Part shown: positions 1 through 64,000 of the stretch, one piece after another
Layout: every line of letters starts with the position of its first letter
How positions within the stretch are numbered: the first letter of the stretch is position 1
Source: a bacterium
Lineage (GTDB): Bacteria; Patescibacteriota; Microgenomatia; UBA1406; GWC2-37-13
Assembly: GCA_029573715.1 (NCBI GenBank)
Contig: JAKQDR010000165.1
Span: 88,766-152,765 of the forward strand
DNA length: 64,000 bases
Reading direction: 5' to 3'
Notes under the pieces: model-generated
Told to the model about the DNA's origin: nothing
Databases searched by the model: none
What the model saw: only the letters and a program-made list of their open reading frames with translations
Made by a program: the position numbers and the translations under genes

Positions 1-37
1 GTTATAGTTATTTTGCAGTATTATCAAGAATTTCCTG

Positions 38-46
38 TGATATAAT
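38..46 (+). promoter_or_regulatory. Extended -10 promoter of rpsO
   Basis: TGA-TATAAT at 38-46 places the transcription start near 53, only about 6 nt before the rpsO ATG at 59. No Shine-Dalgarno is present. This is the near-leaderless arrangement seen throughout the window. Confidence 0.7.
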
Positions 47-58
47 CTACACTGTACT

Positions 59-328
59 ATGATTACATTACCAGACGACAAACATCAAATCATCAAAAAA
101 TTCTCCCAACACGATGGAGATACCGGCTCACCTGAGGTGCAGGTTGCACTGCTCTCACACAAGATTCAAAAGCTCTCTTCACACTTAGATCAAAATAAAA
201 AAGACAATCATTCACGAAGAGGGTTATTGAAGATTATCGCAAAGCGCCGTCGAATTCTCGGATACTTACAAAAACTTGACGATAAGCGATATCAAGACCT
301 TATTAAGACTCTGGACTTAAAGAAATAA
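59..328 (+). CDS. rpsO: 30S ribosomal protein S15
   Basis: This is ribosomal protein S15, which binds the central domain of 16S rRNA early in 30S assembly. The 89-residue length is exactly the family norm. The characteristic core is visible: DTGSPEVQVALLSHKI near residues 21-36, NHSRRGLL near 50-57, and RRRILGYL near 64-71. The ATG at 59 follows a TATAAT box by 12 nt, so the message is probably nearly leaderless. The next gene downstream is pnp, the classical rpsO-pnp order known from many bacteria, separated here by a 246-nt gap with strong secondary structure. Confidence 0.97.
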   Translation: MITLPDDKHQIIKKFSQHDGDTGSPEVQVALLSHKIQKLSSHLDQNKKDNHSRRGLLKIIAKRRRILGYLQKLDDKRYQDLIKTLDLKK

Positions 329-356
329 AGATTGTTGCACATTATTAATACATCGG

Positions 357-486
357 AAGCTTTAGGAGATTGGTTTTGCACGAGGGGCTTAAAAAATCAT
401 AAGACCATCGTTCAACCTTCTAAAGACTCCCCTTAAGCAATTATCATGCGATCATATTGCGCATATCCTCACCAGCTCCTAAGCTT
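357..486 (+). ncRNA. Structured rpsO-pnp intergenic RNA (candidate pnp leader or processing element)
   Basis: The 329-574 gap has no gene. In it, AAGCTTTAGGAG (357-368) can pair with CTCCTAAGCTT (476-486) through 11 base pairs with a single bulged T, extended by TGG (371-373) with CCA (472-474). Inside the enclosed ~100 nt, GAGGGG (382-387) can pair with CCCCTT (429-434). In E. coli a stem in the pnp leader is cut by RNase III and controls PNPase; a similar role here is only an inference. It does not match tmRNA, SRP RNA or RNase P motifs. Confidence 0.35.
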
Positions 487-574
487 GTTTAATGGCACTC
501 GCACATCAGCTGTCAGAAACCATACCTATTATTATTTATCTATTGGTATATATCTCATTACTTAATTTCTATTT

Positions 575-2860
575 ATGAAAGAACACACACAGTCGCTTGA
601 AATTGGCGGCAAAACCCTCACCCTATCAGTTGGCAAACTCGCAAAACAAGCCACTGTTTCCGTCCACGCACAATGGGGAGAAACATCACTTCTCGCCGTT
701 GTCACGATTGGCAAAGAAAAGAAAGAAATCGACTATTTTCCTCTTTCAGTTGACTATATTGAAAAACTCTATGCAGGAGGAATTATTAAAGGCTCACGGT
801 GGGTAAAGCGCGAAGGTCGCCCAACCGACGACTCGGTGCTTAAGGGCCGCCTTATTGACCGATCAATTCGACCACTGTTTCCCAGCTCGTATCGAAAAGA
901 AGTCCAAGTGGTAGTTAATTTACTTTCATTTGATGGCGTGGTTCAACCCGATATGCTCGCATGTATCGCCGTATCGGCGGCACTGCATGTTTCACCGGCC
1001 CCCTGGAAAGGGCCAGTATCCACAACAACCGTAGGCTATGTCGACGGCGCCTTAGTCCCCCACCCCACCGATGCACAAATGGAAACATCTGCTCTTGAAC
1101 TTGTGGCAACATCGGTTGGCGAGAAAGTGAATATGATAGAAACTCGAGCAAACATTCTTTCTGAGGAGCTCATTGAAGAAGCTATTGAGCTAGCAAAAAC
1201 AGAAAATGCTAAAGTACTTTCCTTTATTGAAGATCTGCGCAAAGCAGTAGGCATGCCCAAAGAAGAAGCCCCCGAAGATATGTTCGATAAGGGGCTTATT
1301 GAGCTTTTGCGGACAGAGTATGCGCAAACTCTTGACGAGCTTATCCAAAAGAAAGTTTCAAAAGAACGACAAAACCCCGAAGAGATAAATGTCATCGTTG
1401 CAAAAATTCAAGAAGATCACCCCGACACCTATGAAGGAAAAACAGTCGCTCAAGCGATTGAATACCTAGTTAAGAAATTGATCCGCGAAAAGATGCTCGC
1501 CACCCGCACAAGACTTGATGGCAGGGCATTTAATGAAGTTCGAACAATAACTGCAGAAGTGGGCTATGTACCCCACATTCATGGCAGCGGCCTATTTTCA
1601 CGCGGTGACACTCAGGTTCTTTCCATTTCAACTCTCGCTGCGCCCAGCCTTATGCAGCATTTGGAAGGAGTAGAAGGAGCTGAAACAAAAAGGTACATCC
1701 ACCACTACAACTTCCCTCCCTACTCAGTGGGTGAAGTGGGACGCGTTGGGTTTACCAACCGTCGCGAAATCGGCCATGGGGCGCTTGCCGAAAAAGCCAT
1801 TGAGCCGGTGCTCCCCACAGAACAAGAATTCCCCTACACCATTCGAGTGGTGTCAGAGGTGCTTGGTTCAAACGGGTCAACGAGCATGGCATCAACGTGT
1901 GCATCCTCGCTGTCGCTTATGGATGCCGGGGTTCCTTTGAAGGCACCGGTCGCCGGTATTGCGATGGGTATCATGAGCAACTCTGACGATGACTATATTT
2001 TGCTCACCGACATCATGGGGATTGAAGATTTCTCAGGCGAGATGGACTTTAAAGTCGCAGGCACTGCAGAAGGAATTACTGCAATTCAACTTGATGTTAA
2101 AAACATGGGGCTCACCTCACGCATGATACACGAGACGCTTCAGGCTGCAAAAGCAGCACGTTTACACATCTTGGAGGTGATGAACGCAACCATACAACAC
2201 GCACGCCCGGGGGTGTCTGACCATGCACCAAAGATCGTGGTTGTGCCGGTGCCTGAAGATAAAATCGGTGAAGTCATTGGGCCGGGAGGCAAAACAATTC
2301 GTGCTCTTATCGCTCAGTTTGGCGCAGAAATTGATGTGCAAGATGACGGGAGAGTCATTGTGAGCAATATCGACAAAGAAAAGGTCGATGCATGTGCACG
2401 CCATATCGCCAACATGACTCGCGATATATTACCCGGAGAAAAGTTTGTGGGCACCGTGACACGGGTCGAAAATTACGGCGCATTTATCGAGATTATGCCC
2501 GGCAAAAATGGGCTTGCCCATGTGTCAAGGCTCGCCAATGGGTTTATTCGAGATGCCTCTGAAGTCGTTCATGTGGGAGATCAGTTTGAAGTGGAAGTGT
2601 ATGAAATAGATGAGATGGGCCGAATCAATGTCCAACCAACAACTCAATTCCAAGCACCCGCCAACGGTAATGGCGGCGAGCAAGAGGGTGATGATCGAGG
2701 AGGAAGAGGTGGTGGTTATGGTGGCGGCTCACGCGGTGGGGGCTATGGCGGTGGCGGACCACGAAGAGGTGGGTTTGGCGGTGGAAGAGGTGGCCCTAGA
2801 GGTGGGGGTGGATTTGGTGGGCGCCGTCCGCAAAGAAGCCACAGCCACTATACGGGATAA
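575..2860 (+). CDS. pnp: Polyribonucleotide nucleotidyltransferase with Gly/Arg-rich C-terminal tail
   Basis: PNPase degrades RNA from the 3' end using phosphate and can run in reverse to add tails. The order is canonical: first RNase PH domain (about 12-145), helical linker, second RNase PH domain (about 310-500) with MDFKVAGT near residue 489, a KH domain starting near 551 with the IGPGGKTI loop, and an S1 domain from about 619. After S1, residues 708-761 form an unusual tail of GGRGGGYGGGSRGGG-type repeats resembling eukaryotic RGG boxes; this is not part of the standard enzyme and would add RNA-binding capacity. The ATG has a weak CTTAAT -10 (561-566) just upstream and no Shine-Dalgarno, so a leaderless start is possible besides read-through from rpsO. 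Confidence 0.96.
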   Translation: MKEHTQSLEIGGKTLTLSVGKLAKQATVSVHAQWGETSLLAVVTIGKEKKEIDYFPLSVDYIEKLYAGGIIKGSRWVKREGRPTDDSVLKGRLIDRSIRPLFPSSYRKEVQVVVNLLSFDGVVQPDMLACIAVSAALHVSPAPWKGPVSTTTVGYVDGALVPHPTDAQMETSALELVATSVGEKVNMIETRANILSEELIEEAIELAKTENAKVLSFIEDLRKAVGMPKEEAPEDMFDKGLIELLRTEYAQTLDELIQKKVSKERQNPEEINVIVAKIQEDHPDTYEGKTVAQAIEYLVKKLIREKMLATRTRLDGRAFNEVRTITAEVGYVPHIHGSGLFSRGDTQVLSISTLAAPSLMQHLEGVEGAETKRYIHHYNFPPYSVGEVGRVGFTNRREIGHGALAEKAIEPVLPTEQEFPYTIRVVSEVLGSNGSTSMASTCASSLSLMDAGVPLKAPVAGIAMGIMSNSDDDYILLTDIMGIEDFSGEMDFKVAGTAEGITAIQLDVKNMGLTSRMIHETLQAAKAARLHILEVMNATIQHARPGVSDHAPKIVVVPVPEDKIGEVIGPGGKTIRALIAQFGAEIDVQDDGRVIVSNIDKEKVDACARHIANMTRDILPGEKFVGTVTRVENYGAFIEIMPGKNGLAHVSRLANGFIRDASEVVHVGDQFEVEVYEIDEMGRINVQPTTQFQAPANGNGGEQEGDDRGGRGGGYGGGSRGGGYGGGGPRRGGFGGGRGGPRGGGGFGGRRPQRSHSHYTG

Positions 2861-2890
2861 CCTTTAGTGCTCAGGAAGTATTCAGACACT

Positions 2891-3151
2891 TTACGTGGTA
2901 TCTTTCACAACACGTCGAAGTTGAAAACTATAAGGATTTCTGAATAAACACCGGGTGTCTGAGGGACAGTCGTACCTATAGACCCAACCTGGGATAGAAC
3001 AGCGTGCCAACAGCACATCATCTTTCTTATGGCCCAGACATGACCGACACACATAGGTAACCCCTTCTATTCCCTCATCTCCTGGTCGCTCAACCGCATG
3101 GACAGGGGCAGAAGAATTTTTGCAGTTAAAAACAAGTATTTCACGAGGCAT
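2891..3151 (-). CDS. Small Cys-rich hypothetical protein
   Basis: An 86-residue protein of no family I recognise. It has cysteines at positions 10, 35, 38, 51, 62 and 68, including a YVCRSC pair, which suggests a small zinc-binding fold. It lies antisense in the gap between pnp and ftsK. Its reality is supported by a textbook promoter for this genome: TGA-TATAAT at 3157-3165 read on the minus strand puts the transcription start at the ATG. No signal peptide or membrane segment is seen. The function is unknown; a nucleic-acid or metal-binding role is a guess from the cysteines only. Confidence 0.6.
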   Translation of the reverse strand: MPREILVFNCKNSSAPVHAVERPGDEGIEGVTYVCRSCLGHKKDDVLLARCSIPGWVYRYDCPSDTRCLFRNPYSFQLRRVVKDTT

Positions 3152-3156
3152 CTTGC

Positions 3157-3165
3157 ATTATATCA
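3157..3165 (-). promoter_or_regulatory. Extended -10 of the Cys-rich small gene
   Basis: Minus-strand TGA-TATAAT with the start codon 6 nt downstream, consistent with a leaderless transcript. Confidence 0.65.
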
Positions 3166-3233
3166 GTCATTTTTAGTTACTAGTGCTGATAACTCAACAA
3201 CTCCCATCACATCTTGCACCTCCAGCGCATTTC

Positions 3234-3242
3234 TGCTACCAT
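3234..3242 (+). promoter_or_regulatory. Extended -10 of ftsK
   Basis: TGC-TACCAT at 3234-3242 predicts transcription from about 3249, immediately before the GTG at 3250. It supports GTG over the in-frame TTG at 3214, which lies upstream of the hexamer. Confidence 0.5.
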
Positions 3243-3249
3243 TATCGGC

Positions 3250-5430
3250 GTGAGAAGGCGCAAAAAATCACTCTTTAAATTTTCTATCTCAAGCAAAGCT
3301 ACGCTAACTGTTTTGGGCATATTTTTTGGAGGCGCTGCTGTTATTCTTCTGTTGTCATTTGTGCATTTTCTCACGGGTGGAGGGCAGACAGGCCGTTTTC
3401 TCGCCCTCATGAACCGCTATCTGTTAGAACATTTTGGCGGAGTATCTTTCGGCTTGCCATTTTTGCTCCTTCTTGCAGCCGGCCATTGTTTTAACACAAA
3501 AAAGGTAACCCTTGTTCATTGGCACACGTCAACCGGTACATTCTTTTTTCTTCTGGGAATTATGGGGCTATTTGGGGCAGGCACCACAGGGTCAGCACTG
3601 CAAAATGCACTCTTTGTGGGGTTTACTCCACTAGGTGCGCGCCTCATATTGCTTATCCTTACCACCATTGGCGTAGTGCTCTTCTTTGACATCGAACCTA
3701 AAACCATCGTTCATGCCGTAAAAGATGCCATCGCCTATATGTTTGAACTTGGCCAGTCAGCACCTGAAACCAAACGTGCCGATGATTTTATTAGAGACCA
3801 AAAAGTGGGTCAGGCAAAAGAAATGGTAACCAAACAACCAAAACCCATTGCAAGCCCAGAGTTTGTGTCTGATCAAAAAACCATGTCACCAAAGCAGGTA
3901 AAACCAACACTTGCCTCACCCACTCCCAAACCAGCTCATCCGCCCGACATGGTGGTTAATCCCCTTTCGCATTCTCAAAAAGTAATGTGGGTGTTCCCTC
4001 ATCTGGACTTATTGCATGACATCACCTCACCAGCCGACCGGGGAGATACCCAAGCAAATGCAGGGATTATTGAAAACACACTGAGAAGCTTTGGCATACG
4101 CGCCCGCGTACATGAAGTTAATCCGGGCCCCACTGTCACGCAATATGCACTCGAAGTTGCAGTGGGTACCAACATTTCAGAAATTGTAAAGAAATCATCC
4201 AACCTGGCACTCGCCCTCGCCTCAAGCACCGGCACAGTGCGCATCGAGGCCCCCATACCTGGGCGCTCACTCGTCGGTATTGAAATTCCCAATAAAAAAG
4301 CTGAGCTTGTTACCATCAAACGACTCCTCCAATCAAAAGTGTTTACCGAAAACCCCGACCCGCTATTGGTCCCCCTTGGGTTGGACGTGGCGGGCAATAC
4401 TATGGCGGTGAGTCTTGACCGCATGCCTCATGCGCTTATTGCAGGGGCAACCGGCTCGGGTAAATCGGTGATTGTTAATGCGTGGATTACCACCATGTTG
4501 TTTCGCGCAAAGCCATCCGATTTGCGACTGGTCCTCGTTGATCCAAAACAAGTGGAGCTTACCGGATACAACGGAATACCGCATCTCATGACCGAAGTCA
4601 TTACCGACCCATCAAAAGTGGTAAACGCGCTTCGTTGGGCGGTTTCTGAAATGGAGGTGCGGTATAAAATGCTTCGCCAGGCGGGTGTGCGCAACATTCA
4701 AGGGTACAACCAGCTACCCAACGTGGAGAAAAAGCCCTATGTGGTGTTTATCATTGATGAACTCGCCGATCTTATGATGGTGGCAAAAGCAGACATTGAG
4801 GGCCTCATCGTCCGCATCGCGCAAAAGGCGCGTGCCGTGGGCATTCATTTGGTGCTTGCCACTCAGCGTCCATCAGTAAATGTAATTACAGGCCTTATGA
4901 AGGCGAACATCCCGACACGGCTTGCATTTAATGTGGCGTCGGGTGTCGATTCAAAAGTGATTATGGATACGGTTGGAGCCGAACACCTGGTGGGGCGTGG
5001 AGACATGTTTTACAGTGCCCCAGAAACTCCCAAACCCAAGCGTATCCAGGGGCCATTTGTATCAGAAAAAGAATTGTCATCAGTGGTGCAATTTATTCGT
5101 CATCACAACCCACTAGTCCAATACACTGAAGAGGTGACAGAAGCTCCCAAAGAAGATTTCGTTAGTGGTGGAAATGGGGCCAGTGTCGGAGGAAACGAAC
5201 AAGATCCGCTCTTTGATCAGGCGGTGGAACTTATCAGGAATGGTGCCACCGCGTCTTCATCCATGTTTCAACGCCGGCTTAAAGTGGGATATGCCCGTGC
5301 AGCACGCATTCTTGATCAGCTCGAACAAGCCGGCTATGTGAGTCCATCTGATGGCTCCAAGCCACGAAAGGTGCTTCTGAGTGCAAAAACAGAAGGCATA
5401 GAAGACACTGAATTCACTGAGCAGATCTGA
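3250..5430 (+). CDS. ftsK: DNA translocase FtsK/SpoIIIE
   Basis: A septum-located, ATP-driven DNA pump that clears chromosomes during division. The protein (726 residues from GTG 3250) has an N-terminal block of about four membrane segments (roughly 17-150), a Pro/Lys-rich linker, then the motor with Walker A GATGSGKS near residue 398 and Walker B VVFIIDELADL near 497. The last ~75 residues form the winged-helix gamma domain (DPLFDQAVELI onward) that reads orientation sequences. A TTG at 3214 would add 12 residues, but an extended -10 (TGC-TACCAT) sits between the two, favouring GTG. It is followed at a short distance by the convergent mltG. Confidence 0.93.
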   Translation: MRRRKKSLFKFSISSKATLTVLGIFFGGAAVILLLSFVHFLTGGGQTGRFLALMNRYLLEHFGGVSFGLPFLLLLAAGHCFNTKKVTLVHWHTSTGTFFFLLGIMGLFGAGTTGSALQNALFVGFTPLGARLILLILTTIGVVLFFDIEPKTIVHAVKDAIAYMFELGQSAPETKRADDFIRDQKVGQAKEMVTKQPKPIASPEFVSDQKTMSPKQVKPTLASPTPKPAHPPDMVVNPLSHSQKVMWVFPHLDLLHDITSPADRGDTQANAGIIENTLRSFGIRARVHEVNPGPTVTQYALEVAVGTNISEIVKKSSNLALALASSTGTVRIEAPIPGRSLVGIEIPNKKAELVTIKRLLQSKVFTENPDPLLVPLGLDVAGNTMAVSLDRMPHALIAGATGSGKSVIVNAWITTMLFRAKPSDLRLVLVDPKQVELTGYNGIPHLMTEVITDPSKVVNALRWAVSEMEVRYKMLRQAGVRNIQGYNQLPNVEKKPYVVFIIDELADLMMVAKADIEGLIVRIAQKARAVGIHLVLATQRPSVNVITGLMKANIPTRLAFNVASGVDSKVIMDTVGAEHLVGRGDMFYSAPETPKPKRIQGPFVSEKELSSVVQFIRHHNPLVQYTEEVTEAPKEDFVSGGNGASVGGNEQDPLFDQAVELIRNGATASSSMFQRRLKVGYARAARILDQLEQAGYVSPSDGSKPRKVLLSAKTEGIEDTEFTEQI

Positions 5431-5461
5431 AACAACCACATTAGCTTCGATGTATTTCTAT

Positions 5462-6433
5462 CTAGTTGCTTCGTACGTACTTGCGAATATTCGCCTCATG
5501 TTCGGCAAGCGTTTTTGCAAAGTGTAGTTTGCCATTTACATCATTGACGTAATACAAATAGGGTGTATTTATGTCTCCGGCAAGTACCGCTTCGATTGCA
5601 GCAATACCCGGATTACAAATAGGTCCTGGTGGTATGCCATCGCTCACATACGTATTGTATGGTGAATTAAACTTTAAATCATCAACCGTAAGTCCTTTTT
5701 TCCACCACGTCTTTTCTTCTTTGCTATATCCAATGGCATATTGCACCGTCGCATCTATCTGGAGACGCATGGGCTCTTTCAAACGCCGCAAAAGCACAGA
5801 GGCGACAGGTTGTCTATCTTGCGCAAAAAGAGCCTCGCGCTCGATAAGTGATGCGAGTGTTACAACTTCCCTATCGGTCAATCCAAGCCGTCGTGCCCGA
5901 ATGGCCATCTCAGGGGTATATTTCTGTTCAAAAGTCTTGGTAAGAATGTCAATGACCATATCAGAATCTGCTCCTTTTGGAATGAGGTAGGTATCTGGGA
6001 ATAAATAACCCTCTTCAGCCTCACTCAAAAAATTTGAAGCTGAAAAAGCAGGAAGATCTTTCGCAAATATCTCAGCGACTTCTTCTTTTCGAAGACCTTC
6101 AGGAATGGTCACCCAGATGTCAATACTCCCTTTGGTTAGAGCCGTTGCAATATCAAATGCGCTCATGGAAGGTGTTAAATTGAAATCACCCGCCTGTATT
6201 TGCTTCTCAATACCCAGTTGTTTGACCACCAGAAAAAATACAACGCGGTTACGAATGAGTTTTTGCGAATAGAGGGTATTGGCAATAGAGTTCACCGTTT
6301 CGCCCCTGCGCACCACAACAATGCGACCGCTCGTGTCGTTTTTATCAACCGGTAAGACTCCTTCACGATATACAATGTATAAAGCGCCAATAATTCCCAA
6401 AACAAATGCGAGTGCTAATAATATTTTTTTCAT
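5462..6433 (-). CDS. mltG: Endolytic murein transglycosylase MltG (YceG-like)
   Basis: MltG cuts nascent glycan strands and is thought to set peptidoglycan chain length. The 323-residue protein has one N-terminal membrane segment (about 4-21), a LysM-like section (VVVRRGETVNSIANTL, 39-54) and the YceG domain. The presumed catalytic glutamate is E198 in ASLIEREA, and the conserved NSPYNTYVSDGIPPGPICN block is present near the C-terminus. It lies 33 nt downstream of murJ on the same strand, so the two wall genes are probably expressed together. Confidence 0.92.
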   Translation of the reverse strand: MKKILLALAFVLGIIGALYIVYREGVLPVDKNDTSGRIVVVRRGETVNSIANTLYSQKLIRNRVVFFLVVKQLGIEKQIQAGDFNLTPSMSAFDIATALTKGSIDIWVTIPEGLRKEEVAEIFAKDLPAFSASNFLSEAEEGYLFPDTYLIPKGADSDMVIDILTKTFEQKYTPEMAIRARRLGLTDREVVTLASLIEREALFAQDRQPVASVLLRRLKEPMRLQIDATVQYAIGYSKEEKTWWKKGLTVDDLKFNSPYNTYVSDGIPPGPICNPGIAAIEAVLAGDINTPYLYYVNDVNGKLHFAKTLAEHEANIRKYVRSN

Positions 6434-6466
6434 GAATAATCAAGTAAAGTGATAATAAGTTGTTGA

Positions 6467-8098
6467 CTACGTCTGAATACCGGTGAAAAGCTCAAGTACC
6501 CGCTTCTGCATTTGCTTTACCCGCAGTAAGGCACGCGACACAAGATACAACCCGCGTGCATCTAATGTCCATGATGCAAATAAATAGGTGCTCACCATAA
6601 TAACAAATGCAAGCACCATAAGTAAGAACAAATTGATTGTTCGCGTGGTATCAAAAATCAGACCGTCAAGCAGCCGGCGTATATCAAAGGTGATAATAGA
6701 TGCGAGTGCAGTGGCAATTATCACTTTTGCAAAATCCTTCATCATGGCAATCACATCAAACCCGCCAATAATCCGCCAAAACAAAATAAATAAGACGGCA
6801 ACCTGCATGCTTATCGTTATAGAAAAAGTTATGGCCAAAGACCACACGGGCAACTTAAATACCACCACAGCCAAAAGGCTCATGATGGTGTTGAGCGTTA
6901 TGGCAATTAGAGAAACTATAAACGGCGTCCTGCTGTCCATCGCTGCGTAGAAACAGCGTGTCAGAAAGTAATACACACTATGAAATGGTAAGGAAAGACA
7001 AAAGAACGACAAGGTAATCGCCGTGAGTACTGTTGCTTCCCAATCAAATTTAGTGCCTCCATACACCAGTCGCACCACCGCTGTGCGGTTAGCAATAATA
7101 AAACCGGCAATCGGCATGGTAATGAAAAACAAATTGCTTAACGAGTCAACGACTATTTTTTTCATCTCAGCGATCTTCTGCTGTTGAAACATTTCAGACA
7201 AATAGGGTAATGACGCCTGTCCAAAGGCCATGCCAATAATAGAAACCGGCAGAAGTTGTAAATGCTGCGCAAGATAAAAGATGGTATATGAACCTTGTGA
7301 TAAAAGTGTCGTAAGTGATAGGTCGATGGTCGCTTCAATTTGGGCTGCAAATACGGTAAAAACACGCGGGATGACCACTCGAAAGAAATGGCGAATCTCT
7401 TCAATATGATGAATAATAGGGCGATAATCAAACGGTATTCTCCAAAGAATAAGTAGTTGAATTACAAAAAAGATGAGCGAGCCGGCAACTACGCCATACA
7501 CTGCTGCATACAGGTGATAATGGGGAGCGAATAATACTGTCACACATACGATGGCAACGTTGTAAAGCACAGGAGCAAGTGACGGAATGAAGAACGATTT
7601 GTGCGCTTGTGATATACCGGTAAGGAAATTACCAAATACCAAAAAGGGTAATTGTCCAACCAAAAGCATTCGTGATAGGCGCACGACCTCTGCAAGTTGC
7701 ACTTCACTAAACCCCGGTGTCACCAACTTGGTGAGCCATGGCATCAGCACATACAAAATTCCAATTGCACCCATCAACAAAAGGGTAACGATGTTGATGA
7801 TAGATGAAGTGATTGCCGACTGTTTCCCTTTGTGATTGTTGAATTTGAGATAAAATGGAATAAAGGTTGTGGTGAGCGCCCCGGTGATAAGAACTTCAAA
7901 CACGAAATCGGGTATGCGAAACGCTGCATAAAACAAGTCAAGCTCTTCTTTTGTGAAGTACCCGTTCAACACACGATAGCGAATAAATCCAAAGACACGC
8001 GCAATAAGAAGCATCCCTGCAATAAGTATGGTAGAAGATATGATTCCCGCTTGTTGAGAGAATACAAAATCTCGTGTTTTTCGAAGTAAATTGTTCAT
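6467..8098 (-). CDS. murJ: Lipid II flippase MurJ
   Basis: An integral membrane protein of 543 residues in the MurJ/MviN branch of the MOP exporter superfamily, which flips the peptidoglycan precursor lipid II across the membrane. Hydrophobic segments cover nearly the whole length, consistent with about 14 helices. The N-terminal block with ARVFGFIRYRVLNGYF (about 33-48) matches the conserved MurJ region with its arginines. The start at 8098 lies about 40 nt after a TATAAT at 8138-8143 (minus strand). It is divergent from mraZ and co-directional with mltG. Confidence 0.93.
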   Translation of the reverse strand: MNNLLRKTRDFVFSQQAGIISSTILIAGMLLIARVFGFIRYRVLNGYFTKEELDLFYAAFRIPDFVFEVLITGALTTTFIPFYLKFNNHKGKQSAITSSIINIVTLLLMGAIGILYVLMPWLTKLVTPGFSEVQLAEVVRLSRMLLVGQLPFLVFGNFLTGISQAHKSFFIPSLAPVLYNVAIVCVTVLFAPHYHLYAAVYGVVAGSLIFFVIQLLILWRIPFDYRPIIHHIEEIRHFFRVVIPRVFTVFAAQIEATIDLSLTTLLSQGSYTIFYLAQHLQLLPVSIIGMAFGQASLPYLSEMFQQQKIAEMKKIVVDSLSNLFFITMPIAGFIIANRTAVVRLVYGGTKFDWEATVLTAITLSFFCLSLPFHSVYYFLTRCFYAAMDSRTPFIVSLIAITLNTIMSLLAVVVFKLPVWSLAITFSITISMQVAVLFILFWRIIGGFDVIAMMKDFAKVIIATALASIITFDIRRLLDGLIFDTTRTINLFLLMVLAFVIMVSTYLFASWTLDARGLYLVSRALLRVKQMQKRVLELFTGIQT

Positions 8099-8240
8099 AA
8101 AACCAAATGGGCCACCGCTTTAAGACTTATTCATTCAATTATAGAGTATCAACTATTGCGCGTAAATATACAAGTACATGCAAATGACGTTATATAAAGA
8201 TTGTCAGAGCAACCTAATTCAATCGCTATCCGCATGGCCC

Positions 8241-8269
8241 TTGACATTTGGTGATAAATGGTGAAAAAT
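8241..8269 (+). promoter_or_regulatory. mraZ promoter
   Basis: A perfect -35 TTGACA (8241-8246), a 17-nt spacer and AAAAAT (8264-8269) predict transcription from about 8276, right at the ATG (8278). The operator repeats of the next entry overlap it. Confidence 0.55.
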
Positions 8270-8278
8270 GGATATATA
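8249..8278 (+). promoter_or_regulatory. Candidate MraZ operator: three 10-bp direct repeats
   Basis: TGGTGATAAA, TGGTGAAAAA and TGGATATATA follow each other with exact 10-bp phasing directly before the mraZ start. MraZ proteins of other bacteria bind short G-rich direct repeats (TGGGN type) spaced 10 bp apart in their own promoter. The repeats cover the region between -35 and +1, so bound MraZ would repress its own operon. This is inferred from phasing and position. Confidence 0.6.
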
Positions 8279-8673
8279 TGTTGTTTTTGGGTGAATATCA
8301 AGGAAGCTTCTCTGGTCCGGGCAGGCTCCTTCTCCCCAAAAAAATGCGTGAATTATTAAAAGGAATGTCTTTTGTACTGACACGTGGGTTTGACGGGTGT
8401 CTGGCCGGATATGACAGCATCGAATACGAACAAAAAGCACAGGGGCTATTTTTGGGGTCGCTTCTTGAAGGCGATAAAACAGCGGAAAAACGCATGCTCT
8501 TTGCATCAACGGTATATGTAGAAATTGATGACCAAGGCAGATTCGTCATACCTAAACACCTGCTGGAGTACAGCAACCTTAACAAAAAAGTGGTGATAGT
8601 AGGTGCAGGCGATCATTTTGAGATATGGGATGACACACGATGGCATAGTTATAAAACGTCTGTATCCGCATGA
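8278..8673 (+). CDS. mraZ: Transcriptional regulator MraZ
   Basis: MraZ is the conserved first gene of division/cell-wall clusters and represses that cluster. The 131-residue product begins MLFLGEYQGSFSGPGR, which fits the family start (an F..Y..S.D.KGR-type pattern), and has two AbrB-like halves; the second carries DDQGRFVIPKHL near 82-93. An in-frame TTG at 8248 lies within the promoter and operator repeats, so the ATG at 8278 is preferred. It leads the rsmH, ftsL-like, ftsI series. Confidence 0.9.
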   Translation: MLFLGEYQGSFSGPGRLLLPKKMRELLKGMSFVLTRGFDGCLAGYDSIEYEQKAQGLFLGSLLEGDKTAEKRMLFASTVYVEIDDQGRFVIPKHLLEYSNLNKKVVIVGAGDHFEIWDDTRWHSYKTSVSA

Positions 8674-8727
8674 AGAAAATATTTGCAGTTCTTTACCGAT
8701 GGTTTGAGTACCTGTTGAAATACTAGC

Positions 8728-9576
8728 ATGCATACACCCGTATTTCTTGATAAGGTGCTCGCGCACGTTGACAGTAACCGTGACACACGCTATATCGATT
8801 GCACACTGGGACAAGGTGGCCACACCATTGCATTGGCAAAAATGGGCCTGCATGTCCTTGCAATCGATGCAGATCACGAACAAGTAGAACTATTCAGACG
8901 GCAACGTATATCAGAAAAAGTGCGCAGACGAATCACCATTGTGGAAGGAAACTTTCGCGATGTGGCACAGATTGCACACACTCATCATTTTGAAAACTGT
9001 GATGGAATATTGTTCGATCTTGGACTTTCGATGATACAGCTTGAACGCGAAGAAGGGTTCTCATACAGGCATCAACACCAGCCGCTGAATATGATTATTG
9101 AAACGGTTGCAAAACAAGGGGGGGCGACGAGGGCGGCTGATGTAGTTGCTCAGTATGATTCGGCAGAGCTTACCGCTGTATTTGAAAAATGGGGAGAGGT
9201 TCCTGATGCATCACGACTTGCACATTCCATTGTTACCAAACGTACCAAAGATCCCATTTTGACAGTCGGCGACTTAGCTCGTGTAGTACAAGAAACACTG
9301 GGAGAACGTCACATTCCAAAAGTATTTCAGGCACTGCGCATTGAGGTCAACAGTGAATTGTCAAATATTCAACGTGGACTTGAGGGCGCATGTGAGGTGC
9401 TTAAGCCAAACGGAATAATTCAAATTATTTCATTTCATTCAGTGGAAGACAGGGTAATCAAAATGTGGGCCAAGCATAAAGGCTTAACACCCATTGCAAA
9501 ATATGTGGGATCACGTGAAAAACGAGCGTCATTTGAGCGATCGGCGGTGTTACGCATATTACAAAAAACGTTATAA
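8728..9576 (+). CDS. rsmH: 16S rRNA (cytosine1402-N4)-methyltransferase
   Basis: RsmH (MraW) methylates N4 of C1402 in 16S rRNA, in the decoding centre, using S-adenosylmethionine. The 282-residue protein begins MHTPVFLDKVLAHV, then shows the SAM-binding region YIDCTLGQGGHTIALA (about 22-37), DGILFDLGLS (about 92-101), and the C-terminal block ISFHSVEDRVIK followed by a conserved Lys/Arg-rich end. It sits 54 nt after mraZ and is probably transcribed with it. Confidence 0.95.
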   Translation: MHTPVFLDKVLAHVDSNRDTRYIDCTLGQGGHTIALAKMGLHVLAIDADHEQVELFRRQRISEKVRRRITIVEGNFRDVAQIAHTHHFENCDGILFDLGLSMIQLEREEGFSYRHQHQPLNMIIETVAKQGGATRAADVVAQYDSAELTAVFEKWGEVPDASRLAHSIVTKRTKDPILTVGDLARVVQETLGERHIPKVFQALRIEVNSELSNIQRGLEGACEVLKPNGIIQIISFHSVEDRVIKMWAKHKGLTPIAKYVGSREKRASFERSAVLRILQKTL

Positions 9577-9586
9577 ATCTCATCCT

Positions 9587-9871
9587 ATGAACAATAGAAT
9601 CACACGATATGTCGTTTTCGCTTTCACTCTATCACTGCTTATTTTCGGCAATATCGTGGTGCACATTATCGGCATGAACCTCTCAGAAAACGCGCTTTCT
9701 TTTGAAAAACAAATTACAGCCCTGCGTCAACAAAACATGCAACTTGAAACCGAGATCTACCGTGAGTCGTCACTTCAAACGATTGCCGCTTTTGCACAAT
9801 CAGAAGGATACGTCAGTAGTGGCCCCGCAGTCAGATTCGTCGAGCCGGTAATCGCTTCTAACACGCCATAG
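9587..9871 (+). CDS. FtsL-like small division membrane protein
   Basis: A 94-residue single-pass membrane protein with a short N-terminus, one hydrophobic segment (about 8-28), then a heptad-like stretch containing ENALSFEKQITALRQQNMQL and a short extracytoplasmic tail. This architecture and its place between rsmH and ftsI are those of FtsL, which scaffolds the FtsB/FtsQ/FtsI/FtsW complex; sequence alone could not prove it. The ATG at 9587 follows TATAAA (9572-9577), giving a nearly leaderless message; a longer form reading into rsmH is rejected. Confidence 0.7.
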   Translation: MNNRITRYVVFAFTLSLLIFGNIVVHIIGMNLSENALSFEKQITALRQQNMQLETEIYRESSLQTIAAFAQSEGYVSSGPAVRFVEPVIASNTP

Positions 9872-9911
9872 TACGCAAATAACTTTTCGTTTTGCGCAAC
9901 TCCATCGACAC

Positions 9912-9941
9912 TTGGTATTCTTGGCAATTTCCTTGTATGAT
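9912..9941 (+). promoter_or_regulatory. ftsI promoter
   Basis: TTGGTA (9912-9917), an 18-nt spacer and TATGAT (9936-9941) predict a start near 9948, 2 nt before the ftsI ATG at 9950. Confidence 0.55.
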
Positions 9942-9949
9942 AACAAGCT

Positions 9950-11617
9950 ATGAAGAAATTTAAGTTCGTATTTGCGCTCATCATGATCGGCTACCTGTCG
10001 GTTGTCCTCTCCTTGTTTCGCATTCAATTTCTCACGACAAACTACGCCGACAGTATTGATTATGTCAGAAAAAATATCATCACGGCCAAACGAGGCACGC
10101 TGTATGACAAAAACGGGGCAGTTCTTACGGGGAGTCTTTCGCAATACGATCTTTCTGTCGACCCACTCTTTTTTAAACCGTCAGATAATGAAATCAAGAA
10201 GATCGCTGATATCTTAGAGATTGAAATAGCTTCTGTTGAAGCCCGGCTCACTTCGGGTTCTTCACGCTGGGCGATGCTCGGACGTGATATTTCTATGGAA
10301 AAATACCTAGCGCTTCGCACGCTCGGTCTCTCCGGTCTTTTTGCCGATCAAACACTTTTACGCGTATATCCTGAGGCATCACTCGCCGGCACACTAACGG
10401 GATTTGTAGGAAAAAACGAGTCGGGAACCCAAATTGGCTACTATGGTGTCGAAGGCTACTACGAAGCAGAGCTCAAAGGTCTTGATGGATATTACGAAGG
10501 CGAACGCGACCCGGCAGCCCGCCCGATATTCTTTGGCTATCAAGACCAGCTCAGTAGTCAAGACGGACGTGATGTTTATCTTACCATTGATAAATCGGTT
10601 CAACAAATCACCAAAACAGTGGCGGTCAAAGGATTTGAACAATTTCTTCCGAAAGAACTTTGTATCGTGGTGGCAGACCCTAGCACCATGGCAATACTTG
10701 CACTCACCTGCCTACCCGACTACGATCCTCGCATTTATCAAGAATTTCCTGAATATACCTATCGCAATTCAATCATCTCAGACATGTATGAGCCCGGCTC
10801 AACCTTCAAACCAATTATTGTCGCTTCAGCGCTCGAGCAGGATGCAATATCGCCAACCGATAACCTGCCTGAAGGCGGTCCACTCACTGTGGGCGACTAT
10901 CAGATACGCACGTGGGACAACAAATACCGCGATTCACTCTCCATATCAGACATACTCGCCAAATCATCAAACGTAGGTATGGTGCGCATCGGAGAAAAAA
11001 TGGGTAATGATGGAGTTTACAAAACAGTGTCCCATTACGGTTTTGGACAACTGACAGGAATAGATCTGCAAGGAGAAGTACTCGGGGCTGTGCGCCCTCG
11101 TCAAAATTGGTATCCCATAGACTATGCAACCGCTACATTTGGTCAGGGGCTTGCCGTTACACCCATACAGCTACTGACTGCTTTTTCAAGCATTATAAAC
11201 GGAGGCGAACTTCTTGAGCCATATGTTGTGGCAAAGATGTCAGACGGGATAAAAACAAGCGTTCACCCGCGCAAAACAGTAGTTCGACGGGTGCTCTCAG
11301 ATAAAAATAGTGCCGTTATGCGCAAAATGCTTGAGTATACCGTGGACAATGCCGAATACCGCTGGCAGAAGCCCGCGGGCTATCGCTTCGGAGGTAAAAC
11401 GGGCACCGCTCAAATCCCCATCGAGGGCCGGTATGACGCAAGCCGCACTATCGCATCATTCGTCGGTTTTGCACCTGTTGATAATCCACGTTTTATTGCA
11501 CTCGTGATTTTGAAAGAATCTTCAATTTCATCGTGGGGATCTGAAACGGCAGCACCTCTATTTTTCGACCTCGCCAAAGAGCTTATCGCTTATTACAACA
11601 TCCCACCGGAATATTGA
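9950..11617 (+). CDS. ftsI: Penicillin-binding protein 2 / FtsI transpeptidase
   Basis: A class B penicillin-binding protein that cross-links septal peptidoglycan. It has one N-terminal membrane segment (about 5-24), a dimerisation domain containing KRGTLYDKNG, and a transpeptidase domain with all three active-site motifs: STFK with the nucleophile near residue 284, SSN near 339, and KTGT near 483. The length of 555 residues is normal. Its place after mraZ, rsmH and an FtsL-like gene identifies it as the division enzyme rather than the elongation one. A promoter with a 2-nt leader directly precedes it. Confidence 0.94.
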   Translation: MKKFKFVFALIMIGYLSVVLSLFRIQFLTTNYADSIDYVRKNIITAKRGTLYDKNGAVLTGSLSQYDLSVDPLFFKPSDNEIKKIADILEIEIASVEARLTSGSSRWAMLGRDISMEKYLALRTLGLSGLFADQTLLRVYPEASLAGTLTGFVGKNESGTQIGYYGVEGYYEAELKGLDGYYEGERDPAARPIFFGYQDQLSSQDGRDVYLTIDKSVQQITKTVAVKGFEQFLPKELCIVVADPSTMAILALTCLPDYDPRIYQEFPEYTYRNSIISDMYEPGSTFKPIIVASALEQDAISPTDNLPEGGPLTVGDYQIRTWDNKYRDSLSISDILAKSSNVGMVRIGEKMGNDGVYKTVSHYGFGQLTGIDLQGEVLGAVRPRQNWYPIDYATATFGQGLAVTPIQLLTAFSSIINGGELLEPYVVAKMSDGIKTSVHPRKTVVRRVLSDKNSAVMRKMLEYTVDNAEYRWQKPAGYRFGGKTGTAQIPIEGRYDASRTIASFVGFAPVDNPRFIALVILKESSISSWGSETAAPLFFDLAKELIAYYNIPPEY

Positions 11618-11636
11618 CAACCATTGGTTGCACACC

Positions 11637-12146
11637 ATGCACTCAACAATAACAATCACCCAAAGGCAATTGATTGCCTCTGAGGCGCTGTTAGTTGAAT
11701 TGGAGATGCCTTCATACCCCGATTTGACATATGTGAGCGCAAAACGCCTTCTCACGCTCCCCCACGTGTATGTTGTTGAAGTGGGAGGTGTCTTTGCTGG
11801 CCTTTGTGGGGTATATAAAATGAAAGAGTGGGTAAAAATTGGGCCACTCGCCGTGCTCACCAAGTTCCACAGGCATGGTCTTGGTAAAGCGCTTATCTCA
11901 CAGATCGTTAAAGATTTTTCTAATGAAAAGATACTTATTCTCTCTTCCAATAAAATAGTTCAACGAATTGTGTTGGCATTGGGTTTCAAACAATTAAACA
12001 ATTATCATGTGATTCCTTGGTATTTTAGAACCTATTTATTTAAACAATTCCTTCGATTCATCAACATAAAACTTATAGTAGAGAAAGTTAGAAAGAGCAT
12101 TGCTTTCAAGCCAAAATCATTGCATTGGTATGTTCTAATAAAATGA
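11637..12146 (+). CDS. GNAT-family N-acetyltransferase
   Basis: A 169-residue acetyltransferase of the GNAT fold. The acetyl-CoA binding motif is visible as FHRHGLGKALISQIV (about 81-95), preceded by the beta strand IGPLAVL. The C-terminal ~50 residues are basic and aromatic (VIPWYFRTYLFKQF) and could touch the membrane. The substrate is unknown. The ATG at 11637 lies 19 nt after ftsI; an alternative TTG is 9 nt upstream. It overlaps the next gene in an ATGA junction, indicating translational coupling. Confidence 0.75.
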   Translation: MHSTITITQRQLIASEALLVELEMPSYPDLTYVSAKRLLTLPHVYVVEVGGVFAGLCGVYKMKEWVKIGPLAVLTKFHRHGLGKALISQIVKDFSNEKILILSSNKIVQRIVLALGFKQLNNYHVIPWYFRTYLFKQFLRFINIKLIVEKVRKSIAFKPKSLHWYVLIK

Positions 12147-13048
12147 TAGAACAATCTTTAACATCCACAGATTCGGAACACTCGCTTGACAGAAAAACTC
12201 GCCTCATGAGAAGAGTGGTAGATATTGTAACGAATCGTATTGCAGAAGGACTACACAACAACACCTTACGAATATCTCATGCTGATGATTTGACTGTAGA
12301 AAAAAACGCTAATCAATCACAAATAAAGCGTTTATCGGACCTTCTTCGTTATCGCGGTAACATAATTATGTGTAACCACACGGCGCCAGACAACTTCATT
12401 CAACGTCATTTCAGTTCACTTCTGCCTTACGGGGGAAGCACTCCTCTTGACGCGCTTATGATTATTGAATTAATTAATCAGACTCGTCTTATAACCGAGT
12501 CCGATCCTACACCTCCATCCCCGCTCATCTTACAAGGAGCCAATTTCGGAACTTCTAATGAAGAAAAAGCCAGAACTATGCAAGACATTCGTAAATTGGA
12601 ATTGGCTTTTCAGGAAAAAGTTAGCATAGCCCCTGTTCTTCCGGGAACAAATAGTTTTTTTAATCTACAAGCGATACGGTCCGCTCGTGACAAGCTTTTT
12701 AGCGGCGGTTCTGTTATTGTATTTCCAGAGAAAGAGTACACTCAACCGGAAGATCTGGGCAATCACACAATCCAAGATGGTATCGGAGTCATCGCTCGTT
12801 TGTCTTCTGCTCCAATATTACCGATATATATTCAAGGATCAGAATCATACCCAGGAGTACTCTCTTTACCGGGAAATAAAACAAAAGGTGTGGCAATGAT
12901 TGTCGGCACACCAGTTTCGCCAACTCCAGATCAACACGTTTCAAAAGAAGATAGAATAAATGCATATCTTGCAGCGCAACATGAAGCATGGCAACAAATA
13001 ATTCGTATGCAAAGAATGTTTGATCCAAGATTCCACTCAAGTATTTGA
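12143..13048 (+). CDS. PlsC-like acyltransferase, degenerate first motif
   Basis: A 301-residue protein with recognisable PlsC-type features in its second half: SVIVFPEKEYTQ (motif III region) followed by ARLSSAPILPIYIQGSESYPG (motif IV region). The first catalytic motif is altered: NHTAPDN gives H-x3-D instead of the usual H-x4-D. It might transfer acyl groups to glycerophospholipid or to another surface lipid; the acceptor cannot be told. No leading membrane segment is evident. The start codon overlaps the stop of the GNAT gene (ATGA), so the two form a coupled pair placed between ftsI and the Mur ligase. Confidence 0.6.
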   Translation: MIEQSLTSTDSEHSLDRKTRLMRRVVDIVTNRIAEGLHNNTLRISHADDLTVEKNANQSQIKRLSDLLRYRGNIIMCNHTAPDNFIQRHFSSLLPYGGSTPLDALMIIELINQTRLITESDPTPPSPLILQGANFGTSNEEKARTMQDIRKLELAFQEKVSIAPVLPGTNSFFNLQAIRSARDKLFSGGSVIVFPEKEYTQPEDLGNHTIQDGIGVIARLSSAPILPIYIQGSESYPGVLSLPGNKTKGVAMIVGTPVSPTPDQHVSKEDRINAYLAAQHEAWQQIIRMQRMFDPRFHSSI

Positions 13049-13067
13049 TATTCGAAAGCTTTCACAA

Positions 13068-13076
13068 TGATATAAT
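13068..13076 (+). promoter_or_regulatory. Extended -10 of the MurE-like gene
   Basis: TGA-TATAAT at 13068-13076 predicts a start near 13083, 13 nt before the ATG at 13096. It rules out the in-frame TTG at 13045, which lies upstream of the box. Confidence 0.65.
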
Positions 13077-13095
13077 CTCAGATGATATATCTCCT

Positions 13096-14349
13096 ATGTT
13101 CCAACAATTGAAAAACATCTATCATCTTGTCACCGCACTCATATTTCAGGCATGGTATGGCCTTCCTGCACGCAAACTCAAAGTAATCGGTATCACGGGC
13201 ACCGATGGCAAAACCACCACCACATCACTTATCCATCATGTGTTAAAAACCGCAGGCAAACAAGTTTCATCAATCACTTCAGTTGGAGCATATATTGCCG
13301 GCCAGCAGATGGACACCGGGTTTCATGTCACCACCCCTGATCCCCATGAGATTCCCAAATATATGGCTCAAGCGGTGAAACATGGAGATGAATATTTTGT
13401 TTTGGAAATCACCTCCCATGCGCTGGATCAATATCGCATTGCCGGCATTCAACTTGTAGTGGCCGGCATCACCAACATTACCCATGAGCATCTCCACTAT
13501 CACAAAACATTTAATTCATATGTGCATGCGAAATCAAAAATTGCCACCTACGCGCAAAAAACATACATAAACGCCGATCAACCTGAAGTTGCGCAAAAAA
13601 TACGCACATACGCACCCAAAGCAACCCTCATTACATTTGGACGTATACAAAAAGCAGATCTGAGCCGACAGATTGAGACAGAAGCCGGCATATATCTTGA
13701 AGAATTCAATAAGTATAACTTCTTACTCGCATATGGCATGTGCCGTGAGCTTGGAGTTCCCGATGAGGTATTTATGCAGGCATGCCAAACGTTTACATCA
13801 CCTCCCGGGCGCATGGAGGTTTTGTATGATGAAGATTTCACCGTGGTCAGCGATTTTGCACACACTCCCAGTGGACTTGAAGCTGCGCTTCCTGCAGTGC
13901 TTCAGAAGTTCCCCCACCGTTCTCGACTCATTCATGTATTTGGTGCCGCAGCATTTCGCGATAATGATAAGCGCCCCGCAATGGGGCGCATATCGGCCAC
14001 GCATGCTAATGTGATTATCTTGACAGAAGAGGATTATCGCACCGAAGATCCGGAGCACATTTTTGCCATGCTTGCCCAAGGTATAGAAGAAAAAGGGTTT
14101 CGAGAAATTCACCCAGAAACCGCAAAAGAACACATTCCGAACCGGTGTTATATGAAAATACTTAACCGTGAGCAAGCCATCGCAAAAGCAATTGAAATGG
14201 CAGGAAACACTGATATTATTATGATTACCGGTAAGGGCGTTGAAAAATCGCTTTGTAGGGGCAAAAAGGAAGAGTCCTACGATGAACACGCACAAGTCAA
14301 ACAATCCATCATAAACCGGAACAATTCAACACACATATCTCTTGCATAA
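13096..14349 (+). CDS. murE: MurE-like Mur ligase (UDP-MurNAc-tripeptide synthetase family)
   Basis: Mur ligases add amino acids to UDP-MurNAc using ATP. The 417-residue protein has the P-loop GITGTDGKTTTTS (about 33-45), the MurE signature EITSHALDQYR, a NITHEHLHYHKTF block, PPGRMEVL, and the C-terminal domain start DFAHTPSGLEAAL. Two departures stand out. The N-terminal UDP-binding domain is much shorter than in typical ~490-residue MurE. The DNPR motif that recognises meso-diaminopimelate is replaced by EDYRTEDP, so the third residue of the stem peptide may differ. Confidence 0.85.
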   Translation: MFQQLKNIYHLVTALIFQAWYGLPARKLKVIGITGTDGKTTTTSLIHHVLKTAGKQVSSITSVGAYIAGQQMDTGFHVTTPDPHEIPKYMAQAVKHGDEYFVLEITSHALDQYRIAGIQLVVAGITNITHEHLHYHKTFNSYVHAKSKIATYAQKTYINADQPEVAQKIRTYAPKATLITFGRIQKADLSRQIETEAGIYLEEFNKYNFLLAYGMCRELGVPDEVFMQACQTFTSPPGRMEVLYDEDFTVVSDFAHTPSGLEAALPAVLQKFPHRSRLIHVFGAAAFRDNDKRPAMGRISATHANVIILTEEDYRTEDPEHIFAMLAQGIEEKGFREIHPETAKEHIPNRCYMKILNREQAIAKAIEMAGNTDIIMITGKGVEKSLCRGKKEESYDEHAQVKQSIINRNNSTHISLA

Positions 14350-14362
14350 TCAGTTCGTTATC

Positions 14363-14728
14363 ATGATGTCACTCACTTCCCGGGAACGAGCAGTAATTGA
14401 AGAAAAAGCAACCGAACCTCCATTTACTGGAGAGTATGTGGATCATTGGGAAGAAGGAGTCTATGTGTGCAAGCGCTGTGAGGCACATCTTTACCGCTTT
14501 TCGGACAAATTTGACGCACACTGTGGCTGGCCGAGTTTTGATGATGAAGTTGAAGGCGCGGTGCGACGCATCCCGGATGCAGATGGTGAGCGCACCGAAA
14601 TTGTCTGCGCAGCATGCGGTGCACACTTGGGACATGTGTTTGCAGGAGAAGGATTCACACAGAAAAACATTCGTCATTGCGTGAATTCACTCTCCATGCG
14701 TTTTATGCCTCAGACGGATAATTCCTGA
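14363..14728 (+). CDS. msrB: Peptide methionine (R)-S-oxide reductase MsrB
   Basis: MsrB reduces the R isomer of methionine sulfoxide in oxidised proteins. The 121-residue protein has both zinc pairs (CKRCEAHL and CAACGAHLGH) and the catalytic cysteine in RHCVNSLSMRF near the C-terminus. CATAAT at 14345-14350 lies 12 nt before the ATG, so the message is nearly leaderless; a TTG at 14342 is rejected for that reason. The gene converges on tsaD and the two coding ends overlap by 19 bp. Confidence 0.95.
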   Translation: MMSLTSRERAVIEEKATEPPFTGEYVDHWEEGVYVCKRCEAHLYRFSDKFDAHCGWPSFDDEVEGAVRRIPDADGERTEIVCAACGAHLGHVFAGEGFTQKNIRHCVNSLSMRFMPQTDNS

Positions 14729-15777
14729 CCGAGTCTTGCGCGTGGCACTCTATCTAGGGCATCAATGTCACTCACATAATCCCCACGCGAAGCCATTAAA
14801 TGAGCCGCAACACCAATCATTGCCGCATTATCACCACAAAGGTATGGATATGGAGGGAAATATACTTGTGCATGGTGTGTTTTTGCCAAAGCACGAAGCC
14901 TCCTGCGCAACCGTTTATTGGCACTCACCCCCCCACCCACAGCCCAAACTTTTACTCCGCTCCTGATGACTCCCTTTTCAAATTTATGAAGCACACTGTC
15001 AAAGACTGCTTCCTGGAAGGAACTCGCTAACTTTCTTAAATCGGAGGAGATATCAACTCGCACCCCTTTTTCACCCTTCAGAAAGTAAAACATATGTGTT
15101 TTAAGTCCCGAGAAGCTCATATTTGCACTTTCCTCCCGCATCATCGGCCGAGGGAAATGATATGTGTCACTATTGCCCGCCTCACGCGCAAGCTGCTCGA
15201 TTATGGGCCCACCCGGATAGCCAAGCCCCAACATCTTTGCAGCCTTATCAAGCGCCTCACCGGCCGCATCATCAACCGTCTCACCCAGTATTTCATATAC
15301 CCCATTATCTTTTGCAAGCACTATTTGCGTATGGCCTCCCGAAATAAGCAGTGACAAAAACGGAAATAAAACGGTGCGCGGTGGATTGCCCTTACTATTT
15401 TGTACAAACGGTGAATACAAATGCCCTTTCATATGGTTTACCGCAATAAGAGGCAGCTTCCACTTGGTTGCAAACTCTTTAGCCTTGCGAATACCAACCT
15501 CAAGCGCAATAGATAATCCCGGCCCATACGTCACCGCAACTGCATTAATATCATTAGTGTCGGCTATTCGCTTTTTGCTTTTCGCTATTCGCAAAGTGTT
15601 CTCGACCACACCATCAATCCTCTCCACATGTGCAAGTTTTGCAATGGAGGGCACAATCCCACCCCACACGTTATGTGAGCGAATTTGGCTTGCTATGGTT
15701 GATGAAAGCACACGAAACCCATTAGTGATTGCGACCGAAGTCTCATCTGCAGAGGTGTCTATGGCAAGTATGTTCAT
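14710..15777 (-). CDS. tsaD: tRNA N6-adenosine threonylcarbamoyltransferase TsaD
   Basis: TsaD transfers the threonylcarbamoyl group from TC-AMP to A37 of ANN-decoding tRNAs. The 355-residue protein begins MNILAIDTSADETSVAI; the cysteine usual in this motif (TSCDET) is an alanine here. The metal-binding HMKGH (H115, H119), a GGHTQ motif and CGDNAAMIG near the end are present. The ATG at 15777 fits the family N-terminus; an upstream in-frame start would overlap the preceding gene. It follows the TsaC-TsaE fusion by 14 nt, so three t6A proteins are encoded by two adjacent genes. Confidence 0.95.
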   Translation of the reverse strand: MNILAIDTSADETSVAITNGFRVLSSTIASQIRSHNVWGGIVPSIAKLAHVERIDGVVENTLRIAKSKKRIADTNDINAVAVTYGPGLSIALEVGIRKAKEFATKWKLPLIAVNHMKGHLYSPFVQNSKGNPPRTVLFPFLSLLISGGHTQIVLAKDNGVYEILGETVDDAAGEALDKAAKMLGLGYPGGPIIEQLAREAGNSDTYHFPRPMMREESANMSFSGLKTHMFYFLKGEKGVRVDISSDLRKLASSFQEAVFDSVLHKFEKGVIRSGVKVWAVGGGVSANKRLRRRLRALAKTHHAQVYFPPYPYLCGDNAAMIGVAAHLMASRGDYVSDIDALDRVPRARLGQELSV

Positions 15778-15791
15778 ATATTTTGTTATTC

Positions 15792-16928
15792 CTAATTCCA
15801 CCACATCCCTACCTCACGAGTGGTTTCACCGGTATAGCGAAACTCCAATCGGATAAGATATGATTTGCGCGCAAGCTCAGCCCGCTCTTTCTCACTCAAT
15901 TGGCCGGGCCATTCAATGCATACTACAGTAGTTCGGCTCAGATGCCCTGCGATATCAAGTTTCGCCATGTCCTCGGTATTAGTAATGTTGTACAGATCAT
16001 AATGCTTAAGCGTTTTTATGCCATTTCCTGCATCTGTCGTGTATTCACATTCATAGGTGTATGTGGGAGAAACGACATCGTGCACACCGAAAAGTGAAGC
16101 GAAGGCTTTTGTCCAGGTGGTTTTACCACACCCCAGCTCTCCATCCAAAAGAATTACAACCGGCATATTACCAACATGTGGACGCACCATCTCATGCACC
16201 TCCTCTGCAACTTGGTGCTGCCCCTCTACATCCTGCACATCCCACACTTTTTTGTTCATAAAATCGGTGTCATTGGCCCGCAGTATGCGAGGAGTGGGTG
16301 TACCCAAATGAATGACCGTTGAGGGAAGATGATGAGGAAGTTCGCCCGCATCGATAACCGCGTCAAGAAGTGACCGCTTTATGTCGCTTGCTTGATGAAA
16401 AAAAGCTGAGGGGCTATAACAGAGCCCTTGCCCCGAGATATTTGCCGAGGTTGCAGTGAGTGGCTTGCCGTAGTGTGTTACCAAAGTTGTTATTATGTCA
16501 CCCATTGTTTCTGGTGGCGGTGCGTGAAGTGAAGCATTTGACATATGATTATTTTCAGATGAGTGCATCTTCCCGATGAGGCGCGCTCCCAGCGTGCCGT
16601 CTTCAGCTTCAAGCAAAGGTGATACAAAGTGATGCGAGGGCAATACTAGCGTATAGGGCCCCGGCAAAAGCGATTTGGTTTCATTTGTCAAATAGGACAT
16701 ATCCACATATTCATTCATCATTTCAAATCCCGAAACAAAGACCGATATGGGTTTGCCATGTGGCCGTTTTTTAATAGAAATGAGTTTTTCTACCGATGCA
16801 TTGTTTGTCGCATCGGTCAAAAGCCCATAGGTAGTGTCTGAGGGCGCAAGCATCACGCCTCCTGCTGCTAAAATTGCGCAAATTTCATCCATGCGGGCAT
16901 AGACTTCGGTGGTAGGAAAGACTTTCAT
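15792..16928 (-). CDS. TsaC-TsaE fusion (t6A biosynthesis)
   Basis: Two normally separate t6A enzymes in one 378-residue chain. Residues about 8-215 are a YrdC/TsaC domain (LAPSDTTYGLLTDA, SIKKRPHGKP, LTATSANISG), which makes threonylcarbamoyl-AMP from threonine, bicarbonate and ATP. Residues about 230-378 are a TsaE domain with P-loop DGELGCGKTTW (262-272) and the SPTYTYECEY block; TsaE powers turnover of the TsaD complex. A low-complexity insert near 121-141 lies within the TsaC part. There is no stop or frameshift between the halves. The start follows an extended -10 (TGT-TATACT) by 9 nt. Confidence 0.92.
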   Translation of the reverse strand: MKVFPTTEVYARMDEICAILAAGGVMLAPSDTTYGLLTDATNNASVEKLISIKKRPHGKPISVFVSGFEMMNEYVDMSYLTNETKSLLPGPYTLVLPSHHFVSPLLEAEDGTLGARLIGKMHSSENNHMSNASLHAPPPETMGDIITTLVTHYGKPLTATSANISGQGLCYSPSAFFHQASDIKRSLLDAVIDAGELPHHLPSTVIHLGTPTPRILRANDTDFMNKKVWDVQDVEGQHQVAEEVHEMVRPHVGNMPVVILLDGELGCGKTTWTKAFASLFGVHDVVSPTYTYECEYTTDAGNGIKTLKHYDLYNITNTEDMAKLDIAGHLSRTTVVCIEWPGQLSEKERAELARKSYLIRLEFRYTGETTREVGMWWN

Positions 16929-16937
16929 AGAAGCCCA

Positions 16938-16946
16938 AGTATAACA
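16938..16946 (-). promoter_or_regulatory. Extended -10 of the tsaC-tsaE gene
   Basis: Minus-strand TGT-TATACT (hexamer 16938-16943) predicts a start near 16931, 3 nt before the ATG. It is back to back with the ftsH promoter. Confidence 0.65.
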
Positions 16947-16988
16947 TAATGCACGCTCACCCTCTCTCTATCACTCTCTGTGTCTGTG

Positions 16989-16997
16989 TGCTACAAT
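16989..16997 (+). promoter_or_regulatory. Extended -10 of ftsH
   Basis: TGC-TACAAT (16989-16997) predicts a start near 17004, 2 nt before the ATG at 17006. Confidence 0.65.
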
Positions 16998-17005
16998 GGC
17001 ACTCT

Positions 17006-18916
17006 ATGAAAGCAACCAAAACATCAAGTAAACCAGCCTCATATAAAAATGGAAAAAAGCCAAACGGCGCAAATGGGAAAATGCGCCAATTCAAATTTGA
17101 ATTTGATATACGCACCCTGTTTATTGGCCTGCTTATTCTCGCTATAGTGGGATCGTTATGGAACACCGTGTCGGGCGAAGTGAACAAAGCGATGCCAGAA
17201 ATATCACTTACCAAAGCGATACAAGAGATAAAAACGGGCAATGTCCGCTCAATAGAAGTGTATGACACACGGGTGATTCTGAAAGACAAAGAAGACCCCA
17301 ACAAACTCCAAACGAGTACCAAGGAAGCAGGGGTAGATTTCTTAAAAACACTCAAGGATGCAGGAGTGGATGTGAACAAAGTTGATATCACTTTCAAAAA
17401 TAGCAATGCGAATGCAAACCTGGTCAATATTCTCATCAACATTGTTCCGACTCTCTTGATGATTGCTTTTTTCATCTTCATATTTCGACAGGCACGAGGT
17501 GCGCAAGAAAACATGTTCAGTTTTGGTGCCAATCGAGCAAAACGCTTTAACAAAAACATGTCAAAAATTACATTCAAAGATGTGGCAGGGGTTGATGAAG
17601 CAAAACAGGAACTTGTAGAGGTGGTGGACTTTTTGAAAAACGCTCAAAAGTATACAAAGCTTGGCGCACGCACTCCCAAGGGCGTTCTTCTGGTTGGGCC
17701 GGCCGGATGCGGCAAAACACTGCTTGCAAAAGCAGTCGCTGGTGAGGCGAGTGTCCCCTTCTTCTCCATTGCAGGAAGTGAATTTATGGAGATGCTCGTG
17801 GGTATTGGTGCGGCGCGGGTTCGCGATTTGTTTTCAACCGCAAAAAAAAGCGCTCCCGCTATCATTTTTATTGACGAGATAGATGCCATCGGGCGTGCGC
17901 GATCGCAGGGTGTTATGCCTGCACATGATGAACGCGAACAAACACTCAATCAGATTCTGGTAGAAATGGATGGATTTGAAACGAGTGATAATGTCATTGT
18001 CATGGCAGCCACCAACCGAGGAGATTTGCTTGATCCGGCACTTCTTCGCCCCGGAAGATTTGATCGGCGGGTGATTGTGAACTATCCGGACGTTGAAGGG
18101 AGAAAATCAATTCTCACTATTCATGCGAAAAACAAGCCGTTTGCAGAAAGTGTTAATTGGGATAAAGTTGCGCAACGCACGGTTGGGTTTTCCGGGGCTG
18201 ATATCGAAAATATGCTCAACGAAGCCGCCATTCTTGCAGCACGCGCAGATAGAACATCCGTCACCACACACGATATTGAAGAAGCGGCGACAAAAGTAAA
18301 ACTTGGGCCCGAGAAAAAAAGACTTCAGTCTGAAATGGACAAGAAGCTCACGGCATATCATGAAGCAGGGCACGCCATCGTATCACACTTTATGCCACAC
18401 ACCGACCCGGTGCATCGCATCTCAATTGTTTCACGCGGGATGGCGCTGGGCTTTACTCTTATCCCCCCCGCAAAAGACAAGCTTCATGAAACAAAAACTC
18501 ATTTATTGGAGAGGCTCGCAGTAATGATGGGAGGGCGAGCCGCAGAAGATGTGGTGTTTGGTGAAATCACAACAGGTGCCGCTAATGATTTTGATCAGGC
18601 AACGCGCATCGCAAAAGCGATGGTTGTGGAATATGGCATGAGTGATTTGGGGCCGGTCAATTTTGGCCCCACCATGGATGTCACCGAATGGGGCAAAACA
18701 TATTACGAACCAAACACCGTCAGCCAAGAGATGTTGAGCCGCATCGATCAGGAAGTCAAAAAAACATTGGAGCACGCATACCAAAATGCCGTAGAGCTTT
18801 TGAAGGACAAACGTAGCGAGCTTGATGCAGTAGCTCAAAAGCTAATCGAGACAGAGAATATGGATGGGGATGAGTTTGAGGCTATTGTGGGCAAGAAAAC
18901 TCAATCTGTTGAGTAA
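17006..18916 (+). CDS. ftsH: ATP-dependent zinc metalloprotease FtsH
   Basis: A membrane-anchored hexameric protease that extracts and degrades membrane and short-lived proteins. The 636-residue protein has a basic N-terminus, membrane segments near 33-50 and 138-158, an AAA module with Walker A GPAGCGKT near 231 (cysteine where most have threonine), Walker [12 protein letters not shown], the second region of homology, and zinc motif HEAGH near 452. An in-frame upstream start at 16949 would place the promoter inside the gene; ATG 17006 fits the -10 and is preferred. Confidence 0.96.
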
Positions 18917-19023
18917 AGCTTTGTCTGAAATTGCCGCAAACTCGTGAGATTGTCTCAGGCAAATAAAGCCTTCTTTCTTTGGTGAGTTAAGCATTAACAC
19001 CCCAAACCTCTGCTCTCTTCTCT

Positions 19024-19100
19024 GTGCTCAGTACTCTGTGCTCAGTACTCTGTACTTTGTACTCTGTACTCTGTACTTTGTACTTTGTACTGTGTACTAT
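19024..19100 (+). repeat. Heptanucleotide tandem repeat (GTACTYT-type units)
   Basis: Eleven consecutive 7-nt units, mostly GTACTCT, GTACTTT and GTGCTCA, run up to the exonuclease gene. Read on the minus strand in one frame the repeat spells repeated STKYRVQ/STKYKVQ. A decayed copy of the same unit lies inside the M24 peptidase gene (22065-22099). The last unit GTACTAT also provides the probable -10 (TACTAT, 19095-19100) of the downstream gene. Confidence 0.85.
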
Positions 19101-19106
19101 ACCTCC

Positions 19107-20012
19107 ATGAACACCCTCCTTATCATCGATTCTCATGCGCTCATTCACCGCGCATACCATGCAATTCCCCCCCTCACCACCAAGGCGGGAGTGCCCACCA
19201 ACGCGCTCTATGGGTATTTTAATCTGATTTCAAAAGCGATAACCGACATCAAACCCACTCATCTTGCCGCATGTTTTGACACTCCAACCGAATCCTTTCG
19301 CAAGAAAATTATTGATACGTATCAAGCCACCAGAAAACCCACCGAAGATAATCTCAAGGTGCAGTTTAATTTGGTCAAGGAGTTGGTGGATGCTGCGCAT
19401 GTCAAGCGCTTTGAGGCAGACGGATATGAGGCGGATGATGTAATCGGCACCATCGTCACACAAGCACGACAACAAGACACAAACAATCTTCGCATGGTGA
19501 TACTCACCGGAGATAAGGATATGTTTCAGCTTGTCGATGAACGCACATTCATTCTGACCCCTCAGATAGGTTTTTCTAAGTCCATTCTCTACGGACCAAA
19601 GGAAGTAGAAGAAAAACTGGGTATACCACCAAATAAGGTCGCTGATTTCAAGGCCCTTTCCGGCGACGCATCCGACAATTATAGCGGTCTTCATAAAATT
19701 GGCCCTAAAACAGCAGTAAAGCTCATTAACGAATACGGATCGGTGGAACAGATGGATGCAAAATTTGACGGTGAAACAATGGAATTACTGCGACAAATGA
19801 AACAAGTCGCCACGATTGTTCCGGATGTACCCGGAATTCAAGTCAGTCTTGCAGATCTGCGCTTTGAGGCGTTGGGGGGGGAGGAATTCCGTAACACACT
19901 GCAAAAATATGAAATGTATTCGCTTATTACTCGATTTTTCCCTCGAACTTCCGCTCGTGTAGAAAAAACCGTGCGCGAACCCAAGCAACAAGAACAAAGC
20001 GGTTTATTTTAG
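19107..20012 (+). CDS. Stand-alone 5'-3' exonuclease (DNA polymerase I N-terminal domain type)
   Basis: A 301-residue flap/5' nuclease that would remove RNA primers and 5' flaps. The metal-binding acidic motifs of the family are present: IIDSHALIHRAYHA at the N-terminus, FDTPTESFRKK, EADGYEADDVIGT, TGDKDMFQLV and the helix-hairpin-helix SGDASDNYSGLHKIGPKTA. It ends after this domain; no polymerase domain follows. The ATG at 19107 is used because the reading frame further upstream is just the translated tandem repeat. The repeat end supplies a -10 that makes the message leaderless. Confidence 0.9.
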   Translation: MNTLLIIDSHALIHRAYHAIPPLTTKAGVPTNALYGYFNLISKAITDIKPTHLAACFDTPTESFRKKIIDTYQATRKPTEDNLKVQFNLVKELVDAAHVKRFEADGYEADDVIGTIVTQARQQDTNNLRMVILTGDKDMFQLVDERTFILTPQIGFSKSILYGPKEVEEKLGIPPNKVADFKALSGDASDNYSGLHKIGPKTAVKLINEYGSVEQMDAKFDGETMELLRQMKQVATIVPDVPGIQVSLADLRFEALGGEEFRNTLQKYEMYSLITRFFPRTSARVEKTVREPKQQEQSGLF

Positions 20013-20026
20013 TTTTCACACTTCGT

Positions 20027-20455
20027 ATGTTAATCGCGCCAGACACTCAACAAAATTTCCTGTATGCTCTGTATTTTCTCATACGACACAATGCTTTGCC
20101 GATACTATATCTGTGTGCGTTGACCCTATCAACAATCTTGGCACTCATTCGCCCAACAAGAGCGAGAATACTATTTATGATAGGATTTTCACTGCTTCTT
20201 TTCGCATTTCAGTATGAAAAACATATCCAGGAGCCACTCCTTACCCAAACACGCAACTCGCTCATAACCGAACGCTCAAGCCAACGAGTTGATAGAGCAA
20301 TCTCTCTAGTTGTAGAAGATGTGGCACACCGCACCTTTAAAGCAATGGGTGTAATCAGTCTGATGAGTGCAACGTTCATGTCGATACAACCAAAATTACT
20401 AAAGCGTCTGCACAATGGTCAAACAAAGGAGGATGCAGAGAAATCTGCTGAATAG
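20027..20455 (+). CDS. Hypothetical membrane protein
   Basis: A 142-residue protein that I do not recognise. Three hydrophobic segments are visible (about 21-40, 45-62 and 103-120) with a charged stretch of about 40 residues between the second and third and a charged C-terminus rich in Lys and Glu. It lies 14 nt after the exonuclease gene and 72 nt before the Nudix gene, all on the same strand. Nothing in it indicates a substrate or partner. Confidence 0.6.
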   Translation: MLIAPDTQQNFLYALYFLIRHNALPILYLCALTLSTILALIRPTRARILFMIGFSLLLFAFQYEKHIQEPLLTQTRNSLITERSSQRVDRAISLVVEDVAHRTFKAMGVISLMSATFMSIQPKLLKRLHNGQTKEDAEKSAE

Positions 20456-20527
20456 GTCTTACGTTGATTTTGGCTCATACCATGCAATAATATCTTGTCA
20501 GGTTGTTATTACCAGTAATGCTAAGGT

Positions 20528-21238
20528 ATGTCGACACAAACGCTCCATCCTTATCAAAATATTCTGATTAAGAAACTTGCTCTCGCCCCCTTTGAGGGTC
20601 TTCGCTTTAAACATCTCACCATTGAAGATGTAGACAGCGACCATTCAAACTATCATCTCAAGCAATTAATACGATTTGGGCTTGTTAAGAAAACCAACGC
20701 ACTGTATTCACTCACTGATAAAGGCAAAGACTATTCGGGCAGTCTGGATGACGCCATGAAACATGTAGAAAAACTGCCCAAAACGTCTGTTATTGTTTGG
20801 GCGATGTGCAAACGTCCAGACGGAGTTAATGAGTATCTGGTCAACAAGCGTCTCCGACATCCGTATTATGGCAAAGTGGGAAGAATCACCGGCAAGGTGC
20901 TTTTTGGCGAGAGTCTTGAAGATGCGGCGCAACGAGAACTCTATGAGGAGACAGGGTTAAAAGCGAAATTTATAAAACTTGACGCTGTGTATCATAAAAT
21001 TCGCAAACGTCCAGACGGTTTGGTCGTGCAAGACAATATATTCTTTATATTTTTCATGTCTGATTTGGTTGGCACCCTGGTACCACGCACTGAGTTTCAA
21101 GAAAACTTCTGGATTACGGCAGATGATGTGAGAGAAAAGCGATATGATTTTTATGATGATTTTATACTCGATGATAGAGACATGCCTCACCACGTCATGC
21201 AGTTTGAAGAGGTAATTGCGCTCGCAGAAGGCTACTAA
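20528..21238 (+). CDS. Winged-helix/Nudix hydrolase fusion
   Basis: A 236-residue protein with two parts. Residues about 8-75 look like a winged-helix DNA-binding domain (HLKQLIRFGLVKKTNALYSL, then TDKGKDY). Residues about 85-235 form a Nudix domain with the box GKVLFGESLEDAAQRELYEE followed by TGL, which binds metal and cleaves nucleoside-diphosphate-linked substrates. Such pairing is typical of NrtR-like regulators or of housecleaning enzymes; the substrate cannot be predicted. Family knowledge supports hydrolysis, while a regulatory role is inference. Confidence 0.8.
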   Translation: MSTQTLHPYQNILIKKLALAPFEGLRFKHLTIEDVDSDHSNYHLKQLIRFGLVKKTNALYSLTDKGKDYSGSLDDAMKHVEKLPKTSVIVWAMCKRPDGVNEYLVNKRLRHPYYGKVGRITGKVLFGESLEDAAQRELYEETGLKAKFIKLDAVYHKIRKRPDGLVVQDNIFFIFFMSDLVGTLVPRTEFQENFWITADDVREKRYDFYDDFILDDRDMPHHVMQFEEVIALAEGY

Positions 21239-21244
21239 GTCAAT

Positions 21245-22300
21245 TTACAATATAACCATATCCTCAAGACGAACACCCCCCAGTCCGGGCACATAGATAC
21301 CGGGCTCTATAGTAATAATATGTCCTTTCTGAAGTGTTGTCTCACTTTTCGCTGATACAGAGGGCAACTCATGCACTTCCATGCCTACGCCATGACCGGT
21401 TGAATGGGTAAAGTATGCGCCATACCCTGCATCCTCAATGATGCCTCGTGCAACTTGATCGATTTTACTCGCCCGAACACCGGGAATGGCTATTGCTGTT
21501 GCATTTTGTTTCGCATCTTGCACCACATGGTATATCTCATGCAGCTTCGCAGGTGCGTTGGGCATAAGAATTGTGCGTGTAAAATCTGAGCAATACCCGC
21601 CACATACAGCTCCAAAATCAATAATGACTGAGTCGGTCGAGCTTATTGTCTTTTCTGTAGCGCGGGCGTGGGGCAGTGCGCTTTGCGCGCCAGACGCCAC
21701 AATCGGCTCAAACGCCACCCGCTCTGCTCCCCCCTGCTTCATCAAAAATTCTAAACGTGCCGCGATGTATGATTCTTTAACGCCGGGGACAATCTCAGGA
21801 AACACAACCTCAAAGGCATCGAGTGCAATCTTCTGTGCTTTTTGTATTTGCACAATTTCCTCTTTTGATTTTATTTCACGAATGGATTGAAATATATTGG
21901 GAGACGAGATAAGCTTCAGCCCCTGTCCTTGCAATGTTAAAACGCTTTCGTACGAAGTTATTCTTGAATCGACAATACATTCTGTCATGGAACATTGTTT
22001 AATTATGTCTGCAAGTGCCTGCTTACTCGTATAATCCTTATGTACTCTCACTATCTCTATCCTTCCACTCTGTACCCTGCACTTTGTGCTTTGTATTTCT
22101 GTTTCCCATTGCTCCCAATACCTTCCATCCAACATGAGTTTCCCCCACTCTATATTTTCTAATGTTTTAGTCTCACTAAGCGGCTTTTTGGTGCTAAAAA
22201 CGAGTGCCGAGTCACTCCCAGAGAAACCAGTTATGTATCGGGTCGCCGGCTGACCGGAATTTTCAGAATTAGTAAGAATATACGTATGCGACTGCTTCAT
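21245..22300 (-). CDS. M24 family metallopeptidase (Xaa-Pro aminopeptidase-like)
   Basis: A cytoplasmic aminopeptidase of the pita-bread fold, likely removing residues before proline. The 351-residue protein has a creatinase-like N-terminal domain and a catalytic domain with the metal ligands: the Asp pair in IDFGAVCGGYCSDFTR, the His in HSTGHGVGMEVHE, the Glu in TIEPGIY and the Glu in GGVRLED. Residues 71-79 (STKCRVQSG) correspond to an in-frame insertion of the same heptanucleotide repeat found before the exonuclease gene. The ATG at 22300 is preferred to a TTG 9 nt upstream. Confidence 0.9.
   Translation of the reverse strand: MKQSHTYILTNSENSGQPATRYITGFSGSDSALVFSTKKPLSETKTLENIEWGKLMLDGRYWEQWETEIQSTKCRVQSGRIEIVRVHKDYTSKQALADIIKQCSMTECIVDSRITSYESVLTLQGQGLKLISSPNIFQSIREIKSKEEIVQIQKAQKIALDAFEVVFPEIVPGVKESYIAARLEFLMKQGGAERVAFEPIVASGAQSALPHARATEKTISSTDSVIIDFGAVCGGYCSDFTRTILMPNAPAKLHEIYHVVQDAKQNATAIAIPGVRASKIDQVARGIIEDAGYGAYFTHSTGHGVGMEVHELPSVSAKSETTLQKGHIITIEPGIYVPGLGGVRLEDMVIL
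22065..22099 (-). repeat. Decayed heptanucleotide repeat inside the M24 peptidase gene
   Basis: Five 7-nt units (CCACTCT, GTACCCT, GCACTTT, GTGCTTT, GTATTTC on the plus strand) share phase and sequence with the array at 19024-19100. On the coding strand they encode the STKCRVQS-type segment without breaking the frame. Confidence 0.65.
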
Positions 22301-22336
22301 GTATGACAAAATAATGCAAGAAGAATAAACCTTAGG

Positions 22337-25039
22337 TTATCCCGTCTCTGGAAAATGACATCTTTTCCATTTCTTCCCACTACCACACCAACACGGATCA
22401 TTTCGACCAATTCTTGGTGTTGCTTGCTGCGCCACTTGCGCTGGGGTGCGCAGGCCCGATGGACCCTTTGATTGAGTAGTCTTCGCCTGATCTGCGACCG
22501 CTTTTGTATATGGGTCTACTCCACCTGCCGCCTGAAGAACCATAGGCTGGTCTTTTTGGCTAAGCGTTTGGGTTTGTTTGGCATCATCTTTAAACTCAAC
22601 ATACATCATGCCGCGCACAATCTCTGTGTCAAGCGTGCGCATAAGCGACTCAAACAGTTTGAATGCTTCGTTTTTGTACTCAATAAGCGGGTCCATCTGC
22701 CCATAGCCACGCAAATTTATCCCTTGCCGTAAATCCTCAATGGCAGTGAGATGCTCTGTCCAAATATTATCTACTGCTGAAAGCCCGATGTAGCGAAGCA
22801 CTCGTCGCCATACATCAACTCCCACTTTTTCACGTTTAACCTGTACACCTTCAGAAACGAGTGCATACAGCTCATGTGCAAGTTTCTCTTCATTTTCGGG
22901 AGACGTCTGTATGACGGTGCGTACTTTTTCCTCTGGTAGTCGAAACACGGTGGAAATTTCTTTGCTGAGCTGCTCAACCAAATGCTCGCGCTCATCAGAC
23001 TCACCTATCCCAAAGGTGTTCACCGCATAATCCGATATCATCGTGCGGATTTTCTCATCGATCACATCTTCTATGGGCTCATCCTGCGAAGAGATGCTCT
23101 CAAGCAATTTTCGACGAAACCCATATACAATTTCACGCTGCTTATTGAGGACATCATCGTACTCCACCAAGTGCTTGCGAATGTCAAAATTGTGCCCTTC
23201 CACTTTTTGTTGAGCCGATTCGATTGCCTTTGAGACCATGTTGTGGGAAAGCGGTTGATCTTCGGGGAAGTTGAAAAATGTCATGAGTTTGCCGATTTGA
23301 TCTCCACCGAAAATTCGCATCAAATCATCCTCAAGTGAAACAAAAAATTGTGAAGTGCCGGGATCACCTTGCCGCCCAGAGCGGCCCCGAAGCTGATTGT
23401 CTATACGGCGCGACTCGTGTCGTTCGGTGCCTAAAACGAGCAGCCCACCCAAAGCAATAACGGCATCCTTTTCTTCACCATCGGCCCCACCTAAAATAAT
23501 GTCAACTCCTCTTCCTGCCATGTTGGTCGCGACCGTCACTGCACCGCGCTCGCCGGCTTTTGCAATGATTGATGCTTCTTTTTCGTGGTTTTTCGCGTTA
23601 AGAAGCTCATGGGGTACGCCTCTTTTGCGAAGTAAGTTTGACAAATATTCATTCTTTTCTATAGATGTGGTGCCAACAAGCACCGGCCTTCCCGCCTTAT
23701 GATGCTTGGCGATTTCATCAGCGACAGCATGATATTTTCCCTTCTCGGTTTTATAAATCATGTCGGGCAAATCCTGTCGAAGCATCGGTCGATGCGTCGG
23801 CACTACCACCACCTCTGCCTTATAAATTTTTGCAAACTCTTCTGCCTCCGTTGCGGCAGTGCCGGTCATGCCCGATAATTTTTGGTACATGCGAAAATAG
23901 TTTTGCAGTGATACGGTGGCAAGTGTTTTTGATTCTTGCTTGATACCCACGTTTTCTTTCGCCTCAATCGCCTGATGTAAACCTTCCGAAAAACGCCTGC
24001 CCTGAAGCAATCGACCGGTGAATTCGTCAACAATAACTACTTCACCATCAGCCACGATGTAATCTTTGTCTTTTCTAAATAACGTTTGAGCTTTAAGCGC
24101 CGCTTCAATATGAAAGAGAGTGTCGAAATCACGCTCGTATATGTTGCCCACGCCCAGTGCTTGCTCAATCTTGCTAATGCCCTCATCTGTTAAATTGGCG
24201 GTGCGCAATTTTTCATCAATCACATAATCCGAGCCGGCTTGTAAAATGGTCACGAGTCGAGCATATTCGTAATACTTTGAAATATCACGAGTCACCGGCG
24301 CTGATATGATGTGCGGTGTGCGCGCCTCATCAATCAGTACTGAGTCTGCCTCATCAACGATAGCGAAATGAAATCCGCGTTGCACCATACGAGCAGGGTC
24401 ATCAGCCATGTTGTCACGCAAATAGTCAAACCCGAATTCTGAGTTAATGCCATACGTAATATCCGCCTCATACGCTTGGCGCCTATCGACTTTTCGCAAA
24501 TGAATCAGGCGCGGGTCGGCAACTCCTTGCTCTTCGTGGGTTGGATCAAACAAATAGGATGTATCTGCAATGATGGCGCTTGTCGAAAGGCCCAGCGCAC
24601 TAAAGAGTCTGCCCATCCAGCCGGCATCACGGCGCGCAAGATAATCATTGACGGTCACCAAATGTGCACCCTTGCCCGTCAGCGCATTAAGATACAATGC
24701 AAGTGTGGCGGTGAGCGTCTTGCCTTCACCTGTTTTTTGCTCGGCGATTTTGCCCTCATGCAGCGCTATGCCGGCCAGGACTTGTGTATCAAAATGCCGT
24801 TGTCCAAGCACTCTGCGAGATGCCTCACGCACCAATGCATACGCCTCAGGCAATATATCAGACAGTGGAGTGCCGTCTTGCTGTACACGCTTTTTAAATG
24901 AATCTGTCTTCTCACGCAGCTGATCATCCGTAAGCTTCTGCATGGCGCCCTCATGTGCATTAACCTGATTGACGATCAGTTGTAAACGCTTTACTTCGCG
25001 GACATTGAAATCGAAAAATTGTTTGAAATATGAGAGCAT
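22337..25039 (-). CDS. secA: Preprotein translocase ATPase SecA
   Basis: SecA drives secretory proteins through SecYEG. The 900-residue protein has the N-terminal motor (AEQKTGEGKTLTATLALYLN Walker A region, VDEADSVLIDEARTP Walker B), the preprotein cross-linking domain, second motor domain (TNMAGRGVDIILGG), helical scaffold, and a C-terminal zinc motif NDPCWCGSGKKWKRCH for SecB or ribosome contact. The ATG at 25039 gives the standard MLSYFKQFF-type start; an earlier in-frame start would run through the promoter. The promoter and start codon are embedded in a perfect inverted repeat. Confidence 0.97.
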   Translation of the reverse strand: MLSYFKQFFDFNVREVKRLQLIVNQVNAHEGAMQKLTDDQLREKTDSFKKRVQQDGTPLSDILPEAYALVREASRRVLGQRHFDTQVLAGIALHEGKIAEQKTGEGKTLTATLALYLNALTGKGAHLVTVNDYLARRDAGWMGRLFSALGLSTSAIIADTSYLFDPTHEEQGVADPRLIHLRKVDRRQAYEADITYGINSEFGFDYLRDNMADDPARMVQRGFHFAIVDEADSVLIDEARTPHIISAPVTRDISKYYEYARLVTILQAGSDYVIDEKLRTANLTDEGISKIEQALGVGNIYERDFDTLFHIEAALKAQTLFRKDKDYIVADGEVVIVDEFTGRLLQGRRFSEGLHQAIEAKENVGIKQESKTLATVSLQNYFRMYQKLSGMTGTAATEAEEFAKIYKAEVVVVPTHRPMLRQDLPDMIYKTEKGKYHAVADEIAKHHKAGRPVLVGTTSIEKNEYLSNLLRKRGVPHELLNAKNHEKEASIIAKAGERGAVTVATNMAGRGVDIILGGADGEEKDAVIALGGLLVLGTERHESRRIDNQLRGRSGRQGDPGTSQFFVSLEDDLMRIFGGDQIGKLMTFFNFPEDQPLSHNMVSKAIESAQQKVEGHNFDIRKHLVEYDDVLNKQREIVYGFRRKLLESISSQDEPIEDVIDEKIRTMISDYAVNTFGIGESDEREHLVEQLSKEISTVFRLPEEKVRTVIQTSPENEEKLAHELYALVSEGVQVKREKVGVDVWRRVLRYIGLSAVDNIWTEHLTAIEDLRQGINLRGYGQMDPLIEYKNEAFKLFESLMRTLDTEIVRGMMYVEFKDDAKQTQTLSQKDQPMVLQAAGGVDPYTKAVADQAKTTQSKGPSGLRTPAQVAQQATPRIGRNDPCWCGSGKKWKRCHFPETG

Positions 25040-25057
25040 ACTAAGGTACTTAGTATA
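25038..25057 (-). promoter_or_regulatory. secA promoter inside a perfect inverted repeat
   Basis: On the minus strand TATACT (25052-25057) is the -10, with the ATG at 25039. The 19 bp from 25038 to 25056 form a perfect 8-bp inverted repeat with a 3-nt centre (ATACTAAG/CTTAGTAT). One arm covers the -10 and the other the start codon. It could be a repressor operator or a hairpin at the mRNA 5' end. Confidence 0.55.
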
Positions 25058-25117
25058 CCGCATAGAATACATGCGATTATCGTAAATGAGCCCCAAAGAC
25101 AAATAGACCTATAGCAC

Positions 25118-25157
25118 TTGACAAAACGCTCTCTTTCTCTGGGAAAATTCCTATAGG
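25118..25157 (+). promoter_or_regulatory. Promoter of small-protein locus 1
   Basis: TTGACA (25118-25123), a 19-nt pyrimidine-rich spacer, GAAAAT (25143-25148) and an ATAGG start (25153-25157). From the end of the spacer to ATAGG it is almost identical, with equal spacing, to the promoter at 62111-62150. It differs from other promoters here in having a consensus -35 and a real leader. Confidence 0.65.
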
Positions 25158-25162
25158 TTATA

Positions 25163-25203
25163 CTCATCTCCCTGCAGCCTTGCTGCAGAAAGAGGTGAGG
25201 TGG
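25163..25203 (+). promoter_or_regulatory. Structured leader of locus 1 covering the ribosome binding site
   Basis: CTCATCTC (25163-25170) can pair with GAGGTGAG (25192-25199), enclosing a second hairpin CTGCAG (25172-25177)/CTGCAG (25183-25188). The outer arm contains or abuts the Shine-Dalgarno GAGGTGG (25197-25203) of the first ORF, so folding would limit ribosome access. Confidence 0.5.
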
Positions 25204-25210
25204 TGACCAC

Positions 25211-25318
25211 ATGAACATTTCAGGAGCTGCCTTGGGTTTGTGCACACAGGTGCACGACGCTGGACAAGGTGTCGAAGGAGTGAGCAATGGAACCAAAACT
25301 ATGGACCATTTGGGTTAA
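25211..25318 (+). CDS. Putative 35-aa leader peptide (small locus 1, ORF a)
   Basis: A 35-residue ORF starting at ATG 25211, 7 nt after GAGGTGG. The peptide (begins MNISGAALGLCTQ) is Gly-rich and polar, with no membrane segment, and resembles nothing I know. It overlaps the following ORF by 32 nt in another frame, so its translation could control entry to the second start. A regulatory leader peptide is an alternative to a functional product. Evidence is the Shine-Dalgarno, promoter and layout only. Confidence 0.4.
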   Translation: MNISGAALGLCTQVHDAGQGVEGVSNGTKTMDHLG

Positions 25319-25451
25319 TAAGTACCCTCTCAACGCATGGCTCACGGAGCCAAGTATCGACGAAGAAGGGGTAACAACCAATGACATAGCATTCGTGATT
25401 ACGTCTGTGGATCGGGCAAAACGAGAATGTAATGCCCGACTGAAGCAGTAG
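25287..25451 (+). CDS. Small hypothetical protein, 54 aa (small locus 1, ORF b)
   Basis: A 54-residue ORF with a strong Shine-Dalgarno AAGGAG (25275-25280) spaced 6 nt from ATG 25287, rare in this window. The product begins MEPKLWTIWVNKYPLNAW and ends in a basic, helical-looking segment (VDRAKRECNARLKQ). It has no signal peptide or membrane span. It ends 7 nt before a strong terminator hairpin, and the promoter lies ~130 nt upstream, making a compact transcription unit. It has no family I recognise, and the function is unknown. Confidence 0.6.
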   Translation: MEPKLWTIWVNKYPLNAWLTEPSIDEEGVTTNDIAFVITSVDRAKRECNARLKQ

Positions 25452-25458
25452 TACATGT

Positions 25459-25486
25459 GGGCCGTCCAGCCGGCCCTCTTTCCTTT
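25459..25486 (+). terminator. Rho-independent terminator of small locus 1
   Basis: GGGCCG (25459-25464), 6-nt loop, CGGCCC (25471-25476), then TCTTTCCTTT. It ends the locus immediately after ORF b. Confidence 0.75.
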
Positions 25487-25536
25487 ACCCTCGCATCACT
25501 GCTCGTATCCGTCTGAAATAAAACATGAAGGATACT

Positions 25537-25548
25537 GTTCGAGCGAAC
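25537..25548. repeat. Palindromic GTTCGAGCGAAC element
   Basis: A 12-bp inverted repeat about 50 nt after the locus 1 terminator. Its first 11 bases are identical to the start of the repeat at 62494-62513, which follows the terminator of locus 2 at a similar distance. Confidence 0.5.
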
Positions 25549-25571
25549 CTACCATGCTGAACTCGCGCCTT

Positions 25572-26291
25572 TCACTTACTCAAATACCCCATGGGGATCA
25601 CAAGCAGTCGCGTTGGTGTGACGGCGCTCACCGGCGTACGAAGTGAGCTGACTGCATACACCACATGCACCGTGTCACCTTCTTTGATGCGAGAAAATAT
25701 GCTCGCCTCAAGAGTGCCTGACGCATTTAGAAGCTCTTGTGTGGTAGACCGTGCAACCGATACAGTGAGAATATCTTTATCAAACGTCTCGAGTCGTAGT
25801 GTGAGATTGGTGGCGTCCAGTTCTGTTACGCGGCCAGCCTTAGAATCAAAATGCTCATCAATATAAATTTCATTGGCGGTGAATGACCCATCGGTGCGCA
25901 AACCAGTCACCAACACATACGCACCAAGCACCATGTCTTTTGGTTCTATTTCCTCTTTGGCTGCCCCCACTACACGAAAGTATTTTGTGAGCGCCTCGTC
26001 AAGCTCTACTTTTTGCACCACACCGGCTATAGTGTCAATTTCCAAATAATTCGGCTCAATGACACGCACCTCACCGGCCACCACTTGTTCATCTTTTTTG
26101 CGAAGTTCCGCCACGACACTCGCCAGTTTATCTCGAAGCATTCGCAGGCTATCCGGGTCTTCCAACTCGGTGGCTTGCATTGGTGCAGAAGATGTTGCAG
26201 GGACATCTTGGGCGTGCACCATAACCGTAAATGAGGCAAGTGCTAATACGGTCAAAGACAGTAATAAAAATAGTGCGATGCGTATATTCAT
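25572..26291 (-). CDS. Secreted or membrane-anchored hypothetical protein
   Basis: A 239-residue protein with an N-terminal signal peptide or anchor (about 4-26, ending near VHAQ) and then a mostly beta-rich extracytoplasmic part. A coiled-coil-like stretch lies at about 46-65, followed by two related beta segments around GEVRVIEPNYLEIDT and GRVTELDATNLTLRL. These suggest a duplicated small beta domain like those of DUF5666-type proteins; that assignment is tentative. The start overlaps the stop of the preceding gene by 4 nt (ATGA), so both are translated together. Confidence 0.7.
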   Translation of the reverse strand: MNIRIALFLLLSLTVLALASFTVMVHAQDVPATSSAPMQATELEDPDSLRMLRDKLASVVAELRKKDEQVVAGEVRVIEPNYLEIDTIAGVVQKVELDEALTKYFRVVGAAKEEIEPKDMVLGAYVLVTGLRTDGSFTANEIYIDEHFDSKAGRVTELDATNLTLRLETFDKDILTVSVARSTTQELLNASGTLEASIFSRIKEGDTVHVVYAVSSLRTPVSAVTPTRLLVIPMGYLSK

Positions 26292-26728
26292 GGATCAAGA
26301 CGATAAATGTACAACTTCTTCTGCACAGGCACCACCGATCCTTCATGATATGCAGATACGGTGATGGCATTCTCACCTAACACGAGAGGAAAATCTATAG
26401 AAAAGGAATCCTGCTCAGTCGTTAGCACCTGATTTTTTGCAGCCGACTGCACAATAATAAGCGTTTTGGCACCTGCGTTTCCACGTATGGCCACAGTCTT
26501 GCCTTCTGCGGTGGTGCCCGATTGGGGCGCCGTAATTTCAAGTGATCTCAATACAGTCACTGTGGGCGGCACCACAGACGGCACAAGAACTGAAGCAACT
26601 GTAGCATCAGGTTGTGTCTGAGTATTTTGTTCCTTCTGGGTTTGCACTGTGTAAAAAACAACAGCAAATGCAACAGCAACTCCAAGCACTAATCCCAACA
26701 CAATAGCGATGATAGATTCTTTTGTCAT
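26288..26728 (-). CDS. Membrane-anchored hypothetical protein with Ig-like domain
   Basis: A 146-residue protein with one N-terminal membrane segment (about 6-28), a Gln/Thr-rich linker and a beta-rich domain of ~80 residues (LEITAPQSGTTAEGKTVAIR onward) that looks like a bacterial Ig-like or Glucodextran-type domain. It is predicted to sit outside the membrane. A TATAAT at 26745-26750 (minus strand) precedes the ATG at 26728 by about 16 nt. It is translationally coupled to the next gene and divergent from alaS. Confidence 0.65.
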   Translation of the reverse strand: MTKESIIAIVLGLVLGVAVAFAVVFYTVQTQKEQNTQTQPDATVASVLVPSVVPPTVTVLRSLEITAPQSGTTAEGKTVAIRGNAGAKTLIIVQSAAKNQVLTTEQDSFSIDFPLVLGENAITVSAYHEGSVVPVQKKLYIYRLDP

Positions 26729-26784
26729 AGAGATGTCAACTTTGATTATACCACTTGGCCGGATTGATGATGGGTTGCATCTTG

Positions 26785-26790
26785 TATAAT
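26785..26790 (+). promoter_or_regulatory. -10 box of alaS
   Basis: TATAAT at 26785-26790 predicts a start near 26797, directly before ATG 26798. An in-frame ATG at 26789 overlaps the box itself and is therefore rejected as the start. Confidence 0.7.
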
Positions 26791-26797
26791 GTCTGCC

Positions 26798-28729
26798 ATG
26801 CTGACACATCTTGACGTTCGGAAGCGATTTGCCCAATTTTGGGAGACACATGGCCACAAAGAAGTTCCCCCCATTCCTCTTGTGCCTCAAAACGATCCTA
26901 CCACTCTTTTCACCGGCTCAGGCATGCAGCAGTTGGTTCCAAATTTACTCGGTGAGCCACATCCGCTTGGTACACGGCTCTATAATGTACAGCGCTGTAT
27001 ACGCGCCCAAGATATCGATGAAGTAGGCGACAACCGCCATGTTACCTTTTTTGAGATGATGGGAAATTGGAGTCTCGGTGATTATTTCAAAAAAGAACAA
27101 ATTGATTGGCTCACCACATTCTTAACTCAAAAACTGGGCCTCAACTCTACCCGCCTCTACGCAACAATATTTAAAGGATATACGCATGTACCGCAAGATA
27201 CCGAAGCAGAAGCAATTTGGAAAGAACAATTTAACAACCTGCTCACAAAAGATTTTTATGTTATTGGAGTCAAAGAAGTCACCGTCAATACATCTCCTGA
27301 AAGCGGAATCAAAGAGAGCGACCGCATTTTTTATTACGATGTTTCAAAAAATTGGTGGTCGCGCGCAGGCGCCCCCGACACGATGCCCATGGGTGAAGTA
27401 GGTGGTCCTAGTTCTGAAGTATTTGTAGATTTTGACCCTCAGGGGGCGTTGGGCATTCATGCACAATCACGCTTTGCACAGAGCCCCTGTCATCCTAACT
27501 GTGATTGCGGACGATTTATTGAAATAGGAAATAGCGTGTTCATGGAATATGTAAAAGCTGAAGATGGATTTTTCCAACCATTACCCAAGACGAATGTGGA
27601 TTTCGGCGGAGGGCTCGAGCGGATTCTTATGGCAATACAACAAAAACAGGATGTATTTGAGACAGATCTGTTTTGGCCCATCGTGCAAACCATATCCTCC
27701 GACTATTCCCACCATGACGATGAGAGGAAGAAGCACACCCGCATCATAGCAGATCATATGCGCACCGTGACACATCTGGCAGCAGATGGCATCATCCCTG
27801 GCCCTAAAGAACAAGGATATCTTATGCGCACACTTATCCGAAGAGCTGTCCGCGCGAGTCACAATCTCCACATGGATGTTACCCAGCTAGATGAAGCCGT
27901 GCGGGCTACACAAAAGATTTATGCCCCCGTCTATGAACATGTCGGAGCTCCCCGTATACCAGAAATTGTTATGGACGAGATTCGAAAATATCAAAACACG
28001 CTTATTTCTGGCAGAAAAATCATCGCGTCATTTATCAAAAAGAAATCGCATATCACCGGTGCTGACGTATTTAACTTGTATCAATCAATTGGCGTGCCAG
28101 AGGGTGAAGTGGCCGATATCGCACGAAGTCTTGGTGCGACGGTCGACATGATTGGATTTGAAGAGGCTAAGCGCGCTCATGCTTCATCTTCAAAAGCCGG
28201 CAGTGAACAAAAATTCAAAGGTGGTCTTGCCGACCAAAGCGAGCAAGTCGTGAAATATCATACCGCAACTCACCTTCTTCACCAGGCGCTTGGTGATGTG
28301 CTTGGTGCATCAGTAAGACAAGAAGGCTCCAACATCACCGGAGAACGCCTACGGTTTGATTTCTATTGTGCACACAAACCTACTCCGGAGGAGCTTGTGC
28401 AAGTAGCTAATGTAATCAATCAGAAAATCAATGATGCGCTTGCTGTGCGTCAAATAATTTTGCCTAAAGAAGAGGCTCAGCGTATAGGTGCCAAGTCATT
28501 TTTTAAAGAGAAGTATCCTGATATGGTAAAAGTGTTTATGATCGGAGCATCCGATGAAACGCTTCAGATGCTCTCAAGCAAGCCAATCATTACTCCTCGT
28601 GCGCCATTTGCTTATTCTATCGAATTTTGCGGTGGGCCACATGTTTCAAACACAAAAGATATAGGGAAATTGGATCTTTATAAGTTTGAAAAAATCGGCA
28701 CAGACCTCTATCGCATATATGGCAAATAA
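26798..28729 (+). CDS. alaS: Alanyl-tRNA synthetase, short form
   Basis: AlaRS charges tRNA-Ala. The 643-residue protein starts MLTHLDVRKRFAQFW and contains the class II catalytic core (FTGSGMQQLVPNL, FFEMMGNWSLGDYF, VDFGGGLERI) and the editing domain with HTATHLLHQAL and CGGPHVSNT zinc ligands. It stops shortly after the editing domain, so the C-terminal DHHA1/C-Ala region of ordinary ~870-residue enzymes is missing. The stop overlaps the next gene, which encodes a tRNA-binding OB fold; that protein might replace the missing tRNA contact in trans (inference). Confidence 0.95.
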   Translation: MLTHLDVRKRFAQFWETHGHKEVPPIPLVPQNDPTTLFTGSGMQQLVPNLLGEPHPLGTRLYNVQRCIRAQDIDEVGDNRHVTFFEMMGNWSLGDYFKKEQIDWLTTFLTQKLGLNSTRLYATIFKGYTHVPQDTEAEAIWKEQFNNLLTKDFYVIGVKEVTVNTSPESGIKESDRIFYYDVSKNWWSRAGAPDTMPMGEVGGPSSEVFVDFDPQGALGIHAQSRFAQSPCHPNCDCGRFIEIGNSVFMEYVKAEDGFFQPLPKTNVDFGGGLERILMAIQQKQDVFETDLFWPIVQTISSDYSHHDDERKKHTRIIADHMRTVTHLAADGIIPGPKEQGYLMRTLIRRAVRASHNLHMDVTQLDEAVRATQKIYAPVYEHVGAPRIPEIVMDEIRKYQNTLISGRKIIASFIKKKSHITGADVFNLYQSIGVPEGEVADIARSLGATVDMIGFEEAKRAHASSSKAGSEQKFKGGLADQSEQVVKYHTATHLLHQALGDVLGASVRQEGSNITGERLRFDFYCAHKPTPEELVQVANVINQKINDALAVRQIILPKEEAQRIGAKSFFKEKYPDMVKVFMIGASDETLQMLSSKPIITPRAPFAYSIEFCGGPHVSNTKDIGKLDLYKFEKIGTDLYRIYGK

Positions 28730-29069
28730 ACCTCATATCTCTATCGAAGAATTCGCAAAACTTGATATGCGGGTTGGGCTTGTTGTAGATGCGTGCCCTG
28801 TGCCCGACTCCAAAAAACTTATCAAGCTCAGCGTGGATTTGGGTTCCGATTATGAACAGGTGACCATACTCACGGGACTTCTTGTCTTCTACCCTGACCC
28901 AACCGTTTTTATCGGGAAAAAATATGTGTTTCTTCCCAATCTTGCACCCCGTATGATGGCAGGCATTGAGAGCCAGGGAATGTTTTTCGCAATAGACAGT
29001 GGAACGGGTGACCCTCCTGCACCGCTTGAGGTAGCCACGCATATCCCCGTCGGCGCTGTAGTGGGATAA
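28719..29069 (+). CDS. tRNA-binding domain protein (Trbp111/CsaA/MetG C-terminal type)
   Basis: A 116-residue OB-fold protein that binds the outer corner of tRNA. Matching features are SIEEFAKLDMRVGLVVDACP, SKKLIKLSVDLGSD, and a C-terminal half with NLAPRMMAGIESQGMFFA. This domain occurs as the C-terminal extension of MetRS, in PheRS beta and as stand-alone Trbp111. The start ATG lies inside the end of alaS (11-nt overlap), so the two are coupled. No catalytic domain is attached. Confidence 0.85.
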   Translation: MANKPHISIEEFAKLDMRVGLVVDACPVPDSKKLIKLSVDLGSDYEQVTILTGLLVFYPDPTVFIGKKYVFLPNLAPRMMAGIESQGMFFAIDSGTGDPPAPLEVATHIPVGAVVG

Positions 29070-29119
29070 ATCAATCCACATCACCACACGCGTATGTGGT
29101 TGCATATTAAAAATCAACC

Positions 29120-29128
29120 TGCTAGTAT
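29120..29128 (+). promoter_or_regulatory. Extended -10 of the DsbA-like gene
   Basis: TGC-TAGTAT (29120-29128) predicts a start near 29135, 2 nt before ATG 29137. Confidence 0.55.
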
Positions 29129-29136
29129 GACCGCCT

Positions 29137-29943
29137 ATGTCACATGATACTCATCACCCCAAACCAAAGTTAGGACCGCTTTCTCCGGCCGTTATGCTCG
29201 GAGTACTTTTGGCCGCACTTGCGGTCTATTTAGTATTTAAGACTCAAACGCTTGAACAGCGGGTCCAAAAAATTGAAGACACCGTATCGGGTGTCGCACA
29301 ACAGCCAGAACCCGAACAACCGGTTGATCTTAATGATGTTAAGGCGCAATTTGCCAAGGAAGGGAATATGGTGTTTGGCGATCCAAAATCAAAAGCGTTG
29401 GTTGTTGAATTTAGTGATCCAAGTTGTCCGTTCTGTCATGCCGCAGCTTACGGAGCAGATGAGATATTTCAAGGCAGATTTAAGACGGTTGCAGAAGGTG
29501 GCCAATACAGACCACCCGTGCAAGAGTTGCGTGCGCTTGCTGAGGCGGGAAAGATCGGATACGTTACGCTTTATGCAAACGGGCATGGCAATGGGGAGCT
29601 TTCAACCCAAGCACTCTACTGCGCATATGAGCAAGATGCATTTTGGCAAGCACACGACTTGCTCTACAGCAAAGCGGGATATGATCTCATTAACGATGTA
29701 GTCAAAAATGATACTGCCAAAATTCCTGAACTCGTTGATTTCTTATCCGGTGCCGTAAACGCCGGAGCACTGAGTACATGTCTGCAAAATGGCACCTATG
29801 CGGGTAGAATTGCAGAAGATATGCAATCTGCACAAACATTGGGATTCAGAGGCACACCCATGTTTATCGTCAATACTCAAAAATTTGCAGGTGCATATAG
29901 CTTTGCCGAAATGGAGCCTGCTATTAATGAGGCGCTCAAGTAA
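29137..29943 (+). CDS. DsbA-like thiol:disulfide oxidoreductase, membrane-anchored
   Basis: A 268-residue protein with a short cytoplasmic start, one membrane segment (about 15-35), a coiled linker, and an extracytoplasmic thioredoxin-fold domain of DsbA/Thioredoxin_4 type. The redox centre is SCPFCH and the cis-proline loop is RGTPMFIV near the end. An Asp/His-rich N-terminus (MSHDTHHPK) precedes the membrane span. It likely oxidises or isomerises cysteines in secreted proteins. It is followed by a bidirectional terminator. Confidence 0.88.
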   Translation: MSHDTHHPKPKLGPLSPAVMLGVLLAALAVYLVFKTQTLEQRVQKIEDTVSGVAQQPEPEQPVDLNDVKAQFAKEGNMVFGDPKSKALVVEFSDPSCPFCHAAAYGADEIFQGRFKTVAEGGQYRPPVQELRALAEAGKIGYVTLYANGHGNGELSTQALYCAYEQDAFWQAHDLLYSKAGYDLINDVVKNDTAKIPELVDFLSGAVNAGALSTCLQNGTYAGRIAEDMQSAQTLGFRGTPMFIVNTQKFAGAYSFAEMEPAINEALK

Positions 29944-29960
29944 TACTTCTTTTGAATATC

Positions 29961-29989
29961 AAAAACCCCCAGCATAGTCTGGGGGTTTT
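29961..29989. terminator. Bidirectional terminator
   Basis: AACCCCCAG (29964-29972), 6-nt loop, CTGGGGGTT (29979-29987), with A-runs on one side and T-runs on the other. It separates the converging dsbA-like and transglutaminase-like genes; the stop codon of the latter starts at its edge. Confidence 0.85.
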
Positions 29990-30897
29990 CATAACAAGCC
30001 ACCTGCCAAAAGTCGAAAATCCTTCTTGTTGTTCCACATCGTCTGTAATGACTCAAAGTTCTCATCAACATTAGTCATGAGTAATGCTAGATTATCAATT
30101 TCCTTCAGCTGAGCGTTGGTAAGATGAGGGAAATTACGTATGTGTGCAATACTTGCAACATGCCAATAAATCACCTCATTATTCATAAGACAGTGCAAGT
30201 CATAAAAAAGCTCCCATGCAATAGCCTGTAAACCGCTATGACCCCCCGCATTGTAGAAATGATCTCCATTTATTCTACCTTTACGCACATCTAGCCACGC
30301 ATCTGCCGGGAAATCAAAAACATCGCGCGGCATATCATAAGCATCAAAAGTTAAATTGGGCTCGAGGCTTCCATCTACATCCAAAAGTACCCAGCGGTTT
30401 TCACTTGTGCTCCAATACTCCACAATCCAGTGATCTACACTGGTATTTTGAGGAAGATTCTCAACGTCAAAATAAGGGGCGAACCCCGAGCGAACACGGG
30501 CTGGAATGGATTTGCTTTTTAAAATTGAGGCCGTAAGAAGCGACACGAACCGACACGTCACCACCAGTCGATTTTCCTCTGCTCTGTCAATAACAAAACC
30601 TCGTGCGTCACGCCTAAATAGCTCCGCGATCATCGCGGAAACGGTTGGGAATACATCATCCTCTCGCTGTCGATACCAAGGGACTTTTGTCATATCACCA
30701 TAGCGAAGATCTGAGTTTGATCCGGTATTACCATTTACAAACACCATGCTATGAATGGTTTGTGCTCTCACCAGTTTGCCGAATTCGCGCACGTCGTCGG
30801 GCACTTGGAGCCGAAGATGCTCGGCGTATGCCCCCGGATGAGTGTAAGCGCTATATTGCAGGTAATGAATTAGCAAGCGATTTTGCATAAGGCGCAT
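29989..30897 (-). CDS. Transglutaminase-like cysteine peptidase-fold protein
   Basis: A 302-residue soluble protein with the transglutaminase-like core: the nucleophile Cys in RLVVTCRFVSLLTASILKS, a His in DHWIVEYW about 50 residues later and an Asp in WVLLDVDGS. In this superfamily the triad hydrolyses peptides or forms isopeptide bonds; the substrate is unknown. The long C-terminal part (NEVIYWHVASIAHIRNF) is not recognised. There is no signal peptide. A second in-frame ATG at 30888 fits a TAGTTA -10 better than the first. Confidence 0.7.
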   Translation of the reverse strand: MRLMQNRLLIHYLQYSAYTHPGAYAEHLRLQVPDDVREFGKLVRAQTIHSMVFVNGNTGSNSDLRYGDMTKVPWYRQREDDVFPTVSAMIAELFRRDARGFVIDRAEENRLVVTCRFVSLLTASILKSKSIPARVRSGFAPYFDVENLPQNTSVDHWIVEYWSTSENRWVLLDVDGSLEPNLTFDAYDMPRDVFDFPADAWLDVRKGRINGDHFYNAGGHSGLQAIAWELFYDLHCLMNNEVIYWHVASIAHIRNFPHLTNAQLKEIDNLALLMTNVDENFESLQTMWNNKKDFRLLAGGLL

Positions 30898-30937
30898 AAC
30901 TACTGACCCCCCGGCCTCCCCCGCCTGACGGGCAAGT

Positions 30938-30959
30938 CCCGATGCATAATCGCATCGGG
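30938..30959. terminator. Hairpin downstream of tRNA-Glu
   Basis: A perfect 8-bp stem CCCGATGC/GCATCGGG (30938-30945, 30952-30959) with a 6-nt loop lies 8 bp past the 3' end of the minus-strand tRNA. It may be a transcript end or processing signal; no strong T-run follows. Confidence 0.4.
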
Positions 30960-30967
30960 GGAATCGG

Positions 30968-31040
30968 TGATCCCACGGGAATTCGAATCCCGGTTTGCAG
31001 GATGAGAACCTGCCGTCCTAGGCCTCTAGACGATGGGACC
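30968..31040 (-). tRNA. tRNA-Glu (anticodon CTC)
   Basis: A complete 73-nt cloverleaf on the minus strand: acceptor GGTCCCA/TGGGATC, D-arm with TCTAGAGGCCTAGGAC as in other tRNA-Glu genes, anticodon stem GCAGG/CCTGC with loop TTCTCAT (anticodon CTC, decoding GAG), and T-arm CGGGATTCGAATTCCCG. The discriminator base is A. The chromosome continues CCG, so the full CCA is not encoded and must be added. Confidence 0.93.
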
Positions 31041-31145
31041 TTAGCTTTAATTTAAAAAAGTACGAGTCAAAACAATAATCATCATGTTTATCTCCATTGT
31101 TGCCAAATGAGAATAATCAATTACAATGATTAGGTTGACCTATTT

Positions 31146-31151
31146 TATCAT
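31146..31151 (+). promoter_or_regulatory. -10 box of greA
   Basis: TATCAT (31146-31151) places the start exactly at the A of ATG 31158, giving a fully leaderless message. Confidence 0.5.
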
Positions 31152-31157
31152 ACGACT

Positions 31158-31634
31158 ATGACGAAAAAGATTCATTTCACCAAGTCAGGACATAAAAAAA
31201 TTGTCGAGGAGCTTGACCATCTGAAAACTCACAAGCACCCAAGCGCCAAAGACAGACTTGCAAAAGCACGCTCGATGGGAGATTTGCGTGAAAACAGCGA
31301 ATATCATGCAGCAAAAGAAGATTTGGGAGTGATAGTAGGGCGCATATCGGAGCTTGAAGAAATGCTTCGCTGGGCCGAAGTGGTTGATGATGCAGTAGAA
31401 AAAATCGAGACAGACTTAGTACGCCTCGGATGCAAAGTGGTACTTGAGAAAAATGGCGCTAGAGAAGAGTATCATGTGGTAGGCGACTACGAAGCAGATC
31501 CTGTGCTTAAAAAAATATCTCACTCCTCCCCCATTGGCCAGGCACTTTTGGGCAAGAGAAAAGGAGAAGTTGTTGAAGTTGTTATTCCCTCGGGCAAACA
31601 TACCTACACTATTGTGGATGTACAAGTAGTTTAA
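31158..31634 (+). CDS. greA: Transcription elongation factor GreA
   Basis: GreA rescues backtracked RNA polymerase by stimulating transcript cleavage. The 158-residue protein is of normal length, with the N-terminal coiled coil carrying the acidic tip (MGDLRENSEYHAAKEDLG, about 40-57) and the FKBP-like C-terminal domain with SPIGQALLGKRKGEVVEV. It is preceded by a box that would start transcription at the ATG itself. Its last 4 nt overlap the converging next gene. Confidence 0.95.
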   Translation: MTKKIHFTKSGHKKIVEELDHLKTHKHPSAKDRLAKARSMGDLRENSEYHAAKEDLGVIVGRISELEEMLRWAEVVDDAVEKIETDLVRLGCKVVLEKNGAREEYHVVGDYEADPVLKKISHSSPIGQALLGKRKGEVVEVVIPSGKHTYTIVDVQVV

Positions 31635-32038
31635 TCACTCGGATGTGCCCGTCGAGCTGCCCTAAGAGCTTCTGCCATAGCTTTATGCCTTTTGCTCTGC
31701 ATTTCTTGCGAGGTTAAACTTGATACGGACATAACTTGTGTTAGCCCAAACGTTTGTGCAAATTTTGCTGAAATACCATTATCCCACGCGAAAGGATTGT
31801 CTGCAGATACAGAGCCCATTTCGTAATCATATTTGAGCACTCTATCTGAACCGATTCTGAAGAATCCTCCGGCAAGAACATGAGTAGAACTTGTACACAT
31901 ATCACTATGATTCCGATGAGGATTAGGTGATGTTACCAAACTTCCGTCGTACAAATATATCCAAGGATATGTAGTATCATGACGGTACACTTCTCTTCCC
32001 AAAACAATAGGTTTGAATTCACGTTCACTTGCGTTCAT
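31631..32038 (-). CDS. Hypothetical protein, 135 aa
   Basis: A soluble protein that I do not recognise. It is rich in aromatic and polar residues in the first half (HDTTYPWIYLYDGSLVTSP) and ends in a basic helix with repeated Ala, Lys and Arg (AMAEALRAARRAHPSD). No membrane segment, signal peptide or clear motif is visible. Reality is supported by TAAAAT at 32045-32050 (minus strand), which would start transcription on the A of the ATG. It is divergent from lysS and overlaps the greA end by 4 nt. Confidence 0.6.
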   Translation of the reverse strand: MNASEREFKPIVLGREVYRHDTTYPWIYLYDGSLVTSPNPHRNHSDMCTSSTHVLAGGFFRIGSDRVLKYDYEMGSVSADNPFAWDNGISAKFAQTFGLTQVMSVSSLTSQEMQSKRHKAMAEALRAARRAHPSD

Positions 32039-32044
32039 ATTCGT

Positions 32045-32050
32045 ATTTTA
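32045..32050 (-). promoter_or_regulatory. -10 box of the 135-aa gene
   Basis: Minus-strand TAAAAT with 6 nt to the ATG at 32038, giving a leaderless transcript. Confidence 0.5.
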
Positions 32051-32084
32051 GTACATATTGTCAACAAATTAATTCAATTCTTCG

Positions 32085-32090
32085 TATAAT
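32085..32090 (+). promoter_or_regulatory. -10 box of lysS
   Basis: TATAAT at 32085-32090 predicts a start near 32097, directly before ATG 32098. Confidence 0.65.
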
Positions 32091-32097
32091 GCTTAGC

Positions 32098-34347
32098 ATG
32101 TCAATCTCTCCAATTTCAGATGATTTGGTTGGTCAACGCCAAAAGCGCATTGATATTGTTCATGAATTGAGAAAAAAAGGGATTGACCCGTATCCTGCAT
32201 ACTCTCAAAAAGATGTCGTCAACCAAGCGCTTCTGTCTGCATTTGATACATATGTTGGCAAGTGGCTGCATGTCACTGGGCGTATCATGAGCATTCGCAA
32301 GCATGGAAAAATTCTCTTCTACGACTTGCAAGATGAAAGTGGCACTGTACAGGTATGCATAAAGCAAGATGAATATGACCCATCAACACACCCAGACGTC
32401 TCATCACTGCATGCGCTTAGCTGGGATGATCTCGGATATCTTGATAAGGGGGATTTCGCTCAAGTGTATGGCGCGGTAGGTAAAACACAGTCTGGCCAAA
32501 TCACTATCTTTGCGCATGGTGTCTACATACTCACTAAATCAATCCGCCCGCTTCCCAACACCCTTGATGAAAAAGAACTAAAATTCCGCAGACGATACGT
32601 TGATCTGACGCTACACCCCTCACAAAAAGAACGATTCTTGCGTAAAGCAAAATTTTGGCTAGTATCTCGTGATTTTTTGACGACTCGTGGATTTATAGAG
32701 GTTGAAACACCGGTTCTGGAGCATGTGACGGGAGGCGCTGATGCACGGCCATTTGTCACCCATCACAATGAGCTTGATCAAAACTTCTACCTTCGCATAT
32801 CTACAGAACTCTATCAAAAAAGACTCGTTGGGGCGGGATTTGAGAAAATCTTCACATTCGGCCCCAATTTTCGAAACGAAGGACTATCAGATGAACATCT
32901 GCAGGAATATTATCAAATAGAGTGGTACTGGGCATACGCCAACTACCAAGACAACATGAAGCTTACCCAAGAAATGTTTCGTCGTGTTGCTCAAGAAGTA
33001 TATGGGAGAACTGAGTTTTCTTCACGCGGGCACACATTTGATTTGGCCGACGAGTGGGAAACGGTTGACTACGCAAAAATAATCAAAGAGCGTTTTGATG
33101 TGGATATTTTTACAACGCCTGATGCGCAAATGCAACGCATACTACAAGAAAGTGGCGTGGAGCTTGCGGGCACCGTCAATAGAAATCGACTGATCGACAA
33201 TCTTTGGAAATTAATCCGAAAAACCATCGCCGGTCCGGCATTTCTTATTAATGAACCCGCATTTCTATCTCCCCTATCCAAATCCTGCACAAGTGATGCG
33301 CGCCTCACCGAGCGCTATCATGTCATTATTGGAGGAAGCGAGCTCGCCAACGGCTACAGCGAAATAAATGACCCAGCAGAGCAACTTAATCGATTCCTTG
33401 ATCAGCAAAAATTGAGAGATCAGGGTGATGATGAAGCGCAAATGCTTGATATTGATTATGTCGAGATGCTTGAGTATGGGATGCCCCCAACCTCTGGGCA
33501 TGGTCATAGCGAACGACTATTTTGGTTTCTTGAGGATTGCACCGGTCGTGAAGGCACTCTGTTCCCGCTTCTTCGCCGAGAAATAGAACAAAACACGTAT
33601 AAAATCTATCCGTTTCTCAAACCTCCCGAAAAGCGCGTCTTTAAAGATTTAACCGATACGAATTTGTTCTCGATATCCACCCAAGTGAAAGAAAAGTGGC
33701 CAAGCATGCACATCGGCTTCGCCATCATACGAGGTGTATCGATATATAAAAAGAATGACGAACTGGAGAAAGAAAAAGGAAAGATTCTAGATTCGATGTC
33801 AGGGCTCAGTATTGAAGCTATTAATGCATTTCCTGAGGTGCAAAGCTATCGCAAAATGTATAAAGAAATGGGAGTTGATTGGCACTCTCGCAGACCATCT
33901 CCCGAAGCACTTTTAAGAAGGATTGCGCAAAAGAAGGGGCTCTACTGCGTCAACACATGTGTGGATGCCTATAACCTCGTTGTAATGAAACACCGTGTGT
34001 CATCTGGTGCTTTTGATTTAGATAAGTTACAGTTTCCAATCGTTCTTCAATTTGGTAGCGAAGGTGACACAATTGAGCTGCTTGGTGACATCAAACCAAC
34101 TTTGCTCACATCGCAGGAAGTCTCGTATTTTGACACAAAAGGCCCTTTTAATCTCGATTTCAATTATCGCGACGCACAACGCACCGCCGTGAGCGAAAAC
34201 ACAAAAAATCTTGTCATAAATATCGATGGTGTGCACAGCATCACACGGGAGCAAGTCGAAAAGACACTCAAAGAAACGATTGAGATTATTCAAAAATATT
34301 GTGGGGGAGCAGTGCAAGTTGCGGGCATTGTGAGCGCTTCACCATAA
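32098..34347 (+). CDS. lysS: Lysyl-tRNA synthetase fused to a C-terminal B3/B4 domain
   Basis: Class II LysRS activates lysine and loads tRNA-Lys. The 749-residue protein has the anticodon-binding OB fold (about 50-150, VTGRIMSIRKHGKILFYDLQ), the catalytic domain (about 165-500) with FRNEGLSDEHLQEYYQIEW and motif 3 as GHGHSERLFWFLE. From about 520 to the end there is an extra ~230-residue domain (LEKEKGKILDSMSGLSIEAI, SSGAFDLDKLQFPIVLQFG, LLTSQEVSYFDTKGPFNLDF) of the B3/B4 type. That domain is known as the editing region of PheRS beta and as stand-alone proteins. Typical LysRS ends near 500 residues. No stop or frameshift separates the parts. Confidence 0.92.
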   Translation: MSISPISDDLVGQRQKRIDIVHELRKKGIDPYPAYSQKDVVNQALLSAFDTYVGKWLHVTGRIMSIRKHGKILFYDLQDESGTVQVCIKQDEYDPSTHPDVSSLHALSWDDLGYLDKGDFAQVYGAVGKTQSGQITIFAHGVYILTKSIRPLPNTLDEKELKFRRRYVDLTLHPSQKERFLRKAKFWLVSRDFLTTRGFIEVETPVLEHVTGGADARPFVTHHNELDQNFYLRISTELYQKRLVGAGFEKIFTFGPNFRNEGLSDEHLQEYYQIEWYWAYANYQDNMKLTQEMFRRVAQEVYGRTEFSSRGHTFDLADEWETVDYAKIIKERFDVDIFTTPDAQMQRILQESGVELAGTVNRNRLIDNLWKLIRKTIAGPAFLINEPAFLSPLSKSCTSDARLTERYHVIIGGSELANGYSEINDPAEQLNRFLDQQKLRDQGDDEAQMLDIDYVEMLEYGMPPTSGHGHSERLFWFLEDCTGREGTLFPLLRREIEQNTYKIYPFLKPPEKRVFKDLTDTNLFSISTQVKEKWPSMHIGFAIIRGVSIYKKNDELEKEKGKILDSMSGLSIEAINAFPEVQSYRKMYKEMGVDWHSRRPSPEALLRRIAQKKGLYCVNTCVDAYNLVVMKHRVSSGAFDLDKLQFPIVLQFGSEGDTIELLGDIKPTLLTSQEVSYFDTKGPFNLDFNYRDAQRTAVSENTKNLVINIDGVHSITREQVEKTLKETIEIIQKYCGGAVQVAGIVSASP

Positions 34348-34362
34348 AATTCACATGTAATT

Positions 34363-34956
34363 ATGCATGATTTCTCAATCATCAAGCGCCACGCACGAGG
34401 ACTGGTCGAGTCGCACATACACAACCGGGGTCTACGCAATCACTGTTACGCTGTTGGATTTGCTATGCGCGGTCTCGCCGAACATTTTCATGATGATGCC
34501 GACTTGTGGGAGATTATTGGCATATTGCATGATGCCGATTGGGAAGAAACAAAAGATGCGGTCGATCAGCATACTCGCAAAACAGTGCAATGGATTGCTG
34601 ATGCATTAAAAGACCACGACCCTACACAAATAGCAATAATTGTCCGCACCATTTTGTCTCACAATTATCAAAGTAACGGCGAAGCGCCGCCATCAAATGT
34701 TAGGGAATGGTCTCTGTACTGCTGTGATGAACTGACGGGGCTTATTGTGGCAAATGCCCTCATTATGCCTTCACGCAAATTAGCCGATGTCACCGGAGAA
34801 TCCGTGCTTAAAAAAATGAACAGTAAATCATTTGCCGCAGCCGTCGATAGGTCAAGTATTCGTATGTGCGAAGAAAAACTTAGCATCCCTCTCCCTTCGT
34901 TTATTCAAATTATCCTGCATTCCATGCAAAAGAACGCTCCAGAGCTTGGTCTATAG
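34363..34956 (+). CDS. HD-domain metal-dependent phosphohydrolase
   Basis: A 197-residue protein with the HD signature: NHCYAVGFAMRGLAEHF followed by IIGILHDADWEE (His-Asp pair) and a later SHNYQSNG and CCDELTGL segment typical of the HDIG-type hydrolases with a conserved Asp. Members cleave nucleotides or cyclic dinucleotides; the substrate is not evident. TAAAAT at 34345-34350 lies 12 nt before the ATG. It stands between lysS and a HAD phosphatase on the same strand. Confidence 0.82.
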   Translation: MHDFSIIKRHARGLVESHIHNRGLRNHCYAVGFAMRGLAEHFHDDADLWEIIGILHDADWEETKDAVDQHTRKTVQWIADALKDHDPTQIAIIVRTILSHNYQSNGEAPPSNVREWSLYCCDELTGLIVANALIMPSRKLADVTGESVLKKMNSKSFAAAVDRSSIRMCEEKLSIPLPSFIQIILHSMQKNAPELGL

Positions 34957-34974
34957 TCACAATCTTAATCTCAC

Positions 34975-34983
34975 TGTTATAAT
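34975..34983 (+). promoter_or_regulatory. Extended -10 of the HAD phosphatase gene
   Basis: TGT-TATAAT (34975-34983) predicts a start at 34990, next to ATG 34991. A nearer ATG at 34982 lies within the hexamer. Confidence 0.65.
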
Positions 34984-34990
34984 GCATTTT

Positions 34991-35635
34991 ATGAAGTACA
35001 AATATCTGTTATTTGACTTAGATGGGACGCTCGTGGATACATATGATGCGGTTCTTGGTGCCATTCAAGATACCCTCAGACATCACCAACTTCCCCCCGT
35101 TGAACGTTTTGCACATTCAAAGGGGTATAAAGACATTTATAAAAGTTACATGCATCTTGTCGATCGTGCTGTTTTAAGAAAAACCCATTTAGACATGCAG
35201 AAGAACCACTTTCACAAGAATACCCTGTTTCCTGCAGTACAACATACGCTTCAGAATCTTAAAGAAAAAGGAGTCCGTATGGGCCTTATCACATCAGGAA
35301 ACAAACCAAAGGTAATGCATGTCATAACCATGCTTGAGATTAAAGATTATTTCGAATATATTGTCACTGAACACGATGTAGAAAACACCAAACCTCATCC
35401 CGAACCGTTTGAAAAAATATTCGCCGGAATGGGTTTAGGCCACACCGATAAGTTGCACACCCTCATGATTGGCGATACGGAGGCCGATATCGTGGGCGCG
35501 CGCGATTTCGGAATAGACTCAGTGGCAGTGACATACAGCGCGTATGGAAAAGACGTAAACATGTATGGCCCTACATACAGTATTGACTCGTTTGAGCAGT
35601 TATTGCCTATTATTTTCCCTTCTCATGTCACGTAA
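34991..35635 (+). CDS. HAD-family phosphatase (PGP/pyrophosphatase-like)
   Basis: A 214-residue haloacid dehalogenase-type phosphatase. Motif I is LLFDLDGTLVDTYDA at the N-terminus, followed by a small helical cap, motif II GLITSGN, motif III Lys in ENTKPHPEPF, and motif IV MIGDTEADIVGARDFG. This arrangement fits phosphoglycolate phosphatase or nucleotide pyrophosphatase families; the exact substrate is open. The stop overlaps the start of the HIT gene by 11 nt. Confidence 0.85.
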   Translation: MKYKYLLFDLDGTLVDTYDAVLGAIQDTLRHHQLPPVERFAHSKGYKDIYKSYMHLVDRAVLRKTHLDMQKNHFHKNTLFPAVQHTLQNLKEKGVRMGLITSGNKPKVMHVITMLEIKDYFEYIVTEHDVENTKPHPEPFEKIFAGMGLGHTDKLHTLMIGDTEADIVGARDFGIDSVAVTYSAYGKDVNMYGPTYSIDSFEQLLPIIFPSHVT

Positions 35636-36029
35636 ATATACGATTTTTGAAAAAATCATGGCCGGTGAGATTCCTGGATACAAAGTGTGGGAAGACGACA
35701 AGCATTTTGCCTTCTTGGACATTTCCCCTTTTGCACCGGGGCATACACTGGTCATTCCCAAAACACCGGCACCCTATCTTTTTGAAATGCCTGAATCAGA
35801 CTACCAACACCTTATGCTCGCAAGCAAAGCTGTGGCTCAAATCTTAAAACGGGCGTTTGATGTTCCTCGTGTAGGTGTTATCGTGGCGGGATTTGGCGTT
35901 GAAGACCATGTACATGTCCATCTCATCCCGATACATAATGAGGGCCAGCTCCTGGGAGGCCCACACACCGTCTCAAAAGAAGAGCTCAAACAGGTACATG
36001 AGCGCATTATGCGCTCTCTTAATGCATAA
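35625..36029 (+). CDS. HIT-family nucleotide hydrolase/transferase
   Basis: A 134-residue histidine triad protein. It begins YTIFEKIMAGEIPGYKVWED, which is the HIT start, and carries the triad HVHVHLIPIH near residue 95. HIT proteins hydrolyse nucleoside phosphoramidates such as AMP-lysine or dinucleoside polyphosphates. Its ATG is inside the end of the HAD gene and its stop lies 15 nt before serS, suggesting an operon of small housecleaning enzymes. Confidence 0.92.
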   Translation: MSRKYTIFEKIMAGEIPGYKVWEDDKHFAFLDISPFAPGHTLVIPKTPAPYLFEMPESDYQHLMLASKAVAQILKRAFDVPRVGVIVAGFGVEDHVHVHLIPIHNEGQLLGGPHTVSKEELKQVHERIMRSLNA

Positions 36030-36031
36030 GG

Positions 36032-36037
36032 TATAAT
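36032..36037 (+). promoter_or_regulatory. -10 box of serS
   Basis: TATAAT at 36032-36037 predicts a start at 36044, directly before ATG 36045. Confidence 0.7.
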
Positions 36038-36044
36038 TTCACAT

Positions 36045-37307
36045 ATGATCTCACTTGATGCGCTTAAAGCCGATCCACAGGCATATAAAAATGCGGCAAA
36101 AAACAAAAATCGCGAAGTCGACATTGATCGCATACTTCAACTTGATGAACAAGTTAGATCCCTTGAAATCCAAATTCAAGATCTTCGCACGCAGCGCAAT
36201 AAACTTGCTGAGCTCGGAAAAACAGACCCTGAAGGTTTCCGTGTCAAAGGAAAAGAGATAAAAGATACGCTCAAACAAATCGAAGACACACTCAACACTC
36301 AGCATTCACAGCTCAATGCATTATTGTCTTTCGTACCAAACACTCCTTTCCCCGAGGTTCCTGTGGGCCCTGATGACAGCGGTAATGTCGAGATTAAAAA
36401 AGTGGGGAATGTGCCGCAGTTCGATTTTACTCCCAAAGACCATCTTACACTGGGAAAAGAATTGGATATTATCGATACGGAGCGCGGATCAAAGGTTTCC
36501 GGATATCGAGGATATTTTCTGAAAAACCAAGCTGCGGTTTTGCATAATGCAGTGCTTCTCTACGTAATGCAAAAACTTATGACGAAAGGGTTTACGCCCA
36601 TTATTGCGCCTTCAATTGTTAAAAAATTCACGCTTTTTGGGTCTGGCCATCTGCCTTGGGGCGAAAAAGAACTATACAAACTGAATGGAGACGATGACGA
36701 TGCTTACCTCTCTGCTACGGCAGAGATACCGGTGACCGCCTATTTCAGCGGTGAGGTAATTAAGAATGACAATCTGCCGAAAAAATTCGTGGCCTTTTCT
36801 CCTTGCTACAGAAGCGAGGCTGGTTCTTATGGCAAAGATACCAAAGGATTATATAGGCTTCATGAATTTTTCAAGATAGAGCAGGTGGTGCTTGCTGAAA
36901 ATAATGATGAAGCAGCTCGAAAACTACATGAAGAACTTCAAGAGAACTGTGAAGAAATACTTCAAGATTTAGAGTTGCCCTATCGTGTGCTTCTTATGTG
37001 CACCGGAGATATGGGCGAACCTCAAATGAAAAAGTATGACACCGAAACCTGGATGCCGAGTCGCAATAGCTATGGCGAAACCATGAGCAACTCCATTATG
37101 GGGGACTTTCAAACACGCAGACTAAACATTCGATATAAGACAAAAGATGGAAAGACAGCATATTGCTATTCACTCAACAACACCGCACTCGCCTCCCCAC
37201 GCATCCTCATTGCGCTTCTTGAAAACCATCAACAGAAAGATGGGTCTATTTTGATACCTAAAAAGCTTCAGGTGATATGTGGGTTTTCCAATATTAAAGC
37301 AAAATAG
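36045..37307 (+). CDS. serS: Seryl-tRNA synthetase
   Basis: SerRS charges tRNA-Ser and tRNA-Sec type substrates. The 420-residue enzyme has the N-terminal antiparallel coiled coil that grips the long variable arm (about 25-110), then the class II core: ATAEIPVTAYFSGEVI, motif 2 region FSPCYRSEAGSYGKDTKGLY, and motif 3 region NNTALASPRILIALLENHQ. The length is standard. A TATAAT box makes it leaderless. The next gene starts 2 nt after its stop. Confidence 0.97.
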   Translation: MISLDALKADPQAYKNAAKNKNREVDIDRILQLDEQVRSLEIQIQDLRTQRNKLAELGKTDPEGFRVKGKEIKDTLKQIEDTLNTQHSQLNALLSFVPNTPFPEVPVGPDDSGNVEIKKVGNVPQFDFTPKDHLTLGKELDIIDTERGSKVSGYRGYFLKNQAAVLHNAVLLYVMQKLMTKGFTPIIAPSIVKKFTLFGSGHLPWGEKELYKLNGDDDDAYLSATAEIPVTAYFSGEVIKNDNLPKKFVAFSPCYRSEAGSYGKDTKGLYRLHEFFKIEQVVLAENNDEAARKLHEELQENCEEILQDLELPYRVLLMCTGDMGEPQMKKYDTETWMPSRNSYGETMSNSIMGDFQTRRLNIRYKTKDGKTAYCYSLNNTALASPRILIALLENHQQKDGSILIPKKLQVICGFSNIKAK

Positions 37308-37308
37308 T

Positions 37309-37926
37309 ATGACACTGTTTTATGTCGTGCGTCACGGCGAAGCAACAGGAAATGTGGATAATATTCTTATGGGGCACTATGATTGCCCTCTCACAAAAAA
37401 AGACCGGGAACAGGCAATAAACGTCCAAAAAAAACTAAATTTTATCTCTTTTGATTATGTATTTACTTCAGATTTAACTCGTGCATACGAGACAGCAAAA
37501 ATCATAACATCACCCAGAGGAATGAAAGTTTTGAAAACAAAAGCCCTCAGAGAGAGGTATTGTGGTGAATTAGAGGGCGTGTCAAAAGATGTTCTTAATA
37601 AGCGATACAAAAAAGAAGTTGAGCTGCTTCAAAAACAAAGCATGACTAAAAAAATGAATCATCGGTATGTAGCAACTGAAGAATCAGGGCGAGAAGTGGT
37701 CAATAGAGTTTTAAGCTTTTTCGCAGAAGTAGCAACACAATATCCCAATGCAACAGTGCTTGTCGTATCTCATTCTGGAGTCATAGGAAATTTCCTCAGC
37801 CATATCGACCAACACCCCTATGACGGCATGTTTGGTGCTGCAAAAATGGAGAACGGGGGATATATCAAATTCGAGTCAGACGGACATCGTTATGACATCA
37901 AACAAATCTTTGGAATGCAGGCATAA
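37309..37926 (+). CDS. Histidine phosphatase (phosphoglycerate mutase-like)
   Basis: A 205-residue member of the branch 1 histidine phosphatase superfamily. The catalytic motif FYVVRHGEATGN is at the N-terminus with the phospho-accepting His in RHG; the second His is in VVSHSGVIGNFL. The usual acid residue lies in LRERYCGELEGV. It could act on phosphoglycerate or on cofactor-type phosphates; no specificity residues decide it. It abuts serS and converges with the prepilin peptidase gene. Confidence 0.85.
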   Translation: MTLFYVVRHGEATGNVDNILMGHYDCPLTKKDREQAINVQKKLNFISFDYVFTSDLTRAYETAKIITSPRGMKVLKTKALRERYCGELEGVSKDVLNKRYKKEVELLQKQSMTKKMNHRYVATEESGREVVNRVLSFFAEVATQYPNATVLVVSHSGVIGNFLSHIDQHPYDGMFGAAKMENGGYIKFESDGHRYDIKQIFGMQA

Positions 37927-37942
37927 AGCTATTCTCCCAAGA

Positions 37943-38740
37943 CTACTGAACCGGCATCCGCATAATATTTTGTGCTAAGCGCATTATCTGTGCGCCCCAT
38001 ACAAACATCATCCACGCACCAAAAAGTAAAAAGGGGCCAAAAGCGATATGTGATTTTCTGTTGGCCTTATGCAGAAGCATAAGCATAACCCCATATGCTG
38101 CACCAACAAGAAATGCAATATATACCCCAAGTAGCCCTTGCCAAAGCCCGAGCCACAAGCCTAAGGTCATTTGCATTTTAACGTCACCAAAACCCATACC
38201 TCCCCCACCGGTCACCAAATACAGAATGAGAATTGGTAAGGCAACAATTAGCGCTTGTCCAAAAAGATCAACGCTCAACACACCCATCCCCAAATGGAAT
38301 ATAAGCACCCCGACAAACAACGCAAGCTGCAAACTGTCGGGAATGATACGATGTCGAAAATCAATGATGGTTATTGCAATAGACGATGCGGTGACAATTA
38401 ATAGACCAAACAGGCTAAGCACGCGCGTGGGAATAATAATGGCATAGCCGGTGAGATACCAATACGTCACCAACGCAAACGATGCTCCTGTCGCAAGTTC
38501 AACCAGCGGATATTGCAGAGATAGTTTGGCACGACAACACGTACTCTTTCCCCGTTGCCAAATATACGAAAAAATTGGGACCAGCTCCATAATGCGAAGC
38601 GTTCTTCCACATCCATCACAATGAGATCTACCCCTCACATGGGCACCCAGTGGAACCCTGTCAATCACGACATTGAGAAAGGAACCGATGATAAGCCCTT
38701 GTAGCAGCGCGTATATGCTGAAAAACCAATGGAGCATCAT
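37943..38740 (-). CDS. pilD: Type IV prepilin peptidase
   Basis: A polytopic aspartic protease that removes leader peptides of type IV pilins and may methylate the new N-terminus. The 265-residue protein has the N-terminal GSFLNVVIDR block, a cytoplasmic cysteine loop (CDGCG ... TCCRAKLSLQYPLVE, where the second pair is adjacent rather than CxxC), and the two catalytic aspartates in TIIDFRHRIIPD and GFGDVK. About seven hydrophobic segments follow. An extended -10 (TGC-TATACT) makes it leaderless. Partners PilN and PilO are encoded at 52.5-53.7 kb. Confidence 0.9.
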   Translation of the reverse strand: MMLHWFFSIYALLQGLIIGSFLNVVIDRVPLGAHVRGRSHCDGCGRTLRIMELVPIFSYIWQRGKSTCCRAKLSLQYPLVELATGASFALVTYWYLTGYAIIIPTRVLSLFGLLIVTASSIAITIIDFRHRIIPDSLQLALFVGVLIFHLGMGVLSVDLFGQALIVALPILILYLVTGGGGMGFGDVKMQMTLGLWLGLWQGLLGVYIAFLVGAAYGVMLMLLHKANRKSHIAFGPFLLFGAWMMFVWGAQIMRLAQNIMRMPVQ

Positions 38741-38747
38741 GCGTATC

Positions 38748-38756
38748 AGTATAGCA
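38748..38756 (-). promoter_or_regulatory. Extended -10 of the prepilin peptidase gene
   Basis: Minus-strand TGC-TATACT (hexamer 38748-38753) starts transcription at about 38741, next to ATG 38740. Confidence 0.6.
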
Positions 38757-38773
38757 GTTTAATAAATCAAATA

Positions 38774-41215
38774 TTATGGTGTGTTTTGAGCACTATTTGT
38801 TTCCTTACGAGGGGTGGGCATAGCGCAAGGCATCGAATTCTCCGTACCGACCACAAACACCTCTTGCGTTCCCATACATGGTTTCTGAATGATGTTTGCT
38901 GGGGGATCATACCAGTCACTTATGCCAAAAGACTTCTCCTCAATAAGGTAGCGCATGACTCTGTTCCAAATAGGGGCCGCACCAGTCACTCCGGATGTTA
39001 AATAGGGATTCATAGGAGTTTGGTCGTTGTTCCCCACCCAAACCACCACCAGATAGTCAGGAGTATACCCAATGGTCCAATTGTCTTTTTTGTAATCAGT
39101 TGTGCCTGTCTTAACAGCCACTTTGTGTCCGGATATCTCAATTTGAGAATTGGCTCCAAACGCAGCCATGCGCGCTTTATTGTCTGACAAGATATCTGAA
39201 ACAATATACGCATATGATGGATCGATAAGCTGAATAGTCTGATTATCATACAGACTCAGGCGAACTCCCTTTCTGCCTATCATGCTGATAATGGGTGAAA
39301 GCGGCGCTTTTTTCCCTTGATTGGCCAATACGCCAAATGACTGGGCCATATCAAGCATTGTTACCTCTCCCCCTCCAAGCGCCAAAGAAATGCCATACTG
39401 AGAAGGATCTTGCCAAGTAGATATGCCCAATGCACGTGCAAAATCAATAAAATCAGACACGCCAATTCTATTTAATACCTTTACCGCAGGTATGTTGTAT
39501 GAGTTTGCAAGGGCATTGCGCAGGGTAATGCGACCATGAAACCTGCCATCATAATTGACTGGTTTATATATTTCACTCTCACTAATTTGAAATACCGTGG
39601 GTGTATCTTCAAGAATAGATGCCGCGGTGTACCCCCTTTGTAAGGCATACGCGTATAAAATCGGCTTAATTGATGAACCGGGCTGTCGCAGTGCGGTTGT
39701 AACATTAAACTCACCCTCAGAATTTCCAAAAAAGTTCACGGAGCCTACCATTGCTAATATTTCTCCCGTCGAAGGACGTGTCACCAAAACGGCCCCATTG
39801 GTCACATTTAATCCGCTTATTGCAGCAAGCTCTTCCTGCAGTATTTGTTGTGCTCTTGTTTGAATGTCCATATCGAGAGTCGTGCGGATCATGTATCCCC
39901 CTTGGTACAAGTCGTTTTTCTCAACATAATTTTCTAAAAACTTTTGTACATAAAAAACAAAATGGGGTGCTTGAATGGGAATAATGTCTGCAATGATTGC
40001 GGGCTGCTCTGCTATAGCGAGTTCAAATTCTTCAACGGTGATAAAATTTTGACTAAGCATTTCTTGTAATACCTGATCGCGCCTGCCAACCGCAAGTTCA
40101 ATGTCAGTGAAGGGAGAATATGTGGTGGGCGCTTGAGGGAGTCCGGCGAGTAAAGCCGCTTCTGCAAGAGTCAAATCTTGTGCACTTTTTCCAAAATACT
40201 TCCTACTCGCCTCTTCGATGCCATACACAGAACCACCATAGGGAACCTGATTAAGATACATCTCCAGTATCTCATCTTTAGAAAATAGTTTTTCAGTTTC
40301 AAGTGCAATGATTATTTCTTTGATTTTGCGAACGAGCGTGCGCTCAGGAGTAAGCAGTGACGTTTTGACAAGCTGTTGCGTGATGGTTGATCCACCCTGT
40401 AAACCTTGGTTTCTTAAATACGTATCACGAAGGGCCCTTACGATGCCACTTATGAGTGAAACACCGTTGTGAGAATAAAAATCTTTATCTTCAATGGCAA
40501 TGGTCGCTTTTGTGACATATGATGGAAGTGTGCTTAATGTGACCGGCGTGCGTTTTTGATCTTTGTAAAAATCAAAAAGAAGCTCACCGTTTCTATCGTA
40601 TACGTGGCTTGTGAGCGCATAATTCACTTTTCCTATATCACGAGGGCTTGGTAAATTAGTATAAAAACGATACGCTTCATACAAACCGAAGCTCATTCCC
40701 GCAATAAGAAATACAATAAACAAGAGTCCGTATAGTGCAAGTCGAGGCTTTTTTGATGGATGGTGTGGCACGATAATCTCATCCCTGGAAGCTTTACGTT
40801 TAAGCGCCTGTCCCATACGCCAATGCGTTATACGCGAACGCAGTAATCCGTGCATATAGCGTGCATCCGTATGAATTTTCCCCTGCAATGCATGAGCATA
40901 CGCGTAAACAGTGTATGCCACACGTCGAACAAGCTTGACTACAGCATTTCCTTTCGCAGTAGCCCACATGAACAATTGATGGAGTGCTCGATAAATGATT
41001 TCAAGCCATAATTTCGTATTTCGTTTGAAAATTCCACCGCTGTGGCGCGCAACATATCCCAACGCTCGTATATGGGCCCATGTAAAGTAATGAATTTTGC
41101 GAATTATTAAGAGGGTATTTTCACCGAGTAAAATAAATAGAGTTACAATTGCAATAAGTACGCGAGCGAAAATGGAGACAAAAAAAGAATAGAGCTTGCG
41201 CAGAGACGTTGCCAT
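38774..41215 (-). CDS. Class A penicillin-binding protein (PBP1A-like)
   Basis: A bifunctional peptidoglycan polymerase and transpeptidase of 813 residues. A long, basic, partly hydrophobic N-terminal region (1-160, with a segment at about 15-35) precedes the main membrane anchor (about 160-182). The GT51 domain follows (AIEDKDFYSHNGV with the catalytic Glu, GGSTITQQLVK). The transpeptidase domain has SSIK near 511, SNSYN-like ANSYN and KTGTT. The extended N-terminus is unusual. It follows the sortase gene, and its own TATAAT starts transcription at the ATG. Confidence 0.93.
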   Translation of the reverse strand: MATSLRKLYSFFVSIFARVLIAIVTLFILLGENTLLIIRKIHYFTWAHIRALGYVARHSGGIFKRNTKLWLEIIYRALHQLFMWATAKGNAVVKLVRRVAYTVYAYAHALQGKIHTDARYMHGLLRSRITHWRMGQALKRKASRDEIIVPHHPSKKPRLALYGLLFIVFLIAGMSFGLYEAYRFYTNLPSPRDIGKVNYALTSHVYDRNGELLFDFYKDQKRTPVTLSTLPSYVTKATIAIEDKDFYSHNGVSLISGIVRALRDTYLRNQGLQGGSTITQQLVKTSLLTPERTLVRKIKEIIIALETEKLFSKDEILEMYLNQVPYGGSVYGIEEASRKYFGKSAQDLTLAEAALLAGLPQAPTTYSPFTDIELAVGRRDQVLQEMLSQNFITVEEFELAIAEQPAIIADIIPIQAPHFVFYVQKFLENYVEKNDLYQGGYMIRTTLDMDIQTRAQQILQEELAAISGLNVTNGAVLVTRPSTGEILAMVGSVNFFGNSEGEFNVTTALRQPGSSIKPILYAYALQRGYTAASILEDTPTVFQISESEIYKPVNYDGRFHGRITLRNALANSYNIPAVKVLNRIGVSDFIDFARALGISTWQDPSQYGISLALGGGEVTMLDMAQSFGVLANQGKKAPLSPIISMIGRKGVRLSLYDNQTIQLIDPSYAYIVSDILSDNKARMAAFGANSQIEISGHKVAVKTGTTDYKKDNWTIGYTPDYLVVVWVGNNDQTPMNPYLTSGVTGAAPIWNRVMRYLIEEKSFGISDWYDPPANIIQKPCMGTQEVFVVGTENSMPCAMPTPRKETNSAQNTP

Positions 41216-41232
41216 AGGGCGATTATACCCTA
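41213..41232 (-). promoter_or_regulatory. PBP1A promoter flanked by a 6-bp inverted repeat
   Basis: Minus-strand TATAAT (41222-41227) with the start at the A of ATG 41215 and a TTGATT -35 17 nt upstream. ATAGGG and CCCTAT flank the hexamer, the second arm running into the start codon, as at secA. Confidence 0.6.
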
Positions 41233-41246
41233 TAGTAATAGTTCAA

Positions 41247-42002
41247 TCAAGTTCTTTTGAAGGGGATATGCTTGAGCTTACTTCGAACCACCAGTCTATT
41301 CCAGTATGTTCCCGGAGGAACACATGTAATCAAGGTCATATATGAAGCGTCATATCGAGGCTCAAGCACTGATATTTGCTCAGGCTTAACCACAAACATA
41401 TCAAAAATCTCATATTCGTATTCCTGATTGTTGTATGTGACAAAAAAGTTGTCACCCTTTTTCAAATCGGGGACTCGAGTAAAGATACTCTTGTAGTCTT
41501 TGACATCATACATCTGTGGAAGGGTTGAATGACCAAAAATATTGACTGAGCCATACTCTCCGGGTGCAGTCGTTGGCAGATAGTGAATAAGGCTTTGAGA
41601 TAAATCGTCTCCACCCACAACAATCTTTGCGTTTTGTATGCCTAATTTCGGTATAGAGAGCCAATACTCTCGAGATATTGAACTGCTATTTGGCATGGGG
41701 GCCTGCGGCCTATTGGGAAACCAATCGGACAGCTGTAGAAATTCGCGCATATTTTGAGAAAGTGTCGTTGTTTCCCCAAGTATTGCTCTTACTGAGTATG
41801 CATCATCCCCGTATGAAACCTCGGGACTTAAAACGGGTATCTGGGCGATATAGCGGGTGCGGAGTTCATAGGAGATAATAGGATAAAGCGCCCACATTAG
41901 AAATCCTATACCTATGGTCATCGTTACATAAGAAGCGAATCTTAGTGTCAGATTAGCAATAGAAACAGATTTTTTGACATATCGATAACGGGCCATATAC
42001 AT
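41247..42002 (-). CDS. Sortase
   Basis: A cysteine transpeptidase that attaches or cross-links surface proteins. The 251-residue protein has an N-terminal membrane segment (about 18-42), a linker, and the sortase beta barrel with the catalytic His in VNIFGHSTLP, the Cys in MTLITCVPPGT and Arg in YWNRLVVRSKL. GATTAT with 6 nt to ATG 42002 favours this start over a TTG further upstream, which would overlap the next gene upstream. A likely substrate with a sortase-type tail is encoded at 50915-52282. Confidence 0.92.
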   Translation of the reverse strand: MYMARYRYVKKSVSIANLTLRFASYVTMTIGIGFLMWALYPIISYELRTRYIAQIPVLSPEVSYGDDAYSVRAILGETTTLSQNMREFLQLSDWFPNRPQAPMPNSSSISREYWLSIPKLGIQNAKIVVGGDDLSQSLIHYLPTTAPGEYGSVNIFGHSTLPQMYDVKDYKSIFTRVPDLKKGDNFFVTYNNQEYEYEIFDMFVVKPEQISVLEPRYDASYMTLITCVPPGTYWNRLVVRSKLKHIPFKRT

Positions 42003-42018
42003 ACAAAGATAATCTAAA

Positions 42019-44229
42019 TTATTGCTGACTTGCAACCGGTTCTACAAACACGTCAATATTGCCTAATGAATAGGGAATGTAGTACTGGAATGGCGGAAGA
42101 TAAATGCTGGTACTCACCAAAACATTAGACGCGTTCAATGATTGTTTAATTTGTTGTTTGGCAGTACTCGTGAGAGTCAAACGAGAAATCTTTTTAACTT
42201 CATTAACATCTATCTCGGGGTAAATGTCTAAAGCGGCTGAAAGAGTGATGTCCACAGACTTTTCATCTGTAGAGAGCGTCACTGTCTCGACATCATATGA
42301 GATCGCATCATCTGAAAAGGTGTACCCTTCTTTATTATCCGATATAACCGCCTCTTTGATGAGATTTATCAAATCATCACTTGATATCGTGTATAAATTT
42401 GCAAGCACAGTTCCCTCGACTTTTACGTTTGAGGACTGATCGCCCGCTTTTTTAGAGTAGACAAGTTTTGAAGTGTTTATTTGTGATATTTCATCCAAAA
42501 CCAAGATACCTTCTTGTGTGCTCTTCTTGGCTGATTCCGTCGTTTTTTTAGTTTGCGCCACCACCATAGAGTTTAGCTTTTTCATATCCGCCTCAGTCAC
42601 GACAGACACCGTTTGTTTTGAACCTCCATCAAAATCATCTACTGTGGTAGCGTAATACAATGAAGACGGGAAGTCTGCAACTTGCATTTTATTCCCCTTA
42701 GTTATGTTGCCTTGCACGCCGATAAACGTTGCAGTAACGCCAACTTGTTGTTTACTTGCTTGTTTGGTGTCAGTATCAATATCTATTGTTGCCGGCGTTA
42801 TGGTCACCGTTTCATCTAGCGTATACGCATAATCCTCAAAATACACCTGAGTGCCCTGCTCAAAGGTAACTTCTTCATCGGCAAATGATGCAAGAGAAAT
42901 GGTTCCTTTCGCAGGATCCCCCACCTCTTTTGTGCCAGTAGCATTTACCGATAGAGACACTGTTTCTTCCTCAACGAGTCGTGTTACTGGCACATTTTGC
43001 AAAGTGTCACTCCATTCAAACTTTTCAGTGGGCACGACCACGGTTATCTTCACCTTATGAAGAGTGAATTCAAATATAACCAAACTGACAATACCAATAA
43101 GCAATGAAGCAATGACAAAAATCAGTAGAGATCGTTTACGAGAAAAACTCTGTTTGACATCGGCTTGTGCATTCTCATCAAGCGTTTCGACACTACTTAT
43201 TTTCTCCTCCCCATCGGCCGACTGATAATTTGTAGTATCTCCTGCTTCAAACACTGCTTGATCGGGTGCTGGTGAAGTCGGCTGAGCAGTGAAAGAGGAG
43301 TCAATGGCATGATTGGCAACATTGGGCGTGAAAACTGCAAACCCTTCAATCATACCCGGATTGCTTTCATCAGGTGAAAGCACCTGTAAACCAAGGGTGT
43401 CATCAGTTGAGACAGACACTTGTTGAGCATCGATAAGGAGCGAGTCGGTATGATCGGTCGCAACTTCAATGTGTTCAGCGGGTTGGATTGCTGGAAGGAA
43501 GTCTGTGGTGTTGATGGTAGCGTCATCTGCAGATGGTGTTTCTTGATGCAACAACTGCACACGAAGCAGTTGATGCAGCGCAAGACCAACATCTTCTGGA
43601 GTGTGCAGACTCACTTGATAATTGGCCAAAGTTGCCACGATCGCATTCATGTTTGATCCTTCACACAGTGAAACGATATGAATAGGTGTGTCAGCGGTCA
43701 CCAGCTCTTGCACATGGGCAGCAATGTTCGTGGCATTTGTTACGACAACTGTTTGTTTGACAATCTGTGCATTTTTTGAAAGCATCACGGGAGTTTTGAG
43801 TTTGCCAACTTCAATAAGAAGGGACGTTTCACCTGTGCTGCCGAGACTTTTGACAATATCATTCATTTCGATATACCCCATCGCCTCAAGCTCTAAGTTT
43901 TGGACAATCTCAGAAACTGCCGATCTATAGGGAGCAACGACATCCTTGGTTTCGGCTTTTACTGCCGATGAAGGGAGTGCGAATAGTACTTTTTTAAAAC
44001 GGACAGACAGCGCTTTTTCGAAATCATATAGCACTTCATCAACTTGATCGAGCACCTTGTCAAATCCCTGGGAATACGAAAACTGTTTTGTTTTTATGAC
44101 TTCAAGCGAATCTTCGGTTCGCTCAAAGGCATGAACAACTGCAAATGTCTCAAACAGCAAAAGACCAATAAACACATCCCGTTTTGGACGTCGGGCAATA
44201 AGGTGGCTTAGGAAATTGGGGAATGCCAT
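42019..44229 (-). CDS. PilM-like/baseplate-J-like membrane protein
   Basis: A 736-residue protein of a type recurring in CPR genomes. Residues about 15-230 resemble an actin-like PilM/FtsA domain (FIGLLLFETFAVVHAFER, LFALPSSAVKAET, TSLLIEVGKLKTP), though the nucleotide motifs are weak. An acidic linker and one membrane segment (about 372-394) follow. The outer part (400-736) has repeated beta units such as AKGTISLASF resembling baseplate J/gp47-like domains. The role is unknown; a surface or secretion-linked structure is inferred from neighbours (sortase, substrate-binding protein). Confidence 0.65.
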   Translation of the reverse strand: MAFPNFLSHLIARRPKRDVFIGLLLFETFAVVHAFERTEDSLEVIKTKQFSYSQGFDKVLDQVDEVLYDFEKALSVRFKKVLFALPSSAVKAETKDVVAPYRSAVSEIVQNLELEAMGYIEMNDIVKSLGSTGETSLLIEVGKLKTPVMLSKNAQIVKQTVVVTNATNIAAHVQELVTADTPIHIVSLCEGSNMNAIVATLANYQVSLHTPEDVGLALHQLLRVQLLHQETPSADDATINTTDFLPAIQPAEHIEVATDHTDSLLIDAQQVSVSTDDTLGLQVLSPDESNPGMIEGFAVFTPNVANHAIDSSFTAQPTSPAPDQAVFEAGDTTNYQSADGEEKISSVETLDENAQADVKQSFSRKRSLLIFVIASLLIGIVSLVIFEFTLHKVKITVVVPTEKFEWSDTLQNVPVTRLVEEETVSLSVNATGTKEVGDPAKGTISLASFADEEVTFEQGTQVYFEDYAYTLDETVTITPATIDIDTDTKQASKQQVGVTATFIGVQGNITKGNKMQVADFPSSLYYATTVDDFDGGSKQTVSVVTEADMKKLNSMVVAQTKKTTESAKKSTQEGILVLDEISQINTSKLVYSKKAGDQSSNVKVEGTVLANLYTISSDDLINLIKEAVISDNKEGYTFSDDAISYDVETVTLSTDEKSVDITLSAALDIYPEIDVNEVKKISRLTLTSTAKQQIKQSLNASNVLVSTSIYLPPFQYYIPYSLGNIDVFVEPVASQQ

Positions 44230-44259
44230 GGTACGCTAATCCTATCACTTTTCAAATAC

Positions 44260-45819
44260 TTATTCAATTTTATATTTTGCAAGTGTCTGGGCAATTCCCT
44301 GAGCGGCCTGAGAAAAAGCAGCAGAATATGAGACTCCCTGACCGGCGCTATCTACAGCCTTCCCGATGTACGCAATGACCTCATCATTTAACGCCTCATC
44401 GAAGGTGCGCGAAACTAAAGGAAGGCTTACCATATAGTCAAGTTGTGCCATAAGCGGAGATAACTCTTGATGGTCAGTGAGTTTGTTTTTCATATCTGAG
44501 CGCGGATACGCCATGCCCATACCACGATGTTGAACTTGCGACTGAAAGAGTAATTCCAAATTTTCTGATTCTGTCATAAACGTAAGAAGTTTCCACGCTT
44601 CGACCTGGTTGGGTGAGTACTTTGAAACTCCTTCAACCCAATAATTTGCAAGAGCAACCTTGCGCCCTTGAAGTCCTTCAGGCAATGGAGCACTCCGAAA
44701 AACAAAATCCGGATTTTTGGCACGAATCACCGGAATTTGCCACGTGGGAGCAAAAATCATCGCCACCTTCCCTTGCGCGAATGCATCAATGGAATTTGGC
44801 ATATTGGTACCCCAATACCCACTTTCAGCAAATTCACGATATATTTGAACCGCTTCACTTCCTCGCGACATAAGGTTTTGATCTTTAGTTGACCCCACAA
44901 ATGTATTACGAGCCCAAACATTATTTAGCTGCCCCTGACTCTCCAGAGCATTTAAGAGAAATATCAATCCAAATATTTCAGAGAAGTGCTCGACATTATT
45001 TGTCGTTCCAAGCGCGATGCCTGCGGTAAGTGGGCCCCCCTCACCCTTGACGGTAACTTGTGAAACGGCATCGAGCATATCGCCTGCAAACAATTTAGGA
45101 GCACTTGCTATACCGGCAGATCTAAGCAGATCTGGGTTGTACAAAAGCACAAGCCCATCAACATACAGTGGTAAACCATAATATCTATTGTCGAGTTTTA
45201 AATCTTGTTGATGAATAGCATGAAATGTTTTCTCAAAGTCAGCTGCTGATAGTATCTCGTTAGGGAGTGGGGCGAGCAAATCAAGATTGCGCAGGTGTGG
45301 TACCCATGTATTGTGGTATCTAAAGATGTCCGGGCCTTTGCCATGGGGCGATCGACCTTGAAGCCATGTAAGATATCCTTTGGGATCTCGTTTTTCATAG
45401 ACAATTGTTACATGAGGATTTGCCTTCTTGTACTTTTCAAAAACGGGCGCAAGCACTTTTTCATCTTCCCACAAACCCCAATAGGTTAACGTTATCGGAA
45501 CAACAGGAGCGGTGGCGCCTCCGCCTCCTCTTACCACCAAAAAGAGCACAAATAAAATACCCAAGAAAAAAAGAGTTACTGCACCAATGAAAAAAAAGCG
45601 ATATTTTTTTTCATGTGCGGTTGATGGCATATACTGCAACACTTCAGGAGCCGGTCTGTCGACTTCTTGTGCAGAAGTGATTTCAGCAGGGACTTCTTCG
45701 GGTTGCATTTGCTCAAATGCTTGAGGGTATTTTTGTGCGACAACGTTTTCGAATATCGGCTCCGGCTTGTCTGAGTAAATGCTCCCCTTATCAGATTTGG
45801 TTTTATCCTGGAAATCCAT
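44260..45819 (-). CDS. Membrane-anchored extracellular solute-binding protein (family 1), orphan
   Basis: A 519-residue protein whose residues from about 105 onward match sugar-type ABC substrate-binding proteins: LTYWGLWEDEKVLAPVFEKY, DIFRYHNTWVPHL, YYGLPLYVDGLVLLYN and FAQGKVAMIFAPTW. Instead of a lipoprotein signal it has an acidic 70-residue cytoplasmic N-terminus and one membrane segment (about 73-97). No permease or ATPase gene is nearby, so it may act as a receptor or work with a distant transporter. Its promoter overlaps that of vanW. Confidence 0.85.
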   Translation of the reverse strand: MDFQDKTKSDKGSIYSDKPEPIFENVVAQKYPQAFEQMQPEEVPAEITSAQEVDRPAPEVLQYMPSTAHEKKYRFFFIGAVTLFFLGILFVLFLVVRGGGGATAPVVPITLTYWGLWEDEKVLAPVFEKYKKANPHVTIVYEKRDPKGYLTWLQGRSPHGKGPDIFRYHNTWVPHLRNLDLLAPLPNEILSAADFEKTFHAIHQQDLKLDNRYYGLPLYVDGLVLLYNPDLLRSAGIASAPKLFAGDMLDAVSQVTVKGEGGPLTAGIALGTTNNVEHFSEIFGLIFLLNALESQGQLNNVWARNTFVGSTKDQNLMSRGSEAVQIYREFAESGYWGTNMPNSIDAFAQGKVAMIFAPTWQIPVIRAKNPDFVFRSAPLPEGLQGRKVALANYWVEGVSKYSPNQVEAWKLLTFMTESENLELLFQSQVQHRGMGMAYPRSDMKNKLTDHQELSPLMAQLDYMVSLPLVSRTFDEALNDEVIAYIGKAVDSAGQGVSYSAAFSQAAQGIAQTLAKYKIE

Positions 45820-45828
45820 ACACTCTAC

Positions 45829-45838
45829 ATGATACCAT
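45829..45838. promoter_or_regulatory. Interlocked divergent -10 elements of vanW and the solute-binding gene
   Basis: Plus-strand TACCAT (45833-45838, with extended TGA) serves vanW; minus-strand TATCAT (45829-45834) serves the solute-binding gene. The hexamers share 2 bp, so only one polymerase can bind at a time. Both predict leaders of 2-3 nt. Confidence 0.5.
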
Positions 45839-45846
45839 AGGAGCCT

Positions 45847-47262
45847 ATGCGAAGATTATCGGAGAATTGGATGGCATTTGCGTTGGGCATGACGCTCACG
45901 ATCCTTGTCACTTTGTTTGCGGTGGTTGTTGGAATACTGTATCAAGACGCCATATACAAACACCGCATCTATCCATCAGTGTATATCGATGGAATAGCTC
46001 AAAATGGCAAAACCCTTGAGGAGCTTGAAACCAACTATGTGCGCTTTAATAAGGCGTTAAAAGATATGCAAATTGAGATCGTATACGCCGATGAACCGGT
46101 TGCAACCTATAGTGGGGAAATGATCCAACTCACCACAAATGGCCAAAGTCGTGCCAAAAATGCATATGCCATTACCCGATCAGGCGATGCACTTTCAGAC
46201 TTCTGGACTAAGGCGATGCTTTTGCTTCGGATAAAACGATATAGTTTTACCACAAACACACAGTTTGATGCCGATCAGATATTTGAAACCATCGCCATTG
46301 TTGAAAAACAATACAGCAGAGAAGCAAAAAACGCACTATTTGCGATTGACTCGGGAAAAGTTACCGCATTTGCACAAGAAAAAGACGGATTTGCCATTCA
46401 CGCAAAAGCTGCGCAAGATGCCACACGCACCCTTCTATCTTTTGACACTCTCAAAGAGCTTTATCCATTTGGGGAATCATTGCGTATCGTTATCAACGGT
46501 ACGGTGGTCAAACCTTCAGTCACCTTGGCGGAGGCAAATACTTATGGCATTCAAGAGATTATCGGTGAGGGAAGTTCTGACTACTCCGGGTCAATACCCG
46601 GGCGCGTTCACAATGTGCTCTTGTCTACAGAAAAACTCAATGGCACCCTGATACCCAAAGGGGAGCTATTCTCCTTCAACAAAACCATAGGAGATATATC
46701 CGGCGCTACCGGTTACAAACCTGCATACATCATTTTAAATGGGCGCACTGTTTTGGGCGATGGAGGCGGAGTGTGTCAAGCCTCAACAACCATATTTCGA
46801 GCAGCTATTGCAAGTGGCCTCCCCATCATGCATTGGGCGCCACATGCATATCGAGTGCATTATTATGAAAATGACGGCAAGCCCGGTCGAGACGCCACCG
46901 TATACTCACCCACTCAAGATTTTTCGTTCCGCAACGATACACCTGCCGCGATATTGATACAAACAGAAGTGGACACCGAACAAAACACTCTCCGGTATAT
47001 CTTGTGGGGAAAAAAGGATGGACGTGTTGCTGAGATATCAGATGTTGGGATGAGCAATGCAGTCCCCGCCCCGCCCGCACGCGAAGAAGAAGACCCTACA
47101 CTTCCCCGTGGTGAACGAAGACAAGTGGATTGGGCAGCAAGTGGCCTGACCACATGGTTTGACTATAAAGTGGTTCGTGGCCCCGAGCTTATACAAGAGA
47201 AACGATTTGTTTCAAATTATCGTCCATGGCAGGCGGTTTATTTGGTAGGGACGAAAGACTAG
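45847..47262 (+). CDS. VanW family protein with peptidoglycan-binding-like domain
   Basis: A 471-residue single-pass membrane protein (segment about 11-33). An N-terminal PG_binding_4-type domain, probably duplicated (IYPSVYIDGIAQNGKTLEEL; later EKDGFAIHAKAAQDA), is followed by a VanW domain with FSFNKTIGDISGATGYKPA, GDGGGVCQASTTIFRAA and HAYRVHYYENDGKPGRDATV. VanW occurs in vancomycin resistance clusters and widely in CPR surface gene sets; its biochemical role is unknown. A sequence 3 nt after its stop begins the convergent acetyltransferase gene. Confidence 0.88.
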   Translation: MRRLSENWMAFALGMTLTILVTLFAVVVGILYQDAIYKHRIYPSVYIDGIAQNGKTLEELETNYVRFNKALKDMQIEIVYADEPVATYSGEMIQLTTNGQSRAKNAYAITRSGDALSDFWTKAMLLLRIKRYSFTTNTQFDADQIFETIAIVEKQYSREAKNALFAIDSGKVTAFAQEKDGFAIHAKAAQDATRTLLSFDTLKELYPFGESLRIVINGTVVKPSVTLAEANTYGIQEIIGEGSSDYSGSIPGRVHNVLLSTEKLNGTLIPKGELFSFNKTIGDISGATGYKPAYIILNGRTVLGDGGGVCQASTTIFRAAIASGLPIMHWAPHAYRVHYYENDGKPGRDATVYSPTQDFSFRNDTPAAILIQTEVDTEQNTLRYILWGKKDGRVAEISDVGMSNAVPAPPAREEEDPTLPRGERRQVDWAASGLTTWFDYKVVRGPELIQEKRFVSNYRPWQAVYLVGTKD

Positions 47263-47265
47263 CAA

Positions 47266-47826
47266 TTATCGAAACCATGCAGCTCTCCCCAGTCTGTAGG
47301 AATGTTTTTTTGATTGACGCTCTCCGATGATTTTTGCGGGAACACCCCCAACAACCATGTTAGCTGCAACGTCTTTGGTGACGACTGCACCTGCGCCAAC
47401 CACGGCACCCGTGCGTATGGTAACTCCCGGAAGAATTATCGCACGTGGGCCGACAAACACATAATCTTCAATGGTGACAGGAGCGGTGATTGCCGCAAAT
47501 GAAGGATCGTTAATATCATGTTCACTGTTGTAGATCATTACTTCTGAAGCAATGTCAACATGATTGCCAATCGTAAGGTTTGCACGTCCATCCAGAGTGC
47601 ATTTTTCACCAATGATCGTATCTTGGCCTATACTGATTCCCCGAGGGTTATAGAGGGTGAGCTTCATATGAATACTTGAACCCGCGCCAATTTTCATTCC
47701 TGCTAGACGATAAACCAATCGACGCACATGATGTGAAGGAACAGATCCACATGCATGCAAGACCATCAAGACAAATTCTAATAAAACTGCTCTGATCCGG
47801 CGTATCACACGAGCTTCTATAGTCAT
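47266..47826 (-). CDS. Hexapeptide-repeat (left-handed beta helix) acyltransferase
   Basis: A 186-residue acyltransferase of the LbH family, like sugar O-acetyltransferases WcaF/NodL. The repeats are clear: ISIGQDTIIGEKCTLDG, LTIGNHVDIASEVMIY, VTIEDYVFVGPRAIILPGVT and GAVVGAGAVVTKDVAAN, with a C-terminal GVPAKIIG. The catalytic His is in YNSEHDIND. An N-terminal helix may lie on the membrane. It probably acetylates a sugar of a surface polymer. The start at 47826 is fixed by TGC-TATAAT just upstream. Confidence 0.88.
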   Translation of the reverse strand: MTIEARVIRRIRAVLLEFVLMVLHACGSVPSHHVRRLVYRLAGMKIGAGSSIHMKLTLYNPRGISIGQDTIIGEKCTLDGRANLTIGNHVDIASEVMIYNSEHDINDPSFAAITAPVTIEDYVFVGPRAIILPGVTIRTGAVVGAGAVVTKDVAANMVVGGVPAKIIGERQSKKHSYRLGRAAWFR

Positions 47827-47832
47827 ACGCAC

Positions 47833-47841
47833 ATTATAGCA
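47833..47841 (-). promoter_or_regulatory. Extended -10 of the acyltransferase gene
   Basis: Minus-strand TGC-TATAAT (hexamer 47833-47838) starts transcription at the A of ATG 47826. Confidence 0.7.
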
Positions 47842-47897
47842 AAATATTGTCACTGATTCTGTGGCTGACTTTGGGTACATGCATTGTATTCTCTCTC

Positions 47898-47906
47898 TGC
47901 AATAAT
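47898..47906 (+). promoter_or_regulatory. Extended -10 of the 91-aa gene
   Basis: TGC-AATAAT (47898-47906) predicts a start at 47913, directly before ATG 47914. Confidence 0.5.
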
Positions 47907-47913
47907 CGAAACC

Positions 47914-48189
47914 ATGACACGTGAAAAGCCTCGTAATTGTGGCCATGAATGCCCAATGAAACATGATATACAAGAGAGTGATGATGAAGTCTTATACTGT
48001 GCTAGCTATGAGTCTAGGGTTAGAAGGGGTACGATAAGTACTCCAAGTGGTCCAAATAGTGGAATCATATTAGGCAGACTATCCCTATATGAGAGTGTTT
48101 TACCAGCCTTGCCCTTCCCGCAGGTTTGTGATGCATTAAGTTGTAGGTTTAATAAGGGTATCCCTCATTCTACCCAACCTATTAAATAG
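47914..48189 (+). CDS. Small hypothetical protein, 91 aa
   Basis: A 91-residue ORF alone on the plus strand between two minus-strand genes. It starts MTREKPRNCGHECPMKHD, with CGHEC and further Cys at about 28, 82 and 86, and has an acidic patch (IQESDDEV) followed by a Ser/Gly/Pro-rich middle. There is no membrane segment and no family I know. Support comes from the leaderless extended -10 immediately before its ATG; codon-level evidence is weak, so it could be non-coding. Confidence 0.45.
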   Translation: MTREKPRNCGHECPMKHDIQESDDEVLYCASYESRVRRGTISTPSGPNSGIILGRLSLYESVLPALPFPQVCDALSCRFNKGIPHSTQPIK

Positions 48190-48201
48190 GTAGTTCTCAT
48201 A

Positions 48202-50079
48202 TCACCAATCCCAATCATCTGAAGATGCGCTCACCGAAGGGTCTGGATCATAAGGTGCGATTTCTTTTTCGGAGGTAATGAAACGTGACTTGGTTCCATA
48301 CGTGCGCCTGCCATATATACCCCGATGTTTTGCCCATGTGATAAATAATCGCAAACGAGCCCTCGTTATTCCCACATAAAACAGTCTTCTTTCTTCCTCA
48401 AGCATATATGAATCTTCCATGCTTCGTACATGTGGAAGCAAGCCATCTTCCAGTCCCGTAATAAAAACATTATCAAATTCAAGGCCCTTTGACGCATGAA
48501 GAGACATGAGCCGAACTCCTCTTCCCTTATTCTTAGATCGTTCGCCCACACTGTATTCGTTCTCAATAAGGGCTATCTGCTCGAAAAAATCGGTTAGGGT
48601 TTCTTGTGTTGATGCGACGTTTTTGAGTTCTCTTATGTTTTCGATGCGTGCATAATCTTCGGGATTATCTTTATCGAGCGTGTCAAGATAGTTTGTCTTG
48701 GCAAGAGTTAAATCCATAACTGACTCCGCAGATCCGGAAGCGGCATATACTTGCAGTTCGGGGAGTGCTTGAATAAAATGCGCAAGTTTGCGCTTGCCCA
48801 ACTTGTGAACCCGCTCAAATGCAACAGGATCGTTTGGCTCAACGATAAGGCGTAAATACGCGATGACATCGCGAACTTCTTTTCGATCATAAAACCTAGT
48901 ACCCCCTACCAATGTGTATGGTATGCCATACTTCAAAAATACTTCTTCAAGAATTCGACTCTGAGCATTTGTTCTATACAAAACGGCAAAATGTGCATAT
49001 GGGTCGCTGGCGCCATTTCCATAGTGCTTGTCAATGAGCGCTGATATGGTCTTGCCGACAAAAAGCGCCTCATGCTCTTCGTTTTCGCTCATATACTCTA
49101 CTACTTCTTCACCTTTTTGTGCATGGGTAAATAGCTTGAGAATAGGATGTGTTTGATTGTGAATAATCTTACTGTATGCATAGTCTAAAATTTGCTGAGT
49201 AGAGCGATAATTTTGCTCCAAATAAAAAGTTTTGGCGGTTGGGAAATCTTCAGTGAACCGTTCGAGGTTGCGAATATCTGCGCCTCTCCAGCTATAAATG
49301 GCCTGTGAGAAATCTCCTACCACGGTGATATTGCCTGAGCTTGGTGTAAGAAGCTTTGCGAGTGCATACTGTGCAATATTTGTGTCTTGGAACTCATCGA
49401 TCATTAGGTGTGCATAGCGACTTTGAAACTCTGCCAAAAGCCCTGCCTCCTGGCGCAATAATCGAACCGCGTGCATCAAAAGATCGTCAAAATCGACCGC
49501 ATGATACATGGTAAGTTGTGACTGATACGCCCAATAAACCTCAGCAACATGAGCCGCTTTATAATAGGAAAACGTATCTAAAAAATTTTCAGGGGTAATA
49601 AGTTGATTTTTCGCTTCTGAAATGCGATTTAAGAAAAATGACGGGGTCATACGGCCTCCATCAATTTTTTTCAGCACTTGCTTTATAAGATCTTGTTGAT
49701 CGCTATCGGTGTAAATAACGTAGTCTTTACGCAGACCAATGTGATGCCCATGCACACGTAATATCTTGGCGCATAATGAATGAAATGTTCCTACAAAACC
49801 TATACCGGATTTTCCCGCCACATCGCTGTTTGAACCGTACACGTGAGTAAACGCTTTCTGAATGCGCGTTTTCATCTCGCCGGCGGCTTTGTTGGTGAAT
49901 GTTATCATTACAATGGATTGAGGATCTACCTGAGCATGCGATATGAGGTGTATTACTTTGTGAATGAGGACTCGTGTTTTACCCGATCCCGCACCCGCTA
50001 AAAGAATTGATGGCCCCAAATCATAGGATACCGCTTCTTGCTGAGCGTCATTCAGTTGGGTCTTTATTTGACGGGACAT
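48202..50079 (-). CDS. UvrD/PcrA-type DNA helicase
   Basis: A superfamily 1A 3'-5' helicase for repair and replication fork maintenance. The 625-residue protein shows the Q motif LNDAQQEAV, Walker A AGAGSGKTRV (about 28-37), ITFTNKAAGEM, Walker B MIDEFQDTN, GDFSQAIYSWRGAD, LEQNYRSTQQIL, and the C-terminal VRLMSLHASKGLEFD and RLFYVGITRAR. It is shorter than typical UvrD (~720) because it lacks the C-terminal RNA polymerase-binding extension. CATTAT with 6 nt to the ATG suggests a leaderless start. Confidence 0.93.
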   Translation of the reverse strand: MSRQIKTQLNDAQQEAVSYDLGPSILLAGAGSGKTRVLIHKVIHLISHAQVDPQSIVMITFTNKAAGEMKTRIQKAFTHVYGSNSDVAGKSGIGFVGTFHSLCAKILRVHGHHIGLRKDYVIYTDSDQQDLIKQVLKKIDGGRMTPSFFLNRISEAKNQLITPENFLDTFSYYKAAHVAEVYWAYQSQLTMYHAVDFDDLLMHAVRLLRQEAGLLAEFQSRYAHLMIDEFQDTNIAQYALAKLLTPSSGNITVVGDFSQAIYSWRGADIRNLERFTEDFPTAKTFYLEQNYRSTQQILDYAYSKIIHNQTHPILKLFTHAQKGEEVVEYMSENEEHEALFVGKTISALIDKHYGNGASDPYAHFAVLYRTNAQSRILEEVFLKYGIPYTLVGGTRFYDRKEVRDVIAYLRLIVEPNDPVAFERVHKLGKRKLAHFIQALPELQVYAASGSAESVMDLTLAKTNYLDTLDKDNPEDYARIENIRELKNVASTQETLTDFFEQIALIENEYSVGERSKNKGRGVRLMSLHASKGLEFDNVFITGLEDGLLPHVRSMEDSYMLEEERRLFYVGITRARLRLFITWAKHRGIYGRRTYGTKSRFITSEKEIAPYDPDPSVSASSDDWDW

Positions 50080-50124
50080 AGAGGTATAATGATTTTGTTT
50101 GAAGTTTTGTTGTTATTAGCCACC

Positions 50125-50130
50125 TGATAA
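50125..50130 (+). promoter_or_regulatory. -10 box of tpiA
   Basis: GATAAT at 50125-50130 starts transcription exactly on the A of ATG 50137. Confidence 0.5.
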
Positions 50131-50136
50131 TATTGT

Positions 50137-50808
50137 ATGTTATACCTTTTTGCAAACTGGAAATCACATAAAAACATACTAGAGGCTCGCGAGTGGATGT
50201 ATACACTAAAAGATGTTGTATCAAATAAAGTGCACGAGCTTTTAAAAGAAAAGAAGATGGCGATAGTGATACTCCCTCCCGCACCCCTAATCTACCCCGT
50301 CCACACCATGTGCCTTGATATAGAAGGATTTTCTGTAGGCATTCAAGACATTTCCCACTTGCCTGAGGGCAAACATACCGGCCTTATTGCAGCGCGCAGT
50401 GTTCAAACTATTGCAACATATGCACTGCTTGGCCATGCGGAAGTACGTAAACGCGGAGATGACAGAGAAAAAGTGCTCACCAAGCACGAACATGCGTGTA
50501 ATGCTGGTCTTGTTCCACTGTTATGTATGTCAAAACATGAGGAGTACTTATCCGGAACACAGATGGTGGCATTTGAACCACTGGAGGCAATAGGAAGTGG
50601 CGCTAATGCCACTCCTGAACAAGTTAAGGAGTTTCGATCCAAACTCCCCGAGGATATTATGACGTTTATCTATGGGGGCAGTGTGACACCAGAAAACTGT
50701 AACCAGTACTTAAAACCTCGTATTTGCGATGGGTTTTTGGTCGGTCAAATTAGCCTTGATGCACGCGCATTTGGCGCACTCATGCATGCATGTGCTTCTT
50801 ACATCTAA
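50137..50808 (+). CDS. tpiA: Triosephosphate isomerase
   Basis: TIM interconverts dihydroxyacetone phosphate and glyceraldehyde 3-phosphate. The 223-residue protein is about 25 residues shorter than usual but keeps the catalytic residues: Lys in LFANWKSHK, His in LLGHAEVRKRGDD (the usual GHSERR is altered), Glu in AFEPLEAIGSG and the phosphate loop IYGGSV. The shortening is spread over loops. It is divergent from uvrD and convergent with the next gene. Confidence 0.92.
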   Translation: MLYLFANWKSHKNILEAREWMYTLKDVVSNKVHELLKEKKMAIVILPPAPLIYPVHTMCLDIEGFSVGIQDISHLPEGKHTGLIAARSVQTIATYALLGHAEVRKRGDDREKVLTKHEHACNAGLVPLLCMSKHEEYLSGTQMVAFEPLEAIGSGANATPEQVKEFRSKLPEDIMTFIYGGSVTPENCNQYLKPRICDGFLVGQISLDARAFGALMHACASYI

Positions 50809-50914
50809 TACTGATGCATGTGCTTACTGCAGAGCATGTCAGGGAAACATATGACCGCCCTTCATGTATGTAGCGCAAATACCGGTGAGCCCAATTCATA
50901 TTAATCAAGCTGCA

Positions 50915-52282
50915 TTATTCGTCTCTCGCCCAATTAGCTCTCAACAAAAAGACTCCACTTGAAATGAGTATGCTCCCCATAAAGATCCATGAAAGAGGTG
51001 TTTCGGATCCCGCATCAAGAAGAGCGCTGGGAGTTATGGTCTGCGTAGTCATATTACCGGGTGTCGCGGTAACATATACGATGGTTGGTGTTGTTGAAGG
51101 AGAGCTGAGTGTTGGCGATAGAAGTGGCGCTGACGTGGGTGTTGTTACAATAGATGGAGAAAGAGTGGCAGAAGGAGTAGATGGTGCCGACTCACCCAGC
51201 ACCTGCTCACCAGCCTTAGCAATAGTAAAGGATCGATTTATCGTGCGTAATTGACCATTATTATCTGGCAAATTCACCCGCAAAACATAGTTTCCAGGAG
51301 CAAACGCCTGCGCAGGCTCAACAATCCAAGATCCTTTGTCCGAAACAATAACTGATTCTTGAAATGCCGGACGAGAATTCACTTCGATAGTTACCCGGGA
51401 AAAGGGCACTCCAAACCCCTTAAATAACGGCTTTCCGTGAGGGACAGTGGCGTTTTTTTCAGGATACAAGACAGAAATTGAATGACCTTGAGATGGCCTT
51501 GTTCGAACCGTTGAAGCTGGTAATACATCTTGTGGATTGGAAAGAAACACATAATCCTGGCCCATCAGAATAGTCTGAGGAATTGGCGCTGCATTTTGCA
51601 AAGATGCTCGTACCCGAGACGGGCCATATTCTTCGTGAAACACATCAATCACAATGGTAATATCTTGACTCACATTACCAGGAATGGTGGTGAGCCACTC
51701 CCCGGAAGACTTTGTCTTGCTTAAATAATTACCCGTGAGAAACTCTGATTCAAATGACACGAGTATAAAAGCCTCTGGCAGACCATCACCATTGGGCGAA
51801 GCGACTTTCCCATATACGGGAAGCATATTGGCACGCTGTGCTTGTGCGGGGTTTTGCGTACGAAATGAATAGAGATCTTTCTGGTCAAAGAAAACGACCT
51901 GATCATTTGCAATAATCTGATAATAATAATCTCGCTCAGGCGATAGGTCTTTGATTTCTATCCAGTGAAATGTGCGATTAGGCCCACTATCTGCAGTAGA
52001 TTCTTCCGAATAAGCCGAAAATCGCAGATTGTCTGAAGATTCGCCGTAAATCACGTACGCCCGAGCAGGGTCACTCGTCTCAAAAAAAATGCCTGCTGAG
52101 ACATCAGACACATTGACATTCGCCTGCCGCACCAGTGTTACAGGTGACGCTTGAATAGGAGCATCTGAATACCACACAAATATTTGACCAACCAAAACTG
52201 CAAACAATGCAACTAATGCAACGATAAATATTGAGGGAACCCTCTGCGAAAATTGTGGTTTAAGATATAAGTCTGAATACAT
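50915..52282 (-). CDS. Surface protein with Fn3/Ig-like domains and a sortase-type tail
   Basis: A 455-residue extracellular protein. An N-terminal membrane segment (about 17-38) is followed by a fibronectin-III-like domain (55-145; RTFHWIEIKDLSPERDYYYQ), a carboxypeptidase-regulatory-like section (about 155-220) and an Ig-like domain (about 285-365). A Ser/Thr/Pro-rich stalk (385-420) leads to LLDAG (421-425), the SETPLS stretch, a hydrophobic segment and a short charged tail. That ending is the layout of an LPXTG cell-wall sorting signal with a variant pentapeptide. A sortase is encoded at 41.2-42.0 kb. Confidence 0.75.
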   Translation of the reverse strand: MYSDLYLKPQFSQRVPSIFIVALVALFAVLVGQIFVWYSDAPIQASPVTLVRQANVNVSDVSAGIFFETSDPARAYVIYGESSDNLRFSAYSEESTADSGPNRTFHWIEIKDLSPERDYYYQIIANDQVVFFDQKDLYSFRTQNPAQAQRANMLPVYGKVASPNGDGLPEAFILVSFESEFLTGNYLSKTKSSGEWLTTIPGNVSQDITIVIDVFHEEYGPSRVRASLQNAAPIPQTILMGQDYVFLSNPQDVLPASTVRTRPSQGHSISVLYPEKNATVPHGKPLFKGFGVPFSRVTIEVNSRPAFQESVIVSDKGSWIVEPAQAFAPGNYVLRVNLPDNNGQLRTINRSFTIAKAGEQVLGESAPSTPSATLSPSIVTTPTSAPLLSPTLSSPSTTPTIVYVTATPGNMTTQTITPSALLDAGSETPLSWIFMGSILISSGVFLLRANWARDE

Positions 52283-52333
52283 ACTAACCCGTTAATCTCA
52301 ATAAACATCATATGCCACCTCGCATACGTTTGA

Positions 52334-52546
52334 CTAGTCCATTTCACGCAAACGATCAAACACCTTCATATCAATTGGTTTAATGACGACCGGAGGCACA
52401 TCAATGGTGACTGCGCTCTCATCTATCTTACTCCTCTGCCATAAATCGTATACCGTCAGTAAAGCAACCACTATAAAAATGAGTACAAAAACAGCAAGAA
52501 CATCATTGCGATATGATACGATTTTTTTTGTATTTTTCATACTCAT
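52334..52546 (-). CDS. Small single-pass protein in the pilus operon
   Basis: A 70-residue protein with a basic N-terminus, one membrane segment (about 16-35) and a short outer tail with VTIDVPPVVIKPIDMKVF. It begins at the base after the PilO stop codon and so is almost certainly co-translated with PilN and PilO. Its position suggests a PilP-like accessory of the pilus inner membrane complex, but the sequence is too short to say. Confidence 0.65.
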   Translation of the reverse strand: MSMKNTKKIVSYRNDVLAVFVLIFIVVALLTVYDLWQRSKIDESAVTIDVPPVVIKPIDMKVFDRLREMD

Positions 52547-53143
52547 TTAAAGATGATAGGCGTCTATTTCAAGCTTCATCTGCAATACTCCACCCGGTGA
52601 TGCCTCTTCCACACGCGAGAAAACCAGTGTATTGATAGATTTCAATCTGCGTTGGCTGAGTATGGTATCAATAAGATATCTGCCGGTGCCATAATCCACA
52701 CGAACATCTGCAAGTATCTTATATGTTTTGAGTTCAGCCTTGGGATTCGGTTTTTTAGAACTATTTGATGTGGTTATCGAATGAGCGGGGAATGTATATG
52801 ACTTTGAGGGAGTGTATTGAAGAAATGAGCGATTGACATCTTGAGTGAGTCCGTATAGATGTAAATCATTAGGAATCGCCTCGTCTAACATTTTAAAGTC
52901 TTGTCTGTGAGCTTCCAGGATGCTTTGCAATTCAGACACATTCTCTATTGCTTTTTGGTAGCGTATTGATAGCGCGACAAGTTCCTCAAGTTGTCTTTTT
53001 CTGTCAACATATTCTCCAACAGTCGGCCTCGCCACGAAAAGAATAAGGAGTATAAGCACGAAAAAGAAACCCGACAAATAGAGATTTCGAGAGTTATCTT
53101 TCCCTTTTTGTAAAACCAGTTGAATGAATGAATCTTTGTCCAT
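52547..53143 (-). CDS. pilO: PilO-like type IV pilus assembly protein
   Basis: A 198-residue inner membrane protein: short cytoplasmic end, one membrane segment (about 22-40), a coiled coil (VDRKRQLEELVALSIRYQKA onward) and a ferredoxin-like periplasmic domain ending in VLQMKLEIDAYHL. PilO pairs with PilN to link the cytoplasmic motor to the pilus. The order PilN, PilO, small protein on one strand supports the name. It lies 18 nt after pilN. Confidence 0.82.
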   Translation of the reverse strand: MDKDSFIQLVLQKGKDNSRNLYLSGFFFVLILLILFVARPTVGEYVDRKRQLEELVALSIRYQKAIENVSELQSILEAHRQDFKMLDEAIPNDLHLYGLTQDVNRSFLQYTPSKSYTFPAHSITTSNSSKKPNPKAELKTYKILADVRVDYGTGRYLIDTILSQRRLKSINTLVFSRVEEASPGGVLQMKLEIDAYHL

Positions 53144-53161
53144 GTGCCTATTAATACATAT

Positions 53162-53728
53162 TTAATTACTACTCTTTTCAATGTTTTTAGAAGCATCACC
53201 AGTCGTGTGATAGCCTTCAAGTGATAATGTGAATGTATATTGCTGTGACGCCTCTCTTTGAACCCTTGTCAACTGAACCTTATCAAATTTTTCACTCGAG
53301 GTAAGCCGAGCGAAAAACTGTTGTATGATGCGATAATCGCTTGTCTTGCCCTCAATTATTATTCCCTTCTCTTGTACTTGAATAGACTGAGTCCGCACTG
53401 CTTTAGGAAGCACCTCGTTGACATAAGATAATTTGTCCAACAAATTCCCTTGCTTCTCGAAAATAGAGTTAATAAGTGTAACCTTGCGCTGAGCATATTC
53501 CAAATCAGCTCGAAGGGGCTGGGTTGCCTGGATGATTGTCCGCTGCATCGCGAGTTTTTCTTTTTGATCAACCAAGTCCTGATCTACGCGAACACGCAAA
53601 AAGAAAACCACAAGTACGATAGATAAAACGATTACCAGTGCGTATCGCACATAATGAAGAGCAAAGTAGCCAAGTCGTTCTACAACTTTGGGCTGACGAG
53701 AAGGAAATAGATTAATGGCGTACCTCAT
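53162..53728 (-). CDS. pilN: PilN-like type IV pilus assembly protein
   Basis: A 188-residue protein with the PilN pattern: a short cytoplasmic start MRYAINLFPSR resembling the INLLP motif that binds PilM, a membrane segment (about 29-46), a coiled coil and a ferredoxin-like domain with QVQEKGIIIEGKTSDYRIIQ. The start at 53728 gives this N-terminus; an upstream TTG would add 21 residues without family support. PilM itself is not adjacent; the actin-like part of the 42-44 kb gene is a possible counterpart. Confidence 0.82.
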   Translation of the reverse strand: MRYAINLFPSRQPKVVERLGYFALHYVRYALVIVLSIVLVVFFLRVRVDQDLVDQKEKLAMQRTIIQATQPLRADLEYAQRKVTLINSIFEKQGNLLDKLSYVNEVLPKAVRTQSIQVQEKGIIIEGKTSDYRIIQQFFARLTSSEKFDKVQLTRVQREASQQYTFTLSLEGYHTTGDASKNIEKSSN

Positions 53729-53826
53729 ACAAATATAAACGCGGTTTGATACAGTATGATTATATACTATGCAAACTGTGCGCGTAAACAAGAAGGTGGT
53801 CGGTGTTTAGAAAGTAGCCAAAGCGG

Positions 53827-54063
53827 TTATCGTGACGCAACTTGAGACTTGAGACGAGAAGCTTTTTGTTTACTCAAAATCCCCCGTTTTGCGGCTTTAT
53901 CAATCGTTTTGTATGCCGCAGATTGGCTGATAGTATCTGCAATTTCACCCGTTCGATTAGCAACACGCAATATCTGATCAATTTTACTTCGATACATCGA
54001 ATTTCTTTTTGCTTTTTTTATATCTTTACGAACTTTTTTCTGTGCGGAAGCTAGATTTGCCAT
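53827..54063 (-). CDS. rpsT: 30S ribosomal protein S20
   Basis: S20 is an all-helical primary binder of 16S rRNA. The 78-residue protein begins MANLASAQKKVRKDIKKAKR, matching the family (an N..SA.KR.R....R..N pattern), with the helix-turn DKAAKRGILSKQKASRLKSQ near the end. The start at 54063 is chosen by this N-terminus; a TATTAT box on the minus strand lies about 20 nt upstream. It is a single gene between pilus and envelope genes. Confidence 0.93.
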   Translation of the reverse strand: MANLASAQKKVRKDIKKAKRNSMYRSKIDQILRVANRTGEIADTISQSAAYKTIDKAAKRGILSKQKASRLKSQVASR

Positions 54064-54134
54064 ATGGTAATTGAAATAATACAAAAATCAAAAACTATTG
54101 CGATATTATACCTTAAAAAGAGCCAATTTACAGC

Positions 54135-54626
54135 TTATAAATCATCTGTGGGAAATTCCCCTTCATATATTTGAGCCCCATATCCACCCTCAAATCGCAG
54201 TCGAACTACAATATCGCTGGTGATTTCATGGTATCTACACACGTTTCTTGAGCATGTTCCAAGCGTAATCTTTCGCTCAAAATTAGGCGAAAATGAGCTT
54301 TCACCCGGACTTGGACGCGCAGAACTAAAAACCCCTTCTGATGCTTGCTCGGCCGTTGAATAGGTGAGTTCATATTCAATAGTCGTTGTACCGCTGGGCA
54401 CTCCGCTCACTTTCAACTGGATTTCTTTTTTGGGCTGTACGGATATCAATTCGACTTTCACATCGGGTGATACTGTTGGAAGTGCAAGGGGCACTTCGGG
54501 TTGAGGCGCGACAACCGGGGTTGCATCGTTTCTGCGCATATTTTGCACCAATACAAAAGCAATCAGCGCAACAAAGATAACCGTGGCGATAACTCCGGCG
54601 ATTTGTATATGTGTTTTTTGTATCAT
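54135..54626 (-). CDS. Membrane-anchored hypothetical protein
   Basis: A 163-residue protein with one N-terminal membrane segment (about 9-28), a Pro/Val-rich linker (VVAPQPEVPLALPTVSPDV) and a beta-rich outer domain of ~110 residues with a pair of cysteines (TCSRNVCRYH) that may form a disulfide, in keeping with the DsbA-like gene elsewhere in the window. No family is recognised. It lies 20 nt after glyS on the same strand and could share the T-box-controlled transcript. Confidence 0.65.
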   Translation of the reverse strand: MIQKTHIQIAGVIATVIFVALIAFVLVQNMRRNDATPVVAPQPEVPLALPTVSPDVKVELISVQPKKEIQLKVSGVPSGTTTIEYELTYSTAEQASEGVFSSARPSPGESSFSPNFERKITLGTCSRNVCRYHEITSDIVVRLRFEGGYGAQIYEGEFPTDDL

Positions 54627-54646
54627 ACCTATAATTAAAATGTAAA

Positions 54647-56098
54647 TTATGTGCGAATTACCTGAAGAACGTATTGATGCAATGCATCAATAGGAATACG
54701 TTCTTGCTTCATTGTATCACGATCGCGCACTGTCACGGTTTTTTCTTCAAGTGAAGAATAGTCTACAGTGACACACAGAGGTGTTCCAATTTCGTCTTGT
54801 CGTCGATACATCTTGCCAATGTTCCCTGCATCATCAAATTCTGTCACCACATCTTGTGCTAAATCTCGATATATCGATTGAGCAAGGGTTCTGAGCCTTT
54901 CGTCTTTTTGAAGGGGAAATACCGCAACCTTAACCGGCGCTAGTGAAGGTTTCAACCGTAAAAGCGTACGACTTTTGCCTTCGCCAAGATCTTCCTGTAC
55001 ATATGCATCAACAAGCGCCATTAAAAATAGTCTGTTCACTCCAACTGCCGGCTCTATGACATGCGGCACAAACTTGCGACCGGTGGCAGAGTCCACATAC
55101 TCAAGCGACTTTTTGGAATGATGCATATGGGCCATCAAATCAAAATCGGTTCGATACGCAAGGCCCCACAGCTCCTTCCATCCGAAGGGAAAATGATAAT
55201 CCAAATCGAATGTTTCTTTACTGTAGTGAGTGCGTTCCTTGTCGGTATGCCTGCGCCATCGAAGGTTTTCCGCATGAATACCAAGGGTGTTGGTCACAAA
55301 ACGCATCATGTCGGTTTTCCATGCCTCAAGAAGTTCGTGCCAGTCTGAATGCTCAGGATCAAAGAAATACTCAATCTCCGCCTGTTCCAATTCAAACGTG
55401 CGAAAAACAAACTGTCCTTGAGTAATCTCGTTTCGAAAACTCTTGCCAATCTGTCCAACACCAAATGGGAGTTTTACCCTGCAAGAATCAGTGATCTGCT
55501 TGAAATTTGCGAATATACCTTGGGCGGTTTCACCCCGCAAATACACTTTCGATTTTTCTCCGGCGACAGTTCCCAATTCCGTTTCAAAAAGAAGGTTGAA
55601 GGGCTTTGGCTCAGTCAGCTCATTACCATCGGGAGAGGTTATTTTGCATAATTTAATAAACTCTGCCATCTCTTTCATGTCCATGCTTTCCACAGTCGCT
55701 TTGGCGATTTTATTTATTGCAACATCTAGCACAGGATCACTCTTGGATGGGTCTACTCGTGTCGTGGACATGTATCCTTTAACCCAAGCGTCAATCAAAT
55801 GATCTGCCCGGTATCGCTTGTGTGTCTTTTTGTCCTCAACCAGAGGATCGCTAAATGAGCCGACATGCCCAGACGCCACCCAGGTAGTTGGGTGTTGAAT
55901 TATTTGCGAATCAAGACCAACCATGTTCGGACGCTGTTGAATAAACGTTTTCCACCATAAATCGCGGATATTTTTCATAAGCTCCGCACCATATGGACCA
56001 TAGTCGTATGAGTTTGCGATTCCTCCATAAATTTCAGATGTCGGGTAGACAAACCCTCTCCGCTTTGTAAAGGCAACGATTGTTTCAAGAGTAACCAT
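54647..56098 (-). CDS. glyS: Glycyl-tRNA synthetase (dimeric class II type)
   Basis: GlyRS charges tRNA-Gly. This is the single-chain alpha2 form of 483 residues, not the alpha/beta bacterial form: it begins with ETIVAFTKRRGFVYPTSEIY and has GGIANSYDYGPYG, the motif 2 FRNEITQGQFVFRTFELEQ, ARL-like EPAVGVNRLFL (motif 3) and a C-terminal anticodon-binding domain (KVAVFPLQKDERLRTLA). The ATG at 56098 follows a T-box leader. A weak internal -10 between terminator and ATG may allow leaderless expression too. Confidence 0.95.
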   Translation of the reverse strand: MVTLETIVAFTKRRGFVYPTSEIYGGIANSYDYGPYGAELMKNIRDLWWKTFIQQRPNMVGLDSQIIQHPTTWVASGHVGSFSDPLVEDKKTHKRYRADHLIDAWVKGYMSTTRVDPSKSDPVLDVAINKIAKATVESMDMKEMAEFIKLCKITSPDGNELTEPKPFNLLFETELGTVAGEKSKVYLRGETAQGIFANFKQITDSCRVKLPFGVGQIGKSFRNEITQGQFVFRTFELEQAEIEYFFDPEHSDWHELLEAWKTDMMRFVTNTLGIHAENLRWRRHTDKERTHYSKETFDLDYHFPFGWKELWGLAYRTDFDLMAHMHHSKKSLEYVDSATGRKFVPHVIEPAVGVNRLFLMALVDAYVQEDLGEGKSRTLLRLKPSLAPVKVAVFPLQKDERLRTLAQSIYRDLAQDVVTEFDDAGNIGKMYRRQDEIGTPLCVTVDYSSLEEKTVTVRDRDTMKQERIPIDALHQYVLQVIRT

Positions 56099-56141
56099 AG
56101 GATGCAAACTAATTTACAAAAATTTAACTGTTTATATGCAC

Positions 56142-56294
56142 AAAAAGCCGTCCTGAATCAGCCAAAATGCTGAGTCGGGACGGCCATTTGATGTGGTCGT
56201 GGTTCCACCCGAATTGTCAGACACATATATCTGACCACTCTTTTTGTCAGTTGTGCTCCGCAAGAGCCAACCTTGCCTCACCGCGCATCTGACA
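56142..56294 (-). promoter_or_regulatory. T-box riboswitch of glyS
   Basis: On the minus strand the leader starts near 56294. A compact Stem I is closed by TGTCAG (56289-56294) and CTGACA (56245-56250), with a candidate specifier GGA (glycine) in its 3' internal loop at 56257-56259. A GTCAGA/TCTGAC hairpin follows, then the conserved T-box GGGTGGAACCACG (56198-56210). Last comes a terminator GCCGTCC/GGACGGC with an inner stem and TTTTT (56142-56186). Uncharged tRNA-Gly would pair with the T-box and specifier and prevent termination. Confidence 0.9.
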
Positions 56295-56300
56295 GTGCAC

Positions 56301-56309
56301 ATTATAACA
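56301..56309 (-). promoter_or_regulatory. Extended -10 of the T-box leader
   Basis: Minus-strand TGT-TATAAT (hexamer 56301-56306) places the start at about 56294, the first base of T-box Stem I. Confidence 0.75.
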
Positions 56310-56322
56310 CGCTCATCATTGT

Positions 56323-56853
56323 TTATAACAAAAAGCGAACTTTTTCATCGACCAACTCCCGAACGATATCATGCGCATCATCGTACGTTTCGATTTGCTC
56401 AACCCCATATCCGAGTTCTGCATATATATCCGCAAAAAACGAGAAAAATACGCGATCGTAGTGCAATTGAGTTTCGTTAAGATGGATAAGTGCCCGCACA
56501 AGCATATCGTAGACAGTTGGTTCAGCCTGCTCAAGCGGGAGAAGTCTGTCTAAAACCATACATAAGTTATACAAAACACGAACCCTATCTGTTGATTCCT
56601 TCAACATGGAAAATCCCGATATAAGCTCAGTGGTGTTGACATACCATGAGCCACCCGTATGCAAAGAAGCATCTATCCTTACCAAGTTTCCTGTCTGCAA
56701 ATGAGCAGACCTTCGTGAGGTGATTTTTTGTCCTCCCTTAAGAATGTGATGTATCTTGCCTTTCTGACGAGTAAACAGGGTGACCGACTGAGTCATCTCC
56801 AGAAGACTGTGTTTTTTGAGCACAAAACTATCAAATGATGCGCGTACTGCCAT
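56323..56853 (-). CDS. recO: DNA repair protein RecO, short form
   Basis: RecO helps load RecA on gapped DNA. The 176-residue protein has the N-terminal OB fold (DSFVLKKHSLLEMTQSVTLF, GKIHHILKGGQKITSRR) and the helical region VRVLYNLCMVLDRLLPLEQA. It ends well before the usual ~240 residues and lacks the cysteines of the RecO zinc finger. An extended -10 (TGC-TATAGT, 56863-56871) gives a 3-nt leader. It lies directly upstream of the glyS leader on the same strand. Confidence 0.8.
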   Translation of the reverse strand: MAVRASFDSFVLKKHSLLEMTQSVTLFTRQKGKIHHILKGGQKITSRRSAHLQTGNLVRIDASLHTGGSWYVNTTELISGFSMLKESTDRVRVLYNLCMVLDRLLPLEQAEPTVYDMLVRALIHLNETQLHYDRVFFSFFADIYAELGYGVEQIETYDDAHDIVRELVDEKVRFLL

Positions 56854-57216
56854 ATATCAATTACTATAGCAAATACTTCGTGGTTAAATCAAGAAGATCT
56901 CATGCTCCCCACACATATGCGACATGCTGTAATAACTCCACAGTATCTTGCATAGTTCACCTAACACCCGTTTCAAAAAGCGTTGAGCGTCCGCCTATTA
57001 AATACGCTCTCTTCATGTATGAGGTATGTATTAGAGGACACTCACTTAAGTGAGTTTTATAGATGTCATAGATGTATCTATAATGCCCAAGTACAGACGA
57101 ACGTCTCTTATGAAACGGATGTGGTGAGCGGTGTATGCACGAGCATTGAGCGCAGCGTATGCACACATTGATTGTCGCGAGAGTCTTGGGAGGATAAGAA
57201 AGATAATATGATTGCG
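56854..57216. other. Gene-free stretch with a 16-bp palindrome
   Basis: No convincing coding frame, tRNA or terminator is seen in these 363 bp, apart from the recO promoter at the left end. The notable items are the perfect palindrome ACTCACTTAAGTGAGT (57040-57055), followed by a short T-run, and ATAGATGTATCTAT just downstream, which overlaps a plus-strand TATAAT (57079-57084). No ORF follows that box. Confidence 0.5.
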
Positions 57217-59217
57217 CTATTTGACCAGGGTGTCTTTGGAAAGAATACCTACAAATTTTGAGGCCCCCTCTATGGAAACATTCCATTCCTGCTCTTCAAG
57301 GCCTGCCTGCTTTTGAATGAAAATTTTGGCACTATCAACACCGGTTGGAAGTGTGTATTCTGCGGTTACTTCTGCACGGCCTTCCGGATTGACAATCATA
57401 AACCCTTCAAACACGGTAAAATCGAGCTCATCATAGGTACGCACGGGAGTGGTTGAACCCTTAAGCTCGATGAGTTCTGAGCCTTTTGGCACATAAAAAC
57501 GTATCCAATTGCGCAAAGGAGCATTCAAGCAAAGTACCTGTTCCTGCTCCAAATTACAATTTGAAGATGCAAAGGGATTTTTGAAAGTAATGGTAACTGT
57601 ACGCTTTGATCCTTGAGTGGCAGATTGCACCGACTCTTCAACAAATAGATTTGATTTCTGCCCACCGAAATTAACATTATTGATATGCAAATAGTCAATT
57701 CCTTCTTGAACTTCTAGCCTGCCGGCCCAACCCATTTTCTCGACAGCCGCCTGGCTGGTTGGGTCAATAAAATATAAAAGCACATGCTTTTCATCCATGT
57801 TCTGAAGCATGGTTTGAGTGACGCGCCCCCAATATTTGCTCGGGGATGCGCCGATGGCAAAATTCATCAAATCCTTAAGTAGAGATCCTAAGATTGCCTT
57901 TCTATCACCGCGCGCGTACCCCACCTGCGTACCAATAGATTCAAGCAAGGTATAGATGACTTGGGGGCATTCACAGCGGGGGTCTGTTTCGGTCGAAAAC
58001 TTGATGCCTTCAACGTAACGCGCATACCCGATGACTTCATTATCCTTCTTCACTTCTTCACCAAATATATTGATGAGATCAACCAATACGGTGGTGTCAA
58101 TAAAAAATATGCCGTCATACTCCACAGCCGCTCCATACGTCTTATACAACGATTGAAAGTTTTTGACCGATTCGACCAGATCGGGTGAGATATTAGTGTC
58201 GCGCAAGTGCCATACATCGACCCCCTTAAAATAGCGGGTGATGGGATCGGGAGCTTTTGCAGGGCGAATGCCGGCGTCAATATCATAAATGTTGGTCACC
58301 CCGGCAAATTCAAATTTGCCTTTTTCAAGAGTAAGCTCTGTTGTCCCGGTCCAAAATCCTCCAGTTGCTCTTCTCTCTTTGTCATTTTGAAAAATGATAA
58401 GATAGCGCATTTTCTTTTCATTGCCCAGTATGGTCGGCAGTTGCTTCAGAAATGGCTGTGCATTGACCACCAATCGATACGCACCATCAAACTGGTCTTT
58501 TGCATTTTGAATTTGGGCACGCACTTCTGTTGATCCAATGCGTGTGGGATAGCGATTCGGGTCGATGGTGTCTATGGTTTCTTTTGCCTTTGCAATATCG
58601 GCTGCGATAGGGTCAATTTCCTGCATCAACCCGTCAAGCGTCAACATCGCGGTTGCCAAACGTTCTTCAGTGGTAAGTGTATACAAATTGGTCTTTGCAT
58701 CACCCTCAGCGTCTTTTTTCAAACCAAGCAAATCAGCTATCGGAGCAATCGCTTCAATAGCCTTAGAGCCTGCTGCAAGGAGCGAATCTCCTGCCTCAAG
58801 CGCAGCAAAATAATCACGCACATGGGGGATAAATTGAAGCCCTGCCAAGGCTTTTGAGTCAGATTGAAGCCCGTCAAATTCAACGCGAAGTTCTGCAGTT
58901 TTTGTCGCGAGAAGATCTATATCATTTTCAGTGAGTACCATCCTCATTTCCTGCGCTTTTGCTTTGAGCACATCTGCTCTTTTTTGCACTTTCTGAAGGG
59001 GAACGCCCACGAATAAATAGAGCCCCGCTACAATCGCCAAGAAAACAGCAAGTGTGGCTAAACCAAATCGCGCTAGTAATGTTTTTTTTTGAGAACGGCG
59101 CATACGCGAACGAGATTGAAAGGAGCCATATTGTAACGAATCCATCGAAGGAATCAACTGAATCACGTCTTGTGAAGCGGTATTATTTTCGGGTTGATGA
59201 GGCTGCGTAGAAGTCAT
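57217..59217 (-). CDS. DUF4012 membrane protein
   Basis: A 666-residue protein of the DUF4012 family: a cytoplasmic N-terminus with a basic cluster, one membrane segment (about 50-70), a coiled region, and the family core around MRYLIIFQNDKERRATGGFW and GKFEFAGVTNIYDID. DUF4012 genes frequently accompany exopolysaccharide clusters in Gram-positive and CPR genomes; the function is unknown. Here it is followed upstream in transcription by sugar transferase, mannose-1-phosphate guanylyltransferase and glycosyltransferase genes. TATAAC on the minus strand (59226-59231) gives a leader of about 2 nt. Confidence 0.85.
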   Translation of the reverse strand: MTSTQPHQPENNTASQDVIQLIPSMDSLQYGSFQSRSRMRRSQKKTLLARFGLATLAVFLAIVAGLYLFVGVPLQKVQKRADVLKAKAQEMRMVLTENDIDLLATKTAELRVEFDGLQSDSKALAGLQFIPHVRDYFAALEAGDSLLAAGSKAIEAIAPIADLLGLKKDAEGDAKTNLYTLTTEERLATAMLTLDGLMQEIDPIAADIAKAKETIDTIDPNRYPTRIGSTEVRAQIQNAKDQFDGAYRLVVNAQPFLKQLPTILGNEKKMRYLIIFQNDKERRATGGFWTGTTELTLEKGKFEFAGVTNIYDIDAGIRPAKAPDPITRYFKGVDVWHLRDTNISPDLVESVKNFQSLYKTYGAAVEYDGIFFIDTTVLVDLINIFGEEVKKDNEVIGYARYVEGIKFSTETDPRCECPQVIYTLLESIGTQVGYARGDRKAILGSLLKDLMNFAIGASPSKYWGRVTQTMLQNMDEKHVLLYFIDPTSQAAVEKMGWAGRLEVQEGIDYLHINNVNFGGQKSNLFVEESVQSATQGSKRTVTITFKNPFASSNCNLEQEQVLCLNAPLRNWIRFYVPKGSELIELKGSTTPVRTYDELDFTVFEGFMIVNPEGRAEVTAEYTLPTGVDSAKIFIQKQAGLEEQEWNVSIEGASKFVGILSKDTLVK

Positions 59218-59226
59218 ATGATGATG

Positions 59227-59865
59227 TTATACGGCCCCCCGCCCACTCACCATTGCAAACGGGGTCTTGAAAATAATCTTTAAATCGCTCCAGAAACTCA
59301 TAGAGTCAACATACTGCGCATCAATAAGAATGCGTCTATCAAAGTTCACCATGGATCTTCCCGACACCTGCCACAAACCGGTGATTCCCGGCTTAACCGA
59401 CAGCACTTTGTGTACTGCTGACTTGACATCAGAATATTTCTGAGACTGATGATCAAGTTCGTCCTGATAATATGCACGAGGGCCGACAATGCTCATCTCA
59501 CCACGCAATACATTGATAAATTGAGGAACCTCGTCTAACGAATATTTTCGGATAAATCTACCAACGCGCGTCACCCGAGGATCATTATTCAGCTTGAAAC
59601 TATTATTCTTAAACTCTTCAAAAAGTTTGGCGTAGGTGGGGTCTGTGCGCATAATGTGGTGCGCATTCACAATCATGGACCGAAACTTAAACATGCGAAA
59701 ATGTTTGTTAAACTGTCCCACTCGCTCAGGCGTATCAGCAAATATAGGGCCTACTGAATCGAGTTTTATGGCGATGGCAACGAGTACGCAAGGTACAAAA
59801 AAAATAATCAACAATATGCTTGCAAGAACTATGTCAATGAGCCGTTTGAAGTATTGGTGATACAT
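59227..59865 (-). CDS. Polyprenyl-phosphate sugar phosphotransferase (WcaJ/RfbP type)
   Basis: The initiating enzyme of a surface polysaccharide: it moves a sugar-1-phosphate from a nucleotide sugar to undecaprenyl phosphate. The 212-residue protein is the short monotopic form, with a hydrophobic re-entrant helix (RLIDIVLASILLIIFFVPCV), MFKFRSMIVNA, RVGRFIRKYSLDEVPQFINV, LRGEMSIVGPRAYY and KPGITGLWQVSGRS. The ATG at 59865 was chosen; a TTG 18 nt upstream is possible. It lies 20 nt after manC. Confidence 0.92.
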   Translation of the reverse strand: MYHQYFKRLIDIVLASILLIIFFVPCVLVAIAIKLDSVGPIFADTPERVGQFNKHFRMFKFRSMIVNAHHIMRTDPTYAKLFEEFKNNSFKLNNDPRVTRVGRFIRKYSLDEVPQFINVLRGEMSIVGPRAYYQDELDHQSQKYSDVKSAVHKVLSVKPGITGLWQVSGRSMVNFDRRILIDAQYVDSMSFWSDLKIIFKTPFAMVSGRGAV

Positions 59866-59884
59866 ATACCATGATGCAATCAAT

Positions 59885-60973
59885 TTAGGTGAGATCCTCG
59901 TAGTTTGTACCCTTAAATCCTTCTACTATTTTTTTAATTTTCGATGCAGAAGACTTTTTGGATATCAACAATACATCTTCTGTATTCACTACCAACATAT
60001 CATCTAAATCTATGCCTACCACGAGTTTTTTCCCTTGATAGTCAAAAACTAATGAGTTATTCACCCCATCCAATACAACATCTCCTTTAGTCACATTATC
60101 TCGCTCGCTCTGCTGTAGAGCCTCTTTTAGAGCTTCCCAAGCACCCAAATCACTCCACCCTATATCGGCTACCATAACCACACCATGCGTTGGAGAAATT
60201 TTCTCAAGCACCGCACTATCAAACGATATCTTGGGTAGCTGGGGATATATTTCATTTAAGATGCTTCCATATGCAAGAGTGCCATAGGCTGCCTGAATGC
60301 GCAAGAGAGCGTCATACAAAGTGGGTGCATGTTTTTTAAACTGCGCCCATAGAAACCGTGGTTTCGTCACAAAATAGCCCAAATTCCATGCATGATGGCC
60401 ATCGGTTGTATATTGCTCTACAAGCTTCTTCTCAGGTCGATACTGAAACGACGATAATGCATGGTAGGGAAAATTTCCTTCCATTCCCAGTTTCTCTTGA
60501 CTGAATTCTATCCACCCGAGATTTTGATTGGCGAATCGAGGATGATGGGCAAGAAAAACTATGCTGTCATCGCGTTTCTCAACAATCGAATCTGCCGCAG
60601 CAAGCATCTGATGAAATAGAGCATCATCTTTAATGATATGGTCACCCCACAAAATCGCCATAGACTCATCAGGGTCAACTTTTGAGAAAATAGCGGTCAA
60701 AAGACCAACGGCCGGCCCCACATCTCGCATCTCAGGTTCAATAATGATGTTCTCATTTGCTATCTCAGGAAGCTGTCTTCCGATAATCGCACGATACCTG
60801 CTCCCCGTTGAAATGAATATATCGGCAGGATCAAATTTCTGCATAAGACGTGAAACCATGTGTTGCAGAGTTGACTGGTCATCGACCACTTTCTCAAACT
60901 GCTTCGGAGATTTTTTGCGTGAAAGCGGCCACAAACGCGTCCCGACTCCGCCTGCGAAGATGACTATTTTCAT
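59885..60973 (-). CDS. manC: Mannose-1-phosphate guanylyltransferase
   Basis: It forms GDP-mannose from GTP and mannose-1-phosphate. The 362-residue protein starts with the pyrophosphorylase signature MKIVIFAGGVGTRLWPLSR followed by KSPKQFEKVV, and has the AILWGDHIIKDD and DIGWSDLGAWEAL motifs. It lacks the C-terminal isomerase domain of bifunctional ManC. The ATG at 60973 fits both the signature and TACAAT (60984-60989, minus strand). Its first 80 nt overlap the 3' end of the upstream glycosyltransferase gene in another frame, so its promoter is within that gene. Confidence 0.93.
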   Translation of the reverse strand: MKIVIFAGGVGTRLWPLSRKKSPKQFEKVVDDQSTLQHMVSRLMQKFDPADIFISTGSRYRAIIGRQLPEIANENIIIEPEMRDVGPAVGLLTAIFSKVDPDESMAILWGDHIIKDDALFHQMLAAADSIVEKRDDSIVFLAHHPRFANQNLGWIEFSQEKLGMEGNFPYHALSSFQYRPEKKLVEQYTTDGHHAWNLGYFVTKPRFLWAQFKKHAPTLYDALLRIQAAYGTLAYGSILNEIYPQLPKISFDSAVLEKISPTHGVVMVADIGWSDLGAWEALKEALQQSERDNVTKGDVVLDGVNNSLVFDYQGKKLVVGIDLDDMLVVNTEDVLLISKKSSASKIKKIVEGFKGTNYEDLT

Positions 60974-62069
60974 AGGTTCGGGCATTGTACTGAATACTTT
61001 CAATCTTCTCAAGTGCGGACACAAGAGCGCGCTCATCTTGTGGCTCAAAATAGACAGTGTTTGGGTATTCCTCAAGCGCTTCTTTCTGACCTCCTCGTGC
61101 ATATGCCACAACCGGCGCACCGCACCATGCAGCCTCACAGGCGACATAACCATAATCTTCTTCCTGGGGCATAATACATGCCCTGCTGTGGGTATAAAGC
61201 CATGCAAGGGCTCTTTCAGAGAGACTATTGGTCCAAATGATATGGTGAAATATGCCAAGATCTTGTGCCTTTTGCATGAGGCGATTTTTTTGCGTTCCTG
61301 TACCAACAATCACAAGTTTCATGCTTTGAGCATGGGGATTTGACTTCTGATACATCGCAAAGGCAGTGAGCGCCATATCTACCCTCTTGTATGTCTCAAG
61401 ACGGGAAACAACCAGCATATAGTGACTGGGCCTTAAACCAAGTGCGGTGATCTCCGCAGGTATGAATTGCAAATTCTCTTCCAACAACTCCTGCCAGTGT
61501 GAAGCGTCAAACGGGGGGTATACCACGGTGCTTTCACGTGCATACCATCTGTTGCATCTATCGGCGACCACCTGAGAAATGGCAATAAACTCATCTACAC
61601 GCTGTGCAGTGGTCTTGTCCCACCGCCTTAAATATGAGCGAATGGCGCGCTCAAAAAAATGAATAAGGGGGTTTTGAATTATTGGTGTATCAGTCCACAG
61701 CCAACGGGGTGGGGTAAGCAAATAACAGATGTGCCGAGTATGGGCTTTGGTGACGACCGCCTTGGCAAATGCGGAAGAGATAGACACCACCACATCATAT
61801 GATGATAAATCAAAACTCTCAAATGCCAGGGGCAAAAGTGGGAGCATAAGGACGCGGTTCCGACGAACCCGTGCGGGAAGATGCTGGAGGAAAGACGGAC
61901 GCACGTCCCAGCCCGTGGCCCATGGTGCGGACTTGAGGTCAATGTGCGAGGTATACCACGGAGCATGAGGAAAAATCTCATGAAGAACCTGAAGTACTCG
62001 CTCTGCACCTCCTTGTGGCGTATCAAACCAATCGTAAATGAATGCAATATTGAGCTTGCCCTTTTGCAT
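60894..62069 (-). CDS. Glycosyltransferase family 4
   Basis: A 391-residue GT-B enzyme. The N-terminal half starts NIAFIYDWFDTPQGGAERVL, the acceptor-side motif of GT4 enzymes, and the C-terminal half has YMLVVSRLETYKRVDMALTA, KLVIVGTGTQKNRL and the donor-binding EEDYGYVACEAAWCGAPVVA (E-x7-E). It probably adds mannose or a related sugar to the growing surface glycan, given GDP-mannose synthesis next door. TATACT at 62076-62081 (minus strand) starts transcription exactly at the ATG 62069. Confidence 0.9.
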   Translation of the reverse strand: MQKGKLNIAFIYDWFDTPQGGAERVLQVLHEIFPHAPWYTSHIDLKSAPWATGWDVRPSFLQHLPARVRRNRVLMLPLLPLAFESFDLSSYDVVVSISSAFAKAVVTKAHTRHICYLLTPPRWLWTDTPIIQNPLIHFFERAIRSYLRRWDKTTAQRVDEFIAISQVVADRCNRWYARESTVVYPPFDASHWQELLEENLQFIPAEITALGLRPSHYMLVVSRLETYKRVDMALTAFAMYQKSNPHAQSMKLVIVGTGTQKNRLMQKAQDLGIFHHIIWTNSLSERALAWLYTHSRACIMPQEEDYGYVACEAAWCGAPVVAYARGGQKEALEEYPNTVYFEPQDERALVSALEKIESIQYNARTYENSHLRRRSRDAFVAAFTQKISEAV

Positions 62070-62110
62070 ACCCCAAGTATACGATACTCCCTGCGCCCAC
62101 GCCCCCCCCC

Positions 62111-62150
62111 TTGACAACTCTCTCTCTCTCTCTGGGATAATTACTATAGG
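62111..62150 (+). promoter_or_regulatory. Promoter of small-protein locus 2
   Basis: TTGACA (62111-62116), a 19-nt CT-repeat spacer, GATAAT (62136-62141) and an ATAGG start (62146-62150). Spacing and sequence match the promoter at 25118-25157. It is divergent from the GT4 gene, whose start lies 42 nt to the left. Confidence 0.65.
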
Positions 62151-62164
62151 TCTTTTCCCAAATA

Positions 62165-62221
62165 CATCATCCACTCCTCCAATTGCATGGGGGAAATCAT
62201 GAGGATGATGGAAAGGAGGTG
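62165..62221 (+). promoter_or_regulatory. Structured leader of locus 2 with competing stems
   Basis: CATCATCC (62165-62172) can pair perfectly with GGATGATG (62203-62210). CCTCC (62176-62180), within the loop, is complementary to the Shine-Dalgarno GGAGG (62215-62219). The two pairings cannot easily coexist, so the leader could switch ribosome access. Confidence 0.45.
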
Positions 62222-62225
62222 AAAA

Positions 62226-62402
62226 GTGAACCTAAATCTGAGTGTTAAAGAGGCCAGAAAAGTTGTGTTTGGATGCCTACTCATGATAATCGGCACACTA
62301 ATAGCAGTATATAGTGCGCCCATGACATTGGTGGGCTTCTTCGGAGGTCTTGCCCTGGCACTCATTGGGGGTGCCATCGTCTGCATGGTTCTCTTTCCAT
62401 AG
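62226..62402 (+). CDS. Small two-helix membrane protein, 58 aa (small locus 2)
   Basis: A 58-residue ORF from GTG 62226 with the strongest Shine-Dalgarno in the window, AAGGAGG (62213-62219) spaced 6 nt. After a short polar start (NLNLSVKEARK) it is hydrophobic: one segment at about 13-31 and a Gly-rich one at about 33-57 (TLVGFFGGLALALIGGAIVC), joined by a tight turn, so a hairpin membrane protein is expected. A terminator follows 6 nt after the stop. No family is recognised; holin-like, toxin-like or regulatory membrane peptides are all possible. Confidence 0.7.
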   Translation: MNLNLSVKEARKVVFGCLLMIIGTLIAVYSAPMTLVGFFGGLALALIGGAIVCMVLFP

Positions 62403-62407
62403 CAGAC

Positions 62408-62460
62408 CCCGCCCACTGGCTGCGCACACGCGCAGACCACGTGGGCGGGCCTTCTCTTTA
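62408..62460 (+). terminator. Rho-independent terminator of small locus 2
   Basis: CCCGCCCAC (62408-62416) pairs perfectly with GTGGGCGGG (62441-62449), with an inner CTGCGC/GCGCAG stem and an ACAC loop, followed by CCTTCTCTTT. Confidence 0.85.
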
Positions 62461-62493
62461 AATCTCTTAACTTCTACCTTGTGTCTATTTATT

Positions 62494-62648
62494 GTTCGAG
62501 CGAAGTCGAGAACTTTCCTTATTATTATGTCTTAATCCTTATGACCTCTATCTTATGTTTTGTTACTGTTCGAGTGAAATCGAGAACCCCCTGTTATCGT
62601 TCGAGTCCGCCTGCCATTTCGTAGCTTTAGCGAAGGATGGTCAAGAAC
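62494..62648. repeat. Three palindromic GTTCGAG...GAAC repeats
   Basis: Copies start at 62494 and 62568 (20 bp each, ending TCGAGAAC, 74 bp apart and flanked by about 22 bp of related sequence), with a third, longer and diverged copy at 62599-62648 holding an inner hairpin (CCATTTCG/CGAAGGATGG). They lie between locus 2 and the glycosyltransferase. They look like short interspersed palindromic elements; no transposase is seen. Confidence 0.6.
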
Positions 62649-62672
62649 TCAGCAATATGCTCCGTGTCCTCA

Positions 62673-63818
62673 TCAAACTGATGAGCGTAGTACGCTTTCA
62701 TACACCTCACCCGTCTCTCGCGCCATTTTCGCAAAATCGAACAGTGTTTGACGATTATATGGGGCTGTACCGGGTTTATTGAGAAGGGCATTCTTTAAGC
62801 ATTCATACAGTTTGTTTGTGTCAGAAGGTGAAAAATAGAGCGCCTCATCCCTCGCCACTTCATGAAATACCGGAATATCAGAGAGTATAAGCGGGCATCC
62901 ACACATCATTGCCTCAAGAATGGGGAGGCCAAATCCTTCTGATTTTGAAGGGAATACAAGCGCCTGGGCATGGAGATACAGCCACTTCAACAGTGCAGGG
63001 CTTGCATCGTGTATCCATACTACAGCGCTCTCAAGCGCATGTTCCCGCACCCTTTGCATAATCCGCTCGGTAAACCGATTTTTCGGCCCTACGATACAGA
63101 GTTTAGTATTATTATCCTCTTTCGATAAAGCTTTATACGCATCAAGAAGCACTTCTACATTTTTATGCGGATAACAATTGCCGACATATAAAAAATACTG
63201 TGTATCAACAAGAGGCGCAAACGGCTCGGGAGTAGCTGATCGAAAATCTGCGTCTACTCCTTCGTATGTAATGTGTACTTTATCTCGTGCGAAAGAAAAG
63301 TGATTTGCCAGCTCATCACGAACTGCATATGAGGGCACCATGATGCGCCTAGCGCGCGTTATTTGCTGTCCAAATACCCAACGAAAAACGTGTCTCTTCA
63401 AAGCATACACCAACGGATGGCGCATTGTTGCCTTACCGGTCTTTTGAGTAAGCAAGATGGTGTCGTGCACGGTTGCAACAAAAGCGCCCGGGTATAACAC
63501 CGGCCAACTAACATACGGAAAATGCATCAAATCAAGACGTAATCGGATAAGCTCAAATAGAAAAAGCACCTGCTCTGCAAAACCGTGCCAAGCGGCACGT
63601 GTTTCATGGAAAATGAAAGTGGTATGATTGAAATCCTCACGCACCCGAACAGCATCTGAGGCTAAAACAAACACATGCATCTCAAAAGTTACCTGGGGCA
63701 AGTCTTTGATTTCTTTGAGTAAATTTCGGATATACACTCCAACTCCCGTTTGATACATAAGGCGCGCGTCAATACCGATGCGACGCCGAGGAAAGGAGGT
63801 TTTGGAAGTTGATGTCAT
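62673..63818 (-). CDS. Glycosyltransferase family 4 (mannosyltransferase-like)
   Basis: A 381-residue GT-B enzyme with the start RRIGIDARLMYQTGVGVYIR, typical of the WbaZ/MtfA-like mannosyltransferases, FVATVHDTILLT, RRIMVPSYAVRDELA, YFLYVGNCYPHKNVEVLLDA and the donor site FPSKSEGFGLPILEAMMCGC (E-x7-E). It likely extends a mannose-containing surface glycan. The ATG at 63818 begins 4 nt after the stop of the preceding gene, so both are in one operon. Confidence 0.92.
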   Translation of the reverse strand: MTSTSKTSFPRRRIGIDARLMYQTGVGVYIRNLLKEIKDLPQVTFEMHVFVLASDAVRVREDFNHTTFIFHETRAAWHGFAEQVLFLFELIRLRLDLMHFPYVSWPVLYPGAFVATVHDTILLTQKTGKATMRHPLVYALKRHVFRWVFGQQITRARRIMVPSYAVRDELANHFSFARDKVHITYEGVDADFRSATPEPFAPLVDTQYFLYVGNCYPHKNVEVLLDAYKALSKEDNNTKLCIVGPKNRFTERIMQRVREHALESAVVWIHDASPALLKWLYLHAQALVFPSKSEGFGLPILEAMMCGCPLILSDIPVFHEVARDEALYFSPSDTNKLYECLKNALLNKPGTAPYNRQTLFDFAKMARETGEVYESVLRSSV

Positions 63819-63822
63819 AATG

Positions 63823-64000
63823 CTAAGTTCGGAATCTCCATCGCATAATTCGCAATACCGTTTGGGTTAGTATGTTTATGCAAGGGCAATATACACGCGC
63901 ATAGTGCTTGGCATAAAATGTAAGCATTGCATCATAAAAATGCCACCGTATACGACGTTTCGTTTTTGCGTCACGAGCGTTAAGCCCACTTTGGTATTTG
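63823..64000 (-). CDS. Glycosyltransferase family 2, C-terminal fragment (cut by window edge)
   Basis: An open frame enters from the right edge and ends at the TAG at 63823-63825, giving the last 58 residues. The visible part (SGLNARDAKTKRRIRWHFYD, then AMLTFYAKHYARV) matches the C-terminal end of rhamnosyl- or mannosyltransferase-type GT2 proteins, where an FYxKHY motif follows the catalytic domain. The catalytic part is outside the window. It sits directly before the GT4 gene on the same strand. Confidence 0.65.
   Translation of the reverse strand, partial: KYQSGLNARDAKTKRRIRWHFYDAMLTFYAKHYARVYCPCINILTQTVLRIMRWRFRT

Follow-up and report, generated by a model that had tools for sequence, protein, structure and literature searches.

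Phase variation has been documented mainly in host-associated pathogens. The fimbrial genes hifA and hifB of Haemophilus influenzae, which van Ham et al. are said to have described in 1993 (a paper listed as ref. 120 in PMC11868660), reportedly vary in phase through a dinucleotide repeat in the spacer of their promoter. Phage morons are autonomous promoter-ORF-terminator units that lie between conserved neighbouring genes, and the type I toxin mRNAs hok, tisB and aapA encode small hydrophobic proteins behind a 5′ end that masks the ribosome site. Simple repeats also alter promoter geometry and expression at nadA of Neisseria meningitidis, where the repeat precedes the core promoter and exerts its effect via the NadR repressor (PMC2791445), whereas the CT repeat described here lies inside the core spacer. 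Within the CPR (Patescibacteria), the repeat region of a hypervariable gene in a gracilibacterium broke the assembly, and repeat slippage was discussed (PMC6851277); however, this repeat is a coding 9-mer in a surface protein, not a promoter repeat, and the words 'promoter' and 'dinucleotide' do not occur in the text of that paper. No description of phase variation in Patescibacteria was found in the literature searched, which included few subscription journals and preprints, the one paper that contained both terms concerning archaeal methylation. SSR-controlled promoters are already known; the novelty lies in the phylum and the gene context, for which that literature held no earlier report.

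The window, meaning the whole 64,000-nucleotide stretch of DNA that was analysed, contains two small loci, C1 and C2, that resemble hif in having a dinucleotide microsatellite between the -35 and -10 elements, such that one repeat unit corresponds to 2 bp of spacing. Unlike the TA repeats of hif, which two divergently oriented fimbrial genes of a pathogen share, these are CT repeats on one strand, distributed over many independent single-gene units that encode orphan small proteins behind a folded leader, in a CPR bacterium. The promoter of C1 (25118..25157, plus strand) comprises the -35 element TTGACA (25118-25123), a 19-nt CT-rich spacer with an imperfect CT tract (25124-25142) and an extended -10, TGG-GAAAAT, that ends at 25148 and is followed by a CTATAGG start region, with a predicted start at A 25155. 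That of C2 (62111..62150, plus strand) has its -35 at 62111-62116, a 19-nt spacer containing (CT)8 and an extended -10, TGG-GATAAT, ending at 62141, with a predicted start at A 62148. An earlier note, made from the letters of this stretch, had recognised these as a matching pair, and TTGACA-N19-GAWAAT...CTATAGG is found exactly at both positions. Scanning the window for TTGACA-N17..21-GAWAAT-N2..6-ATAGG returned these two matches and none besides, with 0 expected from 100 shuffles, and the strict form of the promoter matches only twice in the whole genome (1.79 Mb). The feature that the note missed is that the spacer is a (CT)n repeat. Across 85,000 species, the promoter pattern had 13 matches, 12 of which lack a CT tract, many being intragenic; these were treated as chance, with the possible exception of a Patescibacteria locus, L043.

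These tiny self-contained genes form one family, with five units in the genus. A third copy in the window genome (C3, on G000:C262) emerged when the pattern was relaxed to the -10 and start region, and two more (C4, G001:C17; C5, G001:C33) are present in the one other genome of the genus that was covered. The search of the genome and its relatives that the note had proposed therefore yielded C3, C4 and C5, bearing out its view of a single cassette family with the same promoter, leader, small ORF and terminator. All five have TTGAYA followed by a spacer rich in CT, as well as an extended -10 (TG), CTATAGG, a leader able to pair over the ribosome-site region, an orphan ORF of 54-68 aa and a terminator. 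Sequence conservation ends sharply at -35 and +3, and no shared cassette ends were found outside this interval.

The ORFs are of two types: type A, encoding soluble proteins (C1, C5), and type B, encoding proteins with two transmembrane helices (C2, C3, C4). The type A ORF of C1 (25287..25451, plus strand; 54 aa) is preceded by the SD AAGGAGTGA, and the type B ORF of C2 (62226..62402, plus strand) starts with GTG and specifies a 58-aa two-helix membrane protein. Divergence is extensive within both types, with 16-23% identity among the type B proteins, which are 58-68 aa long, and no alignment detectable by BLASTP between the type A proteins of C1 and C5. The 54-aa C1 protein has zero homologues in 85,000 genomes, and among 72 family genomes the 58-aa C2 protein matches only itself, with none in the 71 others. 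No cassette protein matched a Pfam, NCBIfam or PADLOC family or had a confident match in PHROGs, which returned weak matches of unknown function. Single-sequence structure models (pLDDT about 75) support no more than a hairpin of helices in the type B proteins; those of type A were uninformative.

The note had also described a 35-aa ORF overlapping the 54-aa ORF of C1. Both are present, with the shorter at 25211..25318 on the plus strand, but C5 has no counterpart of the 35-aa ORF, which is hence probably not a functional part of the unit, and the idea of an overlapping translational pair was rejected. The observation that Shine-Dalgarno sequences are rare elsewhere was upheld: 42 of the 48 long ORFs in the window lack an SD match of at least 5 nt, making the strong SD of C2, with GAAAGGAGGTGA, unusual. 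A genome-wide search for AGGAGGTGA upstream of start codons found it at other genes too, such as HU, whose promoters have a 17-nt spacer. A strong SD was therefore rejected as a hallmark of the cassettes, since HU and others have one without the cassette promoter.

The positions of the units recall those of morons, being autonomous insertions between conserved neighbours. C1 lies antisense between p239 (25572..26291, minus strand), encoding a 239-aa envelope-type protein, and secA (22337..25039, minus strand, with its likely ATG at 25039), separating genes that adjoin one another in 28 family genomes. The gap between them is 532 nt here, compared with -1 to 241 nt, and usually less than 60 nt, in those 28 relatives; hence C1 is an insertion, and the same site exists in relatives without the unit, as is expected of a mobile cassette or moron. 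Within a 10-kb syntenic block, the type B unit C2 and the type A unit C5 share one junction, next to a glycosyltransferase gene that is orthologous between the genomes; the version from the sister genome additionally contains a prohibitin-like gene. At this, the single site compared, cassette content is not tied to location. C3 and C4 are flanked by the same two glycosyltransferase genes. The note's suggestion of mobility thus has indirect support, from the interruption of p239-secA and from the different types at the C2/C5 site, but neither a recombinase or transposase nor a target duplication was identified, and no integrase or transposase was noticed beside C1 or C2. Unlike morons, the cassettes are chromosomal, with no phage genes noticed at their sites and no confident PHROG match. 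A phage origin was pursued through exact promoter matches in viral contigs, and was set aside when none of the 8 and 2 matches had the cassette architecture. Beside C3 there is a 103-aa ORF resembling a GIY-YIG endonuclease, named by eye (G000:C262:1410-1721; L051 997-1308, minus strand); no such ORF was noticed at the orthologous C4 locus, or beside C1 or C2.

The spacers of C1, C2, C3, C4 and C5 are 19, 19, 23, 19 and 17 nt long, differing by whole CT units, where the value for C4 comes from alignment with the other four units, automatic choice of the -10 giving 16. The tract is (CT)8 in C2, (CT)10 in C3, (CT)7 in C4 and a shorter run in C5; hence these four, as in hif, have a perfect short tandem repeat within the -35/-10 spacer, which is interrupted in C1. 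In the 670 kb sampled, dinucleotide repeats reach their greatest length in the tracts of C2, C3 and C4. From -35 to +3, the promoters of C2 and C3 are identical except for two CT units (19 versus 23 nt), and the site-orthologues C3 and C4 have spacers of 23 versus 19 nt. The change by whole repeat units that characterises hif was therefore found here in comparisons between genomes and between paralogues only.

The association of CT tracts with -35 elements extends well beyond the genus. Across 374 genomes of the class, searched with a promoter sequence model built from the five units and with the pattern TTGACA-N0..4-CTCTCTCTC, the pattern identified 27 distinct sites, versus 3 for a reversed-pattern control. 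Most of these (21 of the 27) were outside long ORFs and had -10-like sequences, being mostly upstream of small unknown ORFs, several of them with SDs; the six inside long ORFs are probably chance matches. In one genome, G384, two near-identical promoters differ by three CT units, with spacers of 13 versus 19 nt. A distant CPR genome from the phylum sample, G412, had 15 matches, some overlapping or duplicated at assembly gaps, and in 155 kb of it all 12 of the (CT)>=5 tracts follow TTGA[CT] within 6 nt. When 37 (CT)n promoters were compared, the distance from the -35 to the best -10 ran from 11 to 23 nt; in the window genome, TTGACA sites that lack CT have a spacer peak at 16-17 nt. Virus contigs had no CT excess, with 5 CT versus 4 GA matches. 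Five of the 10 scaffold gaps in G412 are no more than 200 nt from a CT promoter, a coincidence that could stem from heterogeneity in repeat length or from faulty assembly; sequence flanking some of the gaps is duplicated on contigs C1, C5 and C6 of that genome (L205-L213).

The explanation we tentatively prefer, which we rate at just under an even chance, is that the cassettes are fast-evolving small-protein units under slippage-tunable, and therefore phase-variable, promoters. Each locus is a self-contained transcription unit, with a sigma70-type promoter, a leader, one small orphan ORF and a strong terminator. We infer that slipped-strand mispairing in populations would alter the number of CT units, so that the spacer would lengthen or shorten by 2 bp at a time about its optimum of 17 bp, with the transcriptional effect of toggling the unit between strong, weak and off states. 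The folded leader would play the role of a second, translational gate, and units would occupy intergenic sites, between which they would presumably move by being exchanged or replaced over evolutionary time. This reading is favoured because the spacers of 11-23 nt differ by whole CT units, when ordinary promoters cluster at 16-17 nt. It is weakened, firstly, by the extended -10 (TG) in all five genus copies, as this element can relax the -35 spacing, and secondly, by the several (CT)n promoters elsewhere that precede larger ORFs, or none that is evident. The tracts are also short, at 5-10 units, and that of C1 should slip little, as it is interrupted.

Random on-off switching of genes through repeat slippage is hence a possibility in these poorly known CPR bacteria. 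A broader proposal, in which the phylum as a whole has a contingency-gene system that uses dedicated CT-microsatellite promoters to vary, cell by cell, fast-evolving small-protein cassettes that move among intergenic sites, is rather unlikely and is offered as a conjecture; the putative functions of the proteins in such a system would possibly be directed at hosts or phages. Were the CT promoters to slip, uncultured episymbionts would possess contingency genes, and the repeat would mark small orphan proteins worth diversifying. The cassettes may also account for some assembly breaks, and TTGACA-(CT)n is a possible genome-mining handle for unannotated small proteins.

The strongest argument against slippage is that the non-template strand invariably carries CT as its repeat unit, a constancy for which slippage by itself has no need, and it is this property that gives the leading alternative its force. 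Here the (CT)n would be a fixed element of a class of CPR promoters, affecting spacer conformation or serving as the site of a regulator or unusual sigma factor, and would mark a regulon of small genes specific to the lineage, without being a switch. A model based on protein binding or spacer conformation would demand this specificity of strand and unit, and no enrichment behind TTGA[CT] was seen for the equivalent GA, CA and TA tracts. Many sites have the extra motif CTATAGG in common, either at the start or immediately before TTGACA, and 19 nt is a common spacer length (C1, C2, C4 and several sites in G412). Yet a fixed element would be expected to have a constant length, which is difficult to reconcile with spacers of 11-23 nt and with whole-unit differences between near-identical paralogues and between site-orthologues. 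The CT tract also lacks the dyad typical of activators of 19-bp spacers, and activation of the MerR type was rejected on these grounds. Overall, we consider a fixed element rather unlikely.

It is improbable that these are small genes of the usual lineage-specific kind, driven by strong promoters and carrying a low-complexity CT run by accident. The absence of relatives of the 54-aa protein would be unremarkable, as the same is true of many CPR orphans, and the lack of confident family-library matches for any cassette protein is in keeping with such genes. However, an incidental run would not be expected to place the longest dinucleotide repeats of the sampled genome inside promoters, to follow TTGA[CT] in every instance in G412, or to exceed the control so clearly across the class.

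The leaders and terminators are specific to each type of unit. In the type A leader of C1 (25155..25210, plus strand), the 5′ end of the transcript is predicted to pair with the SD-like AGAGGTGAGGTGGTGACC, enclosing an inner hairpin, CTGCAGC-CTT-GCTGCAG (25172-25188, plus strand), that is conserved in C5; the form common to both 5′ ends is CTGCAGC-YTK-GCTGCAG. In the type B leader of C2 (62148..62225, plus strand), the 5′ end can pair with the SD/start region, which includes the strong SD GGAAAGGAGGTGA. The folding over the ribosome site described in the note was reproduced for both, at -29.2 kcal/mol with a z of -3.9 for C1, and a z of -2.4 for C2. The first leader nucleotides can pair with an SD or SD-like region in all five units, with a joint Fisher p of 0.004 against shuffled 5′ ends; as the individual leaders are weakly better than their shuffles (p 0.01-0.21), the evidence for such a lock on the ribosome site is suggestive.

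The GC-rich intrinsic terminator that had been noted in C1 is present at 25459..25476 on the plus strand, and its loop, GTCCAGC (25464-25470), is complementary to the leader element GCTGGAC (25259..25265, plus strand). Both elements are conserved in C5, where both arms of the terminator stem differ from those of C1 and the loop has been kept. The terminators of type B units are bulged, with a similar apex: that of C2 (62407..62449, plus strand) has a CTGCGCACACGCGCAG apex, and C3 and C4 have the same form. Inspection by eye for a kissing contact like that of type A gave nothing consistent in type B. As a known riboswitch or ncRNA the leaders were also discounted, with no Rfam match at the gathering threshold and one weak, irrelevant match in a permissive scan.

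The resemblance to hok, tisB and aapA lies in the combination of a small hydrophobic protein with a masked ribosome site that is predicted for type B (C2-C4), and not for type A, and in the predicted 5′-3′ contact in type A mRNA. That the cassettes are type I toxin-like multicopy units, their partly two-TM proteins silenced by leaders covering their own ribosome sites and activated by processing, is nevertheless very unlikely: the size and two helices of the type B proteins, the pairing of leader 5′ ends with the ribosome region and the conserved complementarity of the 7-nt leader element to the terminator loop in type A would all fit, but a simple opposite-strand scan detected no antisense RNA promoter in either window unit, no toxin or defence model and no Rfam family matched, and the type A proteins are soluble.

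The note had also linked the two window loci through a trailing element, GTTCGAGCGAAC, and this link was not sustained. The element is one piece of a REP-like repeat, GTTCGAGYGAARTCGAGAAC, that has 14 copies in roughly 650 kb sampled of the window genome, mostly away from cassettes, and GTTCGAGCGAAC is absent after C4 and C5; as part of a dispersed repeat, it was rejected as a cassette end or attachment site. The fragment near C1 (25537..25548, plus strand) is hence outside the cassette, and further copies of GTTCGAGYGAARTCGAGAAC in the window are at 62494-62513 and 62568-62587.

Several other repeats and promoter-like sequences were observed. At L063 (G000:C248:18859-18870), a (CT)6 tract is flanked by TTGCAA and TATAAT and extends over the 5′ part of an ORF of 127 aa, which is preceded by an SD of its own and whose N-terminus is signal-like; this could be a further CT promoter or a frameshift-prone coding repeat. 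In other genomes of the class, the (CT)n promoters at L156, L160, L164 and L175 have no clear ORF and are followed by a short GC-rich inverted-repeat or terminator-like sequence, such that they possibly encode small RNAs. CTATAGG(C), or a close variant, is directly upstream of TTGACA at L156, L160-L164, L166, L175, L176 and L178, in which position these other genera differ from the window genus, where CTATAGG is at the start site. In the virus contig L201 (5514-5545), TTGACA-T(CT)n-GTCAA resembles a CT promoter and is at the same time an inverted repeat; an acidic ORF of 78 aa follows it. Finally, tandem 14-bp repeats of the CTGTGCTCAGTACT type occupy 19008-19091 of the window, upstream of the position (19038) where an ORF starts.

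Follow-up and report, generated by a model that had tools for sequence, protein, structure and literature searches.

A short T-box leader upstream of glyS

We analyzed a window of 64,000 nucleotides from the genome of an uncultured, ultra-small bacterium of the Patescibacteria, and found that the leader of its glyS gene is very probably a T-box attenuator that responds to tRNA-Gly and has a short Stem I. The leader is encoded on the minus strand, with a RecO-family gene on its 5' side and glyS on its 3' side, in a 1.79-Mb MAG (92% complete, 4.8% contamination), and is the sole match to the T-box model RF00230 in the whole host genome. The product of glyS was identified as glycine--tRNA ligase by an NCBIfam search (NF003211, 599.9 bits against a cut-off of 312). 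The RF00230 match extends from 56390 to 56173 (minus strand) and scores 39.7 bits, with an E-value of 1.5e-7 in a search of the region and 1.7e-7 in a search of the whole genome. The match is significant by E-value and falls under the RF00230 gathering score of 93 bits, and a default Rfam scan at that threshold omits the leader. A score below the curated cut-off is expected because Stem I is truncated. The model has a long Stem I and the window a short one, so that the 5' part of the alignment is drawn out over sequence upstream of the promoter; it is Stem III and the antiterminator that account for the score. The first-pass annotation had proposed that glyS in this Patescibacteria genome is preceded by a glycine T-box, with the T-box sequence, Stem I, a hairpin and a terminator in the correct order; the covariance match and the identity of glyS agree with the proposal, and every part was located at the coordinates given there, on the minus strand. 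Its description of a Stem I of about 50 nt, without room for distal loops that bind the tRNA elbow, also holds: the apical part of Stem I is a 7-nt loop, and the distal double T-loop is absent.

From 5' to 3', the minus strand carries an extended -10 element, Stem I, AAAAGAGUG, Stem III, the dinucleotide AA, the antiterminator, the terminator and glyS (Table 1). A promoter scan of the leader region gave no good candidate for a -35 element, and no Shine-Dalgarno sequence was seen ahead of the glyS ATG. Stem II and the IIA/B pseudoknot are absent, Stem I running directly into AAAAGAGUG and Stem III. Stem I has a folding energy of -19.3 kcal/mol; for the whole leader of 202 nt the value is -73.7 kcal/mol, a z of -5.2 relative to dinucleotide shuffles. 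Read most simply, the kink-turn bulge of Stem I is 5 nt long; alternatively it is 3 nt long and the helix next to it contains a C-A mismatch. Stem III has both the RRRNG motif on its 5' side and AA on its 3' side (GAGUG-GUCAGA...UCUGAC-AA). In the antiterminator, a 7-nt bulge of the UGGNACC type lies between two helices (CGGG-UGGAACC-ACG...CGU-CCCG); the basal pair of the A2 helix is A-U rather than the usual G-U, as in 3 of 18 glycine sequences. The string GGGTGGAACCACG has a single exact occurrence in the window (56198-56210, minus strand), and taken alone, with two mismatches allowed, it would lack significance.

Table 1. Features of the glyS leader and the flanking genes, in positions of the window
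Feature	Position	Strand	Remarks
glyS, glycine--tRNA ligase	54647..56098	(-)	start ATG 56098; in-frame TTG 56107
Intrinsic terminator	56142..56184	(-)	hairpin 56147-56184, then UUUUU 56142-56146
Antiterminator CGGGUGGAACCACG...CGUCCCG	56176..56211	(-)	A1 CGGG/CCCG; A2 ACG/CGU
T-box bulge UGGAACC	56201-56207	(-)	UGGA at 56204-56207
Stem III GUCAGAUAUAUGUGUCUGAC	56216..56235	(-)	from fold and comparative pairing
Purine string GAGUG (RRRNG motif), 5' of Stem III	56236..56240	(-)	partner AA at 56214-56215
Short Stem I	56245..56294	(-)	from fold; basal UGUCAG (56289-56294)/CUGACA (56245-56250); upper GCAAG/CUUGC; apical loop
Predicted kink-turn GA, 3' strand	56257..56258	(-)	within GGAG, the 'GGA specifier' of the first-pass annotation; layout recurs in ~40 Patescibacteria T-boxes
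Putative specifier codon GGC	56266..56268	(-)	in 7-nt apical loop GUUGGCU (56265-56271)
Predicted kink-turn GA, 5' strand	56278..56279	(-)	within GGUGAG; layout recurs in ~40 Patescibacteria T-boxes
Extended -10 promoter element TGTTATAAT	56301..56309	(-)	read directly
RecO-family gene, upstream of leader	56323..56853	(-)	TIGR00613, 59.6 bits, cut-off 48.7

Predicted switching

The terminator and the antiterminator are mutually exclusive, because the 5' arm of the terminator hairpin contains the 3' strands of both antiterminator helices, A1 and A2. The host genome encodes tRNA-Gly(GCC), whose discriminator base is U (U73, the base after the acceptor stem) and is complementary to the A of the bulge sequence UGGA. 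The parts of the predicted switch, their order and pairing, the comparative support for the specifier described below and the matching tRNA can all be read from sequence, and for tRNA binding, discrimination of charging and switching we infer a course from the T-box literature. RNA polymerase would start just upstream of Stem I, and the kink-turn hairpin of Stem I would offer GGC in its apical loop to the GCC anticodon of tRNA-Gly. The 3' end of an uncharged tRNA-Gly (the discriminator U, then CCA) would pair with UGGA in the antiterminator bulge, and the purine string at Stem III would brace the tRNA-bound antiterminator. In this bound state the CGGG/CCCG helix would be held, the terminator blocked and glyS transcribed. 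Charged tRNA-Gly would be unable to dock, allowing the terminator to form and transcription to stop. Points that count against this reading are the covariance score under the curated cut-off, the U that follows GGC, the A-U pair at the base of A2 and the form of the kink-turn bulge.

A working T-box could instead control translation, since translational leaders are where the short type of Stem I is known, and some relatives (L193, L299, L301 and L208) are without a terminator and appear, by reading, to hide a Shine-Dalgarno site. We judge this very improbable for the window, where there is no Shine-Dalgarno sequence and where a hairpin of -25.1 kcal/mol is followed by five U residues, the U run ending 43 nt from the glyS ATG.

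Assignment of the specifier

Other Patescibacteria leaders with a T-box core share the Stem I layout of the window: helix, 3-nt bulge, GA, helix, loop of 5-9 nt, helix, GA, helix. By its sequence pattern, this layout is that of a kink-turn with an apical loop. We scored Stem I with a hand-written descriptor that picks up only clear cases, and at least one of its matches is doubtful (L197, ahead of alaS); gene identities came from NCBIfam or BLAST, and some labels rest on partial ORFs. The apical loops contain AUC ahead of ileS, CCC or CCU ahead of proS and proB, GAC or AAC ahead of aspS, GUC ahead of valS, UAC ahead of tyrS, UGG ahead of trpE, and GGC ahead of glyS and glyA. Of 39 Patescibacteria T-boxes with a short Stem I, 38 have a loop codon, in any frame, for the amino acid of the gene that follows; 20,000 permutations of the gene labels gave a mean of 14 and a maximum of 25 such fits. 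The sole loop that does not fit is the doubtful match L197. The fitting codon is at one fixed position in 30 of the 39, and the maximum in 20,000 label permutations was 16. The sequence UGGA is present in all 14 glycine T-boxes with a short Stem I and in none of the 25 others (Fisher 7e-11). A kink-turn hairpin with a GGC loop equally good as that of the window was found in 2 of 5000 shuffles.

Based on these comparisons, the putative specifier codon of the window is GGC in the apical loop GUUGGCU. The base 3' of GGC is U rather than the usual purine; U is also found at this position in L003 and L334. The first-pass annotation had instead named GGA as a candidate specifier. With the GGA 3' of the hairpin in this role, the leader would respond to tRNA-Gly(UCC). 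The triplet does encode glycine, the next base is a purine, and the host genome does encode tRNA-Gly(UCC), again with discriminator U. However, the same GGA or TGA lies 3' of the hairpin in T-boxes ahead of proline, isoleucine, aspartate, arginine and tyrosine genes. Since this strand is constant in T-boxes for different amino acids, it must be structural, the 3' strand of the kink-turn, rather than a codon. We therefore rejected GGA as the specifier, and a reading of tRNA-Gly(UCC) through it has hardly any probability left.

Two side observations concern other specifiers. In L313 and L339 the loop contains the asparagine codon AAC ahead of aspartate--tRNA ligase genes (of the tRNA-Asn type in L313), as expected if AspRS also charges tRNA-Asn. 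The leader of a thrS gene (L231) has ACC in the apical loop together with UGGA, and fits the tRNA-Thr(GGU) of the window genome, which has discriminator U.

Conservation in relatives

The one same-genus genome that we compared (G001) keeps the T-box/glyS layout, with a RecO-like C-terminus upstream by reading, and in the same-genus sequence L003 the gene order, also by reading, is that of the window. We considered the possibility that the leader is contaminating Firmicutes DNA, and rejected it: G001 shares both the gene order and the leader, and leaders of this type are found again in other parts of the phylum. The apical loop, kink-turn, purine string, T-box and terminator are all kept in the same-genus genome, and the sequences of the Stem I basal helix and of Stem III are changed with pairing retained (the basal helix of L003 is UUGUUGC/GCGACAA).

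Paired changes extend to glycine T-boxes more widely. Among 18 of them, 11 of the 17 predicted pairs in Stem III and the antiterminator have compensatory double changes, and the two strands of Stem III pair at 99% within their own sequence compared to 51% when cross-paired between sequences. The RRRNG purine string lies 5' of Stem III in 16 of the 18. The gap that follows Stem I is 37-55 nt in all 14 glycine cases and 53-152 nt in the others. A MAFFT alignment was inconsistent with the structure in Stem I, and Stem I was therefore scored with the descriptor.

It is unlikely that the leader is a decayed T-box in which the tRNA response was lost and the terminator acts as a constant attenuator. 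The short Stem I, the lack of Stem II and the low covariance score would fit decay, as would the presence of a T-box at glyS in only some relatives. Decay would not account for the retention, in the same-genus genome, of the loop with the specifier, the kink-turn, the purine string, the T-box bulge and the two alternative folds, for helices there that change by paired substitutions, or for the recurrence of the same layout in distant Patescibacteria.

A motif near ACUGGANAUCAU recurs in the Stem III apical loop of about ten glycine T-boxes (L181, L189, L193, L208, L299, L301, L302, L303, L325 and L139) and is absent from the window. This motif may possibly contact the tRNA and stand in for Stem II or for the elbow motif.

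T-boxes in other Patescibacteria

The first-pass annotation did not regard T-boxes as usual in Patescibacteria, a view that our survey does not uphold. With RF00230 and a threshold of E <= 0.01 per genome, matches were found in 196 of 373 genomes of the class (18 above the gathering cut-off), 132 of 379 genomes of the phylum (13 above it) and 36 of 72 genomes of the family; approximately 4 matches per 373 genomes are expected by chance at this threshold. Under the same filters 5 of 14 controls matched (B. subtilis, L. lactis, C. glutamicum and two Deinococcota), and there was no match in the E. coli, Bacteroides, cyanobacterial, Thermotoga and archaeal controls. By these searches, T-boxes are common in Patescibacteria. 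Some have a long Stem I and about 40 in the sample that we fetched are clearly of the short type; the sample was chosen partly for short matches, and counts in it are not frequencies. A simple search found a terminator in 32 of 43 short-type or glycine T-boxes (one doubtful), and several others of these appear to hide a Shine-Dalgarno site.

Several downstream genes and arrangements differ from that in the window. Glycine T-boxes also precede glyA (serine hydroxymethyltransferase; L193 and L299) and purU (formyltetrahydrofolate deformylase; L189 and L302), so the glycine regulon of the group would extend beyond glyS. Glycine T-boxes occur in tandem in L208 and L139/L169, and the second copy in L208 seems to hide a Shine-Dalgarno site instead of forming a terminator. 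Patescibacteria are usually regarded as poor in amino-acid synthesis. Eight T-boxes (L117, L198, L162, L165, L270, L194, L195 and L180) lie ahead of biosynthesis genes, and the genes of this kind behind Patescibacteria T-boxes are argG (by motif), argH, trpD, trpE, proB, proC and lysX.

Significance

We found no report linking T-boxes with Patescibacteria among the open-access papers that we searched. A 2024 overview of Patescibacteria names riboswitches only as tools to introduce (PMC11665869). A 2008 survey, in which no Patescibacteria were included, found T-boxes in a small number of phyla, with Firmicutes predominating, and did not settle whether they originated in Firmicutes or were lost elsewhere (PMC2494555). 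The wide presence of T-boxes in the deep, host-dependent Patescibacteria bears on that question. It also suggests that, reduced as they are, these bacteria keep track of their amino-acid supply by way of tRNA charging.

It seems fairly probable that Patescibacteria use T-boxes widely and that much of this use is of a minimal type, with a short Stem I, an apical specifier and a transcription terminator and, for glycine, without Stem II. Two stated rules are put to the test by this architecture: that control of transcription by a T-box requires a long Stem I, and that Stem II is indispensable where Stem I is truncated. If this view is correct, the minimal glycine type would rank as the smallest complete transcription switch known to sense tRNA, and it would do so with neither elbow contact nor Stem II.

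Comparison with known T-boxes

The leader resembles the glyQS T-boxes of Bacillus, Geobacillus and Oceanobacillus (RF00230) in its GGC, UGGA bulge, Stem III purine string and exclusive terminator, in the lack of Stem II, and in having a glycyl-tRNA synthetase gene downstream. Strong GGC:GCC pairing is the published reason that glycine T-boxes can dispense with Stem II (PMC7583486). Unlike the glyQS type, the window leader lacks the long Stem I with its elbow-binding double T-loop; its own Stem I measures about 50 nt and has the specifier at the apex.

According to a review, T-boxes with a short Stem I present the specifier in an apical loop (PMC7583486). The short ('ultrashort') Stem I of actinobacterial ileS leaders (Nocardia, Mycobacterium) shares with the window the kink-turn, the apical specifier and the lack of an elbow-binding motif (PMC7583486). 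In contrast, those leaders are translational and have Stem II and IIA/B, whereas the window leader ends in a terminator, lacks Stem II and is specific for glycine. TBDB mentions class I sequences with a truncated Stem I (PMC7778990), so parts of the architecture in the window may already be in databases unremarked.

Within the phylum, the glyS leaders of Dojkabacteria (L036, L038 and L039) have, by reading, the same gene, GGC and UGGA, but appear to keep a long Stem I. The kink-turn hairpin with apical GGC or GGA, together with UGGA and a downstream glyS, is shared with L046, L087 and L099, which are outside Patescibacteria, in a few MAGs assigned to Clostridia and Bacilli. What sets the window T-box apart, and is clear from its sequence, is that a short Stem I and a terminator go together while Stem II is lacking.

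Follow-up and report, generated by a model that had tools for sequence, protein, structure and literature searches.

A genus-restricted family of putative sigma-70-type promoters with a variable CT repeat between the −35 and −10 boxes

Two look-alike 40-bp sites in the window, the whole 64,000-nucleotide stretch of patescibacterial DNA analysed here (G000:C247:88766-152765, from a 1.79-Mb genome in 313 contigs), belong to a genus-restricted family of five promoter-like sites that head small self-contained transcription units. Our preferred reading, which we consider somewhat better than an even bet, is that these are extended −10 promoters of the sigma-70 type and that slippage of a CT microsatellite tunes their strength. 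RNA polymerase with an ordinary sigma factor would start at a conserved CTATAGG, and the message would encode one short orphan protein before ending at a terminator hairpin. In one class of units (class B below), the leader would fold with its 5' end pairing to bases just behind the ribosome site. Slipped-strand mispairing would shift the spacer between the −35 and −10 boxes in 2-nt steps (17, 19 and 23 nt are seen), and such a change should raise or lower transcription, producing a phase-variable or tunable promoter. We infer from their sequences that the five sites are active promoters, that slippage occurs within populations and that CT length alters expression.

The two window sites lie at 25118-25157 and 62111-62150, both on the + strand, and are referred to here as 25k and 62k. 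The pattern TTGACA-N19-GAWAAT-TN-CTATAGG matches the window at these two places and none of 100 shuffles, which confirms that the pair noticed in the first-pass annotation is real and non-random. In the whole genome, only the 25k and 62k sites show the TTGACA-N19 pattern, and a reversed-pattern control gave no match. The tail CTCTGGGAWAATTNCTATAGG has one further exact copy in the genome, on contig C262, and allowing up to 3 mismatches still returns three places (25k, 62k and C262:1917). The genome-wide motif scan that the annotation had called for reveals three sites in 1.79 Mb. The TTGACA-to-CTATAGG gap is 27 nt at both window sites, which is why a TTGACA-N15..23-CTATAGG pattern found nothing; a consensus scanner restricted to 16-18-nt spacers missed both promoters.

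Among 83 genomes of the order searched for the tail with up to 2 mismatches, additional sites (C33:9569 and C17:7564) were found solely in G043, Candidatus Woesebacteria bacterium Gw_Eff_bin_148, which is 69% complete and is the only other genome of the genus compared. The family therefore has three members in G000 and two in G043. It is absent from the other 81 genomes of the order, and an exact-match search across 84,980 species genomes turned up no member beyond the genus. A relaxed scan of genome contigs returned 12 stretches, with promoter context at the two G043 loci alone; the other 10, without the TTGACA/CT context, were judged to be chance matches. The relaxed pattern also matched three viral contigs. 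A phage origin was rejected, as the exact pattern is absent from the viral contig collection and searching with the protein of the 62k ORF likewise gave no match.

All five sites have TGn-(G/A)AWAAT-N2-CTATAGG in common. The −35 box is TTGACA in four of five and TTGATA in C33, TGn (TGG or TGT) directly precedes the −10 box in every case, and the −10 boxes are GATAAT (three times), GAAAAT and AATAAT; CTATAGG follows invariably. A TTGACA-like −35 box together with TGn directly before a TATAAT-like −10 box is the arrangement of sigma-70-type extended −10 promoters. In the 62k unit, sequence and pattern match place the −35 box TTGACA at 62111-62116, followed by a (CT)8 microsatellite (62118-62133) within the 19-nt spacer, the extended −10 (TGG plus GATAAT, 62133-62141) and CTATAGG (62144-62150), which would cover the transcription start expected at about 62148-62149. 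In the 25k unit, also on the + strand, TTGACA (25118-25123) is followed by a 19-nt pyrimidine-rich spacer (25124-25142) with an interrupted CT tract (CTCTCTTTCTCT), the extended −10 (TGG plus GAAAAT, 25140-25148) and CTATAGG (25151-25157). A reading of TAATTACTATAGG as a T7-like promoter was considered and dropped, given the −35 and −10 boxes. As a separate observation, a C9 homopolymer at 62102-62110, directly upstream of the 62k −35 box, forms a second slippage-prone tract.

It had been proposed that the two sites share identical spacing and a conserved spacer. The first holds for the window pair but not across the family, in which the boxes are separated by 19 nt (25k), 19 nt (62k), 23 nt (C262), 17 nt (C33) and 19 nt (C17), ruling out a fixed 19-nt spacing. 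These differences come largely from the number of CT units, which is 8 in 62k, 10 at C262:1901-1920, 5 in C33 and 7 in C17; in 25k the tract is interrupted and therefore should be stable. The second proposal fails, as the spacer is a microsatellite that differs between orthologues. The C262 and C17 units are flanked by the same two genes, which by eye encode a GT39-like membrane protein and a GT2-like glycosyltransferase; the units are thus orthologous, with 10 versus 7 CT units and 23- versus 19-nt spacers. A spacer of 16-18 nt is typical of extended −10 promoters, without strictly defining them. In G000, these are the spacings at which ordinary TTGACA/TATAAT pairs in front of genes are most frequent (17, 17 and 15 matches versus about 5-7 expected) and 19-nt spacing is at background (7 versus 7.0 expected), so a 19-nt spacer is indeed off the norm, and the family as a set (17, 19, 19, 19 and 23 nt) does not keep to 16-18 nt. 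With 23 nt, the C262 promoter is expected to have almost no activity, barring rescue by the extended −10; this and the interrupted 25k tract count against tuning by the repeat.

Downstream of each promoter come a leader, a strong ribosome site, one ORF of 54-68 amino acids and a G+C terminator hairpin, and the units fall into two classes. Class B comprises 62k, C262 and C17, whose proteins of 58, 58 and 68 amino acids have two hydrophobic segments. In 62k, the predicted structured leader RNA (62148-62225, +) includes a Shine-Dalgarno sequence read as GAAAGGAGG (62211-62219, +) and precedes a 58-aa ORF with a GTG start (62226-62402, +); the protein is strongly hydrophobic, with two predicted membrane segments. 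Downstream lies a two-tier G+C-rich terminator-like hairpin with a T-rich tail (62408-62459, +), a form common to C262 and C17. Class A comprises 25k and C33, with soluble-looking proteins of 54 and 60 amino acids. The 25k unit has a predicted structured leader at 25155-25286, its 54-aa ORF at 25287-25451 and a terminator hairpin GGGCCG-TCCAGC-CGGCCC with a T-rich tail at 25459-25486 (all +); the loop TCCAGC recurs in the C33 unit on a different stem. None of the small ORFs has a convincing family match in Pfam, PHROGs or NCBIfam. The gene bodies downstream of the two window promoters had been described as unlike, and this is correct: the 25k and 62k units share a control region and not gene bodies. 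A duplication of the control region only, which was the consequence drawn from this, fits the comparison between classes and fails within a class, where the units also have leader and terminator in common.

The 62k unit sits between two glycosyltransferase genes, and the equivalent place in G043 holds a unit of class A and, in addition, a gene that looks SPFH-like by eye. The units thereby occupy two glycosyltransferase loci shared by both species. Different classes at one of these loci point to an exchange of units. The 25k unit adjoins secA, a gene that was not found in the 69%-complete G043. Since units stand at orthologous places in two species, a mobile cassette was set aside as the main reading. 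Beside the C262 unit we also noted a small GIY-YIG-like ORF (by eye; G000:C262, 1413-1727, − strand), which is missing at the orthologous G043 place.

The alternative that survives best, although we regard it as fairly unlikely, is that these are ordinary constitutive small genes, spread within the genus by duplication and gene conversion, with the CT tract a by-product of copying and the spacing differences either neutral or offset by the extended −10. The 79% identity between 62k and C262 across promoter and leader speaks for it, as does the presence of different classes at one locus in the two species, and the strong Shine-Dalgarno sequence AAAGGAGGTGAAA resembles the one preceding an HU-type gene of a different genome. 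Copying fails, however, to explain repeats held exactly in the spacers of G000 promoters that are unrelated to the family. CT tracts of at least 7 units are confined to the 62k and C262 promoters of class B in the whole of G000, and to the C17 promoter in G043. The 957 kb of G000 that were scanned contain five CT/GA tracts of at least 5 units in total: those of 62k and C262, one at L020:18859 (TC6) and two at L056:6208 and 6719 (GA5). All five lie between −35/−10-like boxes with at most 2 mismatches, the class B tracts representing one homologous promoter and so not being fully independent observations. By comparison, 0.3-1.3% of random positions fall between such boxes, a rate that would be higher for intergenic positions only, where promoter-like pairs are commoner. 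The L020 and L056 tracts are TC or GA repeats between different boxes, the two in L056 being neighbours, and their promoter-like sequences, too, precede short orphan ORFs with Cys residues.

These loci deserve a brief description. At L020 (G000:C248, 18839-19211, +), a promoter-like TTGCAA-17-TATAAT with the TC6 spacer heads a 98-aa Cys-containing orphan ORF and is located, by eye, between gyrB-like and rplL-like genes. At L056 (G000:C264, 5435-7296, − strand), small Cys-containing orphan ORFs are arranged in tandem; three of them have a GA repeat or GAGAGAG directly before the −10 box and a TATAGG that follows it immediately or overlaps it, and two of these have very short leaders. Outside the genus, (CT/GA)7-8 tracts lie in promoter-like spacers of G002, G015 and G027 (L107, L108 and L109), with spacers of 17, 19 and 21 nt, boxes 3-4 mismatches off consensus (the G002 reading, TTGATT-17-TAAACT, was made by eye, the script having chosen another −35) and an ORF start 12-16 nt downstream. 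On these sequence features, the three appear to be the same design in other genera. Five other genomes have (CT)≥7 tracts without promoter-spacer context.

A second alternative, compatible with promoter tuning and in our opinion rather improbable as the main control point, places regulation in the leader, as a ligand- or temperature-sensing RNA that would open the 5'-end helix and so release translation of the small ORF, the promoter being merely strong. Three stacked helices are predicted in each of the three class B leaders separately, and the 5' strand is predicted to pair with bases just past the ribosome site. Across these helices 6 pairs are changed on both sides, versus 0-1 with the partners slid, in a model-fitted alignment of three sequences that leans towards structure, and the 3' bulge that precedes the ribosome site has a conserved AAUC. 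The class A leaders keep CTGCAGC/GCTGCAG, in 25k within a long hairpin (25163-25199, +), and GCTGGACAAGRTG, in a second hairpin at about 25226-25272 (+), and their predicted folds are better than those of shuffled sequences (z −3.1 and −3.9); covariation support for this class is thin because the leaders are few (3 class B, 2 class A). Against leader control, most of the Shine-Dalgarno sequence is predicted to be unpaired, and neither leader scores above the gathering threshold of any Rfam family. The sole Rfam hit above threshold in the window is a tRNA at 30968-31040, and permissive scans of both leaders gave chance-level matches, leading us to reject a known riboswitch. Beyond the genus, leader models of both classes gave a single match, in G063; it is due to chance and covers only the ribosome site of an HU-like gene. 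While we favor repeat-tuned promoters as the main explanation, the predicted folds suggest that the leader may control translation.

Less probable still is a dedicated regulator, as suggested in the first-pass annotation, whether an alternative sigma factor or a repressor or activator, that would read CTATAGG at the start and possibly the pyrimidine spacer. This motif is invariant in all five sites, the boxes are kept between otherwise unlike units, and two CTATAG sites 42 bp apart (window 25109 and 25151) flank the 25k promoter. Moreover, no hexamer is more over-represented in the intergenic DNA of G000 than the palindrome CTATAG (80 versus 49.6 expected, both strands counted). It is, however, often found near ordinary −10 boxes and may be merely TATAGT-like. 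The boxes themselves fit sigma-70 with an extended −10, making a dedicated sigma factor unnecessary, and a spacer-binding protein would resist the variation in spacer length that is seen. An alternative-sigma regulon would have many sites at fixed spacing; here, there are three full sites in 1.79 Mb and the spacing varies. On these patterns, a dedicated sigma factor or spacer-binding protein is disfavoured.

Repeats that alter promoter spacing have precedents. In the hifA/hifB promoter of Haemophilus influenzae, the length of a (TA)9-11 repeat has been proposed to set the −35/−10 spacing (PMC2651432). The Neisseria genes porA, fetA and opc have an unstable tract separating −10 and −35 that is believed to affect how the sigma factor binds, while in nadA a TAAA tract changes the spacing of elements, and so the level of expression, with the NadR repressor (PMC2791445). 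The present family shares with hifA/hifB a dinucleotide repeat within the promoter, but the repeat there is TA and the product fimbriae, whereas here we find CT/GA repeats in single-direction promoters, orphan small proteins and predicted structured leaders, in ultra-small environmental bacteria for which switching is only proposed. The position of the tract is that of porA, opc and fetA, although those are mononucleotide tracts of genes for surface-exposed antigens and these are dinucleotide tracts of orphan small proteins. In nadA the repeat likewise alters the spacing between elements, but it is upstream of the promoter and acts via repressor spacing, while here it is inside the core promoter. 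Bacterial small-membrane-protein genes, such as those of type I toxin messages, are known to combine a short hydrophobic protein with a folded 5' leader near the ribosome site. The likeness to class B extends to these two features; here, there are two predicted membrane segments, and no antisense RNA was identified.

It is tempting to speculate, and we do so tentatively, that this ultra-small (Patescibacteria/CPR) lineage runs a contingency system across its whole genome, holding almost every CT/GA microsatellite in a promoter spacer so as to vary the output of orphan small proteins that evolve fast, with some of the genes lying at surface-polysaccharide loci and carrying previously undescribed leader RNAs. 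If true, this would be, within the literature searched, the first such phase-variation system described in Patescibacteria/CPR. Ultra-small bacteria have reduced genomes with few regulators, which makes it of interest by what means they diversify surface-related genes and genes for host contact; a promoter tuned by a repeat would require no regulator gene and could supply such variation. Both classes of leader, like the orphan small proteins, are new candidates for study.

Elsewhere in the window, direct repeats TGGTGATAAA-TGGTGAAAAA-TGG lie at 8241-8275, about 450 bp upstream of an ORF at 8728, and we take them to resemble the operator repeats of MraZ.
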